From NCBI GenBank assembly GCA_021793235.1, contig JAJYTD010000007.1, positions 1 through 64,000 of the forward strand: a stretch of 64,000 bases of DNA. Reading direction: 5' to 3'. Below are positions 1 to 64,000 of this stretch, piece by piece. The DNA comes from Actinomycetes bacterium (GTDB lineage Bacteria; Actinomycetota; Actinomycetes; Streptosporangiales; Streptosporangiaceae). The position numbers and the translations under genes are program-made. Each line of letters begins with the position of its first letter. Position 1 is the first letter of the stretch. A model generated the notes under the pieces. That model was not told where the DNA came from. It saw nothing but the letters and a program-made list of their open reading frames with translations, and did not search any database.

Positions 1-57
1 GAACAGCCCACCAGGCATCCGCCCCACCCCCTTCCAGGCGCGTTCCACCTATCCCAC

Positions 58-417
58 TCAGCCCACACCCGCCAACGTGGTCACAACAGAAATCGCGACA
101 AGCATCAACGAGACCCCCATGATGGTCCAGACCGCCCCGCCGACACCGTCGGCCGCGACCTCGGACCGGCCGAGCTTGCCGACGGCCATCTTTCCGGCCG
201 AGTAGAGGATGCCGATGACCCCGATGATGACGATGACGCCCTGGCCGAAGTGAATGAGCCGTTCAATCGGATCCTCCTCCGGGCTCTGCGAATCGCCGAA
301 CCCGAAGTCAGGCACTTTCGGACTGGGGTCCCAGGTGACTTCCAGCGGAGCGAGAGCCGTCGCGAGGACCACGTCCGCGAGCGCCGGCAGAACTCCTGAG
401 CAGATGCTTCCGATCAC
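58..417 (-). CDS. Small two-TM membrane protein, VirB2/TrbC-like (copy 2)
   Basis: A 119-residue protein starting at GTG with a GGAAGGA ribosome site just upstream. An N-terminal extracytoplasmic-looking stretch rich in Pro/Asp is followed by two hydrophobic segments (about residues 58-75 and 93-115) separated by a short basic loop containing GKLGRS. This is the topology of VirB2/TrbC-type pilin-like subunits of type IV secretion systems. It is clearly paralogous to the next gene upstream (561-896): both carry a DPI..(I/V)I.(F/W)GQGV stretch, a G(R/K)(L/F)GRS loop and an AADGVGG motif. It is the last visible gene of a leftward operon. The family call rests on topology and context; a generic small membrane protein is the alternative. 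Confidence 0.6.
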   Translation of the reverse strand: MIGSICSGVLPALADVVLATALAPLEVTWDPSPKVPDFGFGDSQSPEEDPIERLIHFGQGVIVIIGVIGILYSAGKMAVGKLGRSEVAADGVGGAVWTIMGVSLMLVAISVVTTLAGVG

Positions 418-560
418 GGTTCCTTCCAGTGCTGATCCGGTTCCTGGCCGACCACCTCGCTCCGCCGCCGAGTTCCTTGGTCGTGACGTCGGCTCACATC
501 AGCGAATCCCGGTTGCGGAGCCGACCAGACCACCCGGATCTTTGCCGCAGCGAGGATTCT

Positions 561-896
561 CTAGCTTCCCGCCACATTGGCGACCGCCTGGATAACCGGG
601 ATTGCGACCAGCATCAGGGAGATGCCCATCACCGTCCAGACCAGGCCGCCGACACCGTCAGCGGCGAGGTCGGACCGGCCGAACTTGCCGATGGCCATCT
701 TGCCCGCGGCGAACAGGATGCCGATGATGCCAATGACAATAATGACACCCTGACCCCAGTTGATCACGTTCTGTATGGGATCGTGGTCCGCGCCGAAATC
801 AGGCAGAGAAGGCCCGTTATCCCAGTCGAAGTCGTTGATGGGAAGCATCGCCAGCTGCCCGACAAGATCACTCGCGAGGTACAGCACCCCGTCCAT
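561..896 (-). CDS. Small two-TM membrane protein, VirB2/TrbC-like (copy 1)
   Basis: A 111-residue protein with an ATG start preceded by a strong GAGGAGG site. It begins 5 nt after the stop of the upstream gene, so the two are co-transcribed and perhaps translationally coupled. Two hydrophobic segments (about residues 50-68 and 84-106) flank a cytoplasmic loop with GKFGRSDLAADG. It resembles its downstream neighbour (58-417) along the whole hydrophobic half, which shows a tandem duplication. In type IV secretion loci such a protein would be the major pilin-like or channel-lining subunit. That role is inferred from size, topology and the neighbouring conjugation-type genes. Confidence 0.6.
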   Translation of the reverse strand: MDGVLYLASDLVGQLAMLPINDFDWDNGPSLPDFGADHDPIQNVINWGQGVIIVIGIIGILFAAGKMAIGKFGRSDLAADGVGGLVWTVMGISLMLVAIPVIQAVANVAGS

Positions 897-901
897 AGAA
901 T

Positions 902-1453
902 CTAGACCTCCTCACCCTGGTGCACCAGGGCTCCGCTCGCCGCGCTATAGCACGCGTTCCTGATCTCGCTCAAAGCCTGCTGCGCTTTCTTCGGCAACCG
1001 CACCTGGCCCGCATCGGCCACGTCGACATAGCGCAGGCCCGCGACAAAGGGGAACCGGATGAGACGGCCCACCCTCCCCTCGACCAGGCGCAACCGGGCC
1101 GTGGACTCCGGAGGCTCGGGGCCGGAGCCGTCCGCCACGACCACCAACACCGCGGCCCTCATGCCGTTGGCCTCGACGACGTTCATGACCTCAGCCGCCC
1201 GTGCCGTGGCCGCGGCACTATCCCTCGTAGCAAGGACCAACGGGCGGCCGAAGGTGGCGATCTCGCTGCGGTCCGCCGAGTAGGCGCCGAGGTCCCACGG
1301 GGTATTCAGCAGCACCCGCAGCGTGGTGGCGCCGGCTCCACCATGGCATCCCAGGAGCACCATCTCCTTGGCCCAGTCCGGCAGTGCCGCCGCTATGCGG
1401 TCATGCTCAGCGGTACCGTGGTCAGCCTGTCGGCGCCCCATGGATCCCACCAC
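902..1453 (-). CDS. DUF6668-like P-loop-related protein with degenerate Walker A
   Basis: 183 residues. After about 30 residues there is a ParA/MinD-like strand-loop (VLLGCHGGAGATTL) in which the Walker-A lysine is replaced by Ala. The protein continues with alternating beta strands and helices (PLVLATRDSA, AAVLVVVADGSG, VGRLIRFPF). Similar small proteins, which I recall as DUF6668, sit in actinobacterial conjugation-like clusters. Without the lysine it probably binds nucleotide poorly and may act as a structural partner of the secretion ATPases. First gene of the leftward operon. GTG at 1453 or ATG at 1441 could be the start; neither has a decisive ribosome site. Confidence 0.6.
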   Translation of the reverse strand: MVGSMGRRQADHGTAEHDRIAAALPDWAKEMVLLGCHGGAGATTLRVLLNTPWDLGAYSADRSEIATFGRPLVLATRDSAAATARAAEVMNVVEANGMRAAVLVVVADGSGPEPPESTARLRLVEGRVGRLIRFPFVAGLRYVDVADAGQVRLPKKAQQALSEIRNACYSAASGALVHQGEEV

Positions 1454-2040
1454 CTGTATTCCCGATTTCAGGTCCCCGAACGGAGCCCGTGGTTTCTACC
1501 GATGGCCCTGCCTGTACTGCGTGAACACCGCTCCCGCGCCCCAGCGAACGGGAAGCGAATTCCTGGTATCCATGCATTCTCCGGCACTTTCCACGAGAGT
1601 CGTCGTGTATACATGAATGCTAGCGACACTGTGTGGCAGAAGCCGAGTCAACAGGCTATACCTACCGCGTAGACCCGACAACCGCAAGTACCTTCAACCG
1701 CAATCGACTACTATACGTGACTGGAAGTCGGCGCGAATTCCAGAAACGCGAGCAGACACTCAAACAGTTCATGGTTCCCGAGAATGACCGGCCGAGCTCT
1801 TTCTGTCATATCCCGTGCTCAGGGGGGCCATTCAGAGGGCTTCCGCCGACTAGAAGCCTAGGTAGTCCGAGCGAGAACCCACCCCTAGCGTCGCAGAATT
1901 GTTATAAAAAATCGCCCTGAGTAGTCGAACCCATTATCGCGCGGGTATTGCGCGAATGGAGCCAATTCGAGTAGGTATGAGTGTCCCTTGTACGCAATCC
2001 CTGGTAGCGGGTATCCCATGGTCCGACCAGTAGGTCTGTC
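1454..2040. promoter_or_regulatory. Divergent intergenic region of the secretion-like locus
   Basis: About 590 bases with no convincing gene; open frames here lack the strong third-position G/C bias of the neighbours and the base composition is less GC-rich. It separates the leftward and rightward operons and must hold both promoters. An inverted repeat with TCGCGC/GCGCGA arms and flanking CATT/AATG lies at 1932-1958. A possible rightward promoter is TTGTAC, 18 bases, then TATCCC (about 1989-2018). These are visual matches only. Confidence 0.4.
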
Positions 2041-2649
2041 ATGAACGGCTTCACCGGCGGTTCCCGGGAGAAGAGTATCGTGATCGGGATCTTCGTGGTC
2101 CTGGTCATCGCCCTCGTTCTGCTGTTCCGCCAGCTCACCTCAGGATCGGGGGCGGCCGGGTCTGCGGAGGCCCCCACCAACTCCTCCGATACGGCGGAAC
2201 AAGAGGGCGAGGATGTCGGTGACGTGCTCGCCCTGCTCCCACACTCGGAGGAGGAGCTCCAGCGCGGCGCGAAGGTGGCACGGGACTTCACCCAGGCCTA
2301 TACCGAGTCCCGCCCGGACGAGAATGAGGATGACCGCCTCGACCGGCTCACCCCCCTGGCCGCCGATGACTTCCTCGGTGCCCTGGAGGTACAGGTCCGG
2401 TCTTCGCCCACCAGCGGTACACCCTCCGGTCCTTTGCCGCAGACCACCTCGGCGGCCACGGTCGTCGGTATCCGCACCATCGGAGACTCGTCGGCCGTCT
2501 TCCTCGTGGATGCCGAAACCGCCACCGACTCCCAGGGCGACATCGAGAACCAGACTCTGTCCTTTGCGGTGACGGTGGTACCGGAGGACGGAGACTGGGC
2601 CGTATTCGCCTTCCAAGACGCCTCCGTGGGAGACGGAGATGGCTCATGA
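2041..2649 (+). CDS. Bitopic membrane protein, TcpC/VirB8-like (copy 1)
   Basis: 202 residues: a short basic N terminus, one transmembrane helix (about residues 14-31), a Ser/Thr/Glu-rich linker, then an extracytoplasmic alpha/beta domain from about residue 70 with a helix (ARDFTQAYTES) and strands near the end (QTLSFAVTVV, WAVFAF). This is the layout of VirB8/TcpC NTF2-fold proteins that scaffold conjugation channels. Its stop overlaps the start of the downstream wall hydrolase by four bases (ATGA), so they are translationally coupled. A second protein with the same plan lies at 4702-5280. Assignment is by topology and context. Confidence 0.6.
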   Translation: MNGFTGGSREKSIVIGIFVVLVIALVLLFRQLTSGSGAAGSAEAPTNSSDTAEQEGEDVGDVLALLPHSEEELQRGAKVARDFTQAYTESRPDENEDDRLDRLTPLAADDFLGALEVQVRSSPTSGTPSGPLPQTTSAATVVGIRTIGDSSAVFLVDAETATDSQGDIENQTLSFAVTVVPEDGDWAVFAFQDASVGDGDGS

Positions 2650-4133
2650 GCTCTCCACCCTCCACCCACGCCGCGATCGACATGCGCCACTGGACGCGCC
2701 GGATCGCCCGTGTTCTTCACCGCCGACGCGGACGCGACGACCGCGGTTCGGCGGCGCCGCGCGTAGCCGGCGGCGCCTCAGCACTGCTGGTCATGGGCAC
2801 CGTCGGCTACATCGCTACGGCCGACTGCGGCCAGGAGAGCCCGTTCGGCGGCTCCACGAACACGAGCACGGTCAGCACCGTAGGAAACTCGTCGGGCATT
2901 ACCCCCACGCTCTCCGCCGACAACGTCGCGACGATCGACACACACGGGGAATCAGCGAACGCGACGACAACGGTAGTGATGGACATCCCGGAGGACGTCA
3001 TGGCAGCCCACCAAGCGGCCGCTCGTGCCTACGACATCCCCTGGGAGATCCTCGCCGCTGTCGCGGCGAAGGAGACCCACAATGGCGCCTACCTGGTCGA
3101 TGGCCAGGGAAGGCCCTCCGGGGTGGAACGGGGTACCCGCAACTTCGCCGGGGCGGCCGGAATCATGCAGTTCGGCGTCCGCGATCCCGTGAGCGGGAAC
3201 ATAGGCGCCGCCTCGAACGCCTGGGGCGGGATGCCGACGGAGAAGGTCTCCGAACGTGAACGGCACTACGAAGTCGGCGAGGTCCCCCGCAGCATGCCGG
3301 GGTGGACCTACTTCGGCATCGACGGCAACAACGACGGGGTCGTCGACGTCTGGGACCCGTGGGACAACATCACCTCCGCAGCGTTCAAGCTGGCCTACTT
3401 CCGCGACCTTGCTGAGCGCGGGGGAACCTCCTGCCAGAACGCAGGGCTGACCGACCCCCTCGACTGCGCGCTCTACCGGCACAACGCGGCAAAATGGTAC
3501 GTCTTGCAGATCAGGGATGTCGCCTCGCTCTACGAGGACTCCGACGAATACAGCACCATCCCCGCACTCAATATCGCACCGGCGTCCTTTACCGACGCGA
3601 ACAACACCAATAACGCTGACAACCCCAACTGCACGGACATGCAGAACACCTCTTTCCTCGCTTCGTGGGGGGCCTCCGGCGGAGTCAGCGACAAGCACAG
3701 GGCCGCACTCGAGTTCGCGAGCGAGCAGCTTGGTGAACCCTACAGCTGGGGCGGCACAGGACCCGACGCCTGGGACTGCTCCGGACTCACCCAGGCCGCC
3801 TACCGTGCGGCAGGGGTATCGATCCCCCGGGTGACCACGCAACAATGGAATACGAACGACCCCGGATACGGGGACACGAGAGCCCAGCGAATCTTAGAGG
3901 GCGAGCTGGACATGAGCGTTCTACAACCCGGTGACCTCCTCTTCTTCCATACGATCCAAAGCCATGCGAGTCCCTCACACGTCGGCCTCTACGCCGGCAA
4001 CGGGGAACTCCTCCACGCCGGCGACCCGGTCAAGCAGGTCCCCCTCGACACCGACTACTGGCGGCCCAAATTCGTCGGCGCCGTCCGGATCCTCCCACCG
4101 GACTCAGACGGCGGCGGGGTAACCGAAGTATGA
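2646..4133 (+). CDS. Bifunctional wall hydrolase: lytic transglycosylase-like plus NlpC/P60
   Basis: 495 residues. A cytoplasmic Arg-rich N terminus (RRRGRDDRG) precedes one membrane helix (about residues 42-60). A lysozyme/SLT-like domain follows (about 115-330), with the likely catalytic Glu in AAVAAKETHNG and AGIMQFG. The C-terminal NlpC/P60 endopeptidase (about 350-490) shows Cys in WDCSGL and His in SHVGLYAG. This two-domain design is that of CwlT (Tn916 Orf14) and TcpG, which open the peptidoglycan for conjugation channels. It overlaps the upstream TcpC-like gene by four bases. The Arg-rich tail is shared with the DD-carboxypeptidase at 5297-5962. Confidence 0.85.
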   Translation: MSSPPSTHAAIDMRHWTRRIARVLHRRRGRDDRGSAAPRVAGGASALLVMGTVGYIATADCGQESPFGGSTNTSTVSTVGNSSGITPTLSADNVATIDTHGESANATTTVVMDIPEDVMAAHQAAARAYDIPWEILAAVAAKETHNGAYLVDGQGRPSGVERGTRNFAGAAGIMQFGVRDPVSGNIGAASNAWGGMPTEKVSERERHYEVGEVPRSMPGWTYFGIDGNNDGVVDVWDPWDNITSAAFKLAYFRDLAERGGTSCQNAGLTDPLDCALYRHNAAKWYVLQIRDVASLYEDSDEYSTIPALNIAPASFTDANNTNNADNPNCTDMQNTSFLASWGASGGVSDKHRAALEFASEQLGEPYSWGGTGPDAWDCSGLTQAAYRAAGVSIPRVTTQQWNTNDPGYGDTRAQRILEGELDMSVLQPGDLLFFHTIQSHASPSHVGLYAGNGELLHAGDPVKQVPLDTDYWRPKFVGAVRILPPDSDGGGVTEV

Positions 4134-4182
4134 AGCATCACTTCCGTACTCACGTCCCGCAATAGAAAGGACATCCATCGCC

Positions 4183-4587
4183 ATGGCAGCTCCTCTTGTT
4201 CCTATTCTTATCGGCGGCGCGAAAGTCGTCGGCGGTTTCCTCCTCCGCAACGTCGCTAAGAAAGGCCTCCGGTGGGCCGGTAAAAAGGGCGCACAGTGGC
4301 TCGCCAAACGGGGCGGCTGGAAGGGCCTCCTCAAGGGCATCGGTAAGGGAGCAGGCAAGTTCCTGCTGGGAGCGGGCGCCATGGCCCTCAAACTGGGCGG
4401 CAAGCTCGCGCTCTCCACCGCTATCTCTGGTATCGGCGCCATCGGTGCCGCCGCAGCCAGCAGCAACCCCTTCGGCCTGCTCTCCGCACTGGCCACGACC
4501 TTCGAAGGCAGCGCTTCGGGGCAGGGGTACGGCATGGATGTCAGCCTCAAAAAAGCGAAAAAGGGCCAATTCGCCCTGGCCGCCTAG
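4183..4587 (+). CDS. Small Gly/Ala/Lys-rich highly cationic protein of unknown function
   Basis: 134 residues with roughly 19 Lys/Arg against about two acidic residues. The first 75 residues alternate hydrophobic and Gly-Lys stretches (KGLRWAGKKG, KGLLKGIGKGAGKFLLG), which would form amphipathic or membrane-inserting helices. A more hydrophobic Ala/Gly segment (about 75-100) and a KKAKKGQ tail follow. No known domain was recognised. The ribosome site GAAAGGA lies about 11 bases before the ATG, which is long. It lies between the two membrane-protein/hydrolase pairs of a secretion-like operon. It could be a membrane-associated secretion subunit, a secreted toxin-like peptide or a DNA-binding protein; the sequence does not decide. 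Confidence 0.6.
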   Translation: MAAPLVPILIGGAKVVGGFLLRNVAKKGLRWAGKKGAQWLAKRGGWKGLLKGIGKGAGKFLLGAGAMALKLGGKLALSTAISGIGAIGAAAASSNPFGLLSALATTFEGSASGQGYGMDVSLKKAKKGQFALAA

Positions 4588-4701
4588 CTCTCCCGCGACC
4601 CCCAGAGCGCTTCGCCTACATCCGATACGACATGCGGATTCCCTTCCCGCGGCCGCTGACCCGGCGGCCGCGGGCCGCCCCCGAGAATCGACGCCCCGGA
4701 C

Positions 4702-5280
4702 ATGAGAGACTCACCTTTTCCCCAGCGCAGCACCATCATTTTGGTGCTGATCTTCGCGATCCTCGTGGGAGCTCTGTTCATGCTGGGCAGGCTGCTCTGG
4801 GACAGTCCGGGGGACAACCTCGCGGAGCAGCTCCACGAGCAGTCCAGTTACCCGCCGATGGCCGAAGCGCTGCCCATGGACACCGAGTCCTATGAGCAAG
4901 CCGCGGCCCTCGCCCTGCGCCACGCCGAGAGCTACGGCACCTTCACCCCCGGGCTCTCCGAAGCCGAGTACCGTGAGAACATCCGCTCCGCCGCCCGACT
5001 GGCCGACGTCCCCGAAGGGGTCGCCCTTGTTCCGGCCGAGGAGGCTTATCAACTGCTGTCGGAGCAGCGACTGACCACCCGCGGCACGGCGCAGGTCACC
5101 GGGATCGACTACCTCGGCGCCACCTCGATCGAACTGAGAGTGGAGATCACCGCGGTCGCGGAGGAGGACGGGGCCGTCCCGCTCGATCTCGGCAGCCACG
5201 CGCTGCTGATGGCCCAGGAGGACGATGAATGGGTGGTGGCCGGCACCGGGTGGGAAAGCGATACCACGGTCGGCCACTGA
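4702..5280 (+). CDS. Bitopic membrane protein, TcpC/VirB8-like (copy 2)
   Basis: 192 residues: a short cytoplasmic N terminus, one transmembrane helix (about residues 11-31), then an extracytoplasmic domain with a helix at the start (YEQAAALALRHAESY) and late strands (SIELRVEITAV, WVVAGTGWES). Its plan matches the protein at 2041-2649: one membrane anchor and an NTF2-like periplasmic domain as in VirB8/TcpC. The ribosome site is weak. It sits 16 bases before the DD-carboxypeptidase gene, repeating the order scaffold then wall hydrolase seen earlier in this operon. The fold is inferred, not recognised from a clear motif. Confidence 0.55.
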   Translation: MRDSPFPQRSTIILVLIFAILVGALFMLGRLLWDSPGDNLAEQLHEQSSYPPMAEALPMDTESYEQAAALALRHAESYGTFTPGLSEAEYRENIRSAARLADVPEGVALVPAEEAYQLLSEQRLTTRGTAQVTGIDYLGATSIELRVEITAVAEEDGAVPLDLGSHALLMAQEDDEWVVAGTGWESDTTVGH

Positions 5281-5296
5281 CCACGGAGGCGGTGCG

Positions 5297-5962
5297 ATGA
5301 TGCGCTTTCTTCGCCGGCTGCGCCCCCGTCGCCGTGGTGACGACCGCGGCGACGGCAAGGCCGATTTCTCGACGGCAGGCATCACCTTGTCCGTAGGTGG
5401 AATCCTGAGCGCTGTGGTCATCAACGCGACCACGGGCACAGGGCCATTGACCGAGCAGACCGGTGGGGTCCAGAACAGCAGCTACGGCGGCGGTGCCGCG
5501 GTGTACGGAGAATGCGACCAGGCGGACGCGTCTCGGGCCGATGGCTTCGAGAACGGCCAGATCCCCACCGATGTCCTGTGCGAACTGCACCAGCCGGGCC
5601 ACTACCTGCGCGCGGACGCGGCCGTGGACTTCCTGTTGCTGAATGAGGCCTATCAGGAGGATCTGGGCAAGGAGATCTGCGTCACCGACGCCTACCGCCC
5701 TCTAGCCGACCAGCAGCGGCTGTGGGAGGCCTACCAGAACGGGACGGGCAATCTGGCGGCACGGCCAGGAACGAGCAACCACGGCCTGGGGCTCGCGGTC
5801 GACCTGTGCGGCGGGATCAACAACTTCGGCACATCGGAGCACGAGTGGATGCGGGAGAACAGCCAGCGGTTCGGCTGGATCCACCCCCACTGGGCTCAGC
5901 AGGGCCAGCCGGGCGAGGAGGCCTGGCACTGGGAGTACAAGGGCTCGGTCACGGAGGCCTGA
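5297..5962 (+). CDS. Membrane-anchored D-Ala-D-Ala carboxypeptidase, VanY/M15 family
   Basis: 221 residues from the ATG at 5297, chosen because GGAGG lies just before it. A basic tail (RPRRRGDDRG) and one hydrophobic anchor (about residues 29-50) lead to an M15 peptidase domain. Zinc ligands are visible as His and Asp in SNHGLGLAVD and His in AWHWEY, and DAYRPLADQ is the family's Arg-containing substrate loop. M15B enzymes trim D-Ala from the peptidoglycan stem. Here it follows a TcpC-like gene in a secretion-like operon, so local wall remodelling for channel assembly is more likely than glycopeptide resistance. No van genes are seen. Confidence 0.85.
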   Translation: MMRFLRRLRPRRRGDDRGDGKADFSTAGITLSVGGILSAVVINATTGTGPLTEQTGGVQNSSYGGGAAVYGECDQADASRADGFENGQIPTDVLCELHQPGHYLRADAAVDFLLLNEAYQEDLGKEICVTDAYRPLADQQRLWEAYQNGTGNLAARPGTSNHGLGLAVDLCGGINNFGTSEHEWMRENSQRFGWIHPHWAQQGQPGEEAWHWEYKGSVTEA

Positions 5963-6065
5963 CCTGAGCCCGCGGCGCCATGGCATCAAGGAACGCGAGG
6001 CGGGAAGGGAGGGGGTAGGGCATACCGCCATTGGGCACCGTAGACACCAGGACCCTGGGGGCACC

Positions 6066-6734
6066 ATGACATACGGGGACGGGCTCTCTCATACCGGAAG
6101 CGACATCGGGCGGCGGGCCGCACAGCGCAGAAGAGAGCTTGGGCTTACCCGCGCGGAGGTCGCCGAGCTGGCCGAGATGGACCCTGGATACGTGGCCTAC
6201 CTGGAGGAGCATCCGTCGCAGATGACCCGGCAGGCCCTGGACCGCCTCGCCCGTGCGCTGCACACCACCCCGGAGCACCTGTTGGGCGCCGACACCGACC
6301 TACCCCCGGGCAGCGCCGCCACGGCCATCCCCACCCCGGAGCTGTACGTGCTGGACCCGCAGGAGTGCATGAGGCTCATCGCACCGGGCGGTGTCGGGCG
6401 CATCGCCTTCATGGCCGAAGGCGAGACGACCCCGACCGTCCTTCCCGTCAACTATGTGGTCGCCGACCGCACCATTGTCTTCCGGACGGCCGACCAAGGG
6501 GTGATCGCCGACCACGTGCCCGGCGAGGTCGGGTTCGAGGTCGACCAGCTCGACATCACCATGAGCCAGGGGTGGAGCGTGCTGGTCGCCGGAAGCGCCT
6601 CCCTGGTGAGCGACGCGGACGAACTCGCCGATATCCAGGCCACCACCCCCGTTCGCCCATGGGCGAACGGCGAACGCAATGCCTATGTCCGGATCACGCC
6701 GACCTCGATCAGTGGGCGCCGCATCCGCGGCTGA
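6066..6734 (+). CDS. HTH regulator fused to a flavin-binding split-barrel (pyridoxamine oxidase-like) domain
   Basis: 222 residues. An XRE/Cro-type helix-turn-helix (about residues 13-75, RRELGLTRAEVAELAEMDPGYVA) is followed by a pyridoxamine-5'-phosphate-oxidase-like FMN split barrel (about 95-220, GRIAFMAEG...VLPVNYVVADRTIVFRT...GEVGFEVD). Such fusions are common in Streptomyces relatives and are thought to sense a flavin or redox ligand; targets are usually unknown. It has its own start after a 100-base gap and is not obviously part of the preceding secretion-like operon. Confidence 0.85.
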   Translation: MTYGDGLSHTGSDIGRRAAQRRRELGLTRAEVAELAEMDPGYVAYLEEHPSQMTRQALDRLARALHTTPEHLLGADTDLPPGSAATAIPTPELYVLDPQECMRLIAPGGVGRIAFMAEGETTPTVLPVNYVVADRTIVFRTADQGVIADHVPGEVGFEVDQLDITMSQGWSVLVAGSASLVSDADELADIQATTPVRPWANGERNAYVRITPTSISGRRIRG

Positions 6735-7056
6735 CCCCGCACCAGAGCCCCGGTAGCCGCTTTGCGTGAGCCGACCGGTGCAACAGGTCCGCGCTGGTAC
6801 CGACCGGGTCGTGGGCTACTTTCCGACCGCCGGGAAAGCCCTGAGCAGACCAGGAAAAGAGGCGCTGAAACACGTGGTGATGGGATATTTCCCCAAGATC
6901 GGTGCGATTCAGGGCAGGCGGAAGATCCACTTCATGATCGAATTCTATTTTCTTCGATCATTCACCGGTTGGGGATGTGATGTAGGTCTTATAGTCGGTC
7001 GTGGAGGAGCGCAACGCTTCGCACCAGAAGGCCCCCTTCCCTGATGGGAGACCCCC
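6735..7056. other. Intergenic, no gene recognised
   Basis: About 320 bases between the HTH regulator and the DUF574 methyltransferase. A locally A/T-rich patch at about 6930-6965 probably contains the promoter of the methyltransferase. Open frames across it lack actinobacterial codon bias and a credible start. I see nothing else in it. Confidence 0.4.
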
Positions 7057-7923
7057 GTGACAGACGAAGCACTCGACCCCACCGCGCAGGCCGCTCCGCG
7101 GTTTCCGCCGGATCTCGACATGAGCAGGCCCACTGTGGCGCGTACCTATGATGCGCTGCTCGGCGGCAAGGACAATTTCGAGGTCGACCGCCAGGCAGCG
7201 GTCGAGGTGGAGAAACTCAACCCCGGCACTATGCAACTGGTCCAGGACAACCGCGCGTTCCTGGTCCGCGGTGTCGACCACGTGACCGCATCTGGGGTCC
7301 GCCAGTTCATCGACCTGGGTTCCGGGCTGCCGGCCGCTGACAACACCCACCAGGTCGCGCAGCGCTCCGCACCAGGGGCGTCCGTGGTCTACGTGGACAT
7401 CGACCCGATCGTGCTGGCCCATGGGCGAGCGATCCTCGCCGACTCCCCCAACACAACGGTCACCACAGCCGACCTCCGCGACGTCGACCGCGTGCTGGAG
7501 TCGCCCGACACTCAGCGGCTGATCGACTTCGCCCAGCCGGTGTGCGTCATGTTCGTCAGCCTGCTGCACTGCATCCCGGACGAAGACGACCCGTTCGGGC
7601 TCGTCGACCGCTACTTCGAGCGGCTCGCTCCCGGATCGGCCGTGATCTTCTCCCATCTGGCCTCTGACGACCAGACGGCCGCCCAGCAGCTGACCGAACG
7701 CATCCACAGCCTGGGAATGGAGTGGGGCAGGGTGCGCTTCCCCGAGGAGATCGCGCACGCGTTCGATTCGTTGGAGATCGTCTCCCCCAGTACCGACGGC
7801 TCCGCGCCACCGGCACTCGTGGACTGCGCGACCTGGCGCAACGGAAGCACGGTTCCCGAAAAGCGCCCGGCCGACCCCGACAAGAAGATCTGGGAGCACG
7901 CGGCGGTCGGCTTCAAACGCTGA
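7057..7923 (+). CDS. SAM-dependent methyltransferase, DUF574 family
   Basis: 288 residues; GTG start with GGGAGA upstream. The family signature is clear: an N-terminal PDLDMSRPTVARTYDALLGGKDNFEVDR stretch (residues about 11-38), motif I as IDLGSGLPAADNTH, then VVYVDIDPIVLAHGRAI and a motif-IV-like VCVMFVSLLHCIPD. PF04672 (DUF574) proteins are abundant in actinomycetes. Their fold is a class I methyltransferase, but substrates are unknown. The gene stands alone with its own promoter region. Confidence 0.9.
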   Translation: MTDEALDPTAQAAPRFPPDLDMSRPTVARTYDALLGGKDNFEVDRQAAVEVEKLNPGTMQLVQDNRAFLVRGVDHVTASGVRQFIDLGSGLPAADNTHQVAQRSAPGASVVYVDIDPIVLAHGRAILADSPNTTVTTADLRDVDRVLESPDTQRLIDFAQPVCVMFVSLLHCIPDEDDPFGLVDRYFERLAPGSAVIFSHLASDDQTAAQQLTERIHSLGMEWGRVRFPEEIAHAFDSLEIVSPSTDGSAPPALVDCATWRNGSTVPEKRPADPDKKIWEHAAVGFKR

Positions 7924-7966
7924 CCAGAGATCCGGGGGAGCCGTGGACGACGGCCGCGTAGGACTG

Positions 7967-8203
7967 TCACCGGGCAATCGCGGCCAGGTCCCACTGCGGC
8001 AGGGGATCCTCGGACAGCAGATCATCATGCCCGTCGTTGAAGATCCAGCCGTCGGGATCGTGGAAACGCACCGCGCGCTCGAAATACAGCGCGCATATAA
8101 GCGGGATGTCCGGCTCGTGGACCCCCATGAGCTGCCGCAGCGCCTCCGCGATCTCGTCGTTGGAGAGCCACGCGATCGGCCGGGATTTCCAATTCATGCG
8201 CAT
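7967..8203 (-). CDS. Small hypothetical protein
   Basis: 78 residues from the ATG at 8203, chosen because GGGGGCAGGT lies just before it; 8197 is an alternative. The protein is acidic, with an N-terminal helix (SNDEIAEALRQLMGVHEP) and a Trp/Asp-rich second half (DPDGWIFNDGHDDLL). I do not recognise a family. It is convergent with the DUF574 methyltransferase gene, 43 bases away. Confidence 0.5.
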   Translation of the reverse strand: MRMNWKSRPIAWLSNDEIAEALRQLMGVHEPDIPLICALYFERAVRFHDPDGWIFNDGHDDLLSEDPLPQWDLAAIAR

Positions 8204-8769
8204 ACCTGCCCCCTGACCCATACGCGCCGGAAAAACAATATCGGTAGCTACGTGCGAGCATCTCCCAACAAAGGAGCGAGCCGCGAAAGTAAAGTGGATA
8301 TGGAACGCCCCGGGAAACACTTGGCAACCGGAAGGGGTGGCGGCCCTTCCCCCCGCACGGCGCTACTTTCCGCCCTGCGCGCCGCCACACCCCGGCCCTT
8401 CAGGGATTCGCTGCCCCGTCCGGGCCCCTGAAGCTACCTGATCAATGGCGGAATCGCCAACCTCGAAGAGTGCGAGCGTGCAACCATCGATCTTTTTCGT
8501 ACGATGGCCGTACGTCTGCGGTTTGTGTCCGATATAGAATGCAATATCGCATTCGCTCTGAATTGACTTGGTAAGCTTCCCCTAATTCCGGGGAACGGGT
8601 TGCGAGATTTATGGGCCGATGATTATCGTCCGCCCATGACTGACTTTCTCCGACCGAACTGGCTGCCGACGTTCCGCACGTCTCGGCCCGGCACAGCGGC
8701 TGATGTACACGCAGATCGCCGCCCGAGACCCCGCACGCCGCGGCAACCGGGAAGAGAGGGCCGGTAACC
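8204..8769. other. Long intergenic stretch with an inverted repeat
   Basis: About 565 bases without a supported gene. The part from about 8480 to 8620 is A/T-rich for this genome and contains two dyads: GTACG/CGTAC arms near 8499-8513 and GAATGC/GCATTC arms with a six-base loop at 8537-8554. These could be operators of the flanking genes. No transposase or RNA gene was recognised. Confidence 0.35.
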
Positions 8770-9135
8770 ATGGACAGGGCAGCAGCGGAGGAAAGCGGAA
8801 TCGAACGCGCGCTCCTCTCGACATGGCAGCTCCTGCGCAACCATCCGAGGCTCAAAGGACTGATGGTCAGCGGCGACCCCGGAAACGAGGGCGGCGTCAG
8901 CATCTGCGCGTCCGGACGCATAGCAATCACACTTCCCTACTATCACCGGATCCAAGATGCCCGCACCGCACTCGAATGCTTTTCGGCCTCGCTCGGAGTA
9001 TGTGGCGAAGAAGCCACGATAAACAGCCCACGCCATTTGTTTCCTCTTCTCACCGCTCACGGAACCCTTTCCGGTGCGCCCGTCACCGTCTACGCCTGGA
9101 AGTATCCGTCGCCGCACAGGTTCAGGACGGCGTAG
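8770..9135 (+). CDS. Hypothetical protein
   Basis: 121 residues, ATG start with GAAGAGAGGG about 9 bases upstream. Predicted alternation of helix and strand: ALLSTWQLLRNHPRL, then GLMVSGDPGNEGGVSICASGRIAITLP and VTVYAWKYP. No family recognised. The pattern of paired strands around a Gly-rich loop resembles small immunity or antirestriction-like accessory proteins, but that is a guess. Neighbouring sequence is gene-poor, which suggests an accessory region. Confidence 0.45.
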   Translation: MDRAAAEESGIERALLSTWQLLRNHPRLKGLMVSGDPGNEGGVSICASGRIAITLPYYHRIQDARTALECFSASLGVCGEEATINSPRHLFPLLTAHGTLSGAPVTVYAWKYPSPHRFRTA

Positions 9136-9355
9136 AGCGGCTCGGTTCGCTCTACGGTGCTGCGGGCCGCCCTGAAGCGCCATCCGTGCTCTATCGCCGC
9201 ACATTCCGTCCGCGGCACCCGATCGCCGCCCGCGGCACCAACCTGGCAGAACACCTGATGGACACGGTGAGTTCACCGCCGACTACACCAGGGTAGGAAG
9301 AGGGTCGAGGCTGGAACCGGCCACCGACGACCTGACACGTCATCGCGTCATGCGG

Positions 9356-9385
9356 GGCGGGCCCACCGGCGGCGGTGGGCCCGCC
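9356..9385. terminator. Perfect 12-bp hairpin, U-less terminator-like
   Basis: Arms GGCGGGCCCACC and GGTGGGCCCGCC at 9356-9367 and 9374-9385 with a six-base loop. It lies in the roughly 320-base gap between the hypothetical gene ending at 9135 and the DUF6221 gene, where I see no other feature. Actinomycete terminators often lack a T run, so this may end transcription from the left. Confidence 0.5.
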
Positions 9386-9456
9386 GTACCCGAAGAACCG
9401 GTGCACGGCCCTCTGGGTACGGGCAAGAGCCCCCGTTGTCGAGAGGATGAGCGACG

Positions 9457-9837
9457 ATGGACGCCAGTGACTTCGTGCACGATTACCAGACACGCCTGGC
9501 AGCGTTTCTTCTCGCGCGCATCGCAGAGGATGAGAACGGCGCGCGAAACGGCGAGGGCGACCCCGATCAGGGCCCGGCCGAGCCGGCGGCCCGGGACCGC
9601 GATCGCGACAGTGGTTCCGCGTCGCGGTGCGGCCGCTCCCGGGTACTCGCCGAAGCAAAGGCGCACCGGTTCATCGTGGAGGCGTGGCAGAACATGGCCG
9701 AATGCGTTCGCACCGCGACCGATCCCGACAAGCAGGACGCCCTCGCCCTCACCCGCTACGGTCTCGACATCGCCGTGCACCAGGTGGCTACGATCTATGC
9801 CGAGCACCCGGATTACGACGCGTGCTGGAAACCCTAA
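9457..9837 (+). CDS. DUF6221-like small protein
   Basis: 126 residues. It has the pattern I associate with DUF6221: an N-terminal helix (DFVHDYQTRLAAFLLARIAEDE), a variable Arg/Asp-rich middle, a helix (AEAKAHRFIVEAWQ) and the ending VATIYAEHPDYDACWKP. Function is unknown. Members are common in actinomycete genomes, often in accessory regions or phage-like islands. A second member is at 26612-26917, with the related ending EVYSAHPDFDPSWKT. A strong terminator follows at 9893. Confidence 0.75.
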   Translation: MDASDFVHDYQTRLAAFLLARIAEDENGARNGEGDPDQGPAEPAARDRDRDSGSASRCGRSRVLAEAKAHRFIVEAWQNMAECVRTATDPDKQDALALTRYGLDIAVHQVATIYAEHPDYDACWKP

Positions 9838-9892
9838 GGCGGCCAACGCATCTACCACCGGGGGAGGGCCGCCGCCGTGCGCGGTAGGGGAT

Positions 9893-9968
9893 CCGCGCCG
9901 ATCTCGGGCGAACTGCCCTCTCACGCGCCATTGAGAGGGAAGTCGTCCCGAGATCGGCGCGGGTTTTT
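9893..9968 (+). terminator. Very long intrinsic terminator hairpin
   Basis: A perfect 16-bp inverted repeat (9893-9908 with 9947-9962) encloses a second stem (CCCTCTCA/TGAGAGGG), so most of the 70 bases pair. It is followed directly by TTTTT at 9964-9968. It ends transcription of the DUF6221 gene. The length is well beyond what termination needs. Confidence 0.85.
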
Positions 9969-10518
9969 GTCAGAGGGTGTCGTGGTTACGCCTCGCCCGC
10001 GCCCTCACCCGCACCGCCGTTGGCGCCCTGCCCCTGGCCGCCCTCCTCCCACCCGGGTGACCCCGCGTAGCCCCGACCGCGTCCTTAACTCTGCGTAGTC
10101 GATGCTTCTCTCGCCCCGAATGGCTCCATTTCGGGCATACCACCTTCCCCGGTCACGGATTGTCCGTTTTTCTGTCAGGATCACCACACCACACAGAATT
10201 TTGATCTTGCTGGAGGAGCTGTGCCGCGGTGCGCTCGGGGCGGTTGCCCTGACTTATCCACTTCATGTGGGAGCCGTACATGCCGCACGCACCTATCACT
10301 AGCTGGAGAAATCCCCCGGCTTCTCATGTTCGGGCCCTGCGGCGCGGCATCCGGTGCCGCGGAAGGCGCCCGACTTCTGGTTCGTGAGGGACTGGGGGCC
10401 ACCACTGACGTTTCGTCGGTTCTGTGTGAAGATCAGGGTTACGCGGCGGTATGCGGGCTCTGCGCGCATTCGCCGCGTATGCCTGCCGCCACGATGTGAA
10501 GAAAGAGGATCCAGGACG
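9969..10518. other. Intergenic leader of the polyketide locus
   Basis: About 550 bases before the monooxygenase gene. A 92-codon frame starting at GTG 10221 has a good GGAGGAG site but poor codon bias and no recognisable product, so I do not call it. The region must carry the promoter of the locus. I see no clear -35/-10 pair. Imperfect GC-rich dyads near 10330-10370 could form an RNA structure in the leader. Confidence 0.35.
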
Positions 10519-11763
10519 ATGTCCAAAATACTCATCGTCGGCGCGGGACAGGACGGACTGTACCTGGGCCACCGCCTCCTTTCGCAGGGACATGACGTCA
10601 CGGTCATGACCAACCAGACCTCCACCGAGATCCGCAAGGGCGGCTCTTCGGTGACCGCACCGACCTGGCATCGGGTCTGGGAACTGGAAAAGCGCGCAGG
10701 CCTCGACCTGTGGTCGACGCAGGCGCCGCGCTTCACCGGTGTGGACATGTCGCTGCGCATGCCGGGGCAGCCGGCCCTGGAGTTCTCCGGAAGCCTCGGT
10801 TCGGCCGGAACCGCGATCGAGCGCCGGGTGAAGATGGCCGACTGGCTGGAGATGTTCGAGGACCGCAAAGGCAAGGTCATCATCCAGGCCGTGGACCTGA
10901 CAACGCTGTACTACTTCGGCCAGCGGGGCTACTACGACCTGATGATCATCGCCGTGGGCGGCGGGATCCTCGGGGATCTGTTCGACCACGACCCCAGCCG
11001 CGTCAGCGGTGCCCACAACCGGGTCATGACCCAGGCCGTCCTCCACGATGTCGAATGGCCCGACAGGGACAGCAACTTCGACGTGATCTCCACCCCTGAG
11101 GGGGAGGTGTGCCTGATGCCGGTGCTGACCGCCTACGGGGCGGCCACGAGCGTGTTCGCCACCGCATTGCCCGACCGCGGCCTGGACTGCCACGTCCAGG
11201 GACGCCCCACGCAGACGGCGCTCCTGTCGTCGCTGATGCGGGCTCTACAGCGCGAGGTCCCCGACATCTACGAGCGGTGCCGCCGCGGCCAGACCGTCGA
11301 TGAGCACGCGGTGATCCAGAAGCAGGTGCGGCCCACGGTGCGCCACCCGGTCGCGGCACTGCCCCAGGGCGGCCTGGTCATGGGCATGGCCGACGTCGTG
11401 GTCTCGACCGACCCGGTCAGCGCCCAGGCCGCGGCCAACTCCACCATCTACGCCGACATCGTCGCCGACGCGGTCGCCGAGCGCCCCGAAGGCCCCTTCG
11501 ACGAGGAATGGATCCGGGCGGTGGACGCCAAGGCGTGGGAGATTCAAGGTCAGCACACCGGGGTGCTGTCCAACATGGTCAACGACTTCTGGATCCCCGG
11601 ACGGCTCCCCGAGCACTTCGCTGAGCTGGCGCCCGCCGCCATGACCTACCAGGAGATCGCCGACAAGTGGATCTCGGGGATCGGCGACCCCAGCCAACTC
11701 GCCTGGATGTTCGATCCGGACCAAGCACGCGCCTACATCGCCGAGGTCGCCGCACGATCCTGA
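10519..11763 (+). CDS. Styrene/indole monooxygenase-like FAD-dependent oxygenase
   Basis: 414 residues from the ATG at 10519 (AGGA upstream). It opens with an FAD-binding Rossmann motif GAGQDG (residues 8-13) and continues with a StyA-type substrate domain (Smoa_sbd). Landmarks are YDLMIIAVGGG for the second nucleotide strand, a late PQGGLVMGMADVV flavin-contact stretch, and a C-terminal helix with NDFWIPGRLPEHF. StyA enzymes are group E flavoprotein monooxygenases that epoxidise C=C bonds using FADH2 from a separate reductase. No styB-like reductase is in the window. It is the first gene of a three-gene polyketide locus, so oxidation of a polyketide intermediate or product is the likely role. 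Confidence 0.85.
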   Translation: MSKILIVGAGQDGLYLGHRLLSQGHDVTVMTNQTSTEIRKGGSSVTAPTWHRVWELEKRAGLDLWSTQAPRFTGVDMSLRMPGQPALEFSGSLGSAGTAIERRVKMADWLEMFEDRKGKVIIQAVDLTTLYYFGQRGYYDLMIIAVGGGILGDLFDHDPSRVSGAHNRVMTQAVLHDVEWPDRDSNFDVISTPEGEVCLMPVLTAYGAATSVFATALPDRGLDCHVQGRPTQTALLSSLMRALQREVPDIYERCRRGQTVDEHAVIQKQVRPTVRHPVAALPQGGLVMGMADVVVSTDPVSAQAAANSTIYADIVADAVAERPEGPFDEEWIRAVDAKAWEIQGQHTGVLSNMVNDFWIPGRLPEHFAELAPAAMTYQEIADKWISGIGDPSQLAWMFDPDQARAYIAEVAARS

Positions 11764-11866
11764 CGATGCACCCCGCGGGTTCCCGCCCCTCGTGGGAACC
11801 CGCCCTGTCCCCCGTCCCCTCTCATTTCACCTTCCCCTATGGCACCTTGATCGCAAGGTGCCCGAG

Positions 11867-12562
11867 ATGTGGTTGATCATTATGAATGAGAAGTTCAGTT
11901 CCCCGTCCCGGCCGAACCCCCAGATGTACAGCCGCCGCATGATGGACCTCTACTACGACCCGATGGTGATCAACGTCTATCACCGGTTCGTGTGGCAGGT
12001 CTCCAACCGACTGCTGTGCCAGCAGTACGCCGACAACGTGGGCGAACGCCATCTCGACTTGGGGCCGGGGACCGGCTACTTCCTGGCCAAACTTCCCACC
12101 ACGACCCCGTTGCGCGAAGTGCACCTGCTCGACCTCAACCCCGGACCGCTGGACCGCACCATCGCGCGCATCGGGAAGCGTTTCGATCCCATCCACCGGC
12201 ATGAGGCCGATGCGCTGGCGCCCTGGCCGCTGGCCGACGATTCGGTCGATTCGGTGGGGTCCAACATGATGATCCACTGCCTGCCGCGCGAGTCTATCCC
12301 GGCCAAGGCCGTGATATTCGAGCAGGCGGCCCGCGTGCTGCGCTCCGGCGGCCGGTTCTTCGGCTGCACCATCCTCGGCGCCGGCACCAAACCCAACGCG
12401 CTGGCGCGCCGCGCACTGAAGGTGTCCAACGGCTTCGACAACACCTTCTTCAACCTCAACGACCACCCCGACGACCTGCGCACCGAACTCGAGAAGCACT
12501 TCGACGACGTCCACGTTTCCGTGCACGGATGCACGGGGGTATGGACCGCGACCGCCCGCTGA
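11867..12562 (+). CDS. Class I SAM-dependent methyltransferase of the polyketide locus
   Basis: 231 residues from ATG 11867 (AAGGTG six bases upstream); ATG 11882 is an alternative. Motif I is HLDLGPGTGYFL, followed by an acidic strand end (VHLLDLNPGPL), ADALAPWPLADDSVDSV for motif II/IV, and a post-motif AARVLRSGGRFFGCTIL. It is a UbiE/Methyltransf_11-type enzyme, which can methylate O, C or N. Standing between a flavin monooxygenase and an iterative-looking PKS, it most likely O-methylates the polyketide. Gaps of 103 and 149 bases to its neighbours suggest one transcription unit but allow internal control. Confidence 0.8.
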   Translation: MWLIIMNEKFSSPSRPNPQMYSRRMMDLYYDPMVINVYHRFVWQVSNRLLCQQYADNVGERHLDLGPGTGYFLAKLPTTTPLREVHLLDLNPGPLDRTIARIGKRFDPIHRHEADALAPWPLADDSVDSVGSNMMIHCLPRESIPAKAVIFEQAARVLRSGGRFFGCTILGAGTKPNALARRALKVSNGFDNTFFNLNDHPDDLRTELEKHFDDVHVSVHGCTGVWTATAR

Positions 12563-12581
12563 GCCTTCCACATAACTGAAC

Positions 12582-12611
12582 CCGGCCGGGGCAGGGCCGC
12601 CCTGGCCGGGG
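12582..12611 (+). promoter_or_regulatory. GC-rich hairpin between methyltransferase and PKS genes
   Basis: Nested arms CCGGCC/GGCCGG and AGGGC/GCCCT without a following T run, 20 bases after the methyltransferase stop and about 100 bases before the PKS start. It could be a partial terminator that lowers PKS expression relative to the upstream genes, or an mRNA processing element. Confidence 0.35.
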
Positions 12612-12711
12612 GCCGTATCCCGACACCACCGCACAGACCGGCCTGCGCATCCCGCAGGCCGATACCGGCCATGCGCAAACCACCTTGTATCCGTACTTAC
12701 TTGGGAGAATT

Positions 12712-15700
12712 GTGCCTAAAACAGACCGGACAGCGAACGGCCAGCACCCCTCCGACCCGACCGCACCGCAGGAGCCGGTGGCGGTCATCGGCGCAGCACT
12801 GCGGCTGCCCGCAGGCGTCGACTCCCCTTCCTCGCTGTGGGAAGCGCTGCTAGAGCAGCGCGACCTCATCGGTGAGTGCGACCCCAAAGGACGCCGCAAC
12901 GCCGCCCGAGCCCACCTGGACCTGGTGGACCTGGACCACTTCGGCGGTTACCTGACCGATGTGGAAGGCTTTCAGCCGGAGTTCTTCGGGATCTCACCAC
13001 GCGAAGCCACTGGCCTGGACCCACAGCACCGGCTGATCGTCGAGGTGGCATGGGAGGCGCTGGAACACGCCGGGATCGCCCCGCGCTCCCTTGCCGGATC
13101 CCGCACAGGTGTGTATGCGGGCCAGTCGCTCATGGGATACCTGCACCGTATCCCCGCTGATGATCGGGAAGTTTACCACGAAACCGGCGCCGTTCTCAGC
13201 GGAATCGCCGGGCGCCTCTCCCACGTGCTGGGGCTGCGCGGGCCCAGCGTTGCCGTTGACGGTGCGTGCGCCTCCTCGCTGATCGCCGTCCACCTGGCCT
13301 GCCGCTCGCTGGCCTACGGCGAGAGCGACATCGCGCTCGCCGGGGGCGCCAACATCGGCATCGACTCCGGCGGTGACGTCAGTTTCGCCCGTGCGGGCAT
13401 GCTGTCGAAGACGGGGCGCTGCCACGCCTTCGACGCCGCGGCCGACGGGTTCGTGCGCAGTGAAGGCTCCGGGGTGGTGGTCCTGAAGCGGCTGAGCGAC
13501 GCGCGCCGCGACGGTGACCGGATCATGGCCGTGGTGCGCGGCAGCGCGATCAACCACGTCGGCCGCTCCCAGTCCATCATGCGCCCCGACGCCGACGCCC
13601 AGGCCGAAGTCATCGCCACCGCGCTGCAACGGTCCGGGGTGGCCGCCGACACCGTCGGCCTGGTCGAAGCGCACGGCACCGGCACCCCGACCGGTGACCC
13701 GATCGAGTACACCTCCATATCCTCGGCCTACGGCCATGGCGACCACGACTGCGCGATCGGCTCGGTCAAGACCAACATCGGCCACGCCGAGAGCGCCGCA
13801 GGGATCATGGGGTTCATCAAGGCCGTCCTGTCGGTGCAGCAGGGCACGCTACCAGCCAATCTGCATTTCCACCGGTGGAACCCGGAAATCGACACCACAC
13901 GGGCACGCCTGGTGGTGCCCACCGAGTCGGGGCCGTGGCCGGTACCGGGGCGGCGCCGCGCCGCGGTCTCCTCCTTCGGGGTGACGGGGATGAACGCCCA
14001 CATCATCATCGAAGAGACCGACCCCGCCCCCGAGCCCGCGCCGGTACGGCCCCACCCGGGCCCGGCCACGATCGTGCTCACCCACGCTTCGGCCGGGGGG
14101 CTGGCGGCGACGGCCGGGCGGCTGGCCGAGCACCTCGAACAGGACCGTGCCCCGGCACCGCTGGCCGATATCGCCCACACCCTGGCCGCCACCCGTTCGG
14201 GTGAACCGCAGCGCGTGGCGTTTCCCGCCGAGGACCACGAGGCGCTGCTGATCGCGCTCAAGGAGCTGTCGACCGCGTCGGGGACCCTGTCCACCGCACC
14301 GGTCACCGAATCCGTGGACGCCCGCGAAGAGCCGGTGTGGGTGTTCTCCGGGCACGGCTCCCAATGGGCAGGCATGGGCCGCACCCTGTTGGCGACCGAG
14401 CCCGCCTTCGCCGCGGCCATCGACCGGCTGGAGCCCATAGCCGAACGCGAACAGGGCATGTCGCTGCGGGCGCTCATCAGCGAAGGGGCCGAGGCCACCC
14501 GGATCGACCACGTCCAGCCCCTGGTGTTCGCGATGCAGGTGGCGCTGGCCCAGGTCTGGCGCGCCCGCGGTGTGCGCCCCGGTGCGGTGGTGGGCCACTC
14601 CATGGGAGAGGTGGCCGCCGCGGTCGTGGCCGGAATCCTCACCGAAGAGCAGGGCATGCAGATCATCTGCCGGCGCACCCGGCTGATGCTCAGCGTGGCC
14701 GGCGGCACCATGGCCACCGTCACCTTGGGCTCCGAAGAGGTGCGGGCGGTGATCGAGGAGCAGGGGTGCGCCCATGTGACGCCCGCGGTACTGCTCTCCC
14801 CGGAGGCCACCGTCATCGCCGGGGACGCCGATGAAGTGGCGCGCCTGCAAACCTACTGGGAGGGCCAGGGGGTGCGCGTCACGCAGGTGCCGGTCGAGGT
14901 CGCCTCGCACTCGCCCCAAGTCGACCCGATCCTCACCGACATCACCACCGAACTCGCCCACCTCACCCCCGCCACCGGCACTGTGCCGTTCTTCAGCACG
15001 GTCACCGACGATCCGCGCGTCCCCGGCACCCTGGACGGCGCCTACTGGGCCGAGAACCTGCGCCGCCCGGTCCGCTTCCACCACGCCGCACAGGCGCTGC
15101 TGGAGGACGGCTACCGCGTCTTCCTGGAGATCTCCCCGCATCCGCTGCTCACCGGCGCCGTCCAGGCCTGTGCAGAAGCAGCGGGGCGGCGGGTGGCCGC
15201 CGTACCGACCCTGCTGCGCGAGCGGGACGATGCCGTCTCCCTGGCCACCCACCTGGGCGCCCTGTTCTGCTCCGGTGCCCGCATCGATGTGGACGCCGCA
15301 TTCCCCGGCAACCACACCGAACTGCCCGCGACCACCTGGGACCGGCGCCCCTTCTGGGCCGAGGCGGCCCCCCAGGACGTCGGCTCCCACCCGCTGCTGG
15401 GCTCGCACGCTGTCGTGCCCGACGACACCGCACCGGGCGGGATCCGGCACGGGTGGAGCGCCGACCTGGGCACCAAGTCCCATCCCTGGCTGGCCGACCA
15501 CCGCGTACGCGAGTCCGCGGTCCTGCCCGGCACCGCCTACGTCGAAATGGCCCTGGCCGCCGCCGGAGACCTGATCGGCGGGCCGGTCGAACTCACCGAG
15601 ATCGAATTCGACCGGATCCTCCTGCTCCAGGAAAGCACCGAAGTCCACACCGTGGCCGCCGAACCGGAGCGCGGCGTGGTCGAGGTCGAGGTCATGAGCC

Positions 15701-18700
15701 GCGAAACCGACGCGGACTGGACCGTCCACGCCCGGGCCCGGCTGCGCCCGGCCCCCGCCGACCCCCAATCCCCGCCGGCGATGGCGCTACCCCCCGCCGA
15801 CGCCACCGCCTTCCAGCCGACCGATCAGCACTATGCGATGCTGCGCGGGCTCGGCCTGGACTACGGTCCGGCGTTTCGCGGGCTCGCCGAGATCGCCCCG
15901 GGGCCGACCGGCACCCTGGCCCGGCTGGAGCTGCCCCAATCGGCCGAGATCCGCCGCACCCACATGCTGCATCTGCACCCGGTCGAACTGGACAACTGCC
16001 TGCAGGCCCTGACCACCGGGCTGGCCGACCTCGGCGGCGATGCCTCACCCTGGGTACCGACCCGCATCGGCGGTCTGCGCTTCTCCCCTGGACCGCAGTC
16101 GATCCGCTGGTGCCGCGCCACGGTCCTGGAGTCCACCGACACCGAGATCCTCGGCCGCATCGACTGCTACGACGACGCCGGCAACCCGATCGGCGCGATC
16201 TCCGACGTGCGCCTGGTGCCGTTGGCCCCCAAGTCGGCCGCCGAACGCGTCTCCGACCGGCTGCACGAGATCGCCTGGACCCCGGCCCCGCTGCCCGAAG
16301 ACACCGATGCGGCGGGGCGCCGCTACCTGCTGGTCACCCAGCCGGGGGACGAGTCCGGCGCGGCCGACCTCGCCGACCACCTCACCGGCAGCGGCGCCCA
16401 CGCCACGGTGACGGCCCTGGCGCCGACCACGCCGACCGCGTGGGCCGAGCAGGTGGTGCAGGCCGTGGCCGCCTCCGGCGGCCCCTACCAGGGGCTGGTC
16501 CTGCATCTGGCGCCACAGGACCCGGCCGATGCACCCGACCCGCTGCGGGGGCTGGACCAGCTCACCATGGTGAGCGAACTGGTCCGCGCCCTCACCGCGG
16601 CGGCCCCGCCCGCGCTCCCGCGGCTGTGGATCCTCACCCGCGACGCCCACCCGGCGGCCGGCCCTGCGGCGCCCGGCCATTACGCGCTGCGCGGCCTGGT
16701 CCGCGCCTTGGCGGCCGAGCACCCCGAACTGCACACCACCCTGGTCGACGCCGGCGGCTCCACCACGGCCGTCGAGCTGGCCGCCGAACTGACGGCCGGT
16801 ACCGATGAGGACGAGGTCGCCTGGCAGGACGGCACCCGCCACGTCGCACGGCTGCGCCGGGCCCCGCTCCGTTCGGCCGAGCCACCTCGCGACCTGCACC
16901 AGGTGCGCCGCTGGGAGCAGGACGGGTTCGTCGCGATGCCCGATCCCGCGGGGACCCTCGCGGGGATACGGCTGGTCGACCTGCCGCGCCGCGACCCGCG
17001 GGAAGGCCAGGTGGAGATCCGAGTGAACTACGCGGCGCTGAACTTCCGCGACACGATGAACGCCTTGGGCATCCTGCCCAGCGACGACGGGGCGGCGATC
17101 CCCATGGGCGGCGACATCCTGGGCACCGTCACCGCCGCCGGTCCCGATGTCACCCATGTGGCCCCGGGCCAGCGGGTGATCGCCTGTTCCGCCGAAGGCG
17201 GATTCGGGTCCTTTGTCACCGCCAATGCCGCGATGGTGTGCGCGGTCCCGCCCGAGCTCTCCGATGAACAGGCCGCCACCTGCGGTTACGCTTATCTCAC
17301 CGCTTACGAGGCGCTCATCGGGCGCGCCGGGTTGAGCTCGGGTGAAACCGTACTGATCCACTCCGCGGCCAGCGGCACCGGTCTTGCCGCGGTGGCGATC
17401 GCGCACAACACCAAGGCCACCGTCATCGCCACGGCCGGCAGTCCGGAGAAGCGCGACTACCTCCGCGAGCTCGGTGTCGAGCACGTCTTCGACTCCCGCA
17501 GTCTGGACTTCGCTGACGAGATCGACGCGCTCACCGGCGGCCGCGGCGTGGATGTCGTGCTCAACTCCCTGGCCGGGCCTGCCATGCAGGCCTCACTCGG
17601 CCTGGTCGCCCCCTTCGGGCGCTTCATCGAGCTGGGCAAACGCGACCTGTACAGCGACACCAGGGTGGGGTTGCGGACACTGCGCCACAACGCCACCTAC
17701 AGCGCCTTCGACATCATCGCCTTCATCGACCACCACCCCGAGAAGGTGGGGCGCACGCAGCAGGAGCTGCTGACCGCCATGGCTCAGGGCCGCATCGCGC
17801 CCTTGCCGCACCGCGTCTTCGATTTCGCCGACCTCGACGAAGCGTTGCGGACCATGGCCGAGGGCCACCACCGCGGCCGCCTGCTCTTGCGCATGCCCGA
17901 AGCAGGCGAGGTGACGGTCGATTCGGCCCCGGGCTCATCGCGGATCGTCCGCCCCCAAGGCAGCTACCTGATCACCGGGGGGACGAGCGGCATCGGCCTG
18001 CAAGCCGCCCAGTGGCTCACCGATCACGGCGCCGACCGGATCGTCCTCAACTCCCGGTCCGCGCCTGGCGATGAGGCCCAGCAGGTGCTTGCCGGGCTCC
18101 GCAGCCGGGGCACCGACGTGCGCGTCGTGCGCGGTGACATCGCCGATGCCGCCACCGCGGCCGCGATGGTGGCGGCCGGTACCGAGGACGGCCGTTCCGT
18201 TCGCGGAGTCATGCACTGTGCGGGGGTCCTCGATGACGCCCCCGTGCACGCGCTCGACCCCGACCACATGGCCGCCACCTGGCGGCCCAAGGTCGAAGGC
18301 GCGATGCATCTGCACACCGCCGCCTCAGGGCAGCCGCTGGACTGGTTCGTGCTGTGCTCTTCCTGGGCGGCCACCATCGGCAACCCCAGTCAGGCCAACT
18401 ATGCCGCGGCCAACGCCTGGCTCGACGCCTTCGCCCACTGGCGGCGAGGCCACGGTCTGCCCGCTCTGAGCATCGGCTGGGGCGTGTGGGCCGAAACCGG
18501 CATGGCCACGCATTTGGCCGGGCGCGTGTCCGCGCTCGGCACCGCGGAAGGGATCGCCGCGCTGGATGCGCTCATCCCCCGCGAACGCGCCCATGCCGTG
18601 GTATCCGCGCTCGACCTCGACGTCTGGTTCGCCGGGTTCGAGCACGCCGCGCAGAAACCGTTCTTCGCCTCCGTCACCGAACGCCGTGCGCACAGCGCCG

Positions 18701-18987
18701 ACTCCGACGGTGCGCTTGCGCGGATCATGGCGTGCGCTCCGGGGCCGCAGCGCCGGGCGCTGCTGGTGGAACATGTGCGCTCCATCGTGGCGGCCGTGAT
18801 GAAGGGCAACAGCGACATCCGGGCGGAGGCCGAGTTCACCGATCTGGGCGTCGACTCGCTCATGGCGGTGGAACTGCGCAACCGGGTACGCGCCGACCTC
18901 GACATCGCCTTGGGGGTGAACACCATCTGGTCCAACTCCAGTTGCGAGCGTCTGGCCGCGCATTTGGAACCGCTCCTCAGCGAGTAA
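12712..18987 (+). CDS. Highly reducing type I polyketide synthase, KS-AT-DH-ER-KR-ACP
   Basis: 2091 residues from GTG 12712 (GGGAG just upstream; TTG 12685 is in frame). KS (about 19-440): Cys186 in VDGACASSL, His in EAHGTGT and NIGHAESAAG. AT (about 540-860): Ser630 in GHSMGE; RIDHVQ and VASHS point to methylmalonyl-CoA. DH (about 890-1170): His930, with Glu for Gly in HxxxGxxxxP, and Asp1094 in HPVELD. ER (about 1435-1740): cofactor loop SASGTGLAAV. KR (about 1750-1930): GGTSGIG, Tyr1897, LDD (B-type). ACP: Ser2049 in GVDSL. No thioesterase, loading or docking domain. The layout is that of mycocerosic-acid-synthase-like iterative PKSs, so a methyl-branched chain is expected. With the methyltransferase, a methoxylated pyrone of the nocapyrone kind is possible but unproven. 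Confidence 0.95.
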   Translation: MPKTDRTANGQHPSDPTAPQEPVAVIGAALRLPAGVDSPSSLWEALLEQRDLIGECDPKGRRNAARAHLDLVDLDHFGGYLTDVEGFQPEFFGISPREATGLDPQHRLIVEVAWEALEHAGIAPRSLAGSRTGVYAGQSLMGYLHRIPADDREVYHETGAVLSGIAGRLSHVLGLRGPSVAVDGACASSLIAVHLACRSLAYGESDIALAGGANIGIDSGGDVSFARAGMLSKTGRCHAFDAAADGFVRSEGSGVVVLKRLSDARRDGDRIMAVVRGSAINHVGRSQSIMRPDADAQAEVIATALQRSGVAADTVGLVEAHGTGTPTGDPIEYTSISSAYGHGDHDCAIGSVKTNIGHAESAAGIMGFIKAVLSVQQGTLPANLHFHRWNPEIDTTRARLVVPTESGPWPVPGRRRAAVSSFGVTGMNAHIIIEETDPAPEPAPVRPHPGPATIVLTHASAGGLAATAGRLAEHLEQDRAPAPLADIAHTLAATRSGEPQRVAFPAEDHEALLIALKELSTASGTLSTAPVTESVDAREEPVWVFSGHGSQWAGMGRTLLATEPAFAAAIDRLEPIAEREQGMSLRALISEGAEATRIDHVQPLVFAMQVALAQVWRARGVRPGAVVGHSMGEVAAAVVAGILTEEQGMQIICRRTRLMLSVAGGTMATVTLGSEEVRAVIEEQGCAHVTPAVLLSPEATVIAGDADEVARLQTYWEGQGVRVTQVPVEVASHSPQVDPILTDITTELAHLTPATGTVPFFSTVTDDPRVPGTLDGAYWAENLRRPVRFHHAAQALLEDGYRVFLEISPHPLLTGAVQACAEAAGRRVAAVPTLLRERDDAVSLATHLGALFCSGARIDVDAAFPGNHTELPATTWDRRPFWAEAAPQDVGSHPLLGSHAVVPDDTAPGGIRHGWSADLGTKSHPWLADHRVRESAVLPGTAYVEMALAAAGDLIGGPVELTEIEFDRILLLQESTEVHTVAAEPERGVVEVEVMSRETDADWTVHARARLRPAPADPQSPPAMALPPADATAFQPTDQHYAMLRGLGLDYGPAFRGLAEIAPGPTGTLARLELPQSAEIRRTHMLHLHPVELDNCLQALTTGLADLGGDASPWVPTRIGGLRFSPGPQSIRWCRATVLESTDTEILGRIDCYDDAGNPIGAISDVRLVPLAPKSAAERVSDRLHEIAWTPAPLPEDTDAAGRRYLLVTQPGDESGAADLADHLTGSGAHATVTALAPTTPTAWAEQVVQAVAASGGPYQGLVLHLAPQDPADAPDPLRGLDQLTMVSELVRALTAAAPPALPRLWILTRDAHPAAGPAAPGHYALRGLVRALAAEHPELHTTLVDAGGSTTAVELAAELTAGTDEDEVAWQDGTRHVARLRRAPLRSAEPPRDLHQVRRWEQDGFVAMPDPAGTLAGIRLVDLPRRDPREGQVEIRVNYAALNFRDTMNALGILPSDDGAAIPMGGDILGTVTAAGPDVTHVAPGQRVIACSAEGGFGSFVTANAAMVCAVPPELSDEQAATCGYAYLTAYEALIGRAGLSSGETVLIHSAASGTGLAAVAIAHNTKATVIATAGSPEKRDYLRELGVEHVFDSRSLDFADEIDALTGGRGVDVVLNSLAGPAMQASLGLVAPFGRFIELGKRDLYSDTRVGLRTLRHNATYSAFDIIAFIDHHPEKVGRTQQELLTAMAQGRIAPLPHRVFDFADLDEALRTMAEGHHRGRLLLRMPEAGEVTVDSAPGSSRIVRPQGSYLITGGTSGIGLQAAQWLTDHGADRIVLNSRSAPGDEAQQVLAGLRSRGTDVRVVRGDIADAATAAAMVAAGTEDGRSVRGVMHCAGVLDDAPVHALDPDHMAATWRPKVEGAMHLHTAASGQPLDWFVLCSSWAATIGNPSQANYAAANAWLDAFAHWRRGHGLPALSIGWGVWAETGMATHLAGRVSALGTAEGIAALDALIPRERAHAVVSALDLDVWFAGFEHAAQKPFFASVTERRAHSADSDGALARIMACAPGPQRRALLVEHVRSIVAAVMKGNSDIRAEAEFTDLGVDSLMAVELRNRVRADLDIALGVNTIWSNSSCERLAAHLEPLLSE

Positions 18988-19032
18988 CCCGAGCAGGCAG
19001 CGGATAGCGCGGGTAAGCGGGCATACCGCACC

Positions 19033-19070
19033 GGCCCCGTGGGGATGGCCTCGGCCGCCCCCACGGGGCC
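19033..19070 (+). terminator. Terminator-like hairpin after the PKS gene
   Basis: Perfect 12-bp arms GGCCCCGTGGGG and CCCCACGGGGCC (19033-19044, 19059-19070) with a 14-base loop, 45 bases after the PKS stop. No T run follows. It likely marks the 3' end of the polyketide transcript and the border with the AraC regulator gene. Confidence 0.6.
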
Positions 19071-19161
19071 CTGCCCTGTCCTGCCGTCTGGGGTGCCGGT
19101 GGTGCTGCCTGCGTCCTGCTGCGGTCCAGGACTGTCAGAGCCGCCGCCTAAAGTGCGGTAC

Positions 19162-19887
19162 ATGGCGTGGTATGAGCCTTCGGCCCCGGCAGCCGACCTG
19201 TCCCGCGACGTGGTGACCGTGTGGAGCGCGCGTATCGAGGGGCGGCACCGGCTGGTTCCCGACGGATGCGTCGACGTGCTGTGGATCGACAACGGCAAGG
19301 CGCTGGTGTGCGGCCCCGAGACGGCCGCGTGGTCGTTCGCCCTACCGCCCGGGACACGGGCCGTCGGCGTGCGCTTCCGGGTCGGCCGGGCCGGAAGCGC
19401 CCTCGGCCTCGACACCCCCGATGCGCGCGACCGCCGGGTGGCGGTGGAGGACGTCCTCGGCTCCAAAGCCCAGCGGCGGCTCGTCGAGGAAGTGGGCGCG
19501 GCGGCCGAACCGGGCGCCCGCATCCGCGCCCTGCAGAACCACGTCCGCGAATGGCTCGTCAGCGCACCACCGCCCGACCCCGCCGCCGCGGCCGTCGCGG
19601 GCATGCTCAGCCGCGACACCACCACGACCGTCGCCGCTATGGCCGAGGCCGTCGGGCTCAGCGAGCGCCAGTTGCACCGGCGCTGCACGGCCGCGTTCGG
19701 CTATGGGCCTTCGACCCTGCGCCGGATCCTGCGCCTGCAGCGCTTCCTGCGCCTGTCCCGGCACCCGGCCGCCCCGCAGGACATCGCCCGGCTCGCCGCC
19801 ACCGCCGGATACACCGACCAGTCGCACCTGTCGCGCGACTGCAGGGAGATCGCGGGAGAGAGTCCCCGCTCGCTCATCGGACGGTGA
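19162..19887 (+). CDS. AraC-family transcriptional regulator with DUF6597-like sensor domain
   Basis: 241 residues from ATG 19162. The N-terminal half (HRLVPDGCVDVLWIDNG, PPGTRAVGVRFRVGRAG) is the DUF6597-type domain often found in this AraC subgroup. The C-terminal HTH_18 domain (about 145-240) has both helix-turn-helix units: TVAAMAEAVGLSERQLHRRC and IARLAATAGYTDQSHLSRDC, ending GESPRSLIGR. These regulators are often next to TIGR03086 or DinB-like genes, as here. Whether it also controls the polyketide locus upstream is unknown; a hairpin separates them. Confidence 0.85.
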   Translation: MAWYEPSAPAADLSRDVVTVWSARIEGRHRLVPDGCVDVLWIDNGKALVCGPETAAWSFALPPGTRAVGVRFRVGRAGSALGLDTPDARDRRVAVEDVLGSKAQRRLVEEVGAAAEPGARIRALQNHVREWLVSAPPPDPAAAAVAGMLSRDTTTTVAAMAEAVGLSERQLHRRCTAAFGYGPSTLRRILRLQRFLRLSRHPAAPQDIARLAATAGYTDQSHLSRDCREIAGESPRSLIGR

Positions 19888-19974
19888 TCCGGCCGCGCGG
19901 CTCCCGGGCTCCCCGGTGCGCCGCATGTCCGATCTGTACACGACAAAGACGGGAGCAGCGGAGACGCTGGTCCC

Positions 19975-20526
19975 ATGACGACTGATATCTCTACCCGCTA
20001 CCGCGCGCTCGCCGAAGAGTTCACCCGCCGCGTCGACGCCGTTCCAAACGACCGGTGGGACGACCCGTCCCCCTGTCAGGAGTGGAGCGCCCGGGACGTA
20101 CTCAGCCACATGATCGACAACCACGTGAACATGCCGGGCCACGCCGGAGTGAAGGTGGCCCTCAAGAAATCCGTCGACGATGATCCTCGCGGCGCTTGGG
20201 CGGAGGCGCGTGACGCCGTGCAGGAGATCCTCGACGATCCGGAACGCGCCGGTGCCGAGTACGACGGCTACTTCGGGCGCACCAGTATCGAGCAGACCAT
20301 CGACGACTTCCTCGGCTTCGACCTGCTCGTCCACGCCTGGGACATCGCCAGGGCGACCGGGCAGGACGAAACCCTGCCCGAGGAGGAGGTGCGCCGCGTC
20401 TACGACCTGTCCCGCAGCCTCGGCGACATGGTCCGGACGGAGGGTGTCTGCGGCCCCGAGGTGAGCGTCCCTGAGGACGCGCCCCTTCAGGACCGCCTGC
20501 TCGGCTGGCTGGGCCGCACTCCCTGA
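19975..20526 (+). CDS. TIGR03086-type DinB/mycothiol-isomerase-like protein
   Basis: 183 residues. The mycothiol-dependent maleylpyruvate isomerase N-terminal (four-helix DinB) pattern is visible: WDDPSPCQEWSARDVLSHMIDNH with the family's metal-site His, and FDLLVHAWDIARATGQD with a second His. Proteins of this type may conjugate or isomerise substrates with mycothiol, but most have no assigned reaction. It follows the AraC gene by 87 bases on the same strand, a recurrent actinomycete pairing. Confidence 0.85.
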   Translation: MTTDISTRYRALAEEFTRRVDAVPNDRWDDPSPCQEWSARDVLSHMIDNHVNMPGHAGVKVALKKSVDDDPRGAWAEARDAVQEILDDPERAGAEYDGYFGRTSIEQTIDDFLGFDLLVHAWDIARATGQDETLPEEEVRRVYDLSRSLGDMVRTEGVCGPEVSVPEDAPLQDRLLGWLGRTP

Positions 20527-20581
20527 CCGGCCCGGCCCCAGGAGGGGCGATGGGGTGTCGGTCCCGCCGGGAAACCGGGGT

Positions 20582-21070
20582 TCAGTCCTGGGTCCTTGCG
20601 GGTGCGCTCTCCGGGGCCTCGGTCTCCAGCGCACGCATGATCTCGCCGAGCGACACCGCCTGTTCGGCGGTGAGGCGGTCGAACACGCGTTCCCGGACCC
20701 GGGCGACGTGGCCCGGAGCCGCTCTGCGCAGCGCTTGTTCCCCCTGGTCGGTGAGGACGGCCCAGGCGCCGCGGCGGTCCTCCGCACAGTGCTCGCGCCG
20801 CACGTGTCCGGCGCGCTCCAGCCGCGCGATCTGGTGGGACAGGCGGCTCTTGGAGACGATGACGCTGTCCGCCAGGGCACGCATCCGCAGCCGCCGGTCC
20901 TGCGCCTCCGAAAGGGCCACCAGGATGCCGTACTCGATCAGGGTGAGCCCGCTGCGTTCCTGGAGGTCGCGGTCGAGTTCCTGGTCGATCTGGGAGTTCG
21001 CGCGGAGAAGGCTCCGCCAAATCCGTTGTTCGTCGGCATCAAGCCAGCCGGCCGCGTCCATGGCCGCCAT
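20582..21070 (-). CDS. mhqR: MarR-family regulator, MhqR-like
   Basis: 162 residues from ATG 21070 (ATG 21061 possible). A winged helix with GLTLIEYGILVALSEA, MRALADSVIVSKSRLSHQIARLERAGHV and wing residues EDRRGAWAVLTDQG is typical MarR. It is the last gene of a leftward three-gene set behind an alpha/beta hydrolase and a glyoxalase-family dioxygenase. This is the content of the Bacillus and Staphylococcus mhq operons, in which MhqR represses quinone-detoxification genes. The symbol is by synteny and should be taken as provisional. Confidence 0.75.
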   Translation of the reverse strand: MAAMDAAGWLDADEQRIWRSLLRANSQIDQELDRDLQERSGLTLIEYGILVALSEAQDRRLRMRALADSVIVSKSRLSHQIARLERAGHVRREHCAEDRRGAWAVLTDQGEQALRRAAPGHVARVRERVFDRLTAEQAVSLGEIMRALETEAPESAPARTQD

Positions 21071-21132
21071 CGTAGGGCGCCGCCTTTTCGCGCCGCCCGG
21101 GTTACCGGCGCCGGGTGCTCGGCGGGGGCTGG

Positions 21133-21753
21133 TCAACGGTCCGCCATCCACTCCCGCGCGGCGGCCAGAACGGTGGGCGGGAGGACGTGTCCGCCCGGGT
21201 GCTCATGGAAGCGCACGTCTGCTCCGCGCTCGGTGAGCTGCGCGGCGAGCAGGCGCGCCTGGTCCATCGGCGTGATGAAGTCGGCGGCGCCGGCCCCCAT
21301 GAACACGGAGGTGCCCGTGAGGTCCACCTTTTCGGGCTCACGCCCCTGCAAGGGCGCGGCGGCGGCGAAAAGGGCGGCGCTGTCCAGCAGCCCGGGGCGC
21401 AGCAGCAGCAGGGCGGCTGCGATGTTCGCGCCGTTGGAGAAGCCGACCGCGGTCAGCCTTCGGGGGTCCAGGCCGTGTTCGGCGACCGCGGCCCCGACGA
21501 AGTCGCCGAGTTCGTGTGTGCGCTTGATGACGTCGTCGACGTCGAAGACGCCTTCGCGCAGTCGGCGGAACCAGCGGTTGGCTCCGTTCTCGTTGACCGT
21601 GCCGCGGGGAGACAGCAGCGCCGCTCCCGGAGCCAGGGCCGCGCCGAGTTCGAGCAGGTCGTGCTCGTCGGCTCCGGTTCCGTGGAGCAGCAGCAGGGTG
21701 CGGCCGTCCGGCCGGGAGGCCGGACGGTGGACGTACTCGAAATCCACGCTCAC
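21133..21753 (-). CDS. mhqD: Alpha/beta hydrolase (carboxylesterase/phospholipase type), MhqD-like
   Basis: 206 residues. The GTG start overlaps the stop of the upstream dioxygenase gene (GTGA), so translation is coupled. Oxyanion region LLLLHGTGADEHDLL, nucleophile elbow GFSNGANIA, and a late His in HPGGHVLPP complete the serine-hydrolase set, with the acid in GAGAADFITP. MhqD-type hydrolases are part of quinone and aromatic-electrophile resistance operons. Their natural substrate is not established. Confidence 0.85.
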   Translation of the reverse strand: MSVDFEYVHRPASRPDGRTLLLLHGTGADEHDLLELGAALAPGAALLSPRGTVNENGANRWFRRLREGVFDVDDVIKRTHELGDFVGAAVAEHGLDPRRLTAVGFSNGANIAAALLLLRPGLLDSAALFAAAAPLQGREPEKVDLTGTSVFMGAGAADFITPMDQARLLAAQLTERGADVRFHEHPGGHVLPPTVLAAAREWMADR

Positions 21754-22700
21754 TCCTCGACCTTGAGCTGCGGCAGGGCATTCTCGATCTGCGCGCGGTT
21801 CGGCTCCAGCCACGGCGGGAGCTTGAGGCTCCGGCCGAGCTTGAGCAACGGCTCGTCGTAGTCGAACCCGGGGCCGTCGGTGGCGATCTCCAGCAGGACG
21901 CCGCCGGGCTCGCGGAAGTAGATCGAGGTGAAGTAGGAGCGGTCGCGGATCTCGGTCACGTTCACGCCGTCGCCGATCAGCTTCTGCTGCCAGTCGACCT
22001 GCGTGGGCTGGTCGGGCGCGCGGTAGGCGACGTGGTGCACGGTCCCGGAGGCGACCAGTCCGCGGGCGGCCGTCGGATCGGCGATCACGTCGACCACGGT
22101 CCCCACGCCTGCGGCCGCCTCGTCGGTGTGGAAACGGTAGCGGTTGCCCTCCTCCGCGGCGAGCCGGAAGCCGAGCTTCCCGTTGAGCATGCCGGCCGTG
22201 CGCTCAAGGTCGTGCTCGGTGAGGGTCACCGCGCGGATACCGCGGATGGCGTGCTCGGTGGGCACCCGGCCGCCGTCCCAGGGGTCGGTGTCGTGGAAGT
22301 CGGCGCTCGCGACCAGTTCGATGACCAGGCCGTCGGGGTCGCGCAGGCTCAGCACGTCCTCTTCGAGCCTCTCGGCGGGCCGGGTGGCCGCGATTCCCAG
22401 CGAGGCCAGGTGCTGCTGCCACCAGCCGATCGAGCCCTCGGGCACCGAGAACGAAGTGGTGGTGGCCTGTCCGGCTCCAATGCGGCCCTTGGGCGCGCCG
22501 GGCCAGGGGAAGAACGTCATGATCGTGCCGGGGTTGCCCGCCCGATCGCCGTAGTACAGGTGGTAGGTGTCCGGGGAGTCGAAGTTGACGGTCTTCTTGA
22601 CCAGTCGCATTCCCAGGGCGTTGAGGTAGAAGTCGGCGTTGGCCTGGGGGTCGCCGGCGATCGCGGTGACGTGGTGGATCCCCGAAGGGCGCACATCCAT
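21750..22700 (-). CDS. mhqO: Glyoxalase/ring-cleavage dioxygenase family protein, MhqO-like
   Basis: 316 residues made of two pairs of VOC beta-alpha-beta modules. Metal-ligand positions are visible as His in GIHHVTAIAG, His in VHHVAYRAPD and Glu in GVLLEIATDGPG. The ending FDYDEPLLKLGRSLKLPPWLEPNR is characteristic of the MhqO/MhqE/LinE-like group. These are thought to open hydroquinone rings or add thiols during quinone stress. It is the first gene of the leftward mhq-like operon, with a candidate operator directly upstream. Confidence 0.85.
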   Translation of the reverse strand: MDVRPSGIHHVTAIAGDPQANADFYLNALGMRLVKKTVNFDSPDTYHLYYGDRAGNPGTIMTFFPWPGAPKGRIGAGQATTTSFSVPEGSIGWWQQHLASLGIAATRPAERLEEDVLSLRDPDGLVIELVASADFHDTDPWDGGRVPTEHAIRGIRAVTLTEHDLERTAGMLNGKLGFRLAAEEGNRYRFHTDEAAAGVGTVVDVIADPTAARGLVASGTVHHVAYRAPDQPTQVDWQQKLIGDGVNVTEIRDRSYFTSIYFREPGGVLLEIATDGPGFDYDEPLLKLGRSLKLPPWLEPNRAQIENALPQLKVEE

Positions 22701-22759
22701 GGTCGGGCTCCGTTCGTCTTCGTCGCTGTTCTGATCGGTCTGCTGCTACCCCCGACAAC

Positions 22760-22778
22760 AGTTGAAAGTTGAACTATA
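22760..22778 (-). promoter_or_regulatory. Candidate MarR/MhqR operator overlapping a -10 box
   Basis: AGTTGAAAGTTGAACT at 22760-22775 is an imperfect palindrome (AGTT...AACT) that also contains two AGTTGAA direct repeats. Read on the minus strand it overlaps TATAGT (22778-22773), a good -10 hexamer, about 75 bases before the dioxygenase start. MarR repressors usually bind such 16-20 bp dyads across promoters. Confidence 0.5.
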
Positions 22779-22805
22779 TTCCCGCAAGCCGCCGTTCACG
22801 ACGGC

Positions 22806-22848
22806 GGTGGCCGTGCGCCCGGCCCAAAGGGCTTCTCGCACGGCCACC
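22806..22848 (-). terminator. Hairpin after pgi
   Basis: Perfect 12-bp arms GGTGGCCGTGCG/CGCACGGCCACC (22806-22817, 22837-22848), about 20 bases beyond the pgi stop. A second small hairpin (CCGCCGT/ACGGCGG) overlaps its outer edge, so the two cannot form together. No T run. Confidence 0.6.
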
Positions 22849-22867
22849 GAGGAGGTATCGGCGGGGT

Positions 22868-24529
22868 TCAGCGGCCGCGCAGCGTGCGGTAGCGCTCGAT
22901 CAGGGCGGCGGTGGAGCCGTCCACCTCGCTGTCGCTCACGCCACCGGCGAGCAGCGGCTCGATCCGCTTGGCCAGGACCTTGCCGAGTTCCACCCCCCAT
23001 TGGTCGAAGGAGTTGATGTTCCAGACCGCCCCCTGGACGAACACCTTGTGCTCGTAGAGGGAGACAAGCTGGCCCAGGACCGACGGTGTGAGCTCAGTGG
23101 CCAGGATGGTCGTCGTGGGGCGGTTCCCGTGGAACGTGCGGTGCGGCACCTGCTCCGCCGGGACTCCTTCGGCCGCGACCTCCTCGGCGGTCTTGCCGAA
23201 GGCGAGCGCCTGCCCCTGCGCGAAGAAGTTGGCCATCAGCAGGTCGTGCTGAGCGGCGAGCTCGGGGGCGAGCTCGGCGGCGGGCTCGGCGAAACCGATC
23301 AGGTCTGCCGGGACCAGCGTGGTTCCCTGGTGGAGGAGCTGGTAGTAGGCGTGCTGACCGTTGGTTCCCGGAGTGCCCCAGACCACCGGCCCGGTCCGCC
23401 AGGTCACGGGGTTTCCGTTGCGGTCCACCGACTTGCCGTTGGACTCCATGTCGAGCTGCTGGAGGTAGGCGGGGAAGCGGGACAGGTAGTGGCTGTAGGG
23501 CAGCACCGCGTGCGACTGCGCGTCGTGGAAGGCGCCGTACCACACGCCCAGCAGGCCCATCAGCAGGGGCGCGTTGGCCTCCGGGGGCGCGGTGCAGAAG
23601 TGCTCGTCGACCAGGCGGAAGCCGTCGAGCATCTCGCGGAAGCGCTCCGGGCCGATGGCGATCATCAGTGAGAGGCCGATGGCCGAATCGTAGGAGTAGC
23701 GGCCGCCCACCCAGTCCCAGAACTCGAACATGTTCGCGGTGTCGATGCCGAACTCGGCGACCTTGGCCACATTGGTCGAGACCGCCACGAAGTGCCGGGC
23801 GACCGCGGCCGTGTCGCCGCCGAGACCCGACAGCAGCCAGGCGCGGGCCGAGGTCGCGTTGGTGATGGTCTCGATGGTGGTGAAGGTCTTCGAAGCGACG
23901 ATGAACAGCGTCCGGGCCGGGTCCAGGTCGCGGATCGCCTCGTGCAGGTCAGAGCCGTCGACATTGGACACGAACCGGAACTCCAGCCCGCGCGCCGTGA
24001 ACGGGCGCAGTGCCTCATAAGCCATCGCGGGGCCCAGGTCCGATCCGCCGATGCCGATGTTCACCACGGTCGTGATGGACTCGCCGGTGTAGCCGGTCCA
24101 CCCGCCCGAGCGGACCTGTTCGGCGAACGCGGCCATCTTCGCCAGCACAGCGTGGACGTCGGGGACGACGTTCTCCCCGCCGGTCTCCACAACGGCGTCG
24201 CGGGGGGCACGCAGAGCGGTGTGCAGCACCGCTCGGTCCTCCGTGGTGTTGATCCGGTCACCGCGGAACATCGCGTCGCGCAGTTCGGCGACCCCGGTCG
24301 CCGCGGCAAGCTCCCGCAGCAGCCGCAGCGTCGTGTCGGTCACCAGATGCTTGGAATAGTCCAGATGGAGATCACCGACCCGCAGGCTGTACCGGCGGGC
24401 TCGATCGGGGTCGGCATCGAACAGCTCCCGCAGGCGGACCTCTCCCAGCTCCCCGCGGTGTTCGCGCAGCGCCTTCCATTCGGGCCGCTGGTCCAAGCGC
24501 GCGCTCTCACGCGCGGTCGTTTCCGGCAT
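22868..24529 (-). CDS. pgi: Glucose-6-phosphate isomerase
   Basis: 553 residues from the ATG at 24529, chosen because GAGGAG lies seven bases before it and the length then matches the family. Interconverts glucose-6-phosphate and fructose-6-phosphate. Signature regions are [51 protein letters not shown], the catalytic Glu in [12 protein letters not shown] and the C-terminal [12 protein letters not shown] complete, ordinary housekeeping gene, transcribed alone and divergent from the flavin disulfide reductase. Confidence 0.97.
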
Positions 24530-24892
24530 CGGTTCGCTCCTCGCTGTCATGGGCACCGTGGCAGGCCGCGGCGGGGGCTGTCGGGGCCGGGCTCCGGTGC
24601 CGCGCGCCACCCGTCGGCGCCGTTCCGCGGACACCTCTACGCCTCTACCCCTTCGCGCGTGTTCCCTATCCCGCCAGGACGGCAGCAGCCTAACGCGCCC
24701 GGTTCCGCTGCGCCGACCTCGACCTTGTGCACCTGTGCAGACGCGGCAAAAACGCGCAGAGCCAAGCGCAAAGCCAAGGTCAGCGCTAGGAGGCGGCGGC
24801 GCGTCGGCACGGCACAGGAGCCCCATGTGTCGTACCAATGACCCCAGGCACCGGACACGTCGACCCCGCAGCCGGCGACCAAGGAGTAGAGC
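24530..24892. promoter_or_regulatory. Divergent promoter region pgi / disulfide reductase
   Basis: About 360 bases without a gene. A 12-base palindrome TGCACCTGTGCA lies at 24728-24739, and CAAGGAG before 24893 is the ribosome site of the rightward gene. Nothing else was recognised. Confidence 0.35.
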
Positions 24893-26248
24893 ATGAACGG
24901 ACAGTTCGACGCGATCGTGATCGGCATGGGCCCCGGCGGTGAGACGGCCGCGTCACGACTGGCCGAGCAGGGCAGGCGGGTCGCCGTGGTCGAGCGTGAG
25001 CTCATCGGAGGCGAGTGCGGCTACTGGGCCTGCATCCCCTCCAAGACGCTGCTGCGCCCCCTGGAGGCCCGCTCCGAGGCCGCTCAGGTCGCCGGGCTCA
25101 ACGCACCGCGGCAGGACTGGGAGGCCATGCGCGCCTACCGCGACACCATGATCCGCCACCTGGACGATTCCAAGCAGGTCGAGGGCTACCGGTCCCAAGG
25201 TATTCCGGTGTTCAAAGGCGAGGCCCGCATCACCAGCCGGGACCCGTGGCGGGTCGGGGTGGGCGACCAGGAGCTCACGGCCGAACACGTCATCTTGGCC
25301 ACCGGCTCCTCCGCCGTACGGCCGCCCATCGAAGGACTGGACGAGGTCGAGGTGTGGACCAGCCGCGAGGCGACCACACTGAACGACATCCCCGACCGGG
25401 TCACCGTCGTCGGCGGCAGCGCGGTCGGTGTGGAGCTCAGCCAGTTCCTGGCCCGCATGGGCACCCGGGTCACGCTGCTGCAGCGGGGAGCACGGCTGAT
25501 GAACCGCGAAGAGCAGCGCGTCGGCGATCTGACGGCCGAACTGCTCCGCCGCGACGGTATCGACGTGCGGACCGCGACCGAACCGCACCGTGCCTACCGC
25601 GACGGAGTGGACAGCGTGGTGGAACTGAACGACCATACGAGCGTCGCCGCGGACGTCATCCTGCTGGCCACCGGCCGGTCTCCACGTACAGACGGGCTGG
25701 GCCTGGCCGACATCGGCGTCGAGGCGGGGCCGCGCGGGCTGTCCGTCGACGACCGCTGCCGGGTCACCGACGACGGGCTGTGGGCGGTCGGCGACATCAC
25801 CGGGGTCGCGCTGTTCACCCACGTCGCCAAGTACCAGGGGCGCATCGCCGCCGACAACATCCTCGGCCGCGACCGCACCACCGACTACACGGCCGTCCCG
25901 CGGGTGGTCTTCAGCGACCCGGAGATCGCCGCTGTGGGGCCGACGGTGGACATGGCCGGGGAGAGCGGAATCGACGTCGTCTCGGCCGAGATCGACCTCA
26001 CCGAGGCCCTGGCACGCCCGTGGATCTACGAGTCGTCACCAAGCGGACATCTGGGGGTACTGGCCGACCAGCGGCGCCGGGTCCTCATCGGCGCCTGGGC
26101 GATCTCTCCGCTCGCCGGCGAGTGGATCCACACCGCGGCGCTGGCGATCCGCGAAGGCATCTCCGTAGACCGGCTCACCGACAGCATCGCCCAGTTCCCC
26201 ACCTACAGCGAGGGCTACCTGCACGCTGTGGAAAAGCTCGGTCTCTGA
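24893..26248 (+). CDS. Pyridine-nucleotide disulfide oxidoreductase with altered C-terminal acid-base site
   Basis: 451 residues. FAD motif IGMGPGGE, redox-active cysteines Cys42/Cys47 in [16 protein letters not shown](P)-binding [13 protein letters not shown], and FAD-contact [16 protein letters not shown]. It has the overall plan of dihydrolipoamide dehydrogenase and mercuric reductase. At the C terminus, where lipoamide dehydrogenases have HPTxSE, this protein has FPTYSE, so the active-site His is Phe. It therefore probably does not act on lipoamide as a classical E3. A quinone or other disulfide substrate is possible. Single gene; no pyruvate dehydrogenase genes nearby. Confidence 0.85.
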
Positions 26249-26611
26249 GCCGCGGGAGCCGCGCCGGCGCTTCCATGTCGGCGGAGGCGATCGCGGGGGT
26301 TGCGGCAATGGGGCGCAGCGAGGGGCGGGACCCTGTCATACCCCCGCCCGGCTCCCTGGCTGCGGCAATGGGGCGCAGCGAGTGAAACGAGCAAGCCGGC
26401 TTGCCGCCGAACACACCAGACACCAAAAAGCCAGACCGCCACCACGATCTCAGGGACCACCCAAAAAAGTACCGGCCTAATCAGCGGCACGCCGGCCCCC
26501 GCTCGCCGCGCTCGCAGGGCCCAGGCACCCCCATCATCACCAATAGATCTTGACGCTGTGCACCCCTGAAACGCGCGCGGGGAGCACAGCGCCGAGATCG
26601 GCGGTGATCGG
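26249..26611. other. Intergenic with direct repeats and a palindrome
   Basis: About 360 bases without a supported gene. It contains a 22-base direct repeat listed separately and the perfect palindrome GCAAGCCGGCTTGC at 26391-26404. The rest looks like unselected spacer between convergent genes. Confidence 0.4.
26301..26382. repeat. 22-bp direct repeat, two copies 60 bp apart
   Basis: TGCGGCAATGGGGCGCAGCG followed by AG occurs at 26301-26322 and again at 26361-26382. The copies are identical and spaced exactly 60 bases start to start, just after a gene end. They may be a small dispersed intergenic repeat of this genome or a relic duplication. Confidence 0.7.
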
Positions 26612-26917
26612 TCAGGTCTTCCAGGACGGGTCGAAGTCGGGGTGGGCGGAGTAGACCTCGGCCAGGTGCTCCAGTGCTCGGCGCCAGGCGTGCAGGGCCG
26701 CCCAGGCATCGCTCGACTCCGGTGTGCGGTCGCCATGGGCGAGCGTGCTCATGCCGGCCCGGTAGGCGTTGACGTAGCAGCGGACGATCCGCCGTTTGGC
26801 GTTGACGTCGGCCCGTGCGCGGCCGGGGCCTCCCGTGGCCGATGGCGCCGCGTGGGCGGCGCGCTCGTCCTCGCCCAGGCGCGCGCTGAGGAACTCGACG
26901 ATCGTCATCGGGTCCAT
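26612..26917 (-). CDS. DUF6221-like small protein (second copy)
   Basis: 101 residues from ATG 26917, chosen because GAAGGGAGC directly precedes it. N-terminal helix TIVEFLSARLGEDERAAH and the ending EHLAEVYSAHPDFDPSWKT match the DUF6221 pattern also seen at 9457-9837. Unlike that copy it keeps an intact middle helix (NAKRRIVRCYVNAYRA). Function unknown. It stands alone. Confidence 0.75.
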   Translation of the reverse strand: MDPMTIVEFLSARLGEDERAAHAAPSATGGPGRARADVNAKRRIVRCYVNAYRAGMSTLAHGDRTPESSDAWAALHAWRRALEHLAEVYSAHPDFDPSWKT

Positions 26918-27061
26918 GCTCCCTTCGCCCCGGCTACCGCATACCCGCACCCATACCGACGTCGTACACCGCTGCCGCGTTCCGCAGGACCACCGCCCGT
27001 TACGGCGGCACAGGATAGGCACGGGACCGGCCGGGCCGAAGACGTGTGCGGGTCGCCCCGC

Positions 27062-27727
27062 TCACCCCATCCAGCCCGGCCGGACCACTCCGGACTCGTA
27101 GGCGATGACGACCAGTTGGGCGCGGTCGCGGGCGCCGAGCTTGGTCAGGACTCGGCTGACATGGGTCTTGGCCGTCGCGTGGCTCACCACAAGGCGGTCC
27201 GCGATCTCCTCGTTGGACAGCCCGGCCGCCACCGCCGCGAGCACCTCACGCTCTCGTTCGGTGAGGCTGTTCAGTCGTGGTTCCGGCGGCGGTTCCTTGA
27301 TGCGCTCGGCGAACTCGCTGATGAGGCGGCGGGTGACCGACGGGGCGAGCAGGGCGTCGCCGCGCGCGGCGACGCGGACACCGTGGATCAGTTCCATGGG
27401 GTCGGTGTCCTTGACCAGGAACCCGCTGGCGCCCGCCTTCAGCGCCCCGTACACGTACTCGTCGAGATCGAAGGTCGTCAGGATGACGACCTTGACATCG
27501 CGCAACCGCTCGTCGGCGACGATGCGCCGGGTGGCCTCCAGCCCATCGACGACCGGCATCCGGATGTCCATCAGTACGACGTCCGGGCGCTGTGCTGCGG
27601 TGGCCCGCACCGCTTCGGCCCCGTCGCCCGCCTCCGCCACGACCGATATGTCGTCCTCGCCCTCCAGCATGGAGCGGAATCCGGCACGCACGAGCGTCTG
27701 GTCATCAGCGAGTACAACCCTGGTCAT
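27062..27727 (-). CDS. NarL/LuxR-type response regulator
   Basis: 221 residues from ATG 27727. Receiver domain with acidic pocket VVLADDQ, phospho-acceptor Asp in VVLMDIRMP, Thr in VVILTTFD and Lys in FLVKDTDP. C-terminal LuxR helix-turn-helix [48 protein letters not shown]. It lies 116 bases downstream of its likely partner kinase on the same strand. Its target genes are unknown. The small membrane proteins and HdeD gene further upstream are candidates, by position only. Confidence 0.93.
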
Positions 27728-27843
27728 GCGCCACCCCGGTCCGTGGTCGGTCGGCCTTCTCGGACATCCCCCTTTGCATACCAAGTCGGGGGCCACCTTC
27801 GGCGGTTTCGGTGCCGCATGCGAGAAAAAAGCCTGGCACCGCC

Positions 27844-29001
27844 TCACTGCGAGGTGGTGCCTGCACCGCCGTCCAGCGGGAGAATGGCGCGGACGCGGAA
27901 ACCGCCCTCGGGCCGCAGGCCTGCGGTGATTTCTCCACCGACAGCGGCGGCCCGTTCGCGCATACCGCGCAGCCCGTTGCCCTCCTGCACGGCCGTAACG
28001 GGGAGGGCGCGACCGTCATCGTCGACCTGGACGGTGATGTCACTGCCGTAGCGCACCGAAACCGTGGCGCTGTCCGCGTCCGCATGCCGGACCGCGTTAG
28101 TGAGGGACTCCTGCACGATCCGGTATGCCGCGGTGTCCACGGGAACGGGCAGGGGCACCTCGGCGCCCTCCACTGTGTACTCGGTCGGCAGTCCGGCCTG
28201 TGTTGTCTGGGCCACCAGGTCACCGAGCTGGGACAGCGACGGGGCCGGGGTGATGGGCGCCGCGCCTTCGTCGACCTGGCGGAGCACGCCGAGCGTGGAG
28301 CGCAGTTCGCGCAGAGTCTCCTTGCTCGCCTGCTTGATAGCGTTCAGGGCGGCGTAGGCCTGTTCGGGGTCGCGGCGGTGTGCGGCCGCCCCCGCCTGCA
28401 CGTTGATCAGGGAGATGTTGTGCGCGATCACGTCGTGCAATTCGCGTGCGATATGCAGCCGCTCCTCGGTGGCCCGGCGGCGGGCCTCCTCCTCGCGGGT
28501 CCGCTCGGCTTCCGCGGCCCGCTGCTCGACCTCGTTCAGGTAGGCGCGCCGACTGCGGGCGATCTCGCCCACGGACAGCACCACGAGGCTCCAGGCGAGG
28601 ACGGAGAGGGCGCGCCAGAGCTCGAACTGGACGAACTCACCGGCCGCGAAGACCGCCAGCAGCACGACGGTCGCCGTGATGGCGGAGGTCCGGTGCCCGA
28701 CCGCGGCCAGCCGGATGACGCCCGCGACCAGCATCAGCCAGGCTATCCAGGCGTCCACGGGGCCGAACATGTAGTACAGCGGGGTCGCTACGGCGATACC
28801 GAACGCCGTCAGCATCGGGTACCGGTTCAAGGCGGCCAGTGATGCCGATCCTGCCGCCAGGCACATGAAGCTGAAAGCGGTGAGCGGTTCGCCGTTGTGG
28901 GCGGCAAAGACGAGCTCAGCGGTGACCACGGCCACGCCCACCGCGGCGGCCAGCACGATGTCCGCGGCCGTCCCGGGGATGCGGATCGTTCTCAGTCGCA
29001 C
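27844..29001 (-). CDS. Sensor histidine kinase, HisKA_3 (NarL-partner) type
   Basis: 385 residues. Four to five hydrophobic segments in the first 150 residues, a coiled-coil linker ([24 protein letters not shown]), then a HisKA_3 dimerisation helix with the phospho-accepting His in [14 protein letters not shown]. The HATPase_c domain shows an N box ([10 protein letters not shown]) and a G box ([11 protein letters not shown]). No large extracytoplasmic loop, so it probably senses a membrane signal, as DesK- or LiaS-like kinases do. Paired with the response regulator downstream. Confidence 0.92.
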
Positions 29002-29083
29002 TGCTCCCCTCCCGCGCTCCGCACCCGGGTCACCGCACCAGCGGGGTTTCGACCATACGCGCCACGACGGGTCCGCGCGGCGC

Positions 29084-29305
29084 TCACCTGCCGCGCGTCC
29101 GCCAGAAGACGACGGGCGCCGCGACCGCTCCCACGGCAGCCAGGGCCCACGGGAGGAATCTGAGCACCCGGAACCCGCTGGGGAGGTCTCCCCCGCTCAC
29201 CACATACCCGCCGATGGCGATCACCTCCGACACTACGATGCCCAGCAGGAATCCGCCGAGCACGCCGAGCACCGCCACACCGGCCGCCTTCAGCCCCAAC
29301 ATCAT
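29084..29305 (-). CDS. Small membrane protein, DUF5957-like
   Basis: 73 residues; ATG preceded by GGAGGAGGGTGG. Two hydrophobic segments (about 3-35 and 48-68) with a conserved-looking GFLLGIVVSEVIAIGG and a basic C-terminal tail WRTRGR. It resembles the DUF5957 small membrane family as I recall it. It is upstream of the kinase gene on the same strand with an 82-base gap and could be part of that signalling unit. Confidence 0.6.
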   Translation of the reverse strand: MMLGLKAAGVAVLGVLGGFLLGIVVSEVIAIGGYVVSGGDLPSGFRVLRFLPWALAAVGAVAAPVVFWRTRGR

Positions 29306-29484
29306 CCACCCTCCTCCGTCTCACCGGCCGTTTTCGCTGACGGCCCCATACTGGGAAGAGAAGGGTGACTGGCGCATTGGCCCGTGGAAGACACCCGCAC
29401 TACATCGCGGGATGTACAGCGGAGCGGCCACCGCCCCCGAAAGTACGCCCGCCGGACCCGGTGCCCGGCGGAAGGAGGCCGCGG

Positions 29485-30093
29485 TCAGGAGTCGATTCCG
29501 CGGCTCCGGCCGACGCGGCGGACGCGCAGGCTCAGCGCCACCAGTGCAGCGCCGAAAAGGACTGTGTAGACCCCCAGGATGAAGGCCAGGTTCACCGGTC
29601 CGGCGATCGGGGCGAACCAGATCAGCAGGCCAAAGCAGACAGACAGCGCCCCTGTCAGGATGTACAGCCACTCGCCGGTGATGTCGGAGCGCAGCCGCAG
29701 CGCGGTGATGATCTGGAACACTCCCCGGCCGACCGCCCACGCTCCGACCACGACCGTCAGCAAGAGCAGGGACGCGCCCGCCCATGCCAGGGCCACCAGG
29801 CCGAAGAAGACACCGAAGACCGCCTCGATGACGAGCGGCATGCGCTGCCCCTCGCTGGCCCGGATCTCTGCCATCCCGAGCCAAGGGATCCGTTCGGGGT
29901 CATCGCTCGCCGGTTCGGCGTGAAACGCCATTACCCCGGTGAAGGCGCCGTCCGCGAGCGCGTAGACGCCGAACACTGCGGCGAGCGCGGCCAGCGGGAT
30001 CCCCGGCCAGAAGAGGACGATCAGACCGAACACGATCGCCAGCGCACCGCGCGCGGCAAGGTACCACCAGTGCCGTGCCAGGTAGTCGAGCAT
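29485..30093 (-). CDS. HdeD-family membrane protein (DUF308)
   Basis: 202 residues with about six hydrophobic helices in three repeated pairs. Repeats are visible as GALAIVFGLIVLFWPGIPLAALAAVFGVYALADG, then EAVFGVFFGLVALAWAG and GALSVCFGLLIWFAP. This internal repetition defines the DUF308/HdeD family, linked in enterobacteria to acid resistance. In actinomycetes the role is undefined. The ATG overlaps nothing and has no close partner gene. Confidence 0.85.
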   Translation of the reverse strand: MLDYLARHWWYLAARGALAIVFGLIVLFWPGIPLAALAAVFGVYALADGAFTGVMAFHAEPASDDPERIPWLGMAEIRASEGQRMPLVIEAVFGVFFGLVALAWAGASLLLLTVVVGAWAVGRGVFQIITALRLRSDITGEWLYILTGALSVCFGLLIWFAPIAGPVNLAFILGVYTVLFGAALVALSLRVRRVGRSRGIDS

Positions 30094-30198
30094 GTCTCCC
30101 CCGATCGTCGACCGGACATATGAACGCCCTGCCCAAAGGCGCGCATTCCGACGATTCGGACGGGGAAACCATTACCTGGTATGAGCGGAAAAGATACC

Positions 30199-30241
30199 GA
30201 CCGCGGCGGCGTGGCGGCTTTCCCGCGCCGCCACCGCGGTC
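30199..30241 (-). terminator. Terminator of gltA
   Basis: Arms GACCGCGG and CCGCGGTC extended by CGGCG/CGCCG, starting 14 bases past the gltA stop. On the minus strand it is followed by a short ATCTTTT stretch, which fits a Rho-independent terminator. Confidence 0.75.
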
Positions 30242-30254
30242 GTTGTGGACCCGG

Positions 30255-31550
<1,296 letters not shown>

Positions 31551-31594
31551 TGCCCGAGCCAACCTCTCCAGCCGGGGGTGCGGGGATTCAGGGA

Positions 31595-31612
31595 AAAGCC
31601 CGTACGGGCTTT
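31595..31612 (-). promoter_or_regulatory. Perfect 18-bp palindrome in the gltA leader
   Basis: AAAGCCCGTACGGGCTTT is a perfect palindrome about 45 bases before the gltA start and downstream of the TATAAT box. In RNA it forms a 7-bp stem with a GTAC loop followed by TT, so it could be an attenuator-like hairpin; in DNA it could be a repressor site. Confidence 0.5.
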
Positions 31613-31658
31613 ATGCTGCTGACTCTGTTCAGTTTTCATTAAAATCCAATGAAGTAAA

Positions 31659-31664
31659 ATTATA
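31659..31664 (-). promoter_or_regulatory. Consensus -10 box of the gltA promoter
   Basis: TATAAT on the minus strand at 31664-31659, inside an A/T-rich patch that is rare in this genome, 109 bases upstream of the gltA ATG. No good -35 hexamer is seen at 16-18 bases, so it may depend on an activator. Confidence 0.5.
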
Positions 31665-32029
31665 CATTTCTCACACAATCGTGCACAGGTGACGTGCGAC
31701 ACATTGAGAAGTGCGGAAAGTCTTTTCTGTAAGAAAAATTTTCTTCTTTTTTATCAACCAGTGGCGGCATGGGTCGTTCACCTCCCGGATACCCCGGCCC
31801 CGGATCAGGGCACGGCAAACGCCCCGGCAGCAAAGAGACAGCCGTGTGCCGGTGCTCAAAGACGTGCCGCGTCGCCCGCACGGCAGACGCGGGCGGCTCT
31901 GTGAGCCCTTCCCAAGATTGGCCGCATCATGGCACAAAGGGCCAGGTGACCAGGGACACACCCCCCCACTTGCGGAAACCGCGGCCGACTACGCGGCGCG
32001 CCGCATGCCTCCCCGGGGGGCGCGACCGG
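31665..32029. other. Intergenic between prfC and gltA
   Basis: About 365 bases after the prfC stop. It includes an unusually A/T-rich block at about 31720-31765 with T and A runs. I see no gene. It presumably holds upstream gltA promoter elements and the prfC transcript end. Confidence 0.35.
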
Positions 32030-33655
32030 TTAGTTGTCCGTCTCGACGCCGCCGGCCAACAGGGGCTCCAACACCAGGTTCGGGTTGTCGCGCTCGATCA
32101 CCCGCAGCCGCCACTTGTTGTGCACCAGCACCAGCAGCTCACCATCGGAGCGGCGGGTCAGCACCTCAGCACCCGAGAGCGCGTGGGCGGCCGGTGCCGA
32201 GGCGGCGTCGGTGCGCCGGGCCAGGGAGTAGTCCAGGTGCGCCAGCTCGATGGGGGCGCGGAACTCGTGCTCCATCCGATGCTTGACCACGTCGAACTGG
32301 AGCGGGCCGACCGCCGCCAGCACCGGGGCCTGCTCACCGCGCACATCCGAGGCCAGCACCTGCACCACGCCCTCGCTGTCCAGCTGGGCGATCCCGCGCT
32401 GGAACTGCTTGTAGCGGCCCACGTCCTTGGCCCGGGCCACCGCGAAGTGCTCGGGCGCGAAGCTGGGGATCGGCGGAAACTCCACCTTCGGGCCCACATA
32501 GAGGGTGTCGCCCACGCTCAGCGCAGCCGCGTTGACCAGCGCGATCACATCACCGGGGTAGGCGGTGTCGATAGTGGAGCGCTCGCTGCCGAAAACAGCC
32601 TGGGTGTACTTGGTGGCGAAGGGGCGGCCGGTCGCGGCATGGGTCAGCACCATACCCCGCTCGAAACGCCCGGAATTGACGCGGACGAACGCCATCCGGT
32701 CGCGGTGGGCCTTGTCCATGTTGGCCTGCATCTTGAACACCTGGCCGGAGAACGCAGCGGTGACCGGGCGCCCAACACCCGCGGCATCGGGCTGGTCCTT
32801 GGGCGCGGGCGCCAACCCGACCAGGACGTCCAGCAACTGCGAAACACCGAAGTTGGGCAGCGCGGCGCCGAACAGCACCGGGGAGGACACACCGGCCAGG
32901 AAGGACTCCTCGTCGAAATGCGCGCCGATCTCGCCCAGCAGTTCGACCTCCTCCTGGGCCTGGACCCAGGCCTCCTGCTCGACCTCGGCGGCCTGGGCGG
33001 GGTCCATGCGCTCCTCGATGGCGCGGGTGGCCCCGCCCGGGGTGCGGTGCATCTTGGTGTAGGAGCCGTCGGCGCGGTCGATGAGGCCGCGAAAGTCCCC
33101 GGCGATACCCACCGGCCAGTTCATCGGGGTGGGACGCAGCCCGATGCGCTGCTCGACCTCATCCAGCAGCTCCAGGGGCTCACGGCCGGGGCGGTCCCAT
33201 TTGTTCACAAACGTGATCACCGGCATGCGCCGGGCGCGGCAGACATCGAACAGCTTCAGCGTCTGCGGCTCCAGGCCCTTGGCCGAGTCCAGCAGCATGA
33301 TCGCGCAGTCCACAGCCGACAGCACCCGGTAGGTGTCCTCGGAGAAGTCGGCGTGGCCCGGCGTGTCGAGCAGGTTCAGAACACAGCCGCCGTAGTCGAT
33401 GCGCAGCGCGGCCGAGGTGATCGAGATGCCGCGGGCCTGCTCCATCTCCAGCCAGTCCGAGGTGACCCCGCGCCGGTCCCCCTTGCCGTGCACCGCACCG
33501 GCCGAGGAGATCGCCGCCGCATGCAGCGCCAGCGCCTCGGTCAAGGTGGACTTACCGGCGTCAGGGTGGGAGATCACCGCGAACGTCCGACGGCGGCCCG
33601 CCTCCGCTGCTATCTCCGGGGGCTGCTGCGCCACATTGTCCGCTGTCACACTCAC
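32030..33655 (-). CDS. prfC: Peptide chain release factor 3
   Basis: 541 residues from GTG 33655; GTG 33649 is possible. GTPase motifs are G1 ISHPDAGKST, G3 DTPGHADFSEDT and G4 FVNKWDR, with the switch region RGISITSA. The C-terminal part carries the RF3-specific FFVGPLQFDV-like segment (here AAVGPLQFDVVKHRMEHEF). RF3 recycles RF1/RF2 from terminating ribosomes. The length is slightly above the usual 525-535. A normal housekeeping gene, apparently transcribed alone. Confidence 0.95.
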   Translation of the reverse strand: MSVTADNVAQQPPEIAAEAGRRRTFAVISHPDAGKSTLTEALALHAAAISSAGAVHGKGDRRGVTSDWLEMEQARGISITSAALRIDYGGCVLNLLDTPGHADFSEDTYRVLSAVDCAIMLLDSAKGLEPQTLKLFDVCRARRMPVITFVNKWDRPGREPLELLDEVEQRIGLRPTPMNWPVGIAGDFRGLIDRADGSYTKMHRTPGGATRAIEERMDPAQAAEVEQEAWVQAQEEVELLGEIGAHFDEESFLAGVSSPVLFGAALPNFGVSQLLDVLVGLAPAPKDQPDAAGVGRPVTAAFSGQVFKMQANMDKAHRDRMAFVRVNSGRFERGMVLTHAATGRPFATKYTQAVFGSERSTIDTAYPGDVIALVNAAALSVGDTLYVGPKVEFPPIPSFAPEHFAVARAKDVGRYKQFQRGIAQLDSEGVVQVLASDVRGEQAPVLAAVGPLQFDVVKHRMEHEFRAPIELAHLDYSLARRTDAASAPAAHALSGAEVLTRRSDGELLVLVHNKWRLRVIERDNPNLVLEPLLAGGVETDN

Positions 33656-33807
33656 CGATGCCTGTTCCCTCGCTCGCGTGCGGGCTGCCTTCTCGCTTTC
33701 GGCATGCTGTCCGCCGACGCCCCCGCCCACCCGGAGCAGCCTGCGAACCGCAGAGCACAGGCCTCCTCTGGCGAATCTACCGCACCGGAAGAGTCGGCGT
33801 TCACGTG

Positions 33808-34533
33808 TCAGACGGGGTCGCGCCGCAGCGCATCGCGCACCCGGCCCACGATCTCCTCGTCGCCCAGACCGGAGGGGTAGACCGCCACCAGGACTTTGCC
33901 CGGCTGCGTGTCCGCGGCCGCGGCTTTGGGGTCGCGCAGCACCGCGCCGAGCGCGTCCGTCACGAACTCCATCGCGTGGTCGAACCGCTCCCACGGGACC
34001 GGGCGCCGCGGATCGCGCAGCCAGGAGCGGAGTACGTGGTTGTGCGCTGCGATGACCGAGGCGGCCAGCGCCTCTCCCGCCAGGATCCGCGGCTCCTCGG
34101 TCTCGCCGCGCGCCAGGTAGCGGCTGAAGGCGGCCTGGTAGCGGGCCGTCATGGCGATCTCCCGGTCGCGCAAGCGAGGCACGGCGCGGACGAGCTGGAA
34201 GCGTGGGACGGTGATCTCGGGTGCGCCCACATACCCCTGGAAGACCATGCGCGCTGCGGCGCACACGGTCGCCACCGGATCGTCTTCCGGTGAGGCGTCC
34301 AGGTAGCGCAGGACCGTGTCGAAGAGACTGTCGTGCTCGGCGAACAGGATGTCCTCCTTCGACCCGAAGTGCCGGAAGAGGCTGCGCCTGCTCAGCCCGG
34401 ACTCGGCCGCGATGTCGTCCATCGTGGTCGCCTCATAGCTCTTGGCGGTGAACAATCGCACGGCCGCCGCCACGACATCGCGCCGCGCGGGCATGGCCGC
34501 CTTCCTGCGTTCGGCCCTGTCCGGTTCTCCCAC
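33808..34533 (-). CDS. TetR-family regulator
   Basis: 241 residues from GTG 34533, chosen because GAGGAG lies five bases upstream. The N-terminal HTH reads VVAAAVRLFTAKSYEATTMDDIAAESGLSRRSLFRHFGSKEDILF, followed by an all-helical ligand domain. It is divergent from an acyl-CoA dehydrogenase gene with dyads in the 150-base gap between them. The simplest view is autoregulation plus control of that dehydrogenase, with an acyl-CoA as the likely inducer. Confidence 0.9.
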   Translation of the reverse strand: MGEPDRAERRKAAMPARRDVVAAAVRLFTAKSYEATTMDDIAAESGLSRRSLFRHFGSKEDILFAEHDSLFDTVLRYLDASPEDDPVATVCAAARMVFQGYVGAPEITVPRFQLVRAVPRLRDREIAMTARYQAAFSRYLARGETEEPRILAGEALAASVIAAHNHVLRSWLRDPRRPVPWERFDHAMEFVTDALGAVLRDPKAAAADTQPGKVLVAVYPSGLGDEEIVGRVRDALRRDPV

Positions 34534-34641
34534 GGCGGCTCCTCGCCCTTCTGCGCGTCCGGCGTCCACAACGAACCTAACGAACCCCAACGGTGCGAAA
34601 TGTCGGTCCACCGTTTATCCTGACACTAGATGCCAATATTA

Positions 34642-34654
34642 GGCACGCAGTGCC
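34642..34654. promoter_or_regulatory. Dyad in the tetR / acyl-CoA dehydrogenase gap
   Basis: GGCACGCAGTGCC (5-bp arms GGCAC/GTGCC) directly follows a second dyad TGCCAATATTAGGCA at 34631-34645. Both lie 30-50 bases before the dehydrogenase start, where a TetR operator would be expected. Confidence 0.4.
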
Positions 34655-34683
34655 GGTGGACGAGGGGAAGCGAGGACGCACCC

Positions 34684-35838
34684 ATGAGCGACTTCGACCT
34701 GTTCAGGACCAGCGATGAGCACGAAGAGCTCCGCGAGGCGGTCCGCGCCGTCGCCGAGGGCAAGATCGCGCCGCACGCCGCCGAGGTCGACGAGACGAGC
34801 ACGTTCCCGCAGACCGCCTACGACGCGCTGCGCTCCACCGACTTCCACGCCGCCCACATTCCCGAGGACTACGGCGGTGTCGGCGCTGACGCGCTCGCGA
34901 CGTGCATCATCATCGAAGAGGTCGCCCGCGCCTGCGCATCGTCCTCACTGATCCCGGCCGTCAACAAGCTCGGCACGATGCCGCTGATCCTGGGCGCCTC
35001 CGAGGACGTCAAGCAGCGCTACCTCACACCGGTCGCGCGCGGGGACGCGATGTTCTCCTACGGCCTGTCCGAACGCGAAGCCGGCTCCGACACCGCGAGT
35101 ATGCGCACCCAAGCCGCCGCCGACGGCGACGACTGGATCCTCAACGGGCAGAAGTCCTGGATCACCAACGCCGGCGTGAGCCAGTACTACACCGTCATGG
35201 CCGTCACCGACCCCGGCGGCAAGCGCGGCGGCAACATCAGCGCGTTCGTGGTCCACGCCGACGACGCGGGCTTCACCCTCGGCGAACCCGAACGCAAGCT
35301 CGGCATCAAAGGCTCCCCCACCCGCGAACTGTTCTTCGACAACGTGCGCATCCCCGGCGACCGCATCGTCGGTGAGGTGGGCGAAGGCCTCAAGATCGCG
35401 CTGCGCACCCTCGACCACACCCGCGTCACCATCGGCGCGCAGGCGGTCGGCATCGCCCAGGGCGCCCTCGACCACGCAACCGCCTACGTCAAGGAGCGCA
35501 AGCAGTTCGGTAAGGCGATCGCCGACTTCCAGGGCGTGCAGTTCATGCTCGCCGACATGGCGATGAAGCTGGAGACGGCCCGGCAGATGGTCTACGTCGC
35601 CGCGGCCAAATCCGAGCGGGGCGATGCCGACCTCTCCTTCTTCGGCGCCGCCGCCAAGTGCTACGCCTCTGACGCCGCCATGGAGATCACCACCGACGCC
35701 GTCCAGCTTCTCGGCGGCGCGGGCTATGTCAAGGACTTCCCGCTGGAGCGCATGATGCGCGACGCCAAGATCACCCAGATCTACGAGGGCACCAACCAGA
35801 TCCAGCGCCTGGTGATGGCCCGGCAGCTGCTGAAGTAG
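34684..35838 (+). CDS. Acyl-CoA dehydrogenase
   Basis: 384 residues from ATG 34684 with GAGGA upstream. Signatures of the family are present: YGLSEREAGSDTASMRT, ITNAGVSQYYTVMAVTD, SPTRELFFDNVRIP, and near the C terminus VQLLGGAGYVKDFPLERMMRDAKITQIYEGTNQ, in which the catalytic Glu is the one before GTNQ. This is the short/medium-chain class, which oxidises acyl-CoA to enoyl-CoA with electrons going to ETF. Chain-length preference cannot be told from sequence by eye. Divergent tetR next door. Confidence 0.95.
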   Translation: MSDFDLFRTSDEHEELREAVRAVAEGKIAPHAAEVDETSTFPQTAYDALRSTDFHAAHIPEDYGGVGADALATCIIIEEVARACASSSLIPAVNKLGTMPLILGASEDVKQRYLTPVARGDAMFSYGLSEREAGSDTASMRTQAAADGDDWILNGQKSWITNAGVSQYYTVMAVTDPGGKRGGNISAFVVHADDAGFTLGEPERKLGIKGSPTRELFFDNVRIPGDRIVGEVGEGLKIALRTLDHTRVTIGAQAVGIAQGALDHATAYVKERKQFGKAIADFQGVQFMLADMAMKLETARQMVYVAAAKSERGDADLSFFGAAAKCYASDAAMEITTDAVQLLGGAGYVKDFPLERMMRDAKITQIYEGTNQIQRLVMARQLLK

Positions 35839-35945
35839 GCGCGGGGCGGCTCCGGCGGACTTCTCCAGCTCCACTGGCAGGGATGATCCAGCCGGGAACA
35901 CGGAGTCGTGGCCCCGGACGGGCGCCATCCGGGCGGGCGACCGGC

Positions 35946-36605
35946 TCAGTGGGGTGTCACGACTCCGTTCCGGTAAGCCCAGACGACGGTCTGCAGCCGG
36001 TCACGGGCACCGACCTTCGTCATGACCCGTCCCAGGTGCGACTTGACGGTGCTCGTCTCGACGAGGAGCTCTCGGGCGATCTCGGCATTGGACATTCCCT
36101 GGGCGAGCAGGCGCACGATGTCGGTCTCGCGCCCCGTGAGCAGACCGAGCGTCTTGGCCTTCCCTGGGCGTGTGGGCTTGCGCTTGGCGAACTCCATGAT
36201 GACCCGGCGGGTCACGGCCTGGTCGACCAGGCCGTACCCGTCGGCGAGCCTGCGCACGGCCGTGATCAGGTCGTCGGGGTCGGTGTCCTTCAGGATGAAC
36301 CCGCTGGCGCCGGCCTCAAGCGCTCCGAAGACGTAGTCGTCGAGGTCGAAGGTGGTCACCACCAGGATCGCCGGAGGTGTACCGGACGCTTGGGCCAGAA
36401 TCTCGCGGGTCGCGGTCAGCCCGTCGCCGCCGGGCATGCGCACGTCCATGCAGACGACGTCGGGCCGCACGCGCTCGACGAGCGTGACGGCAGCCGGGCC
36501 GTCGCCGCACTCCCCGACCACCTCGATGTCGTCGGCGAATTCGAGGATCACCCGAAAGCCCGCCCTGACGACGAACTGGTCATCCACCAGGACCACCCTG
36601 ATCAT
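35946..36605 (-). CDS. NarL/LuxR-type response regulator
   Basis: 219 residues. Receiver with VVLVDDQ, phospho-acceptor Asp in VVCMDVRMPGGDG, Thr in LVVTTFDLDDY and Lys in FILKDTDPDD. LuxR domain LTGRETDIVRLLAQGMSNAEIARELLVETSTVKSHLGRVMTKVGARDR. It starts 3 bases after the kinase stop, so the pair is translationally linked. It is the distal gene of an operon beginning with a membrane beta-lactamase-fold protein, which may be its target or its sensor input. Confidence 0.93.
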   Translation of the reverse strand: MIRVVLVDDQFVVRAGFRVILEFADDIEVVGECGDGPAAVTLVERVRPDVVCMDVRMPGGDGLTATREILAQASGTPPAILVVTTFDLDDYVFGALEAGASGFILKDTDPDDLITAVRRLADGYGLVDQAVTRRVIMEFAKRKPTRPGKAKTLGLLTGRETDIVRLLAQGMSNAEIARELLVETSTVKSHLGRVMTKVGARDRLQTVVWAYRNGVVTPH

Positions 36606-36608
36606 GCA

Positions 36609-38027
36609 TCACCCTTCGCTGCGTCCGGCGCCGACCCTGTCGGCCGAGAACTCCCGAGTGAACGGCAGGGTCAGTCGGACGCGCCACCCACCCGACTCCG
36701 ACGGCCCGGCGTCCAGGACCGCGCCGATCAGCTGCGCCCTCTCCCGCATACCGATCAGACCCACCCCGCGCAGGTCGTGCCCCGCCCTCTCCCGCTCGGC
36801 GCCAGGCCGGTTCTCGACCTGCAGTACGACCTCAGACTCCCCATGGTGGAGCGCCACATCCACCTGCGCTCCCAAAGCATGCTCCCGGGCGTTGGAGAGC
36901 GCCTCCTGGGCGACCCGGTAGAAGGTGACATCGGCGACGGGTGGGAGGTCGTACGGCTTACCGCTGCGTACGAGGTCGATCGAGGCACCCAGCGCGCGTT
37001 CATCCGCCACCAGGCGGTCCAGCACGGCGATCCCGGGAACCGGCGCTCCGTCCATCTGCGACTCACCGTTGTGGTGGAGTGCCCCGCCCATCGCGTGCGC
37101 GTGCTCTCCGGGCCCCCGCAAGGCATTGACGACCAGGCGTAGGTCGCGGAGGGTCTCCTTGCCCTGGGACCGGATCCAGGCCACCGCTTCCCTGGCCGCC
37201 TGCTCGTCCCGGCCGACCAGCCGCTCGGCCGCGGCCGCCTGGATCACCATCCCCGAAAGGTGGTGCGCCGCGATGTCGTGCAGTTCACGCGCCATGCGCG
37301 TACGTTCCGCCCTGATAGCGCCATTGGCCCGCTCCCTCTGCGCTTCGATCGCCTCGGTCGCTCTGAGCTGCACCATGTGGATCAGATCCCGCCGCGTCGC
37401 CACGTAGTTTCCGACGAGGGCCGCCGCGACGTAGCTGAGTACGGCCGTCCCCGCCAGACCGGTTCCCGCGAGCAGAGGATCATCCACTGTCGCGGGGGGC
37501 GGGGAGGGGATGAACGGCGCCGATGAGAGCAGGAGCCCGCCGATCGTGTGGCAGACCGTGGCTGCCGCGAGCACCCACGGCAGCCGACGCGGGTGGAGGC
37601 GGGAGCCGCAGGTGTAGCCCGCGATGAACGGTGCCAAACCCTGGAAGGAGGAATCGGTGGGCAAGAAAGCGATGATCGCGACCTGGGTCGAGACCACGGC
37701 CGAAAGGCACAGGAGGGGGTTACGCCTGCGCACGCACAGCACCAGTGACTGCGCGCCCGTCAGGACGGCGAGAGAGGCCGCGGCCGCCGGCGCGAACGTG
37801 GTTCCCTCCGCCCGTGCGACGACGTCCAGTATCACCCAGAGCATGCACAACGAGACCAGGGCGGTGAGCACGGCCAGGAGGCAGTCGCGGGCGAAGGGAC
37901 CGCAAAGCCCCAGGCGGTCGAGCACAGTGTCGATCAGCGCCAAAAGACGAGCAGTGGGAGCACCGGAGGGGCCGTTCCCCTTTCCGGCCTTGGCGCCCTC
38001 GAGACCCGCCGTGCCGTCGAGAATCAT
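36609..38027 (-). CDS. Sensor histidine kinase, HisKA_3 type
   Basis: 472 residues with about six hydrophobic segments in the first 215. The HisKA_3 helix has the phospho-accepting His in ARELHDIAAHHLSGMVIQ. The HATPase_c part has an N box (EALSNAREHA) and a G box (GLIGMRERAQ). Its C terminus is close to the response regulator start (3-base gap). The preceding gene, 134 bases upstream on the same strand, encodes a membrane beta-lactamase-like protein. Signal unknown. Confidence 0.92.
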   Translation of the reverse strand: MILDGTAGLEGAKAGKGNGPSGAPTARLLALIDTVLDRLGLCGPFARDCLLAVLTALVSLCMLWVILDVVARAEGTTFAPAAAASLAVLTGAQSLVLCVRRRNPLLCLSAVVSTQVAIIAFLPTDSSFQGLAPFIAGYTCGSRLHPRRLPWVLAAATVCHTIGGLLLSSAPFIPSPPPATVDDPLLAGTGLAGTAVLSYVAAALVGNYVATRRDLIHMVQLRATEAIEAQRERANGAIRAERTRMARELHDIAAHHLSGMVIQAAAAERLVGRDEQAAREAVAWIRSQGKETLRDLRLVVNALRGPGEHAHAMGGALHHNGESQMDGAPVPGIAVLDRLVADERALGASIDLVRSGKPYDLPPVADVTFYRVAQEALSNAREHALGAQVDVALHHGESEVVLQVENRPGAERERAGHDLRGVGLIGMRERAQLIGAVLDAGPSESGGWRVRLTLPFTREFSADRVGAGRSEG

Positions 38028-38161
38028 CGAATCCGCCCGGTCCTTGCGTTGTAGCGGTCAAGAGAATAGTGCAGTACGGGCCGTCATCCGCCACAGGGCT
38101 GCCTCCGGCCGGAGGCAGCCCTGGCAACGCAGGGGACCGTTCCGCCCCCTGCCGCCGGGGG

Positions 38162-40183
38162 TCAGTACGACACGTTGGGGGCGACCAGGTTGAAGGCGTT
38201 GGCGAACCAGCCGATGCCGATCAGGGCCGCCAGGATGAGCGCACTGCCGACGTACCTCTTCCATCCCGCCTTGCGGCGGACGTCGTTGAAGAGGGCCACC
38301 GCCGCGGGAAAGATTCCGAGTACGCCCACGCTCTGCAGAATCAGCAGCAGCACGAGCACCGCTGAGGGGATGTCCTGGAGCCCCATGAGCGTGATGATGG
38401 CCGCGACCCAGCCGATGAAGGCGGCCACGTTGGCGGCCACACCAACCCTCGTCAGGACGCGGGCCCAGCGCCCGGCCGGATCGCGCTTTGGCAGGGACCG
38501 TCGGCGGCGGATGACGGCGCCGATCGGCCACGAGAGGGCGGTGATCACCAGCACCGACATGGAGAAGACGAGGATCGGCAGGGCCACCGCGGAGGAACGG
38601 ACCGGATCGGCGCGCAAGAGGGTGAACGCCGAGGCGAATCCGATCTCCTGAACCTGGTCGTCGGCCACGCGCATCGTCAGCATGCGGTCGCCTCCGACTT
38701 CACGCCACACCCAGGGCTCGATCTCCTCGTAGACCGTCGGGCGCCCGGTCTCCGGCCCCGGTTCCACGACGATCGTTCCGTCCTCGCGGGCCGACACCCG
38801 GGTCTCGTTGAAGATGTCGATGGCCGACAGGAAGTTGCTGTGCATCGACCGCGAGCTCAGGTAGCTCCCCTCGGCCATCTGGGCGTGTTCCCGCGCTGTG
38901 GGCTCGTCGGCGGCGCCCGGCTCCTCTCCGGGGAAGTAGCGGTCGGTGAACCCGTTCATCACAAGGTCGCGCAGGTTGAGATTGGAGGTGCCCTCGTGCC
39001 CACTGCTGTTAAGGGTGATGAAGACCCCCGTACCCTCCTCGGGGTAGATCTGCATGTGGGTGTGGAAGACGTTGGTGTCACCGCCGTGGCCGATGATGCG
39101 GTGGCCGTTGCGGCTCTCCTCGAAGAACCCGAGGGTCATGCGCGGGCCTTCGGCGATGGTGCCGAGCGTGTCGCCGTCCAAAGCGGGCTCGTGCATGAGC
39201 GCGAGCGTCTCGGGCTCCAGCAAGGACGTCTCACCGGAGTCGAGGTCGCCCAGGTGCGCCAGCATGAAGCGCGCCATATCGGTTGCGGAGGCCGTCAGGG
39301 CGCCCGCCGGCGCTTCCGCGACGGTCTCGAAGGGCTGCGGCGGTCCGTCATCGTTGGCGTAGCCGTTCGAGAGCCGGGCTGCCAGGTCCTCCGGCAGCGG
39401 TTGTTCGAAGGTGGAGGAGTCCATACCGATCGGGTCGAGCACGTTCTGGTCGACGTACTCCTCGAAGGGCATCTGGCTGGTTTGCTCGACGATGAGACCG
39501 ACGAGCGCGTTGCCGTAGTTGGAGTAAGCGGGGACCGTTCCCGGTTCATACACCTGCTCCGGCGGGTCCGTGGCGAGGCGCTCGCGCAAGTTCACCTCGC
39601 TGCCCTCGGGCAGGATCATCCCTTCGAGCCGCTCCTCGAACCCGGCCGTGTGGGTCAGCAGGTGGCGCAGGGTGATGTCTTCGTCGAACGAGCGCGGCAG
39701 GGTGAAGTCGATGTACTCCTCCACGTCGGTGTCCAGATCCAGGTCTCCGGCCTCGACCAGCTGCATGGCCGCGGTCGCGGTGAAGAGTTTCGATACCGAT
39801 CCCACGCGAAAGAGCGTCTCGTCAGGGTCGACCGGCTGCGCCTCCGTGTCACCGGTTCCGGTGTCGGAGTAACCGTACCCGCGGGCGGTGAGCAGCTCGC
39901 CGTCATGGACGACGCTCAAAGACGCGCCCGCGATACCGGTCTCTTCGAGGGCTGCGGGTACCAGCCCGTCCAGCCAGGCGTTGACATCCCCCTCACTCAG
40001 GGCGGCGCTGGTGTCCGGGTTCGGGACCGGCGGTGCGGGGGTGGTCTCGGCCGCGGCGGCGCCGCAGCCGCTCACGAGCACGGCGATGGCGCCCGCGGCG
40101 GCGAGCGCTGCGATGGGGCCATGGTGTCCTCGCTTTGACCGCCTTTCCCGGGGAGGTCGATTGGTTTCGTCGGGGGTGATCAC
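38162..40183 (-). CDS. Beta-lactamase-fold serine hydrolase lipoprotein with four C-terminal TM helices
   Basis: 673 residues from GTG 40183, chosen for the AGGAG site seven bases upstream. A basic N terminus leads to a lipobox (VLVSGCG, Cys40). The class C beta-lactamase/DD-peptidase domain (about 60-440) has SVSK with Ser129 and Lys132, the Tyr-x-Asn motif in AYSNYG, and HGGDTN in place of KTG. About 150 residues further on come four hydrophobic segments at the C terminus. Such proteins are esterases or peptidases more often than antibiotic-hydrolysing enzymes. It leads an operon with a two-component system, suggesting a cell-envelope stress function. Confidence 0.85.
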   Translation of the reverse strand: MITPDETNRPPRERRSKRGHHGPIAALAAAGAIAVLVSGCGAAAAETTPAPPVPNPDTSAALSEGDVNAWLDGLVPAALEETGIAGASLSVVHDGELLTARGYGYSDTGTGDTEAQPVDPDETLFRVGSVSKLFTATAAMQLVEAGDLDLDTDVEEYIDFTLPRSFDEDITLRHLLTHTAGFEERLEGMILPEGSEVNLRERLATDPPEQVYEPGTVPAYSNYGNALVGLIVEQTSQMPFEEYVDQNVLDPIGMDSSTFEQPLPEDLAARLSNGYANDDGPPQPFETVAEAPAGALTASATDMARFMLAHLGDLDSGETSLLEPETLALMHEPALDGDTLGTIAEGPRMTLGFFEESRNGHRIIGHGGDTNVFHTHMQIYPEEGTGVFITLNSSGHEGTSNLNLRDLVMNGFTDRYFPGEEPGAADEPTAREHAQMAEGSYLSSRSMHSNFLSAIDIFNETRVSAREDGTIVVEPGPETGRPTVYEEIEPWVWREVGGDRMLTMRVADDQVQEIGFASAFTLLRADPVRSSAVALPILVFSMSVLVITALSWPIGAVIRRRRSLPKRDPAGRWARVLTRVGVAANVAAFIGWVAAIITLMGLQDIPSAVLVLLLILQSVGVLGIFPAAVALFNDVRRKAGWKRYVGSALILAALIGIGWFANAFNLVAPNVSY

Positions 40184-40539
40184 GAACGTACTCCTGGTAG
40201 TCGAATGCACCGGGTGTCCAACCGCGTAGGTCTCCCGATGCGGTGGACCAAGAATCTCGAAGGCCGCGGTGCCGGCGCTTCTGGCACGGGTAGGTATTCG
40301 GCTTACGACCTAAGGGGGAGGCCGCGCCCACCAAACGTCGGACCGCCGCATGCTCCCGTCTCCAGGACCCGGCACCGTTCCCCGGACAGCGTGGAGGGCC
40401 CCATACGAGAGCAGGCTTTTAGGTCGCCAAAGGCGAGACCCGTGATCGAATGCTGCTGTGCAGCGGCGGGGAGCAGCCGGTGCCGCACCGTCGCACTACT
40501 GGACGGCCGCCGGCGGCGGTCCCGATCGCGGGTCCACGC
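40184..40539. other. Intergenic, no gene recognised
   Basis: About 355 bases between the serine hydrolase start and the Ser/Thr kinase stop, both on the minus strand. It must contain the promoter of the hydrolase/two-component operon. I could not pick out -35/-10 boxes or a clear dyad. Confidence 0.35.
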
Positions 40540-42201
40540 TCAGGCCGCGGGCTCGAAGGATTCGGTGATGGGGTCCAGCAGCTCGCGGTTCTCCTCCCAC
40601 TTGTCCTCGGTGGAGACCAGGAAGAGGGCGTAGCCCTTCTCCTTGGTGTGGAAGCCGCGGTTGATCGCGTGCATGGGCGTGCCCCTGCTGGAGCCGCTGA
40701 AGGTGAACTCCCAGTCCGCGGCGCTTTTGTAGCCGTCCATGTAGGACTCGTCGAGTTCGGTGATGCCCTTCAGGGCATAGCCGTCGAAGTTGGCAGAGGA
40801 GATGGGCTCCTGCTTCTCCCAGTCCTTCTTCGCGTTGTTCTTCGGATCGTCGGTCTGGTCGATCTGCAGGTATCCGCCATCGGGAAGGCTGAAGTAGACG
40901 CTGGAGCCCTCGGTCCGGTCGTACTCCCAGTCCTCGGGGATGTCGACGGAGAAACCGCTGGGGTCCTCGTGCCGGTCCATCGGCGGCCCTTCGTCTTCCT
41001 CGTCTTCCTCGTCCGCGGAGTCCTCTTCCTCGTCCGCGGAGTCAGGGGACGGCTCCGTTTCCGCACCGCCTGCTTTGCCCGCATTCGACGCGTCCGCGTT
41101 CGACGCCTGCCCGCTGTCGGCACCGGCCGGCCCGGCCTCGTCCCTGTCGCGCAGGCCCAGCCAGAACCCCGCACCGATGGCCAGCAGCAGGGCGACAGCC
41201 GCGGCGATATAGGGCAGCAGCGACCGGCGGGACCGATTCCCGTGCCGCCCGGCCCCGGGCGGCACCGCGGTGGGCGCCTCGGGCGGTGCGGGGACCGGGG
41301 CGGCCCCGGCGCCGGCGGATGGCACGGCTTTCGGCTCGGCGGCGGCCGGTGCCGCCGACGCGGTCCGCGCACCGGAGTCGGCCGCCTCCTGCAGCATGCG
41401 AGCCGCCTCATGGACCGAAGGACGGTTCTCGGGCTCCTTGTCGAGCAACCGCTCCAGCAAGGGGCGCAGTGGGCCCGCCGCCGTCGGCAGCGGAACATCT
41501 TCGGTCACGATGGCGGTGAGCGTCGCCACGGGTGTCGACCGCAGGAACGGCGGCGTCCCCTGCACCGCCTGATAGAGGGTGACGCCCAGCGACCACATGT
41601 CGGTGGCCGGGGTCGCCTTGTGGCCGTGGGCCTGCTCCGGCGCGAGGTAGCCGGGCGAACCGACGAGAAGCCCGGTGCTGGTCAGGTTGGTGGTGCCTTC
41701 GAGGCGGGCGATACCGAAGTCGGTGAGCACCGCGCGGTCGTCACGTGCGATCAGCACGTTCCCCGGCTTGATGTCGCGGTGCACGATACCGCGGTCGTGC
41801 GCCACCGCCAGGGCCGCGGCCACCTGCAGTCCGATCCTGGCCACGCGTGCGGGCGGCAACGTGCCGTCCTGTTTGATCACGTCGCTGAGAGAGGGCCCCC
41901 GCACCAGCTCCATCACAATCCACGGACGCTCCTCGATCTCCACCACATCGAAGACCGTGATGATCGAGGGATGGCTGAGCTGAGCCGCACTGCGCGCTTC
42001 GCGCAGCATCCGGGTCCGCAGCACCTCCACCTCGTGCTGCGGCAGGTTCGGGGAGATGATGAGTTCCTTGATGGCGACCGGACGGTCCAGCAGCTCGTCC
42101 GTGCCCTCCCAGACACGCCCCATCCCGCCCGTGCCGATCAACTCGGTCAGGCGATAGCGTCCGGAGAGCAGATGGCCCGGCCCAGATTGCTCAGTACTCA
42201 T
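40540..42201 (-). CDS. Membrane Ser/Thr protein kinase (PknB-type) with extracellular domain
   Basis: 553 residues from ATG 42201. The kinase domain (about 13-275) has the Gly loop ELIGTGGMGRVWEG, the ATP Lys in VAIKEL, HRDIKPGNVL, DFGIA and APEQ. A Pro/Ala-rich juxtamembrane linker precedes one TM helix (about 330-350, SLLPYIAAAVALLLAIGAGFWLGL). Outside lies a Ser/Asp/Glu-rich acidic linker and a small globular domain (FSVDIPEDWEYDRTEGSSVYFSLPD onward) instead of PASTA repeats. It phosphorylates unknown targets in response to an extracellular cue. Transcribed alone. Confidence 0.93.
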   Translation of the reverse strand: MSTEQSGPGHLLSGRYRLTELIGTGGMGRVWEGTDELLDRPVAIKELIISPNLPQHEVEVLRTRMLREARSAAQLSHPSIITVFDVVEIEERPWIVMELVRGPSLSDVIKQDGTLPPARVARIGLQVAAALAVAHDRGIVHRDIKPGNVLIARDDRAVLTDFGIARLEGTTNLTSTGLLVGSPGYLAPEQAHGHKATPATDMWSLGVTLYQAVQGTPPFLRSTPVATLTAIVTEDVPLPTAAGPLRPLLERLLDKEPENRPSVHEAARMLQEAADSGARTASAAPAAAEPKAVPSAGAGAAPVPAPPEAPTAVPPGAGRHGNRSRRSLLPYIAAAVALLLAIGAGFWLGLRDRDEAGPAGADSGQASNADASNAGKAGGAETEPSPDSADEEEDSADEEDEEDEGPPMDRHEDPSGFSVDIPEDWEYDRTEGSSVYFSLPDGGYLQIDQTDDPKNNAKKDWEKQEPISSANFDGYALKGITELDESYMDGYKSAADWEFTFSGSSRGTPMHAINRGFHTKEKGYALFLVSTEDKWEENRELLDPITESFEPAA

Positions 42202-42526
42202 TCGTGAGGGTTCCTCATAGGGGGTAGGCGACGTCCGCGAAGCCGAGCGTCCCGTACGCGAGTGTAGGAGCACCCGGCCCGTCCCAAGAGCCGCGGATGG
42301 CGCCCCGCAGGCGCAGAACAGGCCCCGCGGAACCAATCCGGCCCTGCTGAACTGCGCCAACGCAGAAGATATCCCCCTTACCCCGTGTGCGCGAGAACAT
42401 TCCGCCACCGCGTGTCCGGAAGCGGCCGATGAGCGGCACGGCCAAAGCGGATTACGCCCATCCCTTAGGGACGCATAGGCCCGACCCTTTACCCGCAACA
42501 CAGCGCGCTCCCTCTACGATGGCGTC
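42202..42526. promoter_or_regulatory. Divergent promoter region kinase / zinc-ribbon genes
   Basis: About 325 bases without a gene, separating the leftward kinase gene from the rightward zinc-ribbon pair. Promoters for both are expected here; no motif stands out. Confidence 0.35.
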
Positions 42527-42850
42527 GTGATATGCCCAAAGTGCCAAGGCCACATGCAGACCTATGACCGGATGGGGATTCATCTGGAGCAGTGCGGACA
42601 GTGCCGCGGGATCTTCCTCGACCACGGCGAGCTCGAAGACATCATCTCCGCGGAACAGCGCCACTACGGCTCCGCGCCTCCGCGCACCGCTCCCCCTCCC
42701 GCCTACCGTGGTCGCCCCGACTCGCCCGCGCCCTACCAGGGCGGCGGCTACGGTTACCGGGACTCGCCGCGCCCCTACGGCTACGCCGACTCACCCGGCC
42801 CCTACGGGCGTCGGCGGCGCAAGAGCTTCCTGGAAAACCTCTTCGACTGA
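42527..42850 (+). CDS. TFIIB-type zinc-ribbon protein with Tyr/Pro/Gly-rich tail
   Basis: 107 residues, GTG start. The N-terminal zinc ribbon has CPKC and CGQC pairs separated by about 17 residues (zf-TFIIB family, residues 3-45, GIFLDHGELEDII). A low-complexity tail rich in Tyr, Pro, Gly and Arg repeats the pattern PYG/YRDSP and ends in a basic patch and LENLFD. Members are thought to bind nucleic acid or protein; no function is established. It is followed after 6 bases by another zinc-ribbon gene. Confidence 0.8.
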   Translation: MICPKCQGHMQTYDRMGIHLEQCGQCRGIFLDHGELEDIISAEQRHYGSAPPRTAPPPAYRGRPDSPAPYQGGGYGYRDSPRPYGYADSPGPYGRRRRKSFLENLFD

Positions 42851-42856
42851 TTCCCG

Positions 42857-43492
42857 GTGAACCTGCTGATCTGCGCACGCTGCGGTGCGTACTCCGACAC
42901 CCCTGACGTGGATCCCACTGGGCCGGTGGTCTGCTGTGCCGAATGCGGCCACCGGCAGCCGTTCCGCAGGCTCCCGCTGTACTGCGTCACCGGCCCCAGC
43001 GGGACCGGAAAGTCGACCGTGGCGCGGCTGCTCGTCGAGCGGCTCGCCGACCGCTTCGTCGTGCTGGAACAGGATGTGCTGTGGACAGCCGGGCTGCGTG
43101 ATCCCGACGGCGACCACCGCCTGTTCCGGTCGGCCTGGCTGCGGATGGCCTCGATGGTCCAGCAGAACGGGCGTCCCGTCGTCCTCTGCGGAACCGTGGT
43201 CCCGCCGGAGTTCGAACCACTGCCCGAGCGCCGCCTGTTCTCCGAGATCCGCTACCTCGCGCTGATGTGCGACCCCGAGGTCCTGGCCGCACGGCTGCGG
43301 GCCCGTCCCGCCTGGCGCGAATGGGACGAGCCGAGAATCGCGGAGATGCTCGACTACACCAAATGGATCCGCGAGACCGCCCACGAAATGGCCCCGCCCA
43401 TGGCGCTGCTGGACACCACCCGTGCTCCTGTCGCGTCGACCGCCGAAGCCGTTGCCGCCTGGATCGAGTGCCACCGCCCAGAGCCGGAATAG
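42857..43492 (+). CDS. P-loop nucleotide kinase-like protein with N-terminal zinc ribbon
   Basis: 211 residues, GTG start 6 bases after the preceding gene, so co-transcribed. CARC and CCAEC near residues 6-30 form a short zinc ribbon. A Walker A motif GPSGTGKST follows, then VLEQDVLWT (Walker-B-like acidic) and a lid-like Arg-rich region ARLRARPAWREWDEP. It resembles shikimate/gluconate-kinase-like AAA_33 proteins. The substrate is not apparent. The neighbouring zinc-ribbon protein suggests the two act together. Confidence 0.75.
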   Translation: MNLLICARCGAYSDTPDVDPTGPVVCCAECGHRQPFRRLPLYCVTGPSGTGKSTVARLLVERLADRFVVLEQDVLWTAGLRDPDGDHRLFRSAWLRMASMVQQNGRPVVLCGTVVPPEFEPLPERRLFSEIRYLALMCDPEVLAARLRARPAWREWDEPRIAEMLDYTKWIRETAHEMAPPMALLDTTRAPVASTAEAVAAWIECHRPEPE

Positions 43493-43651
43493 GGCCGGGC
43501 ACGGGAAAATCCCGAAGTCAGCCGTGTACCGGCTCGCAGTACCGTACTGTGCCATCTGGGGCACCGCGTGATCGCTGTGGAGGTGGCGGCATACCAGGGA
43601 GCCGCTCCGTCCCTCGGTCCCGGAGCACCGGACAGCGAACGAGAAGGGTCC

Positions 43652-44296
43652 ATGGCACAGCGAAACACCCGTACCCCCGGCACCGGCGCCTGGCAGTGGA
43701 GCCGCACCGCGGAGACCCGGCGGGTGATCCTCCAGGCCGCCCGGGAAGTGTTCACCGAGCGCGGGTTCACCGAGGCCGGAATCGCCGCCGTTGTCGAACG
43801 ATCCGGTTCCAGTGTGGGCAGCCTCTATCACCACTTCGGCGGCAAAACCGAACTGTTCCTCGCTCTATGGGACGAGTTCCAGGCCGAGCAGGAGCGGCGC
43901 GCCGCCAGCGCCGTCGCCGAATTGCGCGCCGCCGGCGAGAAGGACCCGATGGAACTCCTGGTCGCCGGCGCCCGCGCGTTCCTCGCGGGAGCATGGGACG
44001 GCCGCGATCTCATGCGGTTGTTCATGGACGGCGACGGCCCGCCCGGCTTCGGGCTCATGCGCCGCACCCGCGCCCGCGCATGGGTCCGCCAGAACGCGGT
44101 CCTGCTCGGTGCGGGCGCCTCGGCTGTCGAGCGCGCCACGATCACCATCCTGACCACCATCATCGGCGAGGCCGGCCGCGAGGTCTCCACGTGTGAGACA
44201 GCGAAGGAGGCCGACCAGGTCGCCGAGACGACCATTCGGCTCATCCGCCGCCTCGACCCGATGCACATCGGCGGCCCGGCCACTGCCGCGGATTGA
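43652..44296 (+). CDS. TetR-family regulator
   Basis: 214 residues from ATG 43652 with GAGAAGGG upstream. HTH: TRRVILQAAREVFTERGFTEAGIAAVVERSGSSVGSLYHHFGGKTELFLALW. The ligand domain is helical. It is convergent with copA (24-base gap) and follows the zinc-ribbon pair by 160 bases. Target genes unknown. It is not a copper regulator by family. Confidence 0.9.
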   Translation: MAQRNTRTPGTGAWQWSRTAETRRVILQAAREVFTERGFTEAGIAAVVERSGSSVGSLYHHFGGKTELFLALWDEFQAEQERRAASAVAELRAAGEKDPMELLVAGARAFLAGAWDGRDLMRLFMDGDGPPGFGLMRRTRARAWVRQNAVLLGAGASAVERATITILTTIIGEAGREVSTCETAKEADQVAETTIRLIRRLDPMHIGGPATAAD

Positions 44297-44320
44297 CAGA
44301 GCGTGCCGGACTCCCCCGGC

Positions 44321-46651
<2,331 letters not shown>

Positions 46652-46676
46652 CTCCGTGCCTCCTGTGACCTGAGTT

Positions 46677-46694
46677 TATAGGGAGTGGGGGTAT
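46677..46694 (-). promoter_or_regulatory. CsoR-like site proximal to copA
   Basis: TATAGGGAGTGGGGGTAT lies 25 bases before the copA ATG. Its ends TAT/ATA and G runs resemble the GTA...CCCC/GGGG...TAC pattern of CsoR copper repressor sites, though the dyad is imperfect. Confidence 0.4.
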
Positions 46695-46799
46695 TGCGTG
46701 ATCGGGGCGTCGCTCAGCGCCCAGGACCGGCCCGCCATTTCCGCCTCCCTGCCGCCTTCCGGATCCGGGGCGGCTGTTCGCCGATCCCTATGAATACCA

Positions 46800-46814
46800 T
46801 ACCCCCCTAGGGTA
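46800..46814 (-). promoter_or_regulatory. CsoR-like operator upstream of copA
   Basis: TACCCCCCTAGGGTA is a near-palindrome matching the TACCC-centre-GGGTA design of CsoR operators. It is about 150 bases before copA, close to a plausible -10-like TATGGT on the minus strand. Copper would release the repressor and induce copA. Confidence 0.6.
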
Positions 46815-46965
46815 ATTAGGAAGGTGTGCGCGTCCGAGAAAATTCCCCACGCAGCCGCTACCCGACGGCCGAGTCGGAACCTACGTTGTCCATGGGAACG
46901 GACCGTATCCGTGGGAATGGTCGACACCCACTGCCGTACCGTGAGCACCTGACGACGGGAGAAAC

Positions 46966-47556
46966 ATGCGTTATACCGATGCTCCTTCCACCGAGACCGA
47001 GATCCACATATCCGCACCCCTCGAGCGGGTCTGGGAGGTCGCCACCGACATCACCGTGTACGCGCGCCCCGGCGGGGAGCTTCAGCACACCCGATGGGCG
47101 GACGGCGTCTCTGGACCGCGGCTCGGCGCGCGCTTCATCGGGCGCAACCGCAATCCGCATATCGGCGAATGGGAGACCACCTCGGTCGTAGTCGAGTTCG
47201 ATCCCCCCTGGGCGTTCGCCTGGGACGTACTCAACAAAGGCGAGGCCATGGCCACCTGGCGGTTCGACCTCCGCCCGCTGGAAACCGGAACGGTGCTGCG
47301 CCAGTGGGTACGCATAGGCCCGGCGCCGTCCGGATTGAGCATGTTCATCGAGCGGAATCCGGACAAGGAAGAGGAGCTCATCGCCCGCCGCCTGGCCGAA
47401 CTGCGCGGCAACATGGCGGGCACCCTTGAAGTGATACGCGGCCTCGCCGAAGGCCGCTCCGCTCCAGCACCGCGATCGGACGCGGCCGAACCGTCCGGAC
47501 ACGGCCACCAGAAGGAAGAAGCCGCCCCCTCACCGATCACCATCCAACCCGACTAA
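46966..47556 (+). CDS. SRPBCC (START-like) family protein
   Basis: 196 residues; GGGAGAAAC before the ATG. The helix-grip fold is visible as [30 protein letters not shown], a strand with [15 protein letters not shown], then [20 protein letters not shown] and a long C-terminal helix ([25 protein letters not shown]). A Pro/Ser/Glu tail follows. Proteins of this group bind hydrophobic ligands, and many are polyketide-cyclase-like without catalytic proof. It is followed 10 bases later by ynfA. Confidence 0.85.
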
Positions 47557-47566
47557 CCTGACGGCC

Positions 47567-47905
47567 GTGACCGTCCTCAAATCGATCCTGTTGTTCGCCC
47601 TGGCCGCGCTCGCCGAGATCGGCGGCGCGTGGCTGGTCTGGCAGGGGGTGCGCGAGCACCGCGGGCTGCTCTGGGCCGGTGCGGGGGTGATCGCGCTGGG
47701 GCTCTACGGCTTCGTCGCCACCCTGCAGCCGGACGCGAACTTCGGCCGCGTCCTGGCGGCCTACGGCGGCATCTTCATCGCCGGGTCGCTGGGCTGGGGC
47801 ATGCTCATGGACGGCTTCCGTCCGGACCGCTACGACGTCATCGGCGCGGCCATCTGCCTCGTGGGCGTCTCCATCGTGATGTACGCGCCGCGCGGCGGTG
47901 CGTGA
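47567..47905 (+). CDS. ynfA: YnfA/UPF0060 family membrane protein
   Basis: 112 residues, GTG start, four hydrophobic helices. Family landmarks are [52 protein letters not shown] and a final VSIVMYAPR. YnfA proteins resemble small multidrug resistance transporters and give modest efflux of cationic compounds in enterobacteria. It is probably co-transcribed with the SRPBCC gene. Confidence 0.92.
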
Positions 47906-47919
47906 ATCCGAACCGCGCG

Positions 47920-48519
47920 TCAGTCCGTCTTGAGCGCGAGCCGGGCGATCGGGCGTCCGCTGCTGGGATGGGGCGAGCAGGTGAACCCGGCCTTCTGGAA
48001 CATGTGGACCGTTCCCGTGTAGACCTCGGCGCTGGGCGCCCGGCCGCCGGCCGTGTCGACCGGATAGGCCTCCAGGATCCGCCCGCCGCTCGCCCGCGCG
48101 TACTCGATGGCGGCGTCCAGCAGCTGCAGGCCGAGGCCTCTGCGCCGACGGCGCGGCGGAAGCCAGAAGCAGACGACCGACCACACATCGGGCTCGTTCG
48201 GATCGATCGGCCGCACCGAACGCGACCGCGCCAGCCGGATGAAGTCCTGGCGCGGCGCGACCGACACCCATCCGCACGGTTCGGCGTCCTCATAGGCGAG
48301 CAGACCCGGAATACTGCCGCCGGCGGTCAGCCGGCGCAGCTCCTCGCGATTGGAGCGGCCGCGCTCGGCAGGCGGGCACGACACGCTTGCGGTGAAGTCT
48401 TTGGCCCGGCGGCGAAAGTACACACACCAGCAGTGCCCGTAGGCCCCAGTCCGCCCGAAGAGGCGCTCCAGGTCCTCCCACCGGTCCGGGGTGGCGGGCT
48501 CGATCGAGACGATGGTCAT
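47920..48519 (-). CDS. GNAT-family acetyltransferase
   Basis: 199 residues from ATG 48519 (GAGGGGG upstream). Acetyl-CoA-binding segment RRRRRGLGLQLLDAAIEYAR, with Arg/Gly-rich loop, after WSVVCFWLPP. An N-terminal part with GHCWCVYFRRRAKDF is found in a common actinobacterial GNAT subgroup. Substrate unknown. It is convergent with ynfA, 14 bases away. Confidence 0.85.
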   Translation of the reverse strand: MTIVSIEPATPDRWEDLERLFGRTGAYGHCWCVYFRRRAKDFTASVSCPPAERGRSNREELRRLTAGGSIPGLLAYEDAEPCGWVSVAPRQDFIRLARSRSVRPIDPNEPDVWSVVCFWLPPRRRRRGLGLQLLDAAIEYARASGGRILEAYPVDTAGGRAPSAEVYTGTVHMFQKAGFTCSPHPSSGRPIARLALKTD

Positions 48520-48660
48520 CTGACCCCCTCGGCACACGCACTACGGGTTGGTGACCCAGAACACTAGCGATTCAGGGCCATGTCCGACACCTTTCGGACG
48601 ACCGGATTTCAGTGGCTCCATGGCATCCGAGATCAGGGGTACAGCGGCCAGTGGAAATGA

Positions 48661-49509
48661 TCAGCGGTTCGATGCGGGCTGGTCCTGTTCCGGCCGCCGA
48701 GCGTTCTCCTGATCCCGGCGCAGCTCGGCTACCTCAGCGCGCAGGGCGCGGAGTTCGGCCATGACCGGATCCCCCAGGCCCTTGTCCGGTCGGAGTTCAT
48801 CATCCTGGTCTCCGCTGTCGTGTTCCAGCGCCTCGACCGCGACGGCGATGAAGAGGTTGAGGGCGATGAACGTCGACGTGAGGATGAAGCAGACGAAGAA
48901 GATCCAGGCCGCGGGCTGTTCTGCCATCACGGTCTTGGCGATCGCGCCCCAGCTGTCCCCGGTCATGATCTGGAACAGGGTGAACAGCGAGGACATGATG
49001 TCGCCGAAGTGCTGCGGCGCGCTGTTGCGGAACAGGTTCGTGGCCATCACCGCGGACACATAGAGCAGCAGCGCGACCAGAAACGAGATGGATGCCATAC
49101 CGGGCATGGCCTTGAACAGCCCGGTCACGACGTGGCGCAGTGTCGGGATGACCGAGAGCAGGCGCAGGACCCGCAGCACGCGGAGCATGCGCAGGACCGC
49201 GAACGGCCCCGACGCCGGCAGCAGGGCGATTCCGACGATGACGAGATCGAACCAGTTCCACGGGTCACGGAAGAACCGGAGCCGATGGGCGAAGATCCGC
49301 AGCGATAACTCGACCACGAACACCGCGAGGACGGACATGTCCACCAGGTGCAGCAGCGGCCCGTGTGCGGCCATGATCTCCGGCGACGTCTCTACTCCGA
49401 GCAGCAGGGCGTTGACCAGGATGAGGGTGAGGATGCCCGCGTGGAACCATCGAGCCTCCACAATCTCGCGAACGCGGCTTCGCATGGTCAACAGGCGGGC
49501 TCCATCCAT
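48661..49509 (-). CDS. Bacterial voltage-gated cation-channel-like protein (ion_trans) with unusual filter
   Basis: 282 residues from ATG 49509; ATG 49485 is possible. Six TM segments: S1-S3, an S4 with Arg every third residue (VLRMLRVLRVLRLLSVIPTLRHVV), then S5, pore and S6 (NLFIAVAVEALEHD). This is the 6-TM subunit of BacNav (NaChBac) channels, which form tetramers, and the C-terminal coiled coil (MAELRALRAEVAELRRDQE) fits that. The filter reads TLFQIMTGDSWG with Asp185, where BacNav has TLESW. The Glu-to-Asp and Leu-to-Gly changes may alter ion selectivity. Confidence 0.88.
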   Translation of the reverse strand: MDGARLLTMRSRVREIVEARWFHAGILTLILVNALLLGVETSPEIMAAHGPLLHLVDMSVLAVFVVELSLRIFAHRLRFFRDPWNWFDLVIVGIALLPASGPFAVLRMLRVLRVLRLLSVIPTLRHVVTGLFKAMPGMASISFLVALLLYVSAVMATNLFRNSAPQHFGDIMSSLFTLFQIMTGDSWGAIAKTVMAEQPAAWIFFVCFILTSTFIALNLFIAVAVEALEHDSGDQDDELRPDKGLGDPVMAELRALRAEVAELRRDQENARRPEQDQPASNR

Positions 49510-49690
49510 TTCTTCCGGTTGGCGACGTCGGCAGAGCCTACCCTCGCGCGAACACCCGATCGGCGCGGTATCCGGCCTCAGCAGCGGCCGGAGCCGGTCA
49601 CGGCCGGGCGTTCGGGGCCGGGCGTTCGGGCCTGGCAACAACGGGAGCGCGCTCACCCTCAAGCGACTGCCCATGCCGGGCGTACACACG

Positions 49691-49718
49691 CAGGCCCCCG
49701 CTCGAAGGCGGGGGCCTG
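49691..49718 (-). terminator. Terminator-like hairpin after the amino-acid symporter gene
   Basis: Perfect 11-bp arms CAGGCCCCCGC and GCGGGGGCCTG (49691-49701, 49708-49718) with a six-base loop, 44 bases beyond the symporter stop. On the plus strand it is followed by a T-rich stretch; on the minus strand it lacks one. Confidence 0.7.
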
Positions 49719-49761
49719 CCGTTGTTCTATTCGCTTTCCCGCCTCCCGCGGGGGTCTGCCG

Positions 49762-51225
49762 TCACTGGGCCGTGGTCTGCTCCGTGCTCCCCTCGCGCTC
49801 CTCGCGGGGCTCCCAGCACTCGATACCGCGCAGCTGCGGCAGCCGGTCACGGGTGAACACCGGGTCGATGCCCTGCTTGCGCTGGGCGACGTAGTCCTTG
49901 AGCACCAGTGCCGCGATACCCGCCAGCGGGGCGAGGGCGACCAGGTTGACCAGCGCCATGATGCCCATGGTCAGGTCGGCCAGGCTCCACACGATCTGGA
50001 CCGAACCGATGGAGCCGAGGAACGTGGCCACCAGGAAGGCCACCTTAAAGCCGTTCATGACGCCGGGCGAGCTGTTCATGAAGCCCACGTTGGCCTCACC
50101 GTAGTAGTAGTTGCCCAGCACCGAGCTGTAGGCGAGCAGCAGCAGGATGACCGTCAGCAGGTGCAGCGACCAGGTGCCCAGGCTGGACTCCAGCGCCTCC
50201 TGGGTCAGCAGGGGACCGCGCTCCTCACCATAGGTGGGGTTGGAGACCAGGATCACGAAGGCGGTCATGGAGCAGATGACCAGGGTGTCGAAGTAGACAC
50301 CGAAGGTCTGCACCAGGCCCTGCTTGACCGGGTGGCTGACCGACGCCGAGGCCGCGGCGTTCGGCGCCGAGCCCAGCCCCGCCTCGTTGGAGAACATGCC
50401 ACGCCGGACACCCTGAACGATGACCGTTCCGATGGTCGCGCCGGCGAACTGCTCGATCCCGAAGGCGCTCTTGACGATCATGGCGAAGACAGCGGGGATC
50501 TGGTCCGCGTTCAGCCCGACGACGACGAGACCCATCACGATGTAGAGCGCTGCCATGAACGGCACCAGCATCGCTGAGGTCTGCGCGATGCGCCGGACGC
50601 CGCCGAAGATCACCAGCGCGGTCAGCGCCACCACCAGCACGCCGACGAGCGGCGCCAGCCAGCCGGGAACCTCGGCGCCCGTGGCCTCGACCGATCCCGC
50701 GACCGCGCCGGAGATCGTGTTGCTCTGCACGGCGTTGAACACGAAGCCGAAGGTGAAGGTGATGGTGATGGCGAAGATGACGCCCAGCCACCGCGCTCCC
50801 AAGCCCTGCTGCATGTAGTAGGCGGGGCCGCCGCGGAAGCCGGCCTTATCGCGGACCTTGTAGAGCTGGGCCAGCGTCGATTCGACGAAGCTCGCCGCAC
50901 CGACGAGCAGCGCCATGATCCACATCCAGAAGACCGCACCGGGCCCGCCGACCGCGATCGCGCCGGCCACGCCGACGACGTTGCCCGTTCCGATCCGGGC
51001 CGCCGCGGAGATGGAGAAGGCCTGGAAGGAGGAGACGGACTTCTTTCCGTCAGGCGCGATTTCCGGGGCGCCCCGAAGGGTGCCGATCATATCCGGGATG
51101 AGTCGAAGTTGGACCCCGGCCAACCGGACCGTGAAGTAGATACTAAGGATCACCAGCAGCGGAATGAGCAACCACTGCCAGAAGAAATCAGAGAAGGCGA
51201 CGACCAAGTCGTTGATTTGCTCCAC
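49762..51225 (-). CDS. Alanine/glycine:cation symporter (AgcS family)
   Basis: 487 residues from GTG 51225, chosen for the AAAGGAG site ten bases before it; TTG 51264 is in frame. About eleven TM segments. Family signatures are AAARIGTGNVVGVAGAIAVGGPGAVFWMW, GGPAYYMQQGLG and FSNEAGLGSAPNAAA. AgcS carriers take up alanine or glycine with Na+ or H+. Closest named members are AlsT/DagA. A dyad lies in the A/T-rich leader upstream. Confidence 0.93.
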   Translation of the reverse strand: MEQINDLVVAFSDFFWQWLLIPLLVILSIYFTVRLAGVQLRLIPDMIGTLRGAPEIAPDGKKSVSSFQAFSISAAARIGTGNVVGVAGAIAVGGPGAVFWMWIMALLVGAASFVESTLAQLYKVRDKAGFRGGPAYYMQQGLGARWLGVIFAITITFTFGFVFNAVQSNTISGAVAGSVEATGAEVPGWLAPLVGVLVVALTALVIFGGVRRIAQTSAMLVPFMAALYIVMGLVVVGLNADQIPAVFAMIVKSAFGIEQFAGATIGTVIVQGVRRGMFSNEAGLGSAPNAAASASVSHPVKQGLVQTFGVYFDTLVICSMTAFVILVSNPTYGEERGPLLTQEALESSLGTWSLHLLTVILLLLAYSSVLGNYYYGEANVGFMNSSPGVMNGFKVAFLVATFLGSIGSVQIVWSLADLTMGIMALVNLVALAPLAGIAALVLKDYVAQRKQGIDPVFTRDRLPQLRGIECWEPREEREGSTEQTTAQ

Positions 51226-51383
51226 GACCCGTGATGCTCCTTTGCGTCGGGGGGATGGTGCCAACGCACGACCCTACCCGGACATAGAGCCATATTGTGG
51301 CCAAAATCAACATCTTATGAGATATAGATCATTTCGTGACCGGCGATGAGCCATAGCACGCCGCCGGCAGTCCGACCAAATTA

Positions 51384-51406
51384 ATCAATCTCTTATAGCG
51401 ATTGAT
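51384..51406. promoter_or_regulatory. Inverted repeat upstream of the symporter gene
   Basis: ATCAATC at 51384-51390 and GATTGAT at 51400-51406 are perfect 7-base arms around a nine-base centre, in an A/T-rich block about 160-180 bases before the symporter start. It could be an operator for the symporter or the small GNAT gene. Confidence 0.4.
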
Positions 51407-51468
51407 CCGTAACTCTTGGTGCAGAATTATTACGGTGAAATAAACAGCGGCGGATGAATGCGTACGCT

Positions 51469-51768
51469 CTACTCACCACCCGCTGTATCCGGACGCACCA
51501 GATCTACGTATTCGGGGTGCCGATTAATCCAGCCCTGGACGAAGGGACAACGGGGCACCACCGCCAGTCCCCGCGACCGCACGTCGTCCAGTGCCCCGCG
51601 CACCAGCGTCCCGCCCACTCCCTGCCCCTCATAGCTCGGATCGACCTTGGTGTGGGTGAGGACGAGCACCCCGTCGGACGGCGTGTACATTACGGACCCG
51701 GCGACGCGGTCGCCGTCCACGGCCTCATACCGCATGTTCAGCGGTACGTGTTTCACTTGCAGATCCAT
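51469..51768 (-). CDS. Small GNAT-like acetyltransferase (PF14542 type)
   Basis: 99 residues, a minimal GNAT fold: MRYEAVDGDRVAGSVMYTPSDG, then LTHTKVDPSYEGQGVGGTLVRGALDDVRSRGLAVVPRCPFVQGWINRHPEY. This is the YjdJ/Gcn5-related short family. The GQGVGG loop binds acetyl-CoA. The substrate is unknown. It stands alone between the symporter and the rRNA methyltransferase-like gene. Confidence 0.9.
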   Translation of the reverse strand: MDLQVKHVPLNMRYEAVDGDRVAGSVMYTPSDGVLVLTHTKVDPSYEGQGVGGTLVRGALDDVRSRGLAVVPRCPFVQGWINRHPEYVDLVRPDTAGGE

Positions 51769-51895
51769 GGCGTCCCCATGCTGATCGTCTGTGCCCGCCG
51801 AAGAACGAGCGGCCTTCCTCCGTTCTGTTTCCCGTCACCCGCCCGGTCAAGCTTCCCCAGCTCCGGGCGCTCGCTCTCGCGCCGCGGTGTCCCGG

Positions 51896-52621
51896 TCAGC
51901 GCCGAAGATCGGCCGCACGCAGCACGGCGGCTGCCCGGTTGCCGACGCGGACCCGTTCGAGAACGCGCACCCCGGAGACCGCTACCTTGCGGGCCCGCGC
52001 CACCACCGCGAGAACGGCGTGGTCGGGCAGCGCCGACGCAAGAGCACGTAGCAGCTCCACGACCGGATCCTCATCCGCGGGTTCCCCCACCCACCTCGTG
52101 AGGCCGCCGTACGGGACATCGGTGAGCACCACGTCCACGGGGCGCTCCGGCACCGCCGGCCGGAACGCGTCGCCCACCCGAACGGTGTGCGAAAGATCAC
52201 CGCCGAGCCGCGCCAGATCCGCGGCCAGCCTCCGGGCGGCCTCGGCACGCTCCAGGAAAGCCGGTCTGCCGAACTCCGCCGCGGCCCAGCGCAGTTCACG
52301 CTCACGCTCCGCCAGACCGTGGGCGGTCAGCAGGCCGAGGTTACGCTCGGCGATGCCCACGGCGTCGGTATCGACGTCCGTGGCAAGGACGTAGGCCAGC
52401 CGGTCGCGGTGCAGCAACCCGACCACCGTTGCCAGGTGCCCGCTGCCGCAGCACGGGTCCCACAGCGCCACGGGACCGTTGCCCACATGGGCCGCGGCTC
52501 GTTGGAAGAGTTCGCTCGCCAGGCGCACCGGGAATCCGGGACGGCCCGGCGCCGACCGCAGCACACACCCGCTCGCCAGATCGGAGTGGTCGACGTGCTC
52601 GGTCGCGTAGCGGTAGGCCAT
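51896..52621 (-). CDS. AviRa-like 23S rRNA guanine methyltransferase
   Basis: 241 residues from ATG 52621 (GGGAAGATGGGG upstream). It matches the avilamycin-resistance enzyme AviRa as I recall it, from YRYATEHVDHSDLASGCVLRSAPG and FPVRLASELFQRA through the SAM motif LWDPCCGSGHLATV to VVLTDVPYGGLTRW and the late SRK-like ARARKVAVSGVRVLERVRVG. AviRa methylates G2535 of 23S rRNA and gives resistance to orthosomycins (avilamycin, evernimicin). No orthosomycin genes are seen here, so it may be an intrinsic resistance or a housekeeping modification gene. tRNA-Asp lies 116 bases upstream. Confidence 0.85.
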   Translation of the reverse strand: MAYRYATEHVDHSDLASGCVLRSAPGRPGFPVRLASELFQRAAAHVGNGPVALWDPCCGSGHLATVVGLLHRDRLAYVLATDVDTDAVGIAERNLGLLTAHGLAERERELRWAAAEFGRPAFLERAEAARRLAADLARLGGDLSHTVRVGDAFRPAVPERPVDVVLTDVPYGGLTRWVGEPADEDPVVELLRALASALPDHAVLAVVARARKVAVSGVRVLERVRVGNRAAAVLRAADLRR

Positions 52622-52695
52622 GGCCCCATCTTCCCGGCTGCCGCGCCACATCCGTGCTCGGGCTCTGCGACACCGGGGCAGGCCGTGCGAACGGA

Positions 52696-52717
52696 AAAAG
52701 CCCGGGCCGTTCCGGCT
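52696..52717 (-). terminator. Probable terminator after tRNA-Asp
   Basis: On the minus strand an AGCCGG/CCGGGCT hairpin with one bulge is followed by TTTTT (52699-52695), about 20 bases past the tRNA 3' end. Confidence 0.55.
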
Positions 52718-52737
52718 CCGGTCTAGGATCTGGTCGG

Positions 52738-52812
52738 CGGTCCTGACGGGATTTGAACCCGCGGCCTCCACCTTGACAGGGTGGCGAGCACTCCTAACTG
52801 CTCCACAGGACC
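52738..52812 (-). tRNA. tRNA-Asp (GTC)
   Basis: 75 nt. Acceptor arms GGTCCTG/CAGGACC, anticodon stem CCACC/GGTGG around loop CTGTCAA with anticodon GTC, and the T-loop GGTTCAAATCC. Discriminator base G; CCA is not encoded. The sequence is identical to the tRNA-Asp at 57462-57536. Confidence 0.97.
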
Positions 52813-52954
52813 AGGCGGCGTGGTGAATCCTCCGCGCACACACCACTCTAGCGGTATCTGCGACCGGTCCGCGCCATCGCATGGCGCTCCCGATCCGCCG
52901 GATCCGGGGATCCGCCGCGCCGAATGGTGATGGCGGCGCCCCCGCCACGGGCGT

Positions 52955-53010
52955 ACCGGCGACCGGCGACCGGCGACCGGCGACCGGCGACCGGCGACCG
53001 GCGACCGGCG
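52955..53010. repeat. Tandem heptanucleotide repeat (ACCGGCG)8
   Basis: Eight uninterrupted copies of the 7-base unit ACCGGCG, plus a partial ninth, lie between tRNA-Asp and the aldehyde dehydrogenase gene, about 90 bases before its start. Both strands read through it as an endless Arg/Pro/Ala/Thr/Gly/Asp heptapeptide, which produces false open frames. Units of 7 are prone to slippage, so copy number may vary between strains. Confidence 0.9.
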
Positions 53011-53100
53011 ACCAGTAAGAGTATCGGCACATCCGGTGAGGATAGGAACCGGCCGGGTAGCGGTGGCGAACGGCCCGGCAACCGGCACTGGAGGATGGCC

Positions 53101-54576
53101 ATGGCTTCTTCGGACGTGTCCTACGACACCGAGGAATTCGAGCGCATGCCGATCGGCGGCCACTGGCGCACGGGCGGCTCCGAAGGCACGCGAGCCGACA
53201 CCGACCCCTACCGGGGCGGCACCCTGGTGGAGATCACCCTGGCGGACGCGGCCGACGTCGACGAGGCGTACCAGTCGGCCCGAGCAGCGCAACGGGAATG
53301 GACACAGCGGCTCCCGGCCGAACGCGCCGAGGTGCTGCGCCGCGCCGCGGACGTGCTCATCCGGCGCAAGGACCAGGTCATCGACTGGCTGATCCACGAG
53401 TCGGGCAGCACGCGAATCAAGGCCGAAGCCGAATGGAACGCCACACGTGCGGATTTCCTCGAAGCGGCGTCCTACCCCTACCGCGTGCAAGGGCAGATCC
53501 TACCGGCCGACGTCGCAGGCAAGGAGAGCCGTATCTACCGGCGGCCGCTCGGCGTGGTCGGGGTGATCAGTCCATGGAACTGGCCGCTCCACCTGTCGAA
53601 CAGGTCGGTGGCCCCCGCACTGGCGGTGGGCAACGGCGTGGTGCTGAAGCCGGCCAGCGACACCCCCGTCACCGGCGGACTCCTGCTGGCCAAGATCCTG
53701 GAAGAGGCGGGGCTGCCCGCGGGACTGCTCAACGTGATCATCGGGCGCGGTAGCGAGGTCGGGGACCCGATCGTGGAGCATCCCATCCCGCGGTTGATCT
53801 CCTTCACCGGATCCACCGAGGTCGGCCTCGGCATCAGGCAGAAGTCGCAGATCAAACGGACAGCGCTGGAACTCGGCGGCAACGGGCCCCTGGTCGTACT
53901 GGGCGACGCCGACCTCGGCAACGCGATCGACGCAGCGGTCTTCGGCTCCTTCTTCCACCAGGGCCAGCTCTGCATCCGCGCGAACCGCGTCATCGTCGAC
54001 GCCGCGGTACACGACGAGTTCGTGGAGCGCTTCGTCGACAAGGTGCGCGGCCTGCGCTCCGGTGACCCGGCCGAGGCGGAGACGGTCGTGGGCCCCATCA
54101 TCAACCGCAGCCAACTGGAATCCATCCAGGACAAGATCTCCCGCAGCCGCGATGCGGGGGCCGAGATCCTCCTCGACGGCGAAGCAACCGGGCCGACCGG
54201 GCTCCTGCTGCCGCCGCACGTGCTGCTCGGCGACAACAATGTGCCCACCGCAGCCGAGGAGGTGTTCGGCCCGGTCGCCACTGTGGTGCGGGCCCACGAC
54301 GAGGACCACGCGCTCAAACTCGCCAACGAGACCGAGCACGGCCTGTCCAGTTCCGTCTTCACCCGCGACATCGAACGCGGGACCCGGTTCGCCCAACTCA
54401 TCGACGCCGGCATGACCCACATCAACGACCAGCCGATCAACGACCAGGCCAACACCGCCTTCGGCGGGGAGAAGGAGTCCGGTGTGGGCCGGTTCGGCGG
54501 CGAGTGGGCGATCGAAGAGTTCACCACCGACCACTGGATCAGCGTGCAGCACACGCCCCGGCAGTTCCCGATGTGA
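53101..54576 (+). CDS. NAD(P)-dependent aldehyde dehydrogenase
   Basis: 491 residues from ATG 53101, with GGAGG at a proper distance (ATG 53095 is too close to it). Signatures: PWNWPLHLSNRSVAPALAVGN, nucleotide-binding FTGSTEVG, catalytic Glu in LELGGNGP, catalytic Cys in HQGQLCIRANR, and the late EVFGPVATVV and GLSSSVFTRD. It is closest in feel to the benzaldehyde/vanillin dehydrogenase group (YfmT-like), but the substrate cannot be assigned by eye. The gene stands alone; a heptanucleotide repeat lies in its upstream region. Confidence 0.95.
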   Translation: MASSDVSYDTEEFERMPIGGHWRTGGSEGTRADTDPYRGGTLVEITLADAADVDEAYQSARAAQREWTQRLPAERAEVLRRAADVLIRRKDQVIDWLIHESGSTRIKAEAEWNATRADFLEAASYPYRVQGQILPADVAGKESRIYRRPLGVVGVISPWNWPLHLSNRSVAPALAVGNGVVLKPASDTPVTGGLLLAKILEEAGLPAGLLNVIIGRGSEVGDPIVEHPIPRLISFTGSTEVGLGIRQKSQIKRTALELGGNGPLVVLGDADLGNAIDAAVFGSFFHQGQLCIRANRVIVDAAVHDEFVERFVDKVRGLRSGDPAEAETVVGPIINRSQLESIQDKISRSRDAGAEILLDGEATGPTGLLLPPHVLLGDNNVPTAAEEVFGPVATVVRAHDEDHALKLANETEHGLSSSVFTRDIERGTRFAQLIDAGMTHINDQPINDQANTAFGGEKESGVGRFGGEWAIEEFTTDHWISVQHTPRQFPM

Positions 54577-54673
54577 GCGGGTGCACGGGACGGCGAGGCA
54601 GACCAGGGACGTCCGGACACCGCCGCCTCTACCCCGCCGAACGGCCGCGGCATGCGCATGGCGGGATCCCGGC

Positions 54674-54704
54674 TTGCCCTTGCCGTTACGTCAACTCCTA
54701 CCTT
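54674..54704 (+). promoter_or_regulatory. MerR-type promoter of the TipA-like gene
   Basis: TTGCCC (54674-54679) and TACCTT (54699-54704) are separated by 19 bases, the over-long spacer typical of MerR-activated promoters. The spacer holds the dyad-like GCCGTTACGTCAAC. It lies 45 bases before the regulator start, consistent with autoactivation. Confidence 0.6.
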
Positions 54705-54748
54705 CGTCAGCATGGCCGGAGCGACCGGTCCGGCTGATGGGAGCGTTC

Positions 54749-55510
54749 ATGGCCTGGTCTATCGCTGACGTGGCCCGCATGTCCGGGGTCACGTCCCGCA
54801 CTCTGCGGCACTACGACGCGATCGGGCTGCTGCCGCCGGCGTGGACCAACGGCAGCGGCCACCGCTACTACGAGGAGGACGGTCTGCTGCGGCTGCAGCA
54901 GATCCTCGTGCTACGTGAGCTGGGTCTGGGGCTGACCGAAATCGCGGAGGTCCTGGACCACCAGATCGACGAGGCCGAAGCGCTACGGGCGCACCGTATA
55001 CGGCTGCTTGCGGAGCGCGACCGGCTCACCACGTTGGCGGAAACCGTTGACCGCACCATCACCGAACTGGAGGAGAGAAGGGACCTCGACGGAATGCCGA
55101 AGATCAGCAAGCCAGAGAACCTGTTCGCAGGGTTCGACCCCGCACAGTACGAGACACAGGCCCGGGAGCAGTGGCCGCAGGAATGGGAGGAGTCCCAGCG
55201 GTTCGTGGACACCCTCACCCCGGCTGACACTGAGCAGATGCAGCGGGATGTCACACAGCAGATGATCCGGATGGCCGAACTCATGGCCGCCGGGACACCG
55301 GCCGACGGCCCGACTGTGCTCAATGAAGTCGAGAACCACTACCGGCACGTAAGCCGGTTCTGGACACCGACCGCGGAGGCGTTCACGGCCCTCGGCCAGA
55401 CCTACGTCGACGACCCCCAGTGGAAGTCGACCTACGACAAGATCATTGCCGGGCTGGCCGAGTACCAGCGTGACGCGATGGCCGCCTACGCCAGCGCGCG
55501 GCTGGGCTGA
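54749..55510 (+). CDS. TipA-type MerR regulator with TipAS ligand domain
   Basis: 253 residues from ATG 54749 (GGGAG upstream). MerR winged helix SIADVARMSGVTSRTLRHYDAIGLLPPAWTNGSGHRYYEEDGLLRLQQI, a coiled-coil dimerisation helix (about 75-125), then a TipAS domain (about 135-250) with LFAGFDPAQYETQAREQWPQEW and FWTPTAEAFTALGQTYVDDPQW. In Streptomyces, TipAL is autogenously induced by thiopeptides bound to this domain. The homologue here could be a multidrug-binding sensor. Only its own promoter is an evident target. Confidence 0.92.
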   Translation: MAWSIADVARMSGVTSRTLRHYDAIGLLPPAWTNGSGHRYYEEDGLLRLQQILVLRELGLGLTEIAEVLDHQIDEAEALRAHRIRLLAERDRLTTLAETVDRTITELEERRDLDGMPKISKPENLFAGFDPAQYETQAREQWPQEWEESQRFVDTLTPADTEQMQRDVTQQMIRMAELMAAGTPADGPTVLNEVENHYRHVSRFWTPTAEAFTALGQTYVDDPQWKSTYDKIIAGLAEYQRDAMAAYASARLG

Positions 55511-55827
55511 CCCGACCGCTCTGGCGTAGGCCCACGCTGCCGGGAGGCTGCAGACTCCCGGCCCTTCCCCACACCGCAACGGCCGATCACGCTCCCGAAG
55601 GCGGCCCTTCCCATGCTCGGCGTGGTCGCCGCCGCACCCTGGGACCGATGTTCGGCCTCGTGACCCGCTACTGTGCGGTTAGGGAGCGAAGATCTCTTCC
55701 GGACGATGTCGGCGCCGAGTTCCACAACTATGGGACCCGAGCAGGCACCTCGACCCGGTTTCCGCAAGCAGCAGGTAGCGAGATCTCCGCGGTGCCCGGC
55801 CCGCCCACTGAGGGAGAGGACGACAAC
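55511..55827. other. Intergenic, no gene recognised
   Basis: About 315 bases between the MerR and S4-domain genes. Nothing clear beyond the AGGGAGAGGA ribosome site of the latter. The open frames here are out of codon bias. Confidence 0.35.
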
Positions 55828-56316
55828 GTGCACGACGACCCGGCAGACACCCGAACCGGCGCCCGGCCGGGCACGGACACCTCCGGCGGGCGCGGCCCGG
55901 CCGACCACGAGACCGCCTCCGCCAAGCCCGCCAAGCCCCTGCCCCCGGGGCCGCCCACCACCCGGATCGACCGGTGGCTGTGGGCGGTGCGCCTGATCAA
56001 GACCCGAGCGGACGCCGCACAGGCGTGCCGGGGCGGGCACGTCCGGGTGAACGACCGCCCCGCCAAGGCCGCCACCCCGGTGAGTGTCGGCGACGAAGTC
56101 CGGGTGCGGCTGCACGGCACCACCCGGATCGTCGAGGTGAGCCACGTGATCGAGAAGCGGGTCGGCGCTCCGATCGCGGTGCGGTGCTACGTCGACCGCA
56201 CCCCGGCACCGCCTCCAGAAGCGTCGGTGCCCGTCGCCCGCCGCGACCGCGGCGCCGGCCGCCCCACCAAACGCGAGCGCCGACAGCTCGACCGGCTCCG
56301 CGCCAAGGGATGGTGA
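55828..56316 (+). CDS. S4-domain RNA-binding protein, Hsp15/RqcP-like
   Basis: 162 residues from GTG 55828 (GAGAGG eight bases before). A disordered 45-residue N terminus, then an S4 domain: TRIDRWLWAVRLIKTRADAAQACRGGHVRVNDRPAKAATPVSVGDEVRV, and a basic C-terminal tail (RRDRGAGRPTKRERRQLDRLRAKGW). This is the Hsp15 (HslR) form, which binds 50S subunits carrying stalled nascent chains. A role in ribosome rescue is likely. Confidence 0.9.
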   Translation: MHDDPADTRTGARPGTDTSGGRGPADHETASAKPAKPLPPGPPTTRIDRWLWAVRLIKTRADAAQACRGGHVRVNDRPAKAATPVSVGDEVRVRLHGTTRIVEVSHVIEKRVGAPIAVRCYVDRTPAPPPEASVPVARRDRGAGRPTKRERRQLDRLRAKGW

Positions 56317-56331
56317 ATCCGGTTCCGTCGT

Positions 56332-57258
56332 TCAGATCCGGTCGAGCAGTTCGGCCTTCTTCGCCGCGAACTCCTCGTCGGTGAGGACCCCTTTGGCGTG
56401 CAGGCTGCCGAGGCGCTCGATCTGCTCATAGATCCAATCGCTCTGCGCACCGCTGTGGCTCTCGGAGCCCGCTCCCCGGACCGCCTCCACCGCCTTCGCC
56501 GGTCGAGGAAGCGACTCAGCGGCACCGGCCCACAGGTACGCCGTGATCGTGGCCGCCATCAGCAGCGCCGCGGCCCCTTCCTTCTTATCGCCGTACATCA
56601 GGCAGGAAAGGTCGTGCCTGGGTCTGTCCGGTGCCTCGCGTGCCTCTTCCCGCGCGACCACGCGCATGTACCCGTACTCCCAGCCGTCTGACGGCGCCCA
56701 CTCCACGCGTGCCAGATCGGCCAGGGCGAACTCGCGCCGCTGTCGCTTCTTCTTTTTCCGCGAACTGGCGATGGCCCCCGACCACACCAGGCGGAGCGTC
56801 GAGCCGTCGAAGACGGCGGTTCCCTCTGCAGTCTGGATGTGCAGGGGCAGCCGCGGTACAAGTCGGGTGGCCACATCCGGCGGCACGTCCCCATCGGGCT
56901 TTCCCTCGGCGGCCTGCTCCGCGGCAAAGGCGATCCGGTCGGCGTGGTATTCCGCCACCAGTTCGGTTGTGGCCGGGCCGGTCAGTCTGAACGGCAGGGA
57001 CTTCTCTGCCAGTGCCGCGCCGACGGCCGAGTAGGGATCGGTCCGCTCCCGCAGGTGCAGCAGGAGACTCCAGCGGCGCTTCGGTCCCGTACCCGCGCGG
57101 AAGTCGACCGAGGCGATGGCCGCGACCGGGATCTCGCACTGCCCCAACTTCTTGAGCAGGGGGTCCTTGAACCAACCCGCGTGGTAACTGATGGCGACCG
57201 ACTCCCCGTCGAAGCGCCAGGCCGCCTGATCTCCACGCAAGTCGTCCATCGGCGCCAT
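56332..57258 (-). CDS. DUF4429/SHOCT-domain protein
   Basis: 308 residues. Two related beta-rich DUF4429-like modules (about 10-115 and 138-215), visible as WRFDGESVAISYHAGWF and TAVFDGSTLRLVWSG, each followed by ASVDFR/LARVEW-type strands. The last 35 residues are a SHOCT helix pair (IYEQIERLGSLHAKGVLTDEEFAAKKAELL). An RKKKKRQRR patch lies between. Function unknown; SHOCT tails often mediate oligomerisation. Convergent with the S4 gene. Confidence 0.85.
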   Translation of the reverse strand: MAPMDDLRGDQAAWRFDGESVAISYHAGWFKDPLLKKLGQCEIPVAAIASVDFRAGTGPKRRWSLLLHLRERTDPYSAVGAALAEKSLPFRLTGPATTELVAEYHADRIAFAAEQAAEGKPDGDVPPDVATRLVPRLPLHIQTAEGTAVFDGSTLRLVWSGAIASSRKKKKRQRREFALADLARVEWAPSDGWEYGYMRVVAREEAREAPDRPRHDLSCLMYGDKKEGAAALLMAATITAYLWAGAAESLPRPAKAVEAVRGAGSESHSGAQSDWIYEQIERLGSLHAKGVLTDEEFAAKKAELLDRI

Positions 57259-57312
57259 TCTATGCGTACGGCATCGCCCACAGCCCGCGTCGCTGTCACC
57301 GTTGCCGTCAGA

Positions 57313-57343
57313 AAAGCCCGGAACCTGTCCGGATCCGGGCTTT
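57313..57343 (-). terminator. Intrinsic terminator of the tRNA cluster
   Basis: AAAGCCCGGA and TCCGGGCTTT are perfect 10-bp arms around an 11-base loop. On the minus strand the stem ends in TTTT. It lies 19 bases beyond tRNA-Phe and so closes the Glu-Asp-Phe transcript. Confidence 0.85.
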
Positions 57344-57361
57344 CTCGATGTTCATACTGTG

Positions 57362-57435
57362 TGGCCAGGGGCGGGGTCGAACCGCCGACCTTCCGCTTTT
57401 CAGGCGGACGCTCGTACCAACTGAGCTACCTGGCC
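57362..57435 (-). tRNA. tRNA-Phe (GAA)
   Basis: 74 nt. Acceptor GGCCAGG/CCTGGCC, anticodon stem CCGCC/GGCGG type around loop CTGAAAA with anticodon GAA, T-loop GGTTCGACC, discriminator A, no encoded CCA. Last of the Glu-Asp-Phe run. Confidence 0.96.
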
Positions 57436-57461
57436 CCGGGTACACCGATCGGTGTGATGAG

Positions 57462-57536
57462 CGGTCCTGACGGGATTTGAACCCGCGGCCTCCACCTTGA
57501 CAGGGTGGCGAGCACTCCTAACTGCTCCACAGGACC
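57462..57536 (-). tRNA. tRNA-Asp (GTC), second copy
   Basis: 75 nt, identical to the copy at 52738-52812: acceptor GGTCCTG/CAGGACC, loop CTGTCAA with anticodon GTC, T-loop GGTTCAAATCC, discriminator G, no CCA. It sits between tRNA-Glu and tRNA-Phe in a probable single transcript. Confidence 0.97.
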
Positions 57537-57651
57537 TTGTTCCCTTATTGTCGCGATCAACACCCCGTCCGGCTGTTCAGCCGCCCGTTCTGCTTCCCGC
57601 GCTCGGCCTCTCCATTCTGCCAGACCTTTGGCAGTGGTCGAGCCGGAGCCG

Positions 57652-57724
57652 TACCCCCAACCGGATTCGAACCGGCGTTACCGCCTTGAAAGGGCGGCGT
57701 CCTAGGCCACTAGACGATGGGGGC
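57652..57724 (-). tRNA. tRNA-Glu (TTC)
   Basis: 73 nt. Starts GCCCCCATCGTCTAG, anticodon loop CTTTCAA with anticodon TTC, T-loop GGTTCGAATCC, acceptor 3' arm TGGGGGT with discriminator A, no CCA. The G-U closing pair at the acceptor end is usual for actinobacterial tRNA-Glu. First gene of the tRNA cluster. Confidence 0.95.
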
Positions 57725-57826
57725 CTCGACGACGAACAAGCCGTCATTTCCCACTTCGCCTGCCGTCGGTACGGACCAAGCATAGGGGAGATTCCATCGC
57801 AGTGCCAAAGTGGTTTCCGCCCTGTC

Positions 57827-59380
57827 TCACTCAGGGGAGGGTGAGGCGGGCGGAGACGATGACCGTCCGGTCGCCGGAGTGGACGGCGCCACCGGGGGTG
57901 AGGGAGCGGGGGTGATGTCCCGGTCCGGGTCGTCCTCGATATGCCGCTCGATCTGCGCCGATGTCAGCCCGAGCCCGCCAAGCGTGACATTGTCCCAGGC
58001 CTGCAGACGTTTGGTCGCTGTGTCGAAGTAGAGCACCGATGCCTCGTACGGGGTCGGCTGGTCCTCGCCGCGGTCCAATCCGCGCAGGCCGGCGCCGCCG
58101 GTCGACCCCTGCACGATGAAACGGGTCCCCGTGTCCTCCATCTCCGTCCACCTGCGGTGCCCGTGCCCGGAGAGCACCAGCGGGACCTCTCCGCTGAACG
58201 CCTGGCCTTGCAACGGATCGTGCAGAACCGCGACGTCCACCGGCGGATCCGCGTCTTCGATCGAGGCTGCCTGCTCGACACCGAGAGCCGCCACCTCTTC
58301 ATTGGCGGGGTTGTCGCGAGCCTTGTCCGGTGTGAAACGCGGGTCTCCCGCACCGTAGAAGACGATGCCGCCGACCTCCTGGATGTCCCCGTCGAGCACG
58401 ATGGTGTTGGGCTGCGCCTCCACCGCGCGCTGCGTGCCCATCGAGTCGTGGTTCCCGCGCACCCACACGTAGGGCACCTCCAAATCGGCGATTTCGTCAA
58501 CGAATCCGTCCTCTGCGGCGCTCCCCCGGTCCGATATGTCACCGGAGTCGACGATGAGATCCACGCGGAACTGTTCCCGCAGCGAATCGATGACGTTCCA
58601 CGACGCGGGGTTGAGGTGGATGTCGGAGACATGCAGTACCCGGATCGTCGAATCGTCCTCCTCATAGATCGGCAACGTGGACGTCGCCTCGTACAGCTGC
58701 GAGACGTTGCCCACCAGCCCGGCGAGCTGCTCGCGGTACTCGGAGAAGCGGTTGACGACATTCTCGGCACTGCCGACGACCTGCGGCGCCCCGGCGAGCA
58801 GGCCCGTATAGCGGGGCTCGGCGATGGCTCCCGGGTTGAACGTCGCCACCGTGAGACCACCGGCGGCGGCGAAGGTCACCAGCGCGGTGAGGGCGCTCCA
58901 GCCGGCGCGCCGCCACGATCGGAACACCAGCAGGGCCGCGAGTCCGGCACCCAGCACCGCGGCCACGGCCGCCTGCGCGAAAAGGTGGATGACCCCGCGC
59001 CTGAGGTCGTTGCCGATGTCATCCGCAATACGGTCGATGGCCTCAGGGTTCTGAAACATCTCCTCGGCCGCGGCCAACCGGATCTCCGAGATCGACGCCT
59101 CGAAGCGCAGTGGGGCGGCATGCGTGTCGAAGGCGAGCTTGCCGAGCGGTGCGACATCGACGACCGTCTCCCCGGGCCAGCTCGGGATCACCCTGAGTTC
59201 GACATCCGCAGGTCCGATCGGCGTCAACACCTGGCCGCCCAGTGTCAGCCCCAGCCACGCGCCGACCAGCGCCGCGGCGGCCACCGTAACGGCGCGCCAT
59301 ATACGCCCCCGGCGTATGCGCGCGACCATGCCGACCAGAGAGCGCAGGTCGACGGCCAGTGCGGACCTCACCCGAGACAC
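57827..59380 (-). CDS. Membrane-anchored metallophosphoesterase
   Basis: 517 residues from GTG 59380 (GGAG upstream). Three hydrophobic segments (about 24-43, 120-140 and 150-170) lead to a calcineurin-like phosphoesterase domain from about 245. Metal-ligand motifs are all present: HVSDIHLNP, VDSGDISDRG, RGNHDSMG, VLHDP and SGHGHRR. The C terminus is Pro/Ser-rich. The catalytic domain is probably extracytoplasmic. Substrate unknown; a nucleotide, phospholipid or wall precursor are all possible. Divergent from a small zincin gene. Confidence 0.88.
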   Translation of the reverse strand: MSRVRSALAVDLRSLVGMVARIRRGRIWRAVTVAAAALVGAWLGLTLGGQVLTPIGPADVELRVIPSWPGETVVDVAPLGKLAFDTHAAPLRFEASISEIRLAAAEEMFQNPEAIDRIADDIGNDLRRGVIHLFAQAAVAAVLGAGLAALLVFRSWRRAGWSALTALVTFAAAGGLTVATFNPGAIAEPRYTGLLAGAPQVVGSAENVVNRFSEYREQLAGLVGNVSQLYEATSTLPIYEEDDSTIRVLHVSDIHLNPASWNVIDSLREQFRVDLIVDSGDISDRGSAAEDGFVDEIADLEVPYVWVRGNHDSMGTQRAVEAQPNTIVLDGDIQEVGGIVFYGAGDPRFTPDKARDNPANEEVAALGVEQAASIEDADPPVDVAVLHDPLQGQAFSGEVPLVLSGHGHRRWTEMEDTGTRFIVQGSTGGAGLRGLDRGEDQPTPYEASVLYFDTATKRLQAWDNVTLGGLGLTSAQIERHIEDDPDRDITPAPSPPVAPSTPATGRSSSPPASPSPE

Positions 59381-59435
59381 CACCTCTCCATCATGCCCCC
59401 CTGTCCACCTCTCACAACGTCGCATAAGGGGTGCT

Positions 59436-59465
59436 CGCCGACCGGCGACCGGCTGCCGGTCGGCG
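59436..59465. repeat. Perfect 10-bp inverted repeat in a divergent gene gap
   Basis: CGCCGACCGG (59436-59445) and CCGGTCGGCG (59456-59465) around a ten-base centre, midway between the metallophosphoesterase and metallopeptidase starts. The arms contain the ACCGGCG unit also repeated at 52955-53010. Possible operator or RNA hairpin. Confidence 0.55.
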
Positions 59466-59518
59466 CATGGGCGGGCCGCCTGCGCCGACAGCCGGTTCGC
59501 CTCCCGCACAATCGAGAT

Positions 59519-59863
59519 GTGGTCGAACTATCCCGTACGCGATTCGAGGAGCTCGTCGGCGACGCGCTCGACACCATCCCGAGCGAGCTGACCGCTCTGC
59601 TGGACAACGTGGTCATCACCGTGGCCGAGGATCCACCAGAACCCGGACTGCTCGGCCTCTACGAGGGGATCCCACTGACCGAGCGAGGCGACACCTACTT
59701 CGGTGTCCTGCCGGATCAGATCTTCATCTATTGGCGGGAAATATGCGAGATATGCACCACACCAGAAGAGGTGGTGGAGGAAGTCCGAATCACCGTGGTC
59801 CATGAGATCGCCCACCATTTCGGAATCGATGACGCCCGGTTGCACGAGCTCGGGTGGGGGTGA
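59519..59863 (+). CDS. Small zincin-like metallopeptidase (DUF1025/PF06262)
   Basis: 114 residues from GTG 59519. An N-terminal helical part FEELVGDALDTIPSELTALLDNVVITVAEDP, then a strand IFIYWREI and the HExxH zinc site in VVHEIAHHFGIDDARL. This short family is widespread in actinobacteria, and the substrate is unknown. The ribosome site is weak. Confidence 0.88.
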   Translation: MVELSRTRFEELVGDALDTIPSELTALLDNVVITVAEDPPEPGLLGLYEGIPLTERGDTYFGVLPDQIFIYWREICEICTTPEEVVEEVRITVVHEIAHHFGIDDARLHELGWG

Positions 59864-60102
59864 CCGCACATACAGCCGACATCCAGAACCGGCCGACATA
59901 GCGTGACAGCAGAGATAATGCGCGGTTTCTGCGGAAATCCGCTCGGTGAACGCGTCGGTTTTTACCCCTCCTGCTCACCATCTGCAACGAATCCGCTACG
60001 AATTTCCGCAAACGGCTTGCGGAATGCCCTTACGCAAGGAACGGTTGGTCATTGAACAACGACTGAGCGTGACACCACTGTGACCAGTAAGGGAGTCGCC
60101 GG

Positions 60103-61473
60103 GTGGGTAATCCGCGCACGCGTCGCAGCAAGGTCGGCGTCCCCTCCCAAACCCACGGACAGGTCGACCCGCTCCCCCCGAAGTCCACCGACAGCAGCAG
60201 TCCGCCGGGGGCTTCCACGGAGCCCGCAGCACCCCCGGGCGATTGGCGACGCAGTTACCGCGAAGTGATGGGCATCAGAGAGTTCCAGGTGCTGTGGCTC
60301 GCACACGCGCTCTCGGTGACCGGGAACTACCTGCTCAACATCGCCGTCGCGATATTGGTCTACCAGCAGACCTCATCGGCGCTCGCCGCCGGGATCACCA
60401 TGGCGCTGACCTTCCTGCCGCAGATCATCGGAGGGCCACTGCTGTCGGCGTTCGCCGACCTGCTCCCGCGGCGCCGGGTGATGATCATCAGCGACATCAC
60501 CAGGGCCGTGCTGGTGGTCGGCATCGGAATCCCCGGGCTCCCGATCTGGGCGATCTGGGTCCTGCTGTTCTGCTCGATCCTGCCCATGGTCCCCTTCAGT
60601 GCGGCGCGCGCCGCACTGATGAGCGAGATCGTCTCGGGTGAGCGCTACATCGCCGGGTCGGCGATCATCAATCTGACCTCACAGATCGGCACGCTGGTCG
60701 GCCTGGTGGCAGGTGGCTGGGCCGTCGCCGTGATCGGCCCGAACTCGGCGGTCATGTACAACGGGGCGACCTTCCTGATCTCCACCCTCATCATCTGGCT
60801 GGGTGTGAGGTACCGCCCCGCGCCGAGCAGAGGCGCCGACGAAAGCCCCTCGCTGTGGCGGGTGACCCGTGACGGGACCCGGCTCGTCTTCGGAGACAAC
60901 CGACTCCGCACACTGGCCTTGCTGGCGTGGCTGGCCGGCTTCTACATCATCCCCTACGGGCTGGCCAACCCCCTGGCTGACGAAATAGGCGGGGGGCCCG
61001 CGGCCGCCGGCCTCATCATGGCCGCCTCGCCCCTGGGTGCGGTGATCGGCGGTTTCGTGCTGACGCGGCTCATCAACCCCGACACCCGGATGCGGCTCCT
61101 CGCTCCGCTGGCCATCGCCGCGTCCCTACCTCTGACGGCCTGGTTCCTGCATCCGCCCCTTTGGGTGATGGTCGCCCTCCTCATCGTCTCCGGCATGACC
61201 GCGGCTTACCAGTTGGTCACCAACGCGACCTTCGTCCTGTGCGTGCCGCGCACGGGGCGAGGAGTGGCGTTCGGCCTCGTCGCTGCGGGTTTGCAGGCCG
61301 CGCAGGGTATCGGGATCGCCTTGGCCAGCCTGCTGGCGGAGATCGCCGGGACGCACGCCGTCATCACCGCCGCCGGAGCGCTCGGCGTGATCGGCGCGGT
61401 AGCGCTGGCCATTCCCTGGTCCAGGCTGTCCAAAAGCACCATCGAGCTGATGCACGCCTCCACACCCGGCTGA
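60103..61473 (+). CDS. MFS transporter (MFS_3, EntS-like)
   Basis: 456 residues; GTG start with GGGAG upstream. A hydrophilic Pro/Ser-rich N terminus of about 50 residues, then twelve TM helices. Landmarks: FQVLWLAHALSVTGNYLLNIAVAILVYQQTSSALAAGITMAL and the loop-2-3 motif LADLLPRRRVMIISD. This group includes EntS-type siderophore and macrolide exporters. There are no siderophore genes next to it, so the substrate is open. Confidence 0.9.
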   Translation: MGNPRTRRSKVGVPSQTHGQVDPLPPKSTDSSSPPGASTEPAAPPGDWRRSYREVMGIREFQVLWLAHALSVTGNYLLNIAVAILVYQQTSSALAAGITMALTFLPQIIGGPLLSAFADLLPRRRVMIISDITRAVLVVGIGIPGLPIWAIWVLLFCSILPMVPFSAARAALMSEIVSGERYIAGSAIINLTSQIGTLVGLVAGGWAVAVIGPNSAVMYNGATFLISTLIIWLGVRYRPAPSRGADESPSLWRVTRDGTRLVFGDNRLRTLALLAWLAGFYIIPYGLANPLADEIGGGPAAAGLIMAASPLGAVIGGFVLTRLINPDTRMRLLAPLAIAASLPLTAWFLHPPLWVMVALLIVSGMTAAYQLVTNATFVLCVPRTGRGVAFGLVAAGLQAAQGIGIALASLLAEIAGTHAVITAAGALGVIGAVALAIPWSRLSKSTIELMHASTPG

Positions 61474-61733
61474 TCACGCCGACCCGGCTGCCCACCGACA
61501 GACCGACTCGCTGGCCGGGCACACCGCCGTCCGGGCCGAAGACCGCTCCGAAACCCCGAAGACCTCAACCTACGCCTCAGACGCCGATTGGCGAGCCGAT
61601 GCGCTCGGTTCGCTGCTCGGCTCTGCGGGCTCCTGAGCGGATTCCTTAGACTCCCCATTCGGTTCCCCCGATCTTGATTCGAGGGCACGGGGGAGCCTGG
61701 AGACAAACCCTGACCTGGCCCTCAGCGACCACA

Positions 61734-61994
61734 TCAGGGCTTCGACTCCTTACCTTGGAAGTTGCGGATGATCTGCTCCAGGAGAGAAGTGCTGGACTCG
61801 CTCTCCGGCATCACCAGCCAGGCGATGACATAGAGCAGGATTCCGCTCCCGCCCAGCACGGTGAACACCGCGAAGGCCAGCCGCACCAGGTTCGCGTCGA
61901 CACCGACGAACTCCCCGATCCCGCCGCACACCCCGGTGAGCATCCTCTGCTGCTTACTCCGACGAAGACTCTTCTTTCCGTAGTTCTCGTTCAT
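61734..61994 (-). CDS. PspC-domain membrane protein
   Basis: 86 residues from ATG 61994 (ATG 62006 possible). PspC signature: KSLRRSKQQRMLTGVCGGIGEFVGVDANLVRLAFAVFTVLGGSGILLYVIAWLVMPE, with one long hydrophobic segment. PspC domains take part in envelope-stress responses, in actinomycetes often beside two-component systems; no such partner is adjacent here. Confidence 0.92.
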   Translation of the reverse strand: MNENYGKKSLRRSKQQRMLTGVCGGIGEFVGVDANLVRLAFAVFTVLGGSGILLYVIAWLVMPESESSTSLLEQIIRNFQGKESKP

Positions 61995-62200
61995 GTCTTT
62001 CAGCATGCCCAGCAAGCGGCCGCCATCCCATCGGGAACGCCCCTGGCGGTCCCCTGAACCGACCCTGACGTACCCTCACCGCCCCGGCGCGGGAAGGGAG
62101 TGGGAGGGCGCGCCGGGGCGGGAAGGCGGATCCGGGGAACCATGGCTGCTGAGCCCCGGTCAGGCCCTGTTCAGCGGGCATGCTCGCCGGACAGGACTAC

Positions 62201-64000
<1,800 letters not shown>

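Follow-up and report, generated by a model that had tools for sequence, protein, structure and literature searches.

A gene for a predicted one-domain voltage-gated channel from actinobacteria with a TGDSWG filter and likely altered ion selectivity

Characterised BacNavs form homotetramers. Among them, NavMs and NavAb carry the filter TLESWS and are Na+-selective. The consequences of departing from this filter have been described for several channels. NsvBa, whose filter reads TLDSWGSG, is natively non-selective for Na+, Ca2+ and K+; the substitution D186E alone restores Na+ selectivity, and TLDSWGSG grafted into NaChBac renders that channel non-selective (PMC4225499). NavMs carrying E178D has a PCa/PNa of 0.5 and a PK/PNa of 0.4, both being <0.2 before the change, and no longer has the outer sodium site; NavMs with LDSWGS gave no functional current (PMC4972137). 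The NavAb mutants L176G and L176A acquire divalent block, in L176G with a new water-filled cavity at that place; in both, calcium blocks rather than permeates (PMC10349818). NavAb mutants with M181A are non-selective, with about 10-fold Ca2+ selectivity, and NavAb S178G equals CavMr at TLEGW, yet lacks calcium selectivity (PMC12919392). CavMr, the only identified prokaryotic calcium channel according to that 2026 paper, belongs with NavPp to the AnclNav group, whose native filters are not TLESW. Its filter TLEGWVD was likened by its authors to Cav repeats I and III, much of its calcium preference is lost in the mutant G4S, and when CavMr and NavAb exchanged filters neither chimera carried current; TLEDWTD is both the ancestral filter and that of NavPp (PMC7041947). 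A review that sorts channels by the residue after the acidic site assigns one-domain channels with Asp, followed by a neutral residue other than glycine, to the non-selective kind (PMC10120453). As the failed swaps, NavMs with LDSWGS and S178G make plain, filter effects are strongly context-dependent and their transfer between backbones is unreliable.

The gene considered here lies in a stretch of 64,000 nucleotides (the window) from an Actinomycetes bacterium of the Streptosporangiaceae (GCA_021793235.1, contig JAJYTD010000007.1). It occupies positions 48661-49509 of the minus strand, with the ATG at 49509 and the stop codon at 48661-48663, and encodes 282 amino acids. Pfam Ion_trans matches residues 20-231 (157.6 bits, E 4e-46). 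PKD_channel also scores above the cut-off (44.5 bits), as expected of a related pore fold, and a search of NCBIfam returned no family at E up to 1. Comparison with six close relatives gave pN/pS values of 0.30-0.48, indicative of purifying selection, and GC by codon position in the ORF is 67/41/87%. The Ion_trans match, the pN/pS values and the codon-position GC rule out a pseudogene or a chance ORF: this is a real and complete gene for a predicted bacterial voltage-gated ion channel of an actinobacterial channel group. Its N-terminus is uncertain, since alignments to relatives mostly begin at residues 5-11, and translation may actually start at Met9. Genes of this sort are not in themselves novel: a review already mentions one-domain channels in actinobacteria (PMC6259924).

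How does the overall architecture compare with that of described channels? The product is a one-domain Ion_trans protein with six transmembrane segments, S4 arginines and a BacNav fold, which places it in the prokaryotic Nav/Cav superfamily in the wide sense. Its best whole-length match is NavMs (E 2e-63); Cav3.2 follows at 3e-59, a score close to that of NavMs because several repeats add up. A pore-only search again ranked NavMs first, with its E178D mutant (4x88) on top. The leading position of NavMs in both searches rules out closest kinship with eukaryotic Cav repeats. A structure predicted for the single chain, with an alignment of 56 sequences including the query as input, has a mean pLDDT of 89.5, and Foldseek returned NavMs and NavAb as its top structural neighbours (E 3.4e-16). 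Superposition on NavAb gave Z 21.9 over 222 residues at 2.1 A. The channel has one domain, six transmembrane segments and four S4 arginines as NavMs and NavAb do, with 36-42% identity when structurally aligned and Z up to 21.9. Model helices and the start of the Ion_trans match at residue 20 locate the voltage-sensor domain S1-S4 at about residues 20-120 (49150-49452, minus strand). Within it, alignments and sequence identify S4 (49150-49203, minus strand; FAVLRMLRVLRVLRLL), in which four arginines follow one another every three residues, at 107, 110, 113 and 116. Across the 56-sequence alignment, query included, R107, R110 and R116 never vary, and R113 is present at no less than 90%; in a wider alignment, all four columns hold Arg or Lys in 81/81 channels of the query's filter class and in 31/31 TLESW channels. 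The initial annotation, made from the letters alone, had called the protein BacNav-like with an intact S4 and 6-TM layout, and at the level of superfamily and fold both descriptions are borne out by these matches and by the NavAb-like model.

Downstream of the sensor, alignment and model define a pore loop of P1 helix, filter and P2 helix at residues 171-197 (48919-48999, minus strand), whose P2 start has one residue fewer than in NavAb-like channels. A model helix covers S6 and its cytoplasmic extension (residues 201-239; 48793-48909, minus strand), and a further C-terminal helix with a Val/Leu heptad pattern spans residues 246-274 (48688-48774, minus strand; VMAELRALRAEVAEL). In the monomer model this last helix, with its heptads, appears to resemble the BacNav C-terminal bundle, a four-helix coiled coil by which the tetramer is held. 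The filter itself, located from the sequence and the alignment with NavMs, comprises T183 G184 D185 S186 W187 G188 A189 (48943-48963, minus strand), TGDSWG being residues 183-188 (48963-48946, minus strand). The canonical TLESW is absent and TGDSW stands in its place. The replacement of Leu-Glu-Ser-Trp by Gly-Asp-Ser-Trp-Gly had been noticed by the initial annotation and is confirmed; a shortening of the loop is to be added to it. When T-L-E-S-W-S-M-G of NavMs is aligned with T-G-D-S-W-G-gap-A of the query, three changes appear simultaneously: Leu to Gly at position 2, Glu to Asp at position 3, which is the high-field-strength site, and one residue missing after Trp-Gly. The extra residue after Trp is present in all 31 TLESW relatives; it is found in none of the 81 channels with T-[GA]-[DE]-x-W, none of the 53 xWP channels and none of the 16 channels with TFEDWTD. 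We call the last AnclNav-like because their filter is almost that of NavPp, TLEDWTD. Because the loop is shorter, the query's position 7 is not strictly equivalent to Met181 of NavAb.

What might such a filter mean for permeation? A near and described precedent is the filter of NsvBa from Bacillus alcalophilus (TLDSWGS; PMC4225499), with which the query has Asp3, Ser4, Trp5 and Gly6 in common, so that the combination of Asp3 and Gly6 is preserved. Altered selectivity relative to BacNavs, as the initial annotation expected, is likely in view of the published mutants, and sodium selectivity of the NavMs and NavAb kind is not expected. The Leu-to-Gly, Glu-to-Asp and Met-loss mutants and NsvBa all point to a divalent-admitting, weakly selective pore, and with Ser after Asp the query fits the review's rule for non-selective channels (PMC10120453). 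By analogy, we consider it fairly probable that the channel, in the manner of NsvBa, is permeable to calcium and discriminates weakly between Na+, K+ and Ca2+ instead of selecting Na+. The protein would form homotetramers and work as a voltage-gated cation channel within the prokaryotic Nav/Cav superfamily: on depolarisation S4 with its arginines would shift, and the S6 gate would open to an inflow of cations. Four short Asp3 side chains arranged in a ring, together with a cavity at Gly2, would allow the filter to admit and bind divalents, and the lack of the Met on which NavAb relies for monovalent selectivity may contribute to their entry. Some features count against this interpretation. NsvBa differs in having Leu at position 2, another residue at position 7, a NaChBac-type backbone and a GxG motif after Trp (W-G-S-G, as opposed to W-G-A-I in the query), and the absence of GxG speaks against NsvBa-like behaviour. 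Further points against it are the weakened calcium preference of CavMr G4S, which has at position 4 the Ser that the query carries natively, the calcium block without permeation in NavAb L176G and L176A, the imperfect match of position 7 to Met181, and the unreliable transfer of filters between backbones.

The Gly2 cavity could also serve a different end. If external divalents bound there while Na+ remained the main permeant ion, the protein would be a sodium channel blocked by calcium and might act as a sensor of external calcium. Block of this kind occurs in the NavAb mutants L176G and L176A (PMC10349818), and NavPp is a native Na+ channel that exhibits Ca2+-dependent inhibition (PMC7041947); yet Asp3 lets calcium pass in NsvBa and in NavMs E178D (PMC4225499, PMC4972137), and L176G is only half blocked at 40 mM Ca2+ (PMC10349818). 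We regard a calcium-blocked sodium channel as unlikely and retain a calcium-permeable, weakly selective pore as the preferred interpretation.

A comparison with eukaryotic channels bears on whether the pore might go further and select for calcium. The filters of Cav1.2, taken from PDB chains, are TMEGWTD (I), TGEDWNS (II), TFEGWPE (III) and TGEAWQD (IV). Repeats II and IV have Gly2, an acidic position 3 and Trp5 as the query does, but they carry Glu at position 3 instead of Asp and form part of a four-repeat protein with an asymmetric filter. The initial annotation had placed the motif nearer to the TGEDW of eukaryotic repeats; this holds for Gly2 and fails for position 3. From these short motifs, the query's class resembles repeats II and IV, just as CavMr resembles I and III. 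We read the likeness as probable convergence rather than descent because BacNavs are the closer match over the full query sequence. A truly calcium-selective channel, in which four identical filters would mimic Cav1 repeats II and IV as those of CavMr mimic I and III, could draw on TGEDW and TGEAW of Cav1.2, on the TGEAW and TGDDW members that occur within the query's filter class in the 215-row alignment, and on an alignment with Cav3.2 repeats I and II that runs without a gap between the filter Trp and the beginning of P2, with a one-residue gap further on. The query itself is a poor candidate for it. Asp3, Ser4 and Ala7 leave a single acidic filter residue per subunit, whereas CavMr depends on Gly4 and has Asp7; Gly4, the determinant of calcium selectivity in CavMr, occurs in 28/81 members of the query's class and is replaced by Ser here, and a Ser at that position lowers calcium selectivity in CavMr (PMC7041947). 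Relatives whose filters hold more acidic residues are the stronger candidates, and for the query we deem genuine calcium selectivity improbable. Weak selectivity with calcium permeation remains the reading that we carry forward.

TGDSWG is no lone oddity, and its motif class is ordinary within its actinobacterial branch. Relatives were gathered by similarity to the query from four sources: named genomes, which gave 61 loci; 60 near relatives, of which 28 had a match; 394 same-class genomes, of which 82 did; and 299 genomes in the phylum to which a proteobacterial relative belongs, of which 130 did, although many of these matches were weak. Part of the matches was retrieved; 233 matches yielded 217 distinct sequences, and 215 were aligned after removal of two that covered <200 query residues. 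T-[GA]-[DE]-x-W is present in 81 of the 215, a share of this sample and not a natural frequency, since the relatives were found by their similarity to the query; the exact TGDSWG occurs in 7/215. Of the 81, 69 have Gly and 12 have Ala at position 2, while at position 3 Asp stands in 59 and Glu in 22. Position 4 is more varied (Gly 28, Ala 22, Asp 17, Ser 12, Asn 2), as is position 6 (Ser 34, Gly 26, Pro 13, Ala 8). Carriers of the class among the named genomes include Nocardiopsis, Murinocardiopsis, Actinorugispora, Lentzea, Crossiella, Goodfellowiella, Streptosporangium and Nonomuraea, with the exact TGDSWG in Murinocardiopsis flavida and Nocardiopsis ansamitocini. One relative (G007) has two different channels that both read TGDSWGA (L005 and L031). 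In another (L028) the reading frame is broken at the filter, giving two adjoining matches to query residues 9-184 and 185-266, either through decay or through a sequencing error.

Trees were built by a quick method and without the filter columns. The larger has 122 rows (119 representatives under 72% identity and three references); the second, of 59 rows, omits the TLENFP and TLDGLG rows, Cav3.2 and the TLESW rows L075, L077 and L088 and is thinned in the rest. Neither includes the sequences of CavMr, NavPp or NsvBa. The actinobacterial channels form one branch in both, with SH-aLRT 95 (59/122 rows) and 99 (31/59 rows of the thinned tree). Into this branch fall the members of the query's class, at two separate places, the majority of the xWP rows and a small Trp-less class, GDGGLG. 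The TG/TA filter label requires two changes on the 122-row tree, and one or two origins of this filter are conceivable from its two places. The larger tree sets the branch beside the TLESW channels and apart from NaChBac and the TFEDWTD rows (SH-aLRT 95). However, a joint clade of the branch and the TFEDWTD rows, forced on the 59-row set, cost 2.57 log units and was unrejected (p-AU 0.406), and we therefore make no claim of a secure position within the NavAb-like group; the AU analysis also warned that NaChBac and the TFEDWTD rows join as long branches. Six sister sequences (L024, L132, L133, L139, L141, L142) have the filter [TI]GDGGLGD, which lacks the filter Trp and has one inserted residue. 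Distant relatives from other families of the class (L164-L178) likewise have Trp-less filters such as TLDGLGD and TLENFPx, for which we know of no characterised channel.

The genome also encodes a second Ion_trans channel (L001, contig C34), 44% identical to the query, with the filter TTENWPD. To our knowledge, no xWP channel has been characterised. The 53 in our alignment, some of them proteobacterial, all have Glu3, mostly Thr or Val at position 2, and Pro at position 6; the TTENWPD kind falls in the same actinobacterial branch as the query (SH-aLRT 95 and 99) and is likewise without the extra residue after Trp. The query might function only within a mixed tetramer that includes this paralog, in which case its own selectivity would say little. 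Both genes occur in the genome, and a census of 36 genomes (the window's own and 35 of the same family with a match, each judged by its one or two best retrieved matches) found one TG/TA-type and one xWP-type channel in 20. Tandem pairs with two different filters in Pseudomonadota point in the same direction. Set against this, the two genes lie on different contigs, characterised BacNavs are homotetramers, and nine of the 36 genomes have only TG/TA channels (five with a single channel, four with two) and seven only xWP, which suggests that neither kind depends on the other. An obligate mixed tetramer is in our judgement very improbable, and we continue to treat the query as a probable homotetrameric, calcium-permeable channel. 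The pairs just mentioned are found in three proteobacterial genomes (L207:448-2259, L209:1450-3156 and L210), where two distinct one-domain channel genes lie head to tail, with 3 bases between the listed ORFs of L207 and 24 between those of L209. Their filters are TSEGWPD with TTEGWPS or TMEGWPD with TTEGWPT, and from these motifs they are candidates for a two-subunit bacterial channel with filters like Cav repeats I and III. Match coordinates alone indicate a similar pair in genome G461.

For the initial annotation, the motif being common among described channels would have counted against its reading. A text search of the literature, beyond whose reach most subscription-journal papers lie, found no paper that mentions TGDSW together with a channel, but the very similar TLDSWGS has been described in NsvBa, which is non-selective (PMC4225499). 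Searching for TGEAW with channel and bacteria gave two papers, whose titles concern eukaryotic calcium channels. Likewise, no description of the T-[GA]-[DE]-x-W class was found in the literature searched, although the supplementary tree of PMC7041947 may include some members. One may speculate that the whole class is a natural actinobacterial family of voltage-gated calcium-permeable channels, a homotetrameric counterpart of the Cav1 II/IV filter with an origin separate from that of CavMr, tuned by positions 4, 6 and 7 and in many genomes working or assembling with the xWP paralog; in this full extent the proposal is doubtful. About 80 natural one-domain channels with related backbones and differing filters would nevertheless make the contribution of a II/IV-type Gly2 measurable in a symmetric pore, and if the channels are calcium-permeable, they would offer these actinobacteria a route from voltage to calcium.

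The surroundings of the gene were compared for seven neighbouring window genes across 61 loci of at least 5 kb. A copper ATPase recurs in four loci (L033, L035, L036, L076) and a methyltransferase in two (L033, L035); the other five, a presumed Na+/alanine symporter included, recur in 0/61. L033 and L035 are near relatives of the same filter class, which suggests that some local gene order is common to the closest kin. With so few recurring neighbours, gene neighbourhood was dropped as an uninformative clue to function. The putative Na+/alanine-type symporter, recognised by eye, lies upstream on the same strand (49762-51264, minus strand). Between it and the channel gene is a perfect 12-bp inverted repeat with a 6-base loop (49690-49719), possibly a terminator, so that symporter and channel may be separate transcripts.
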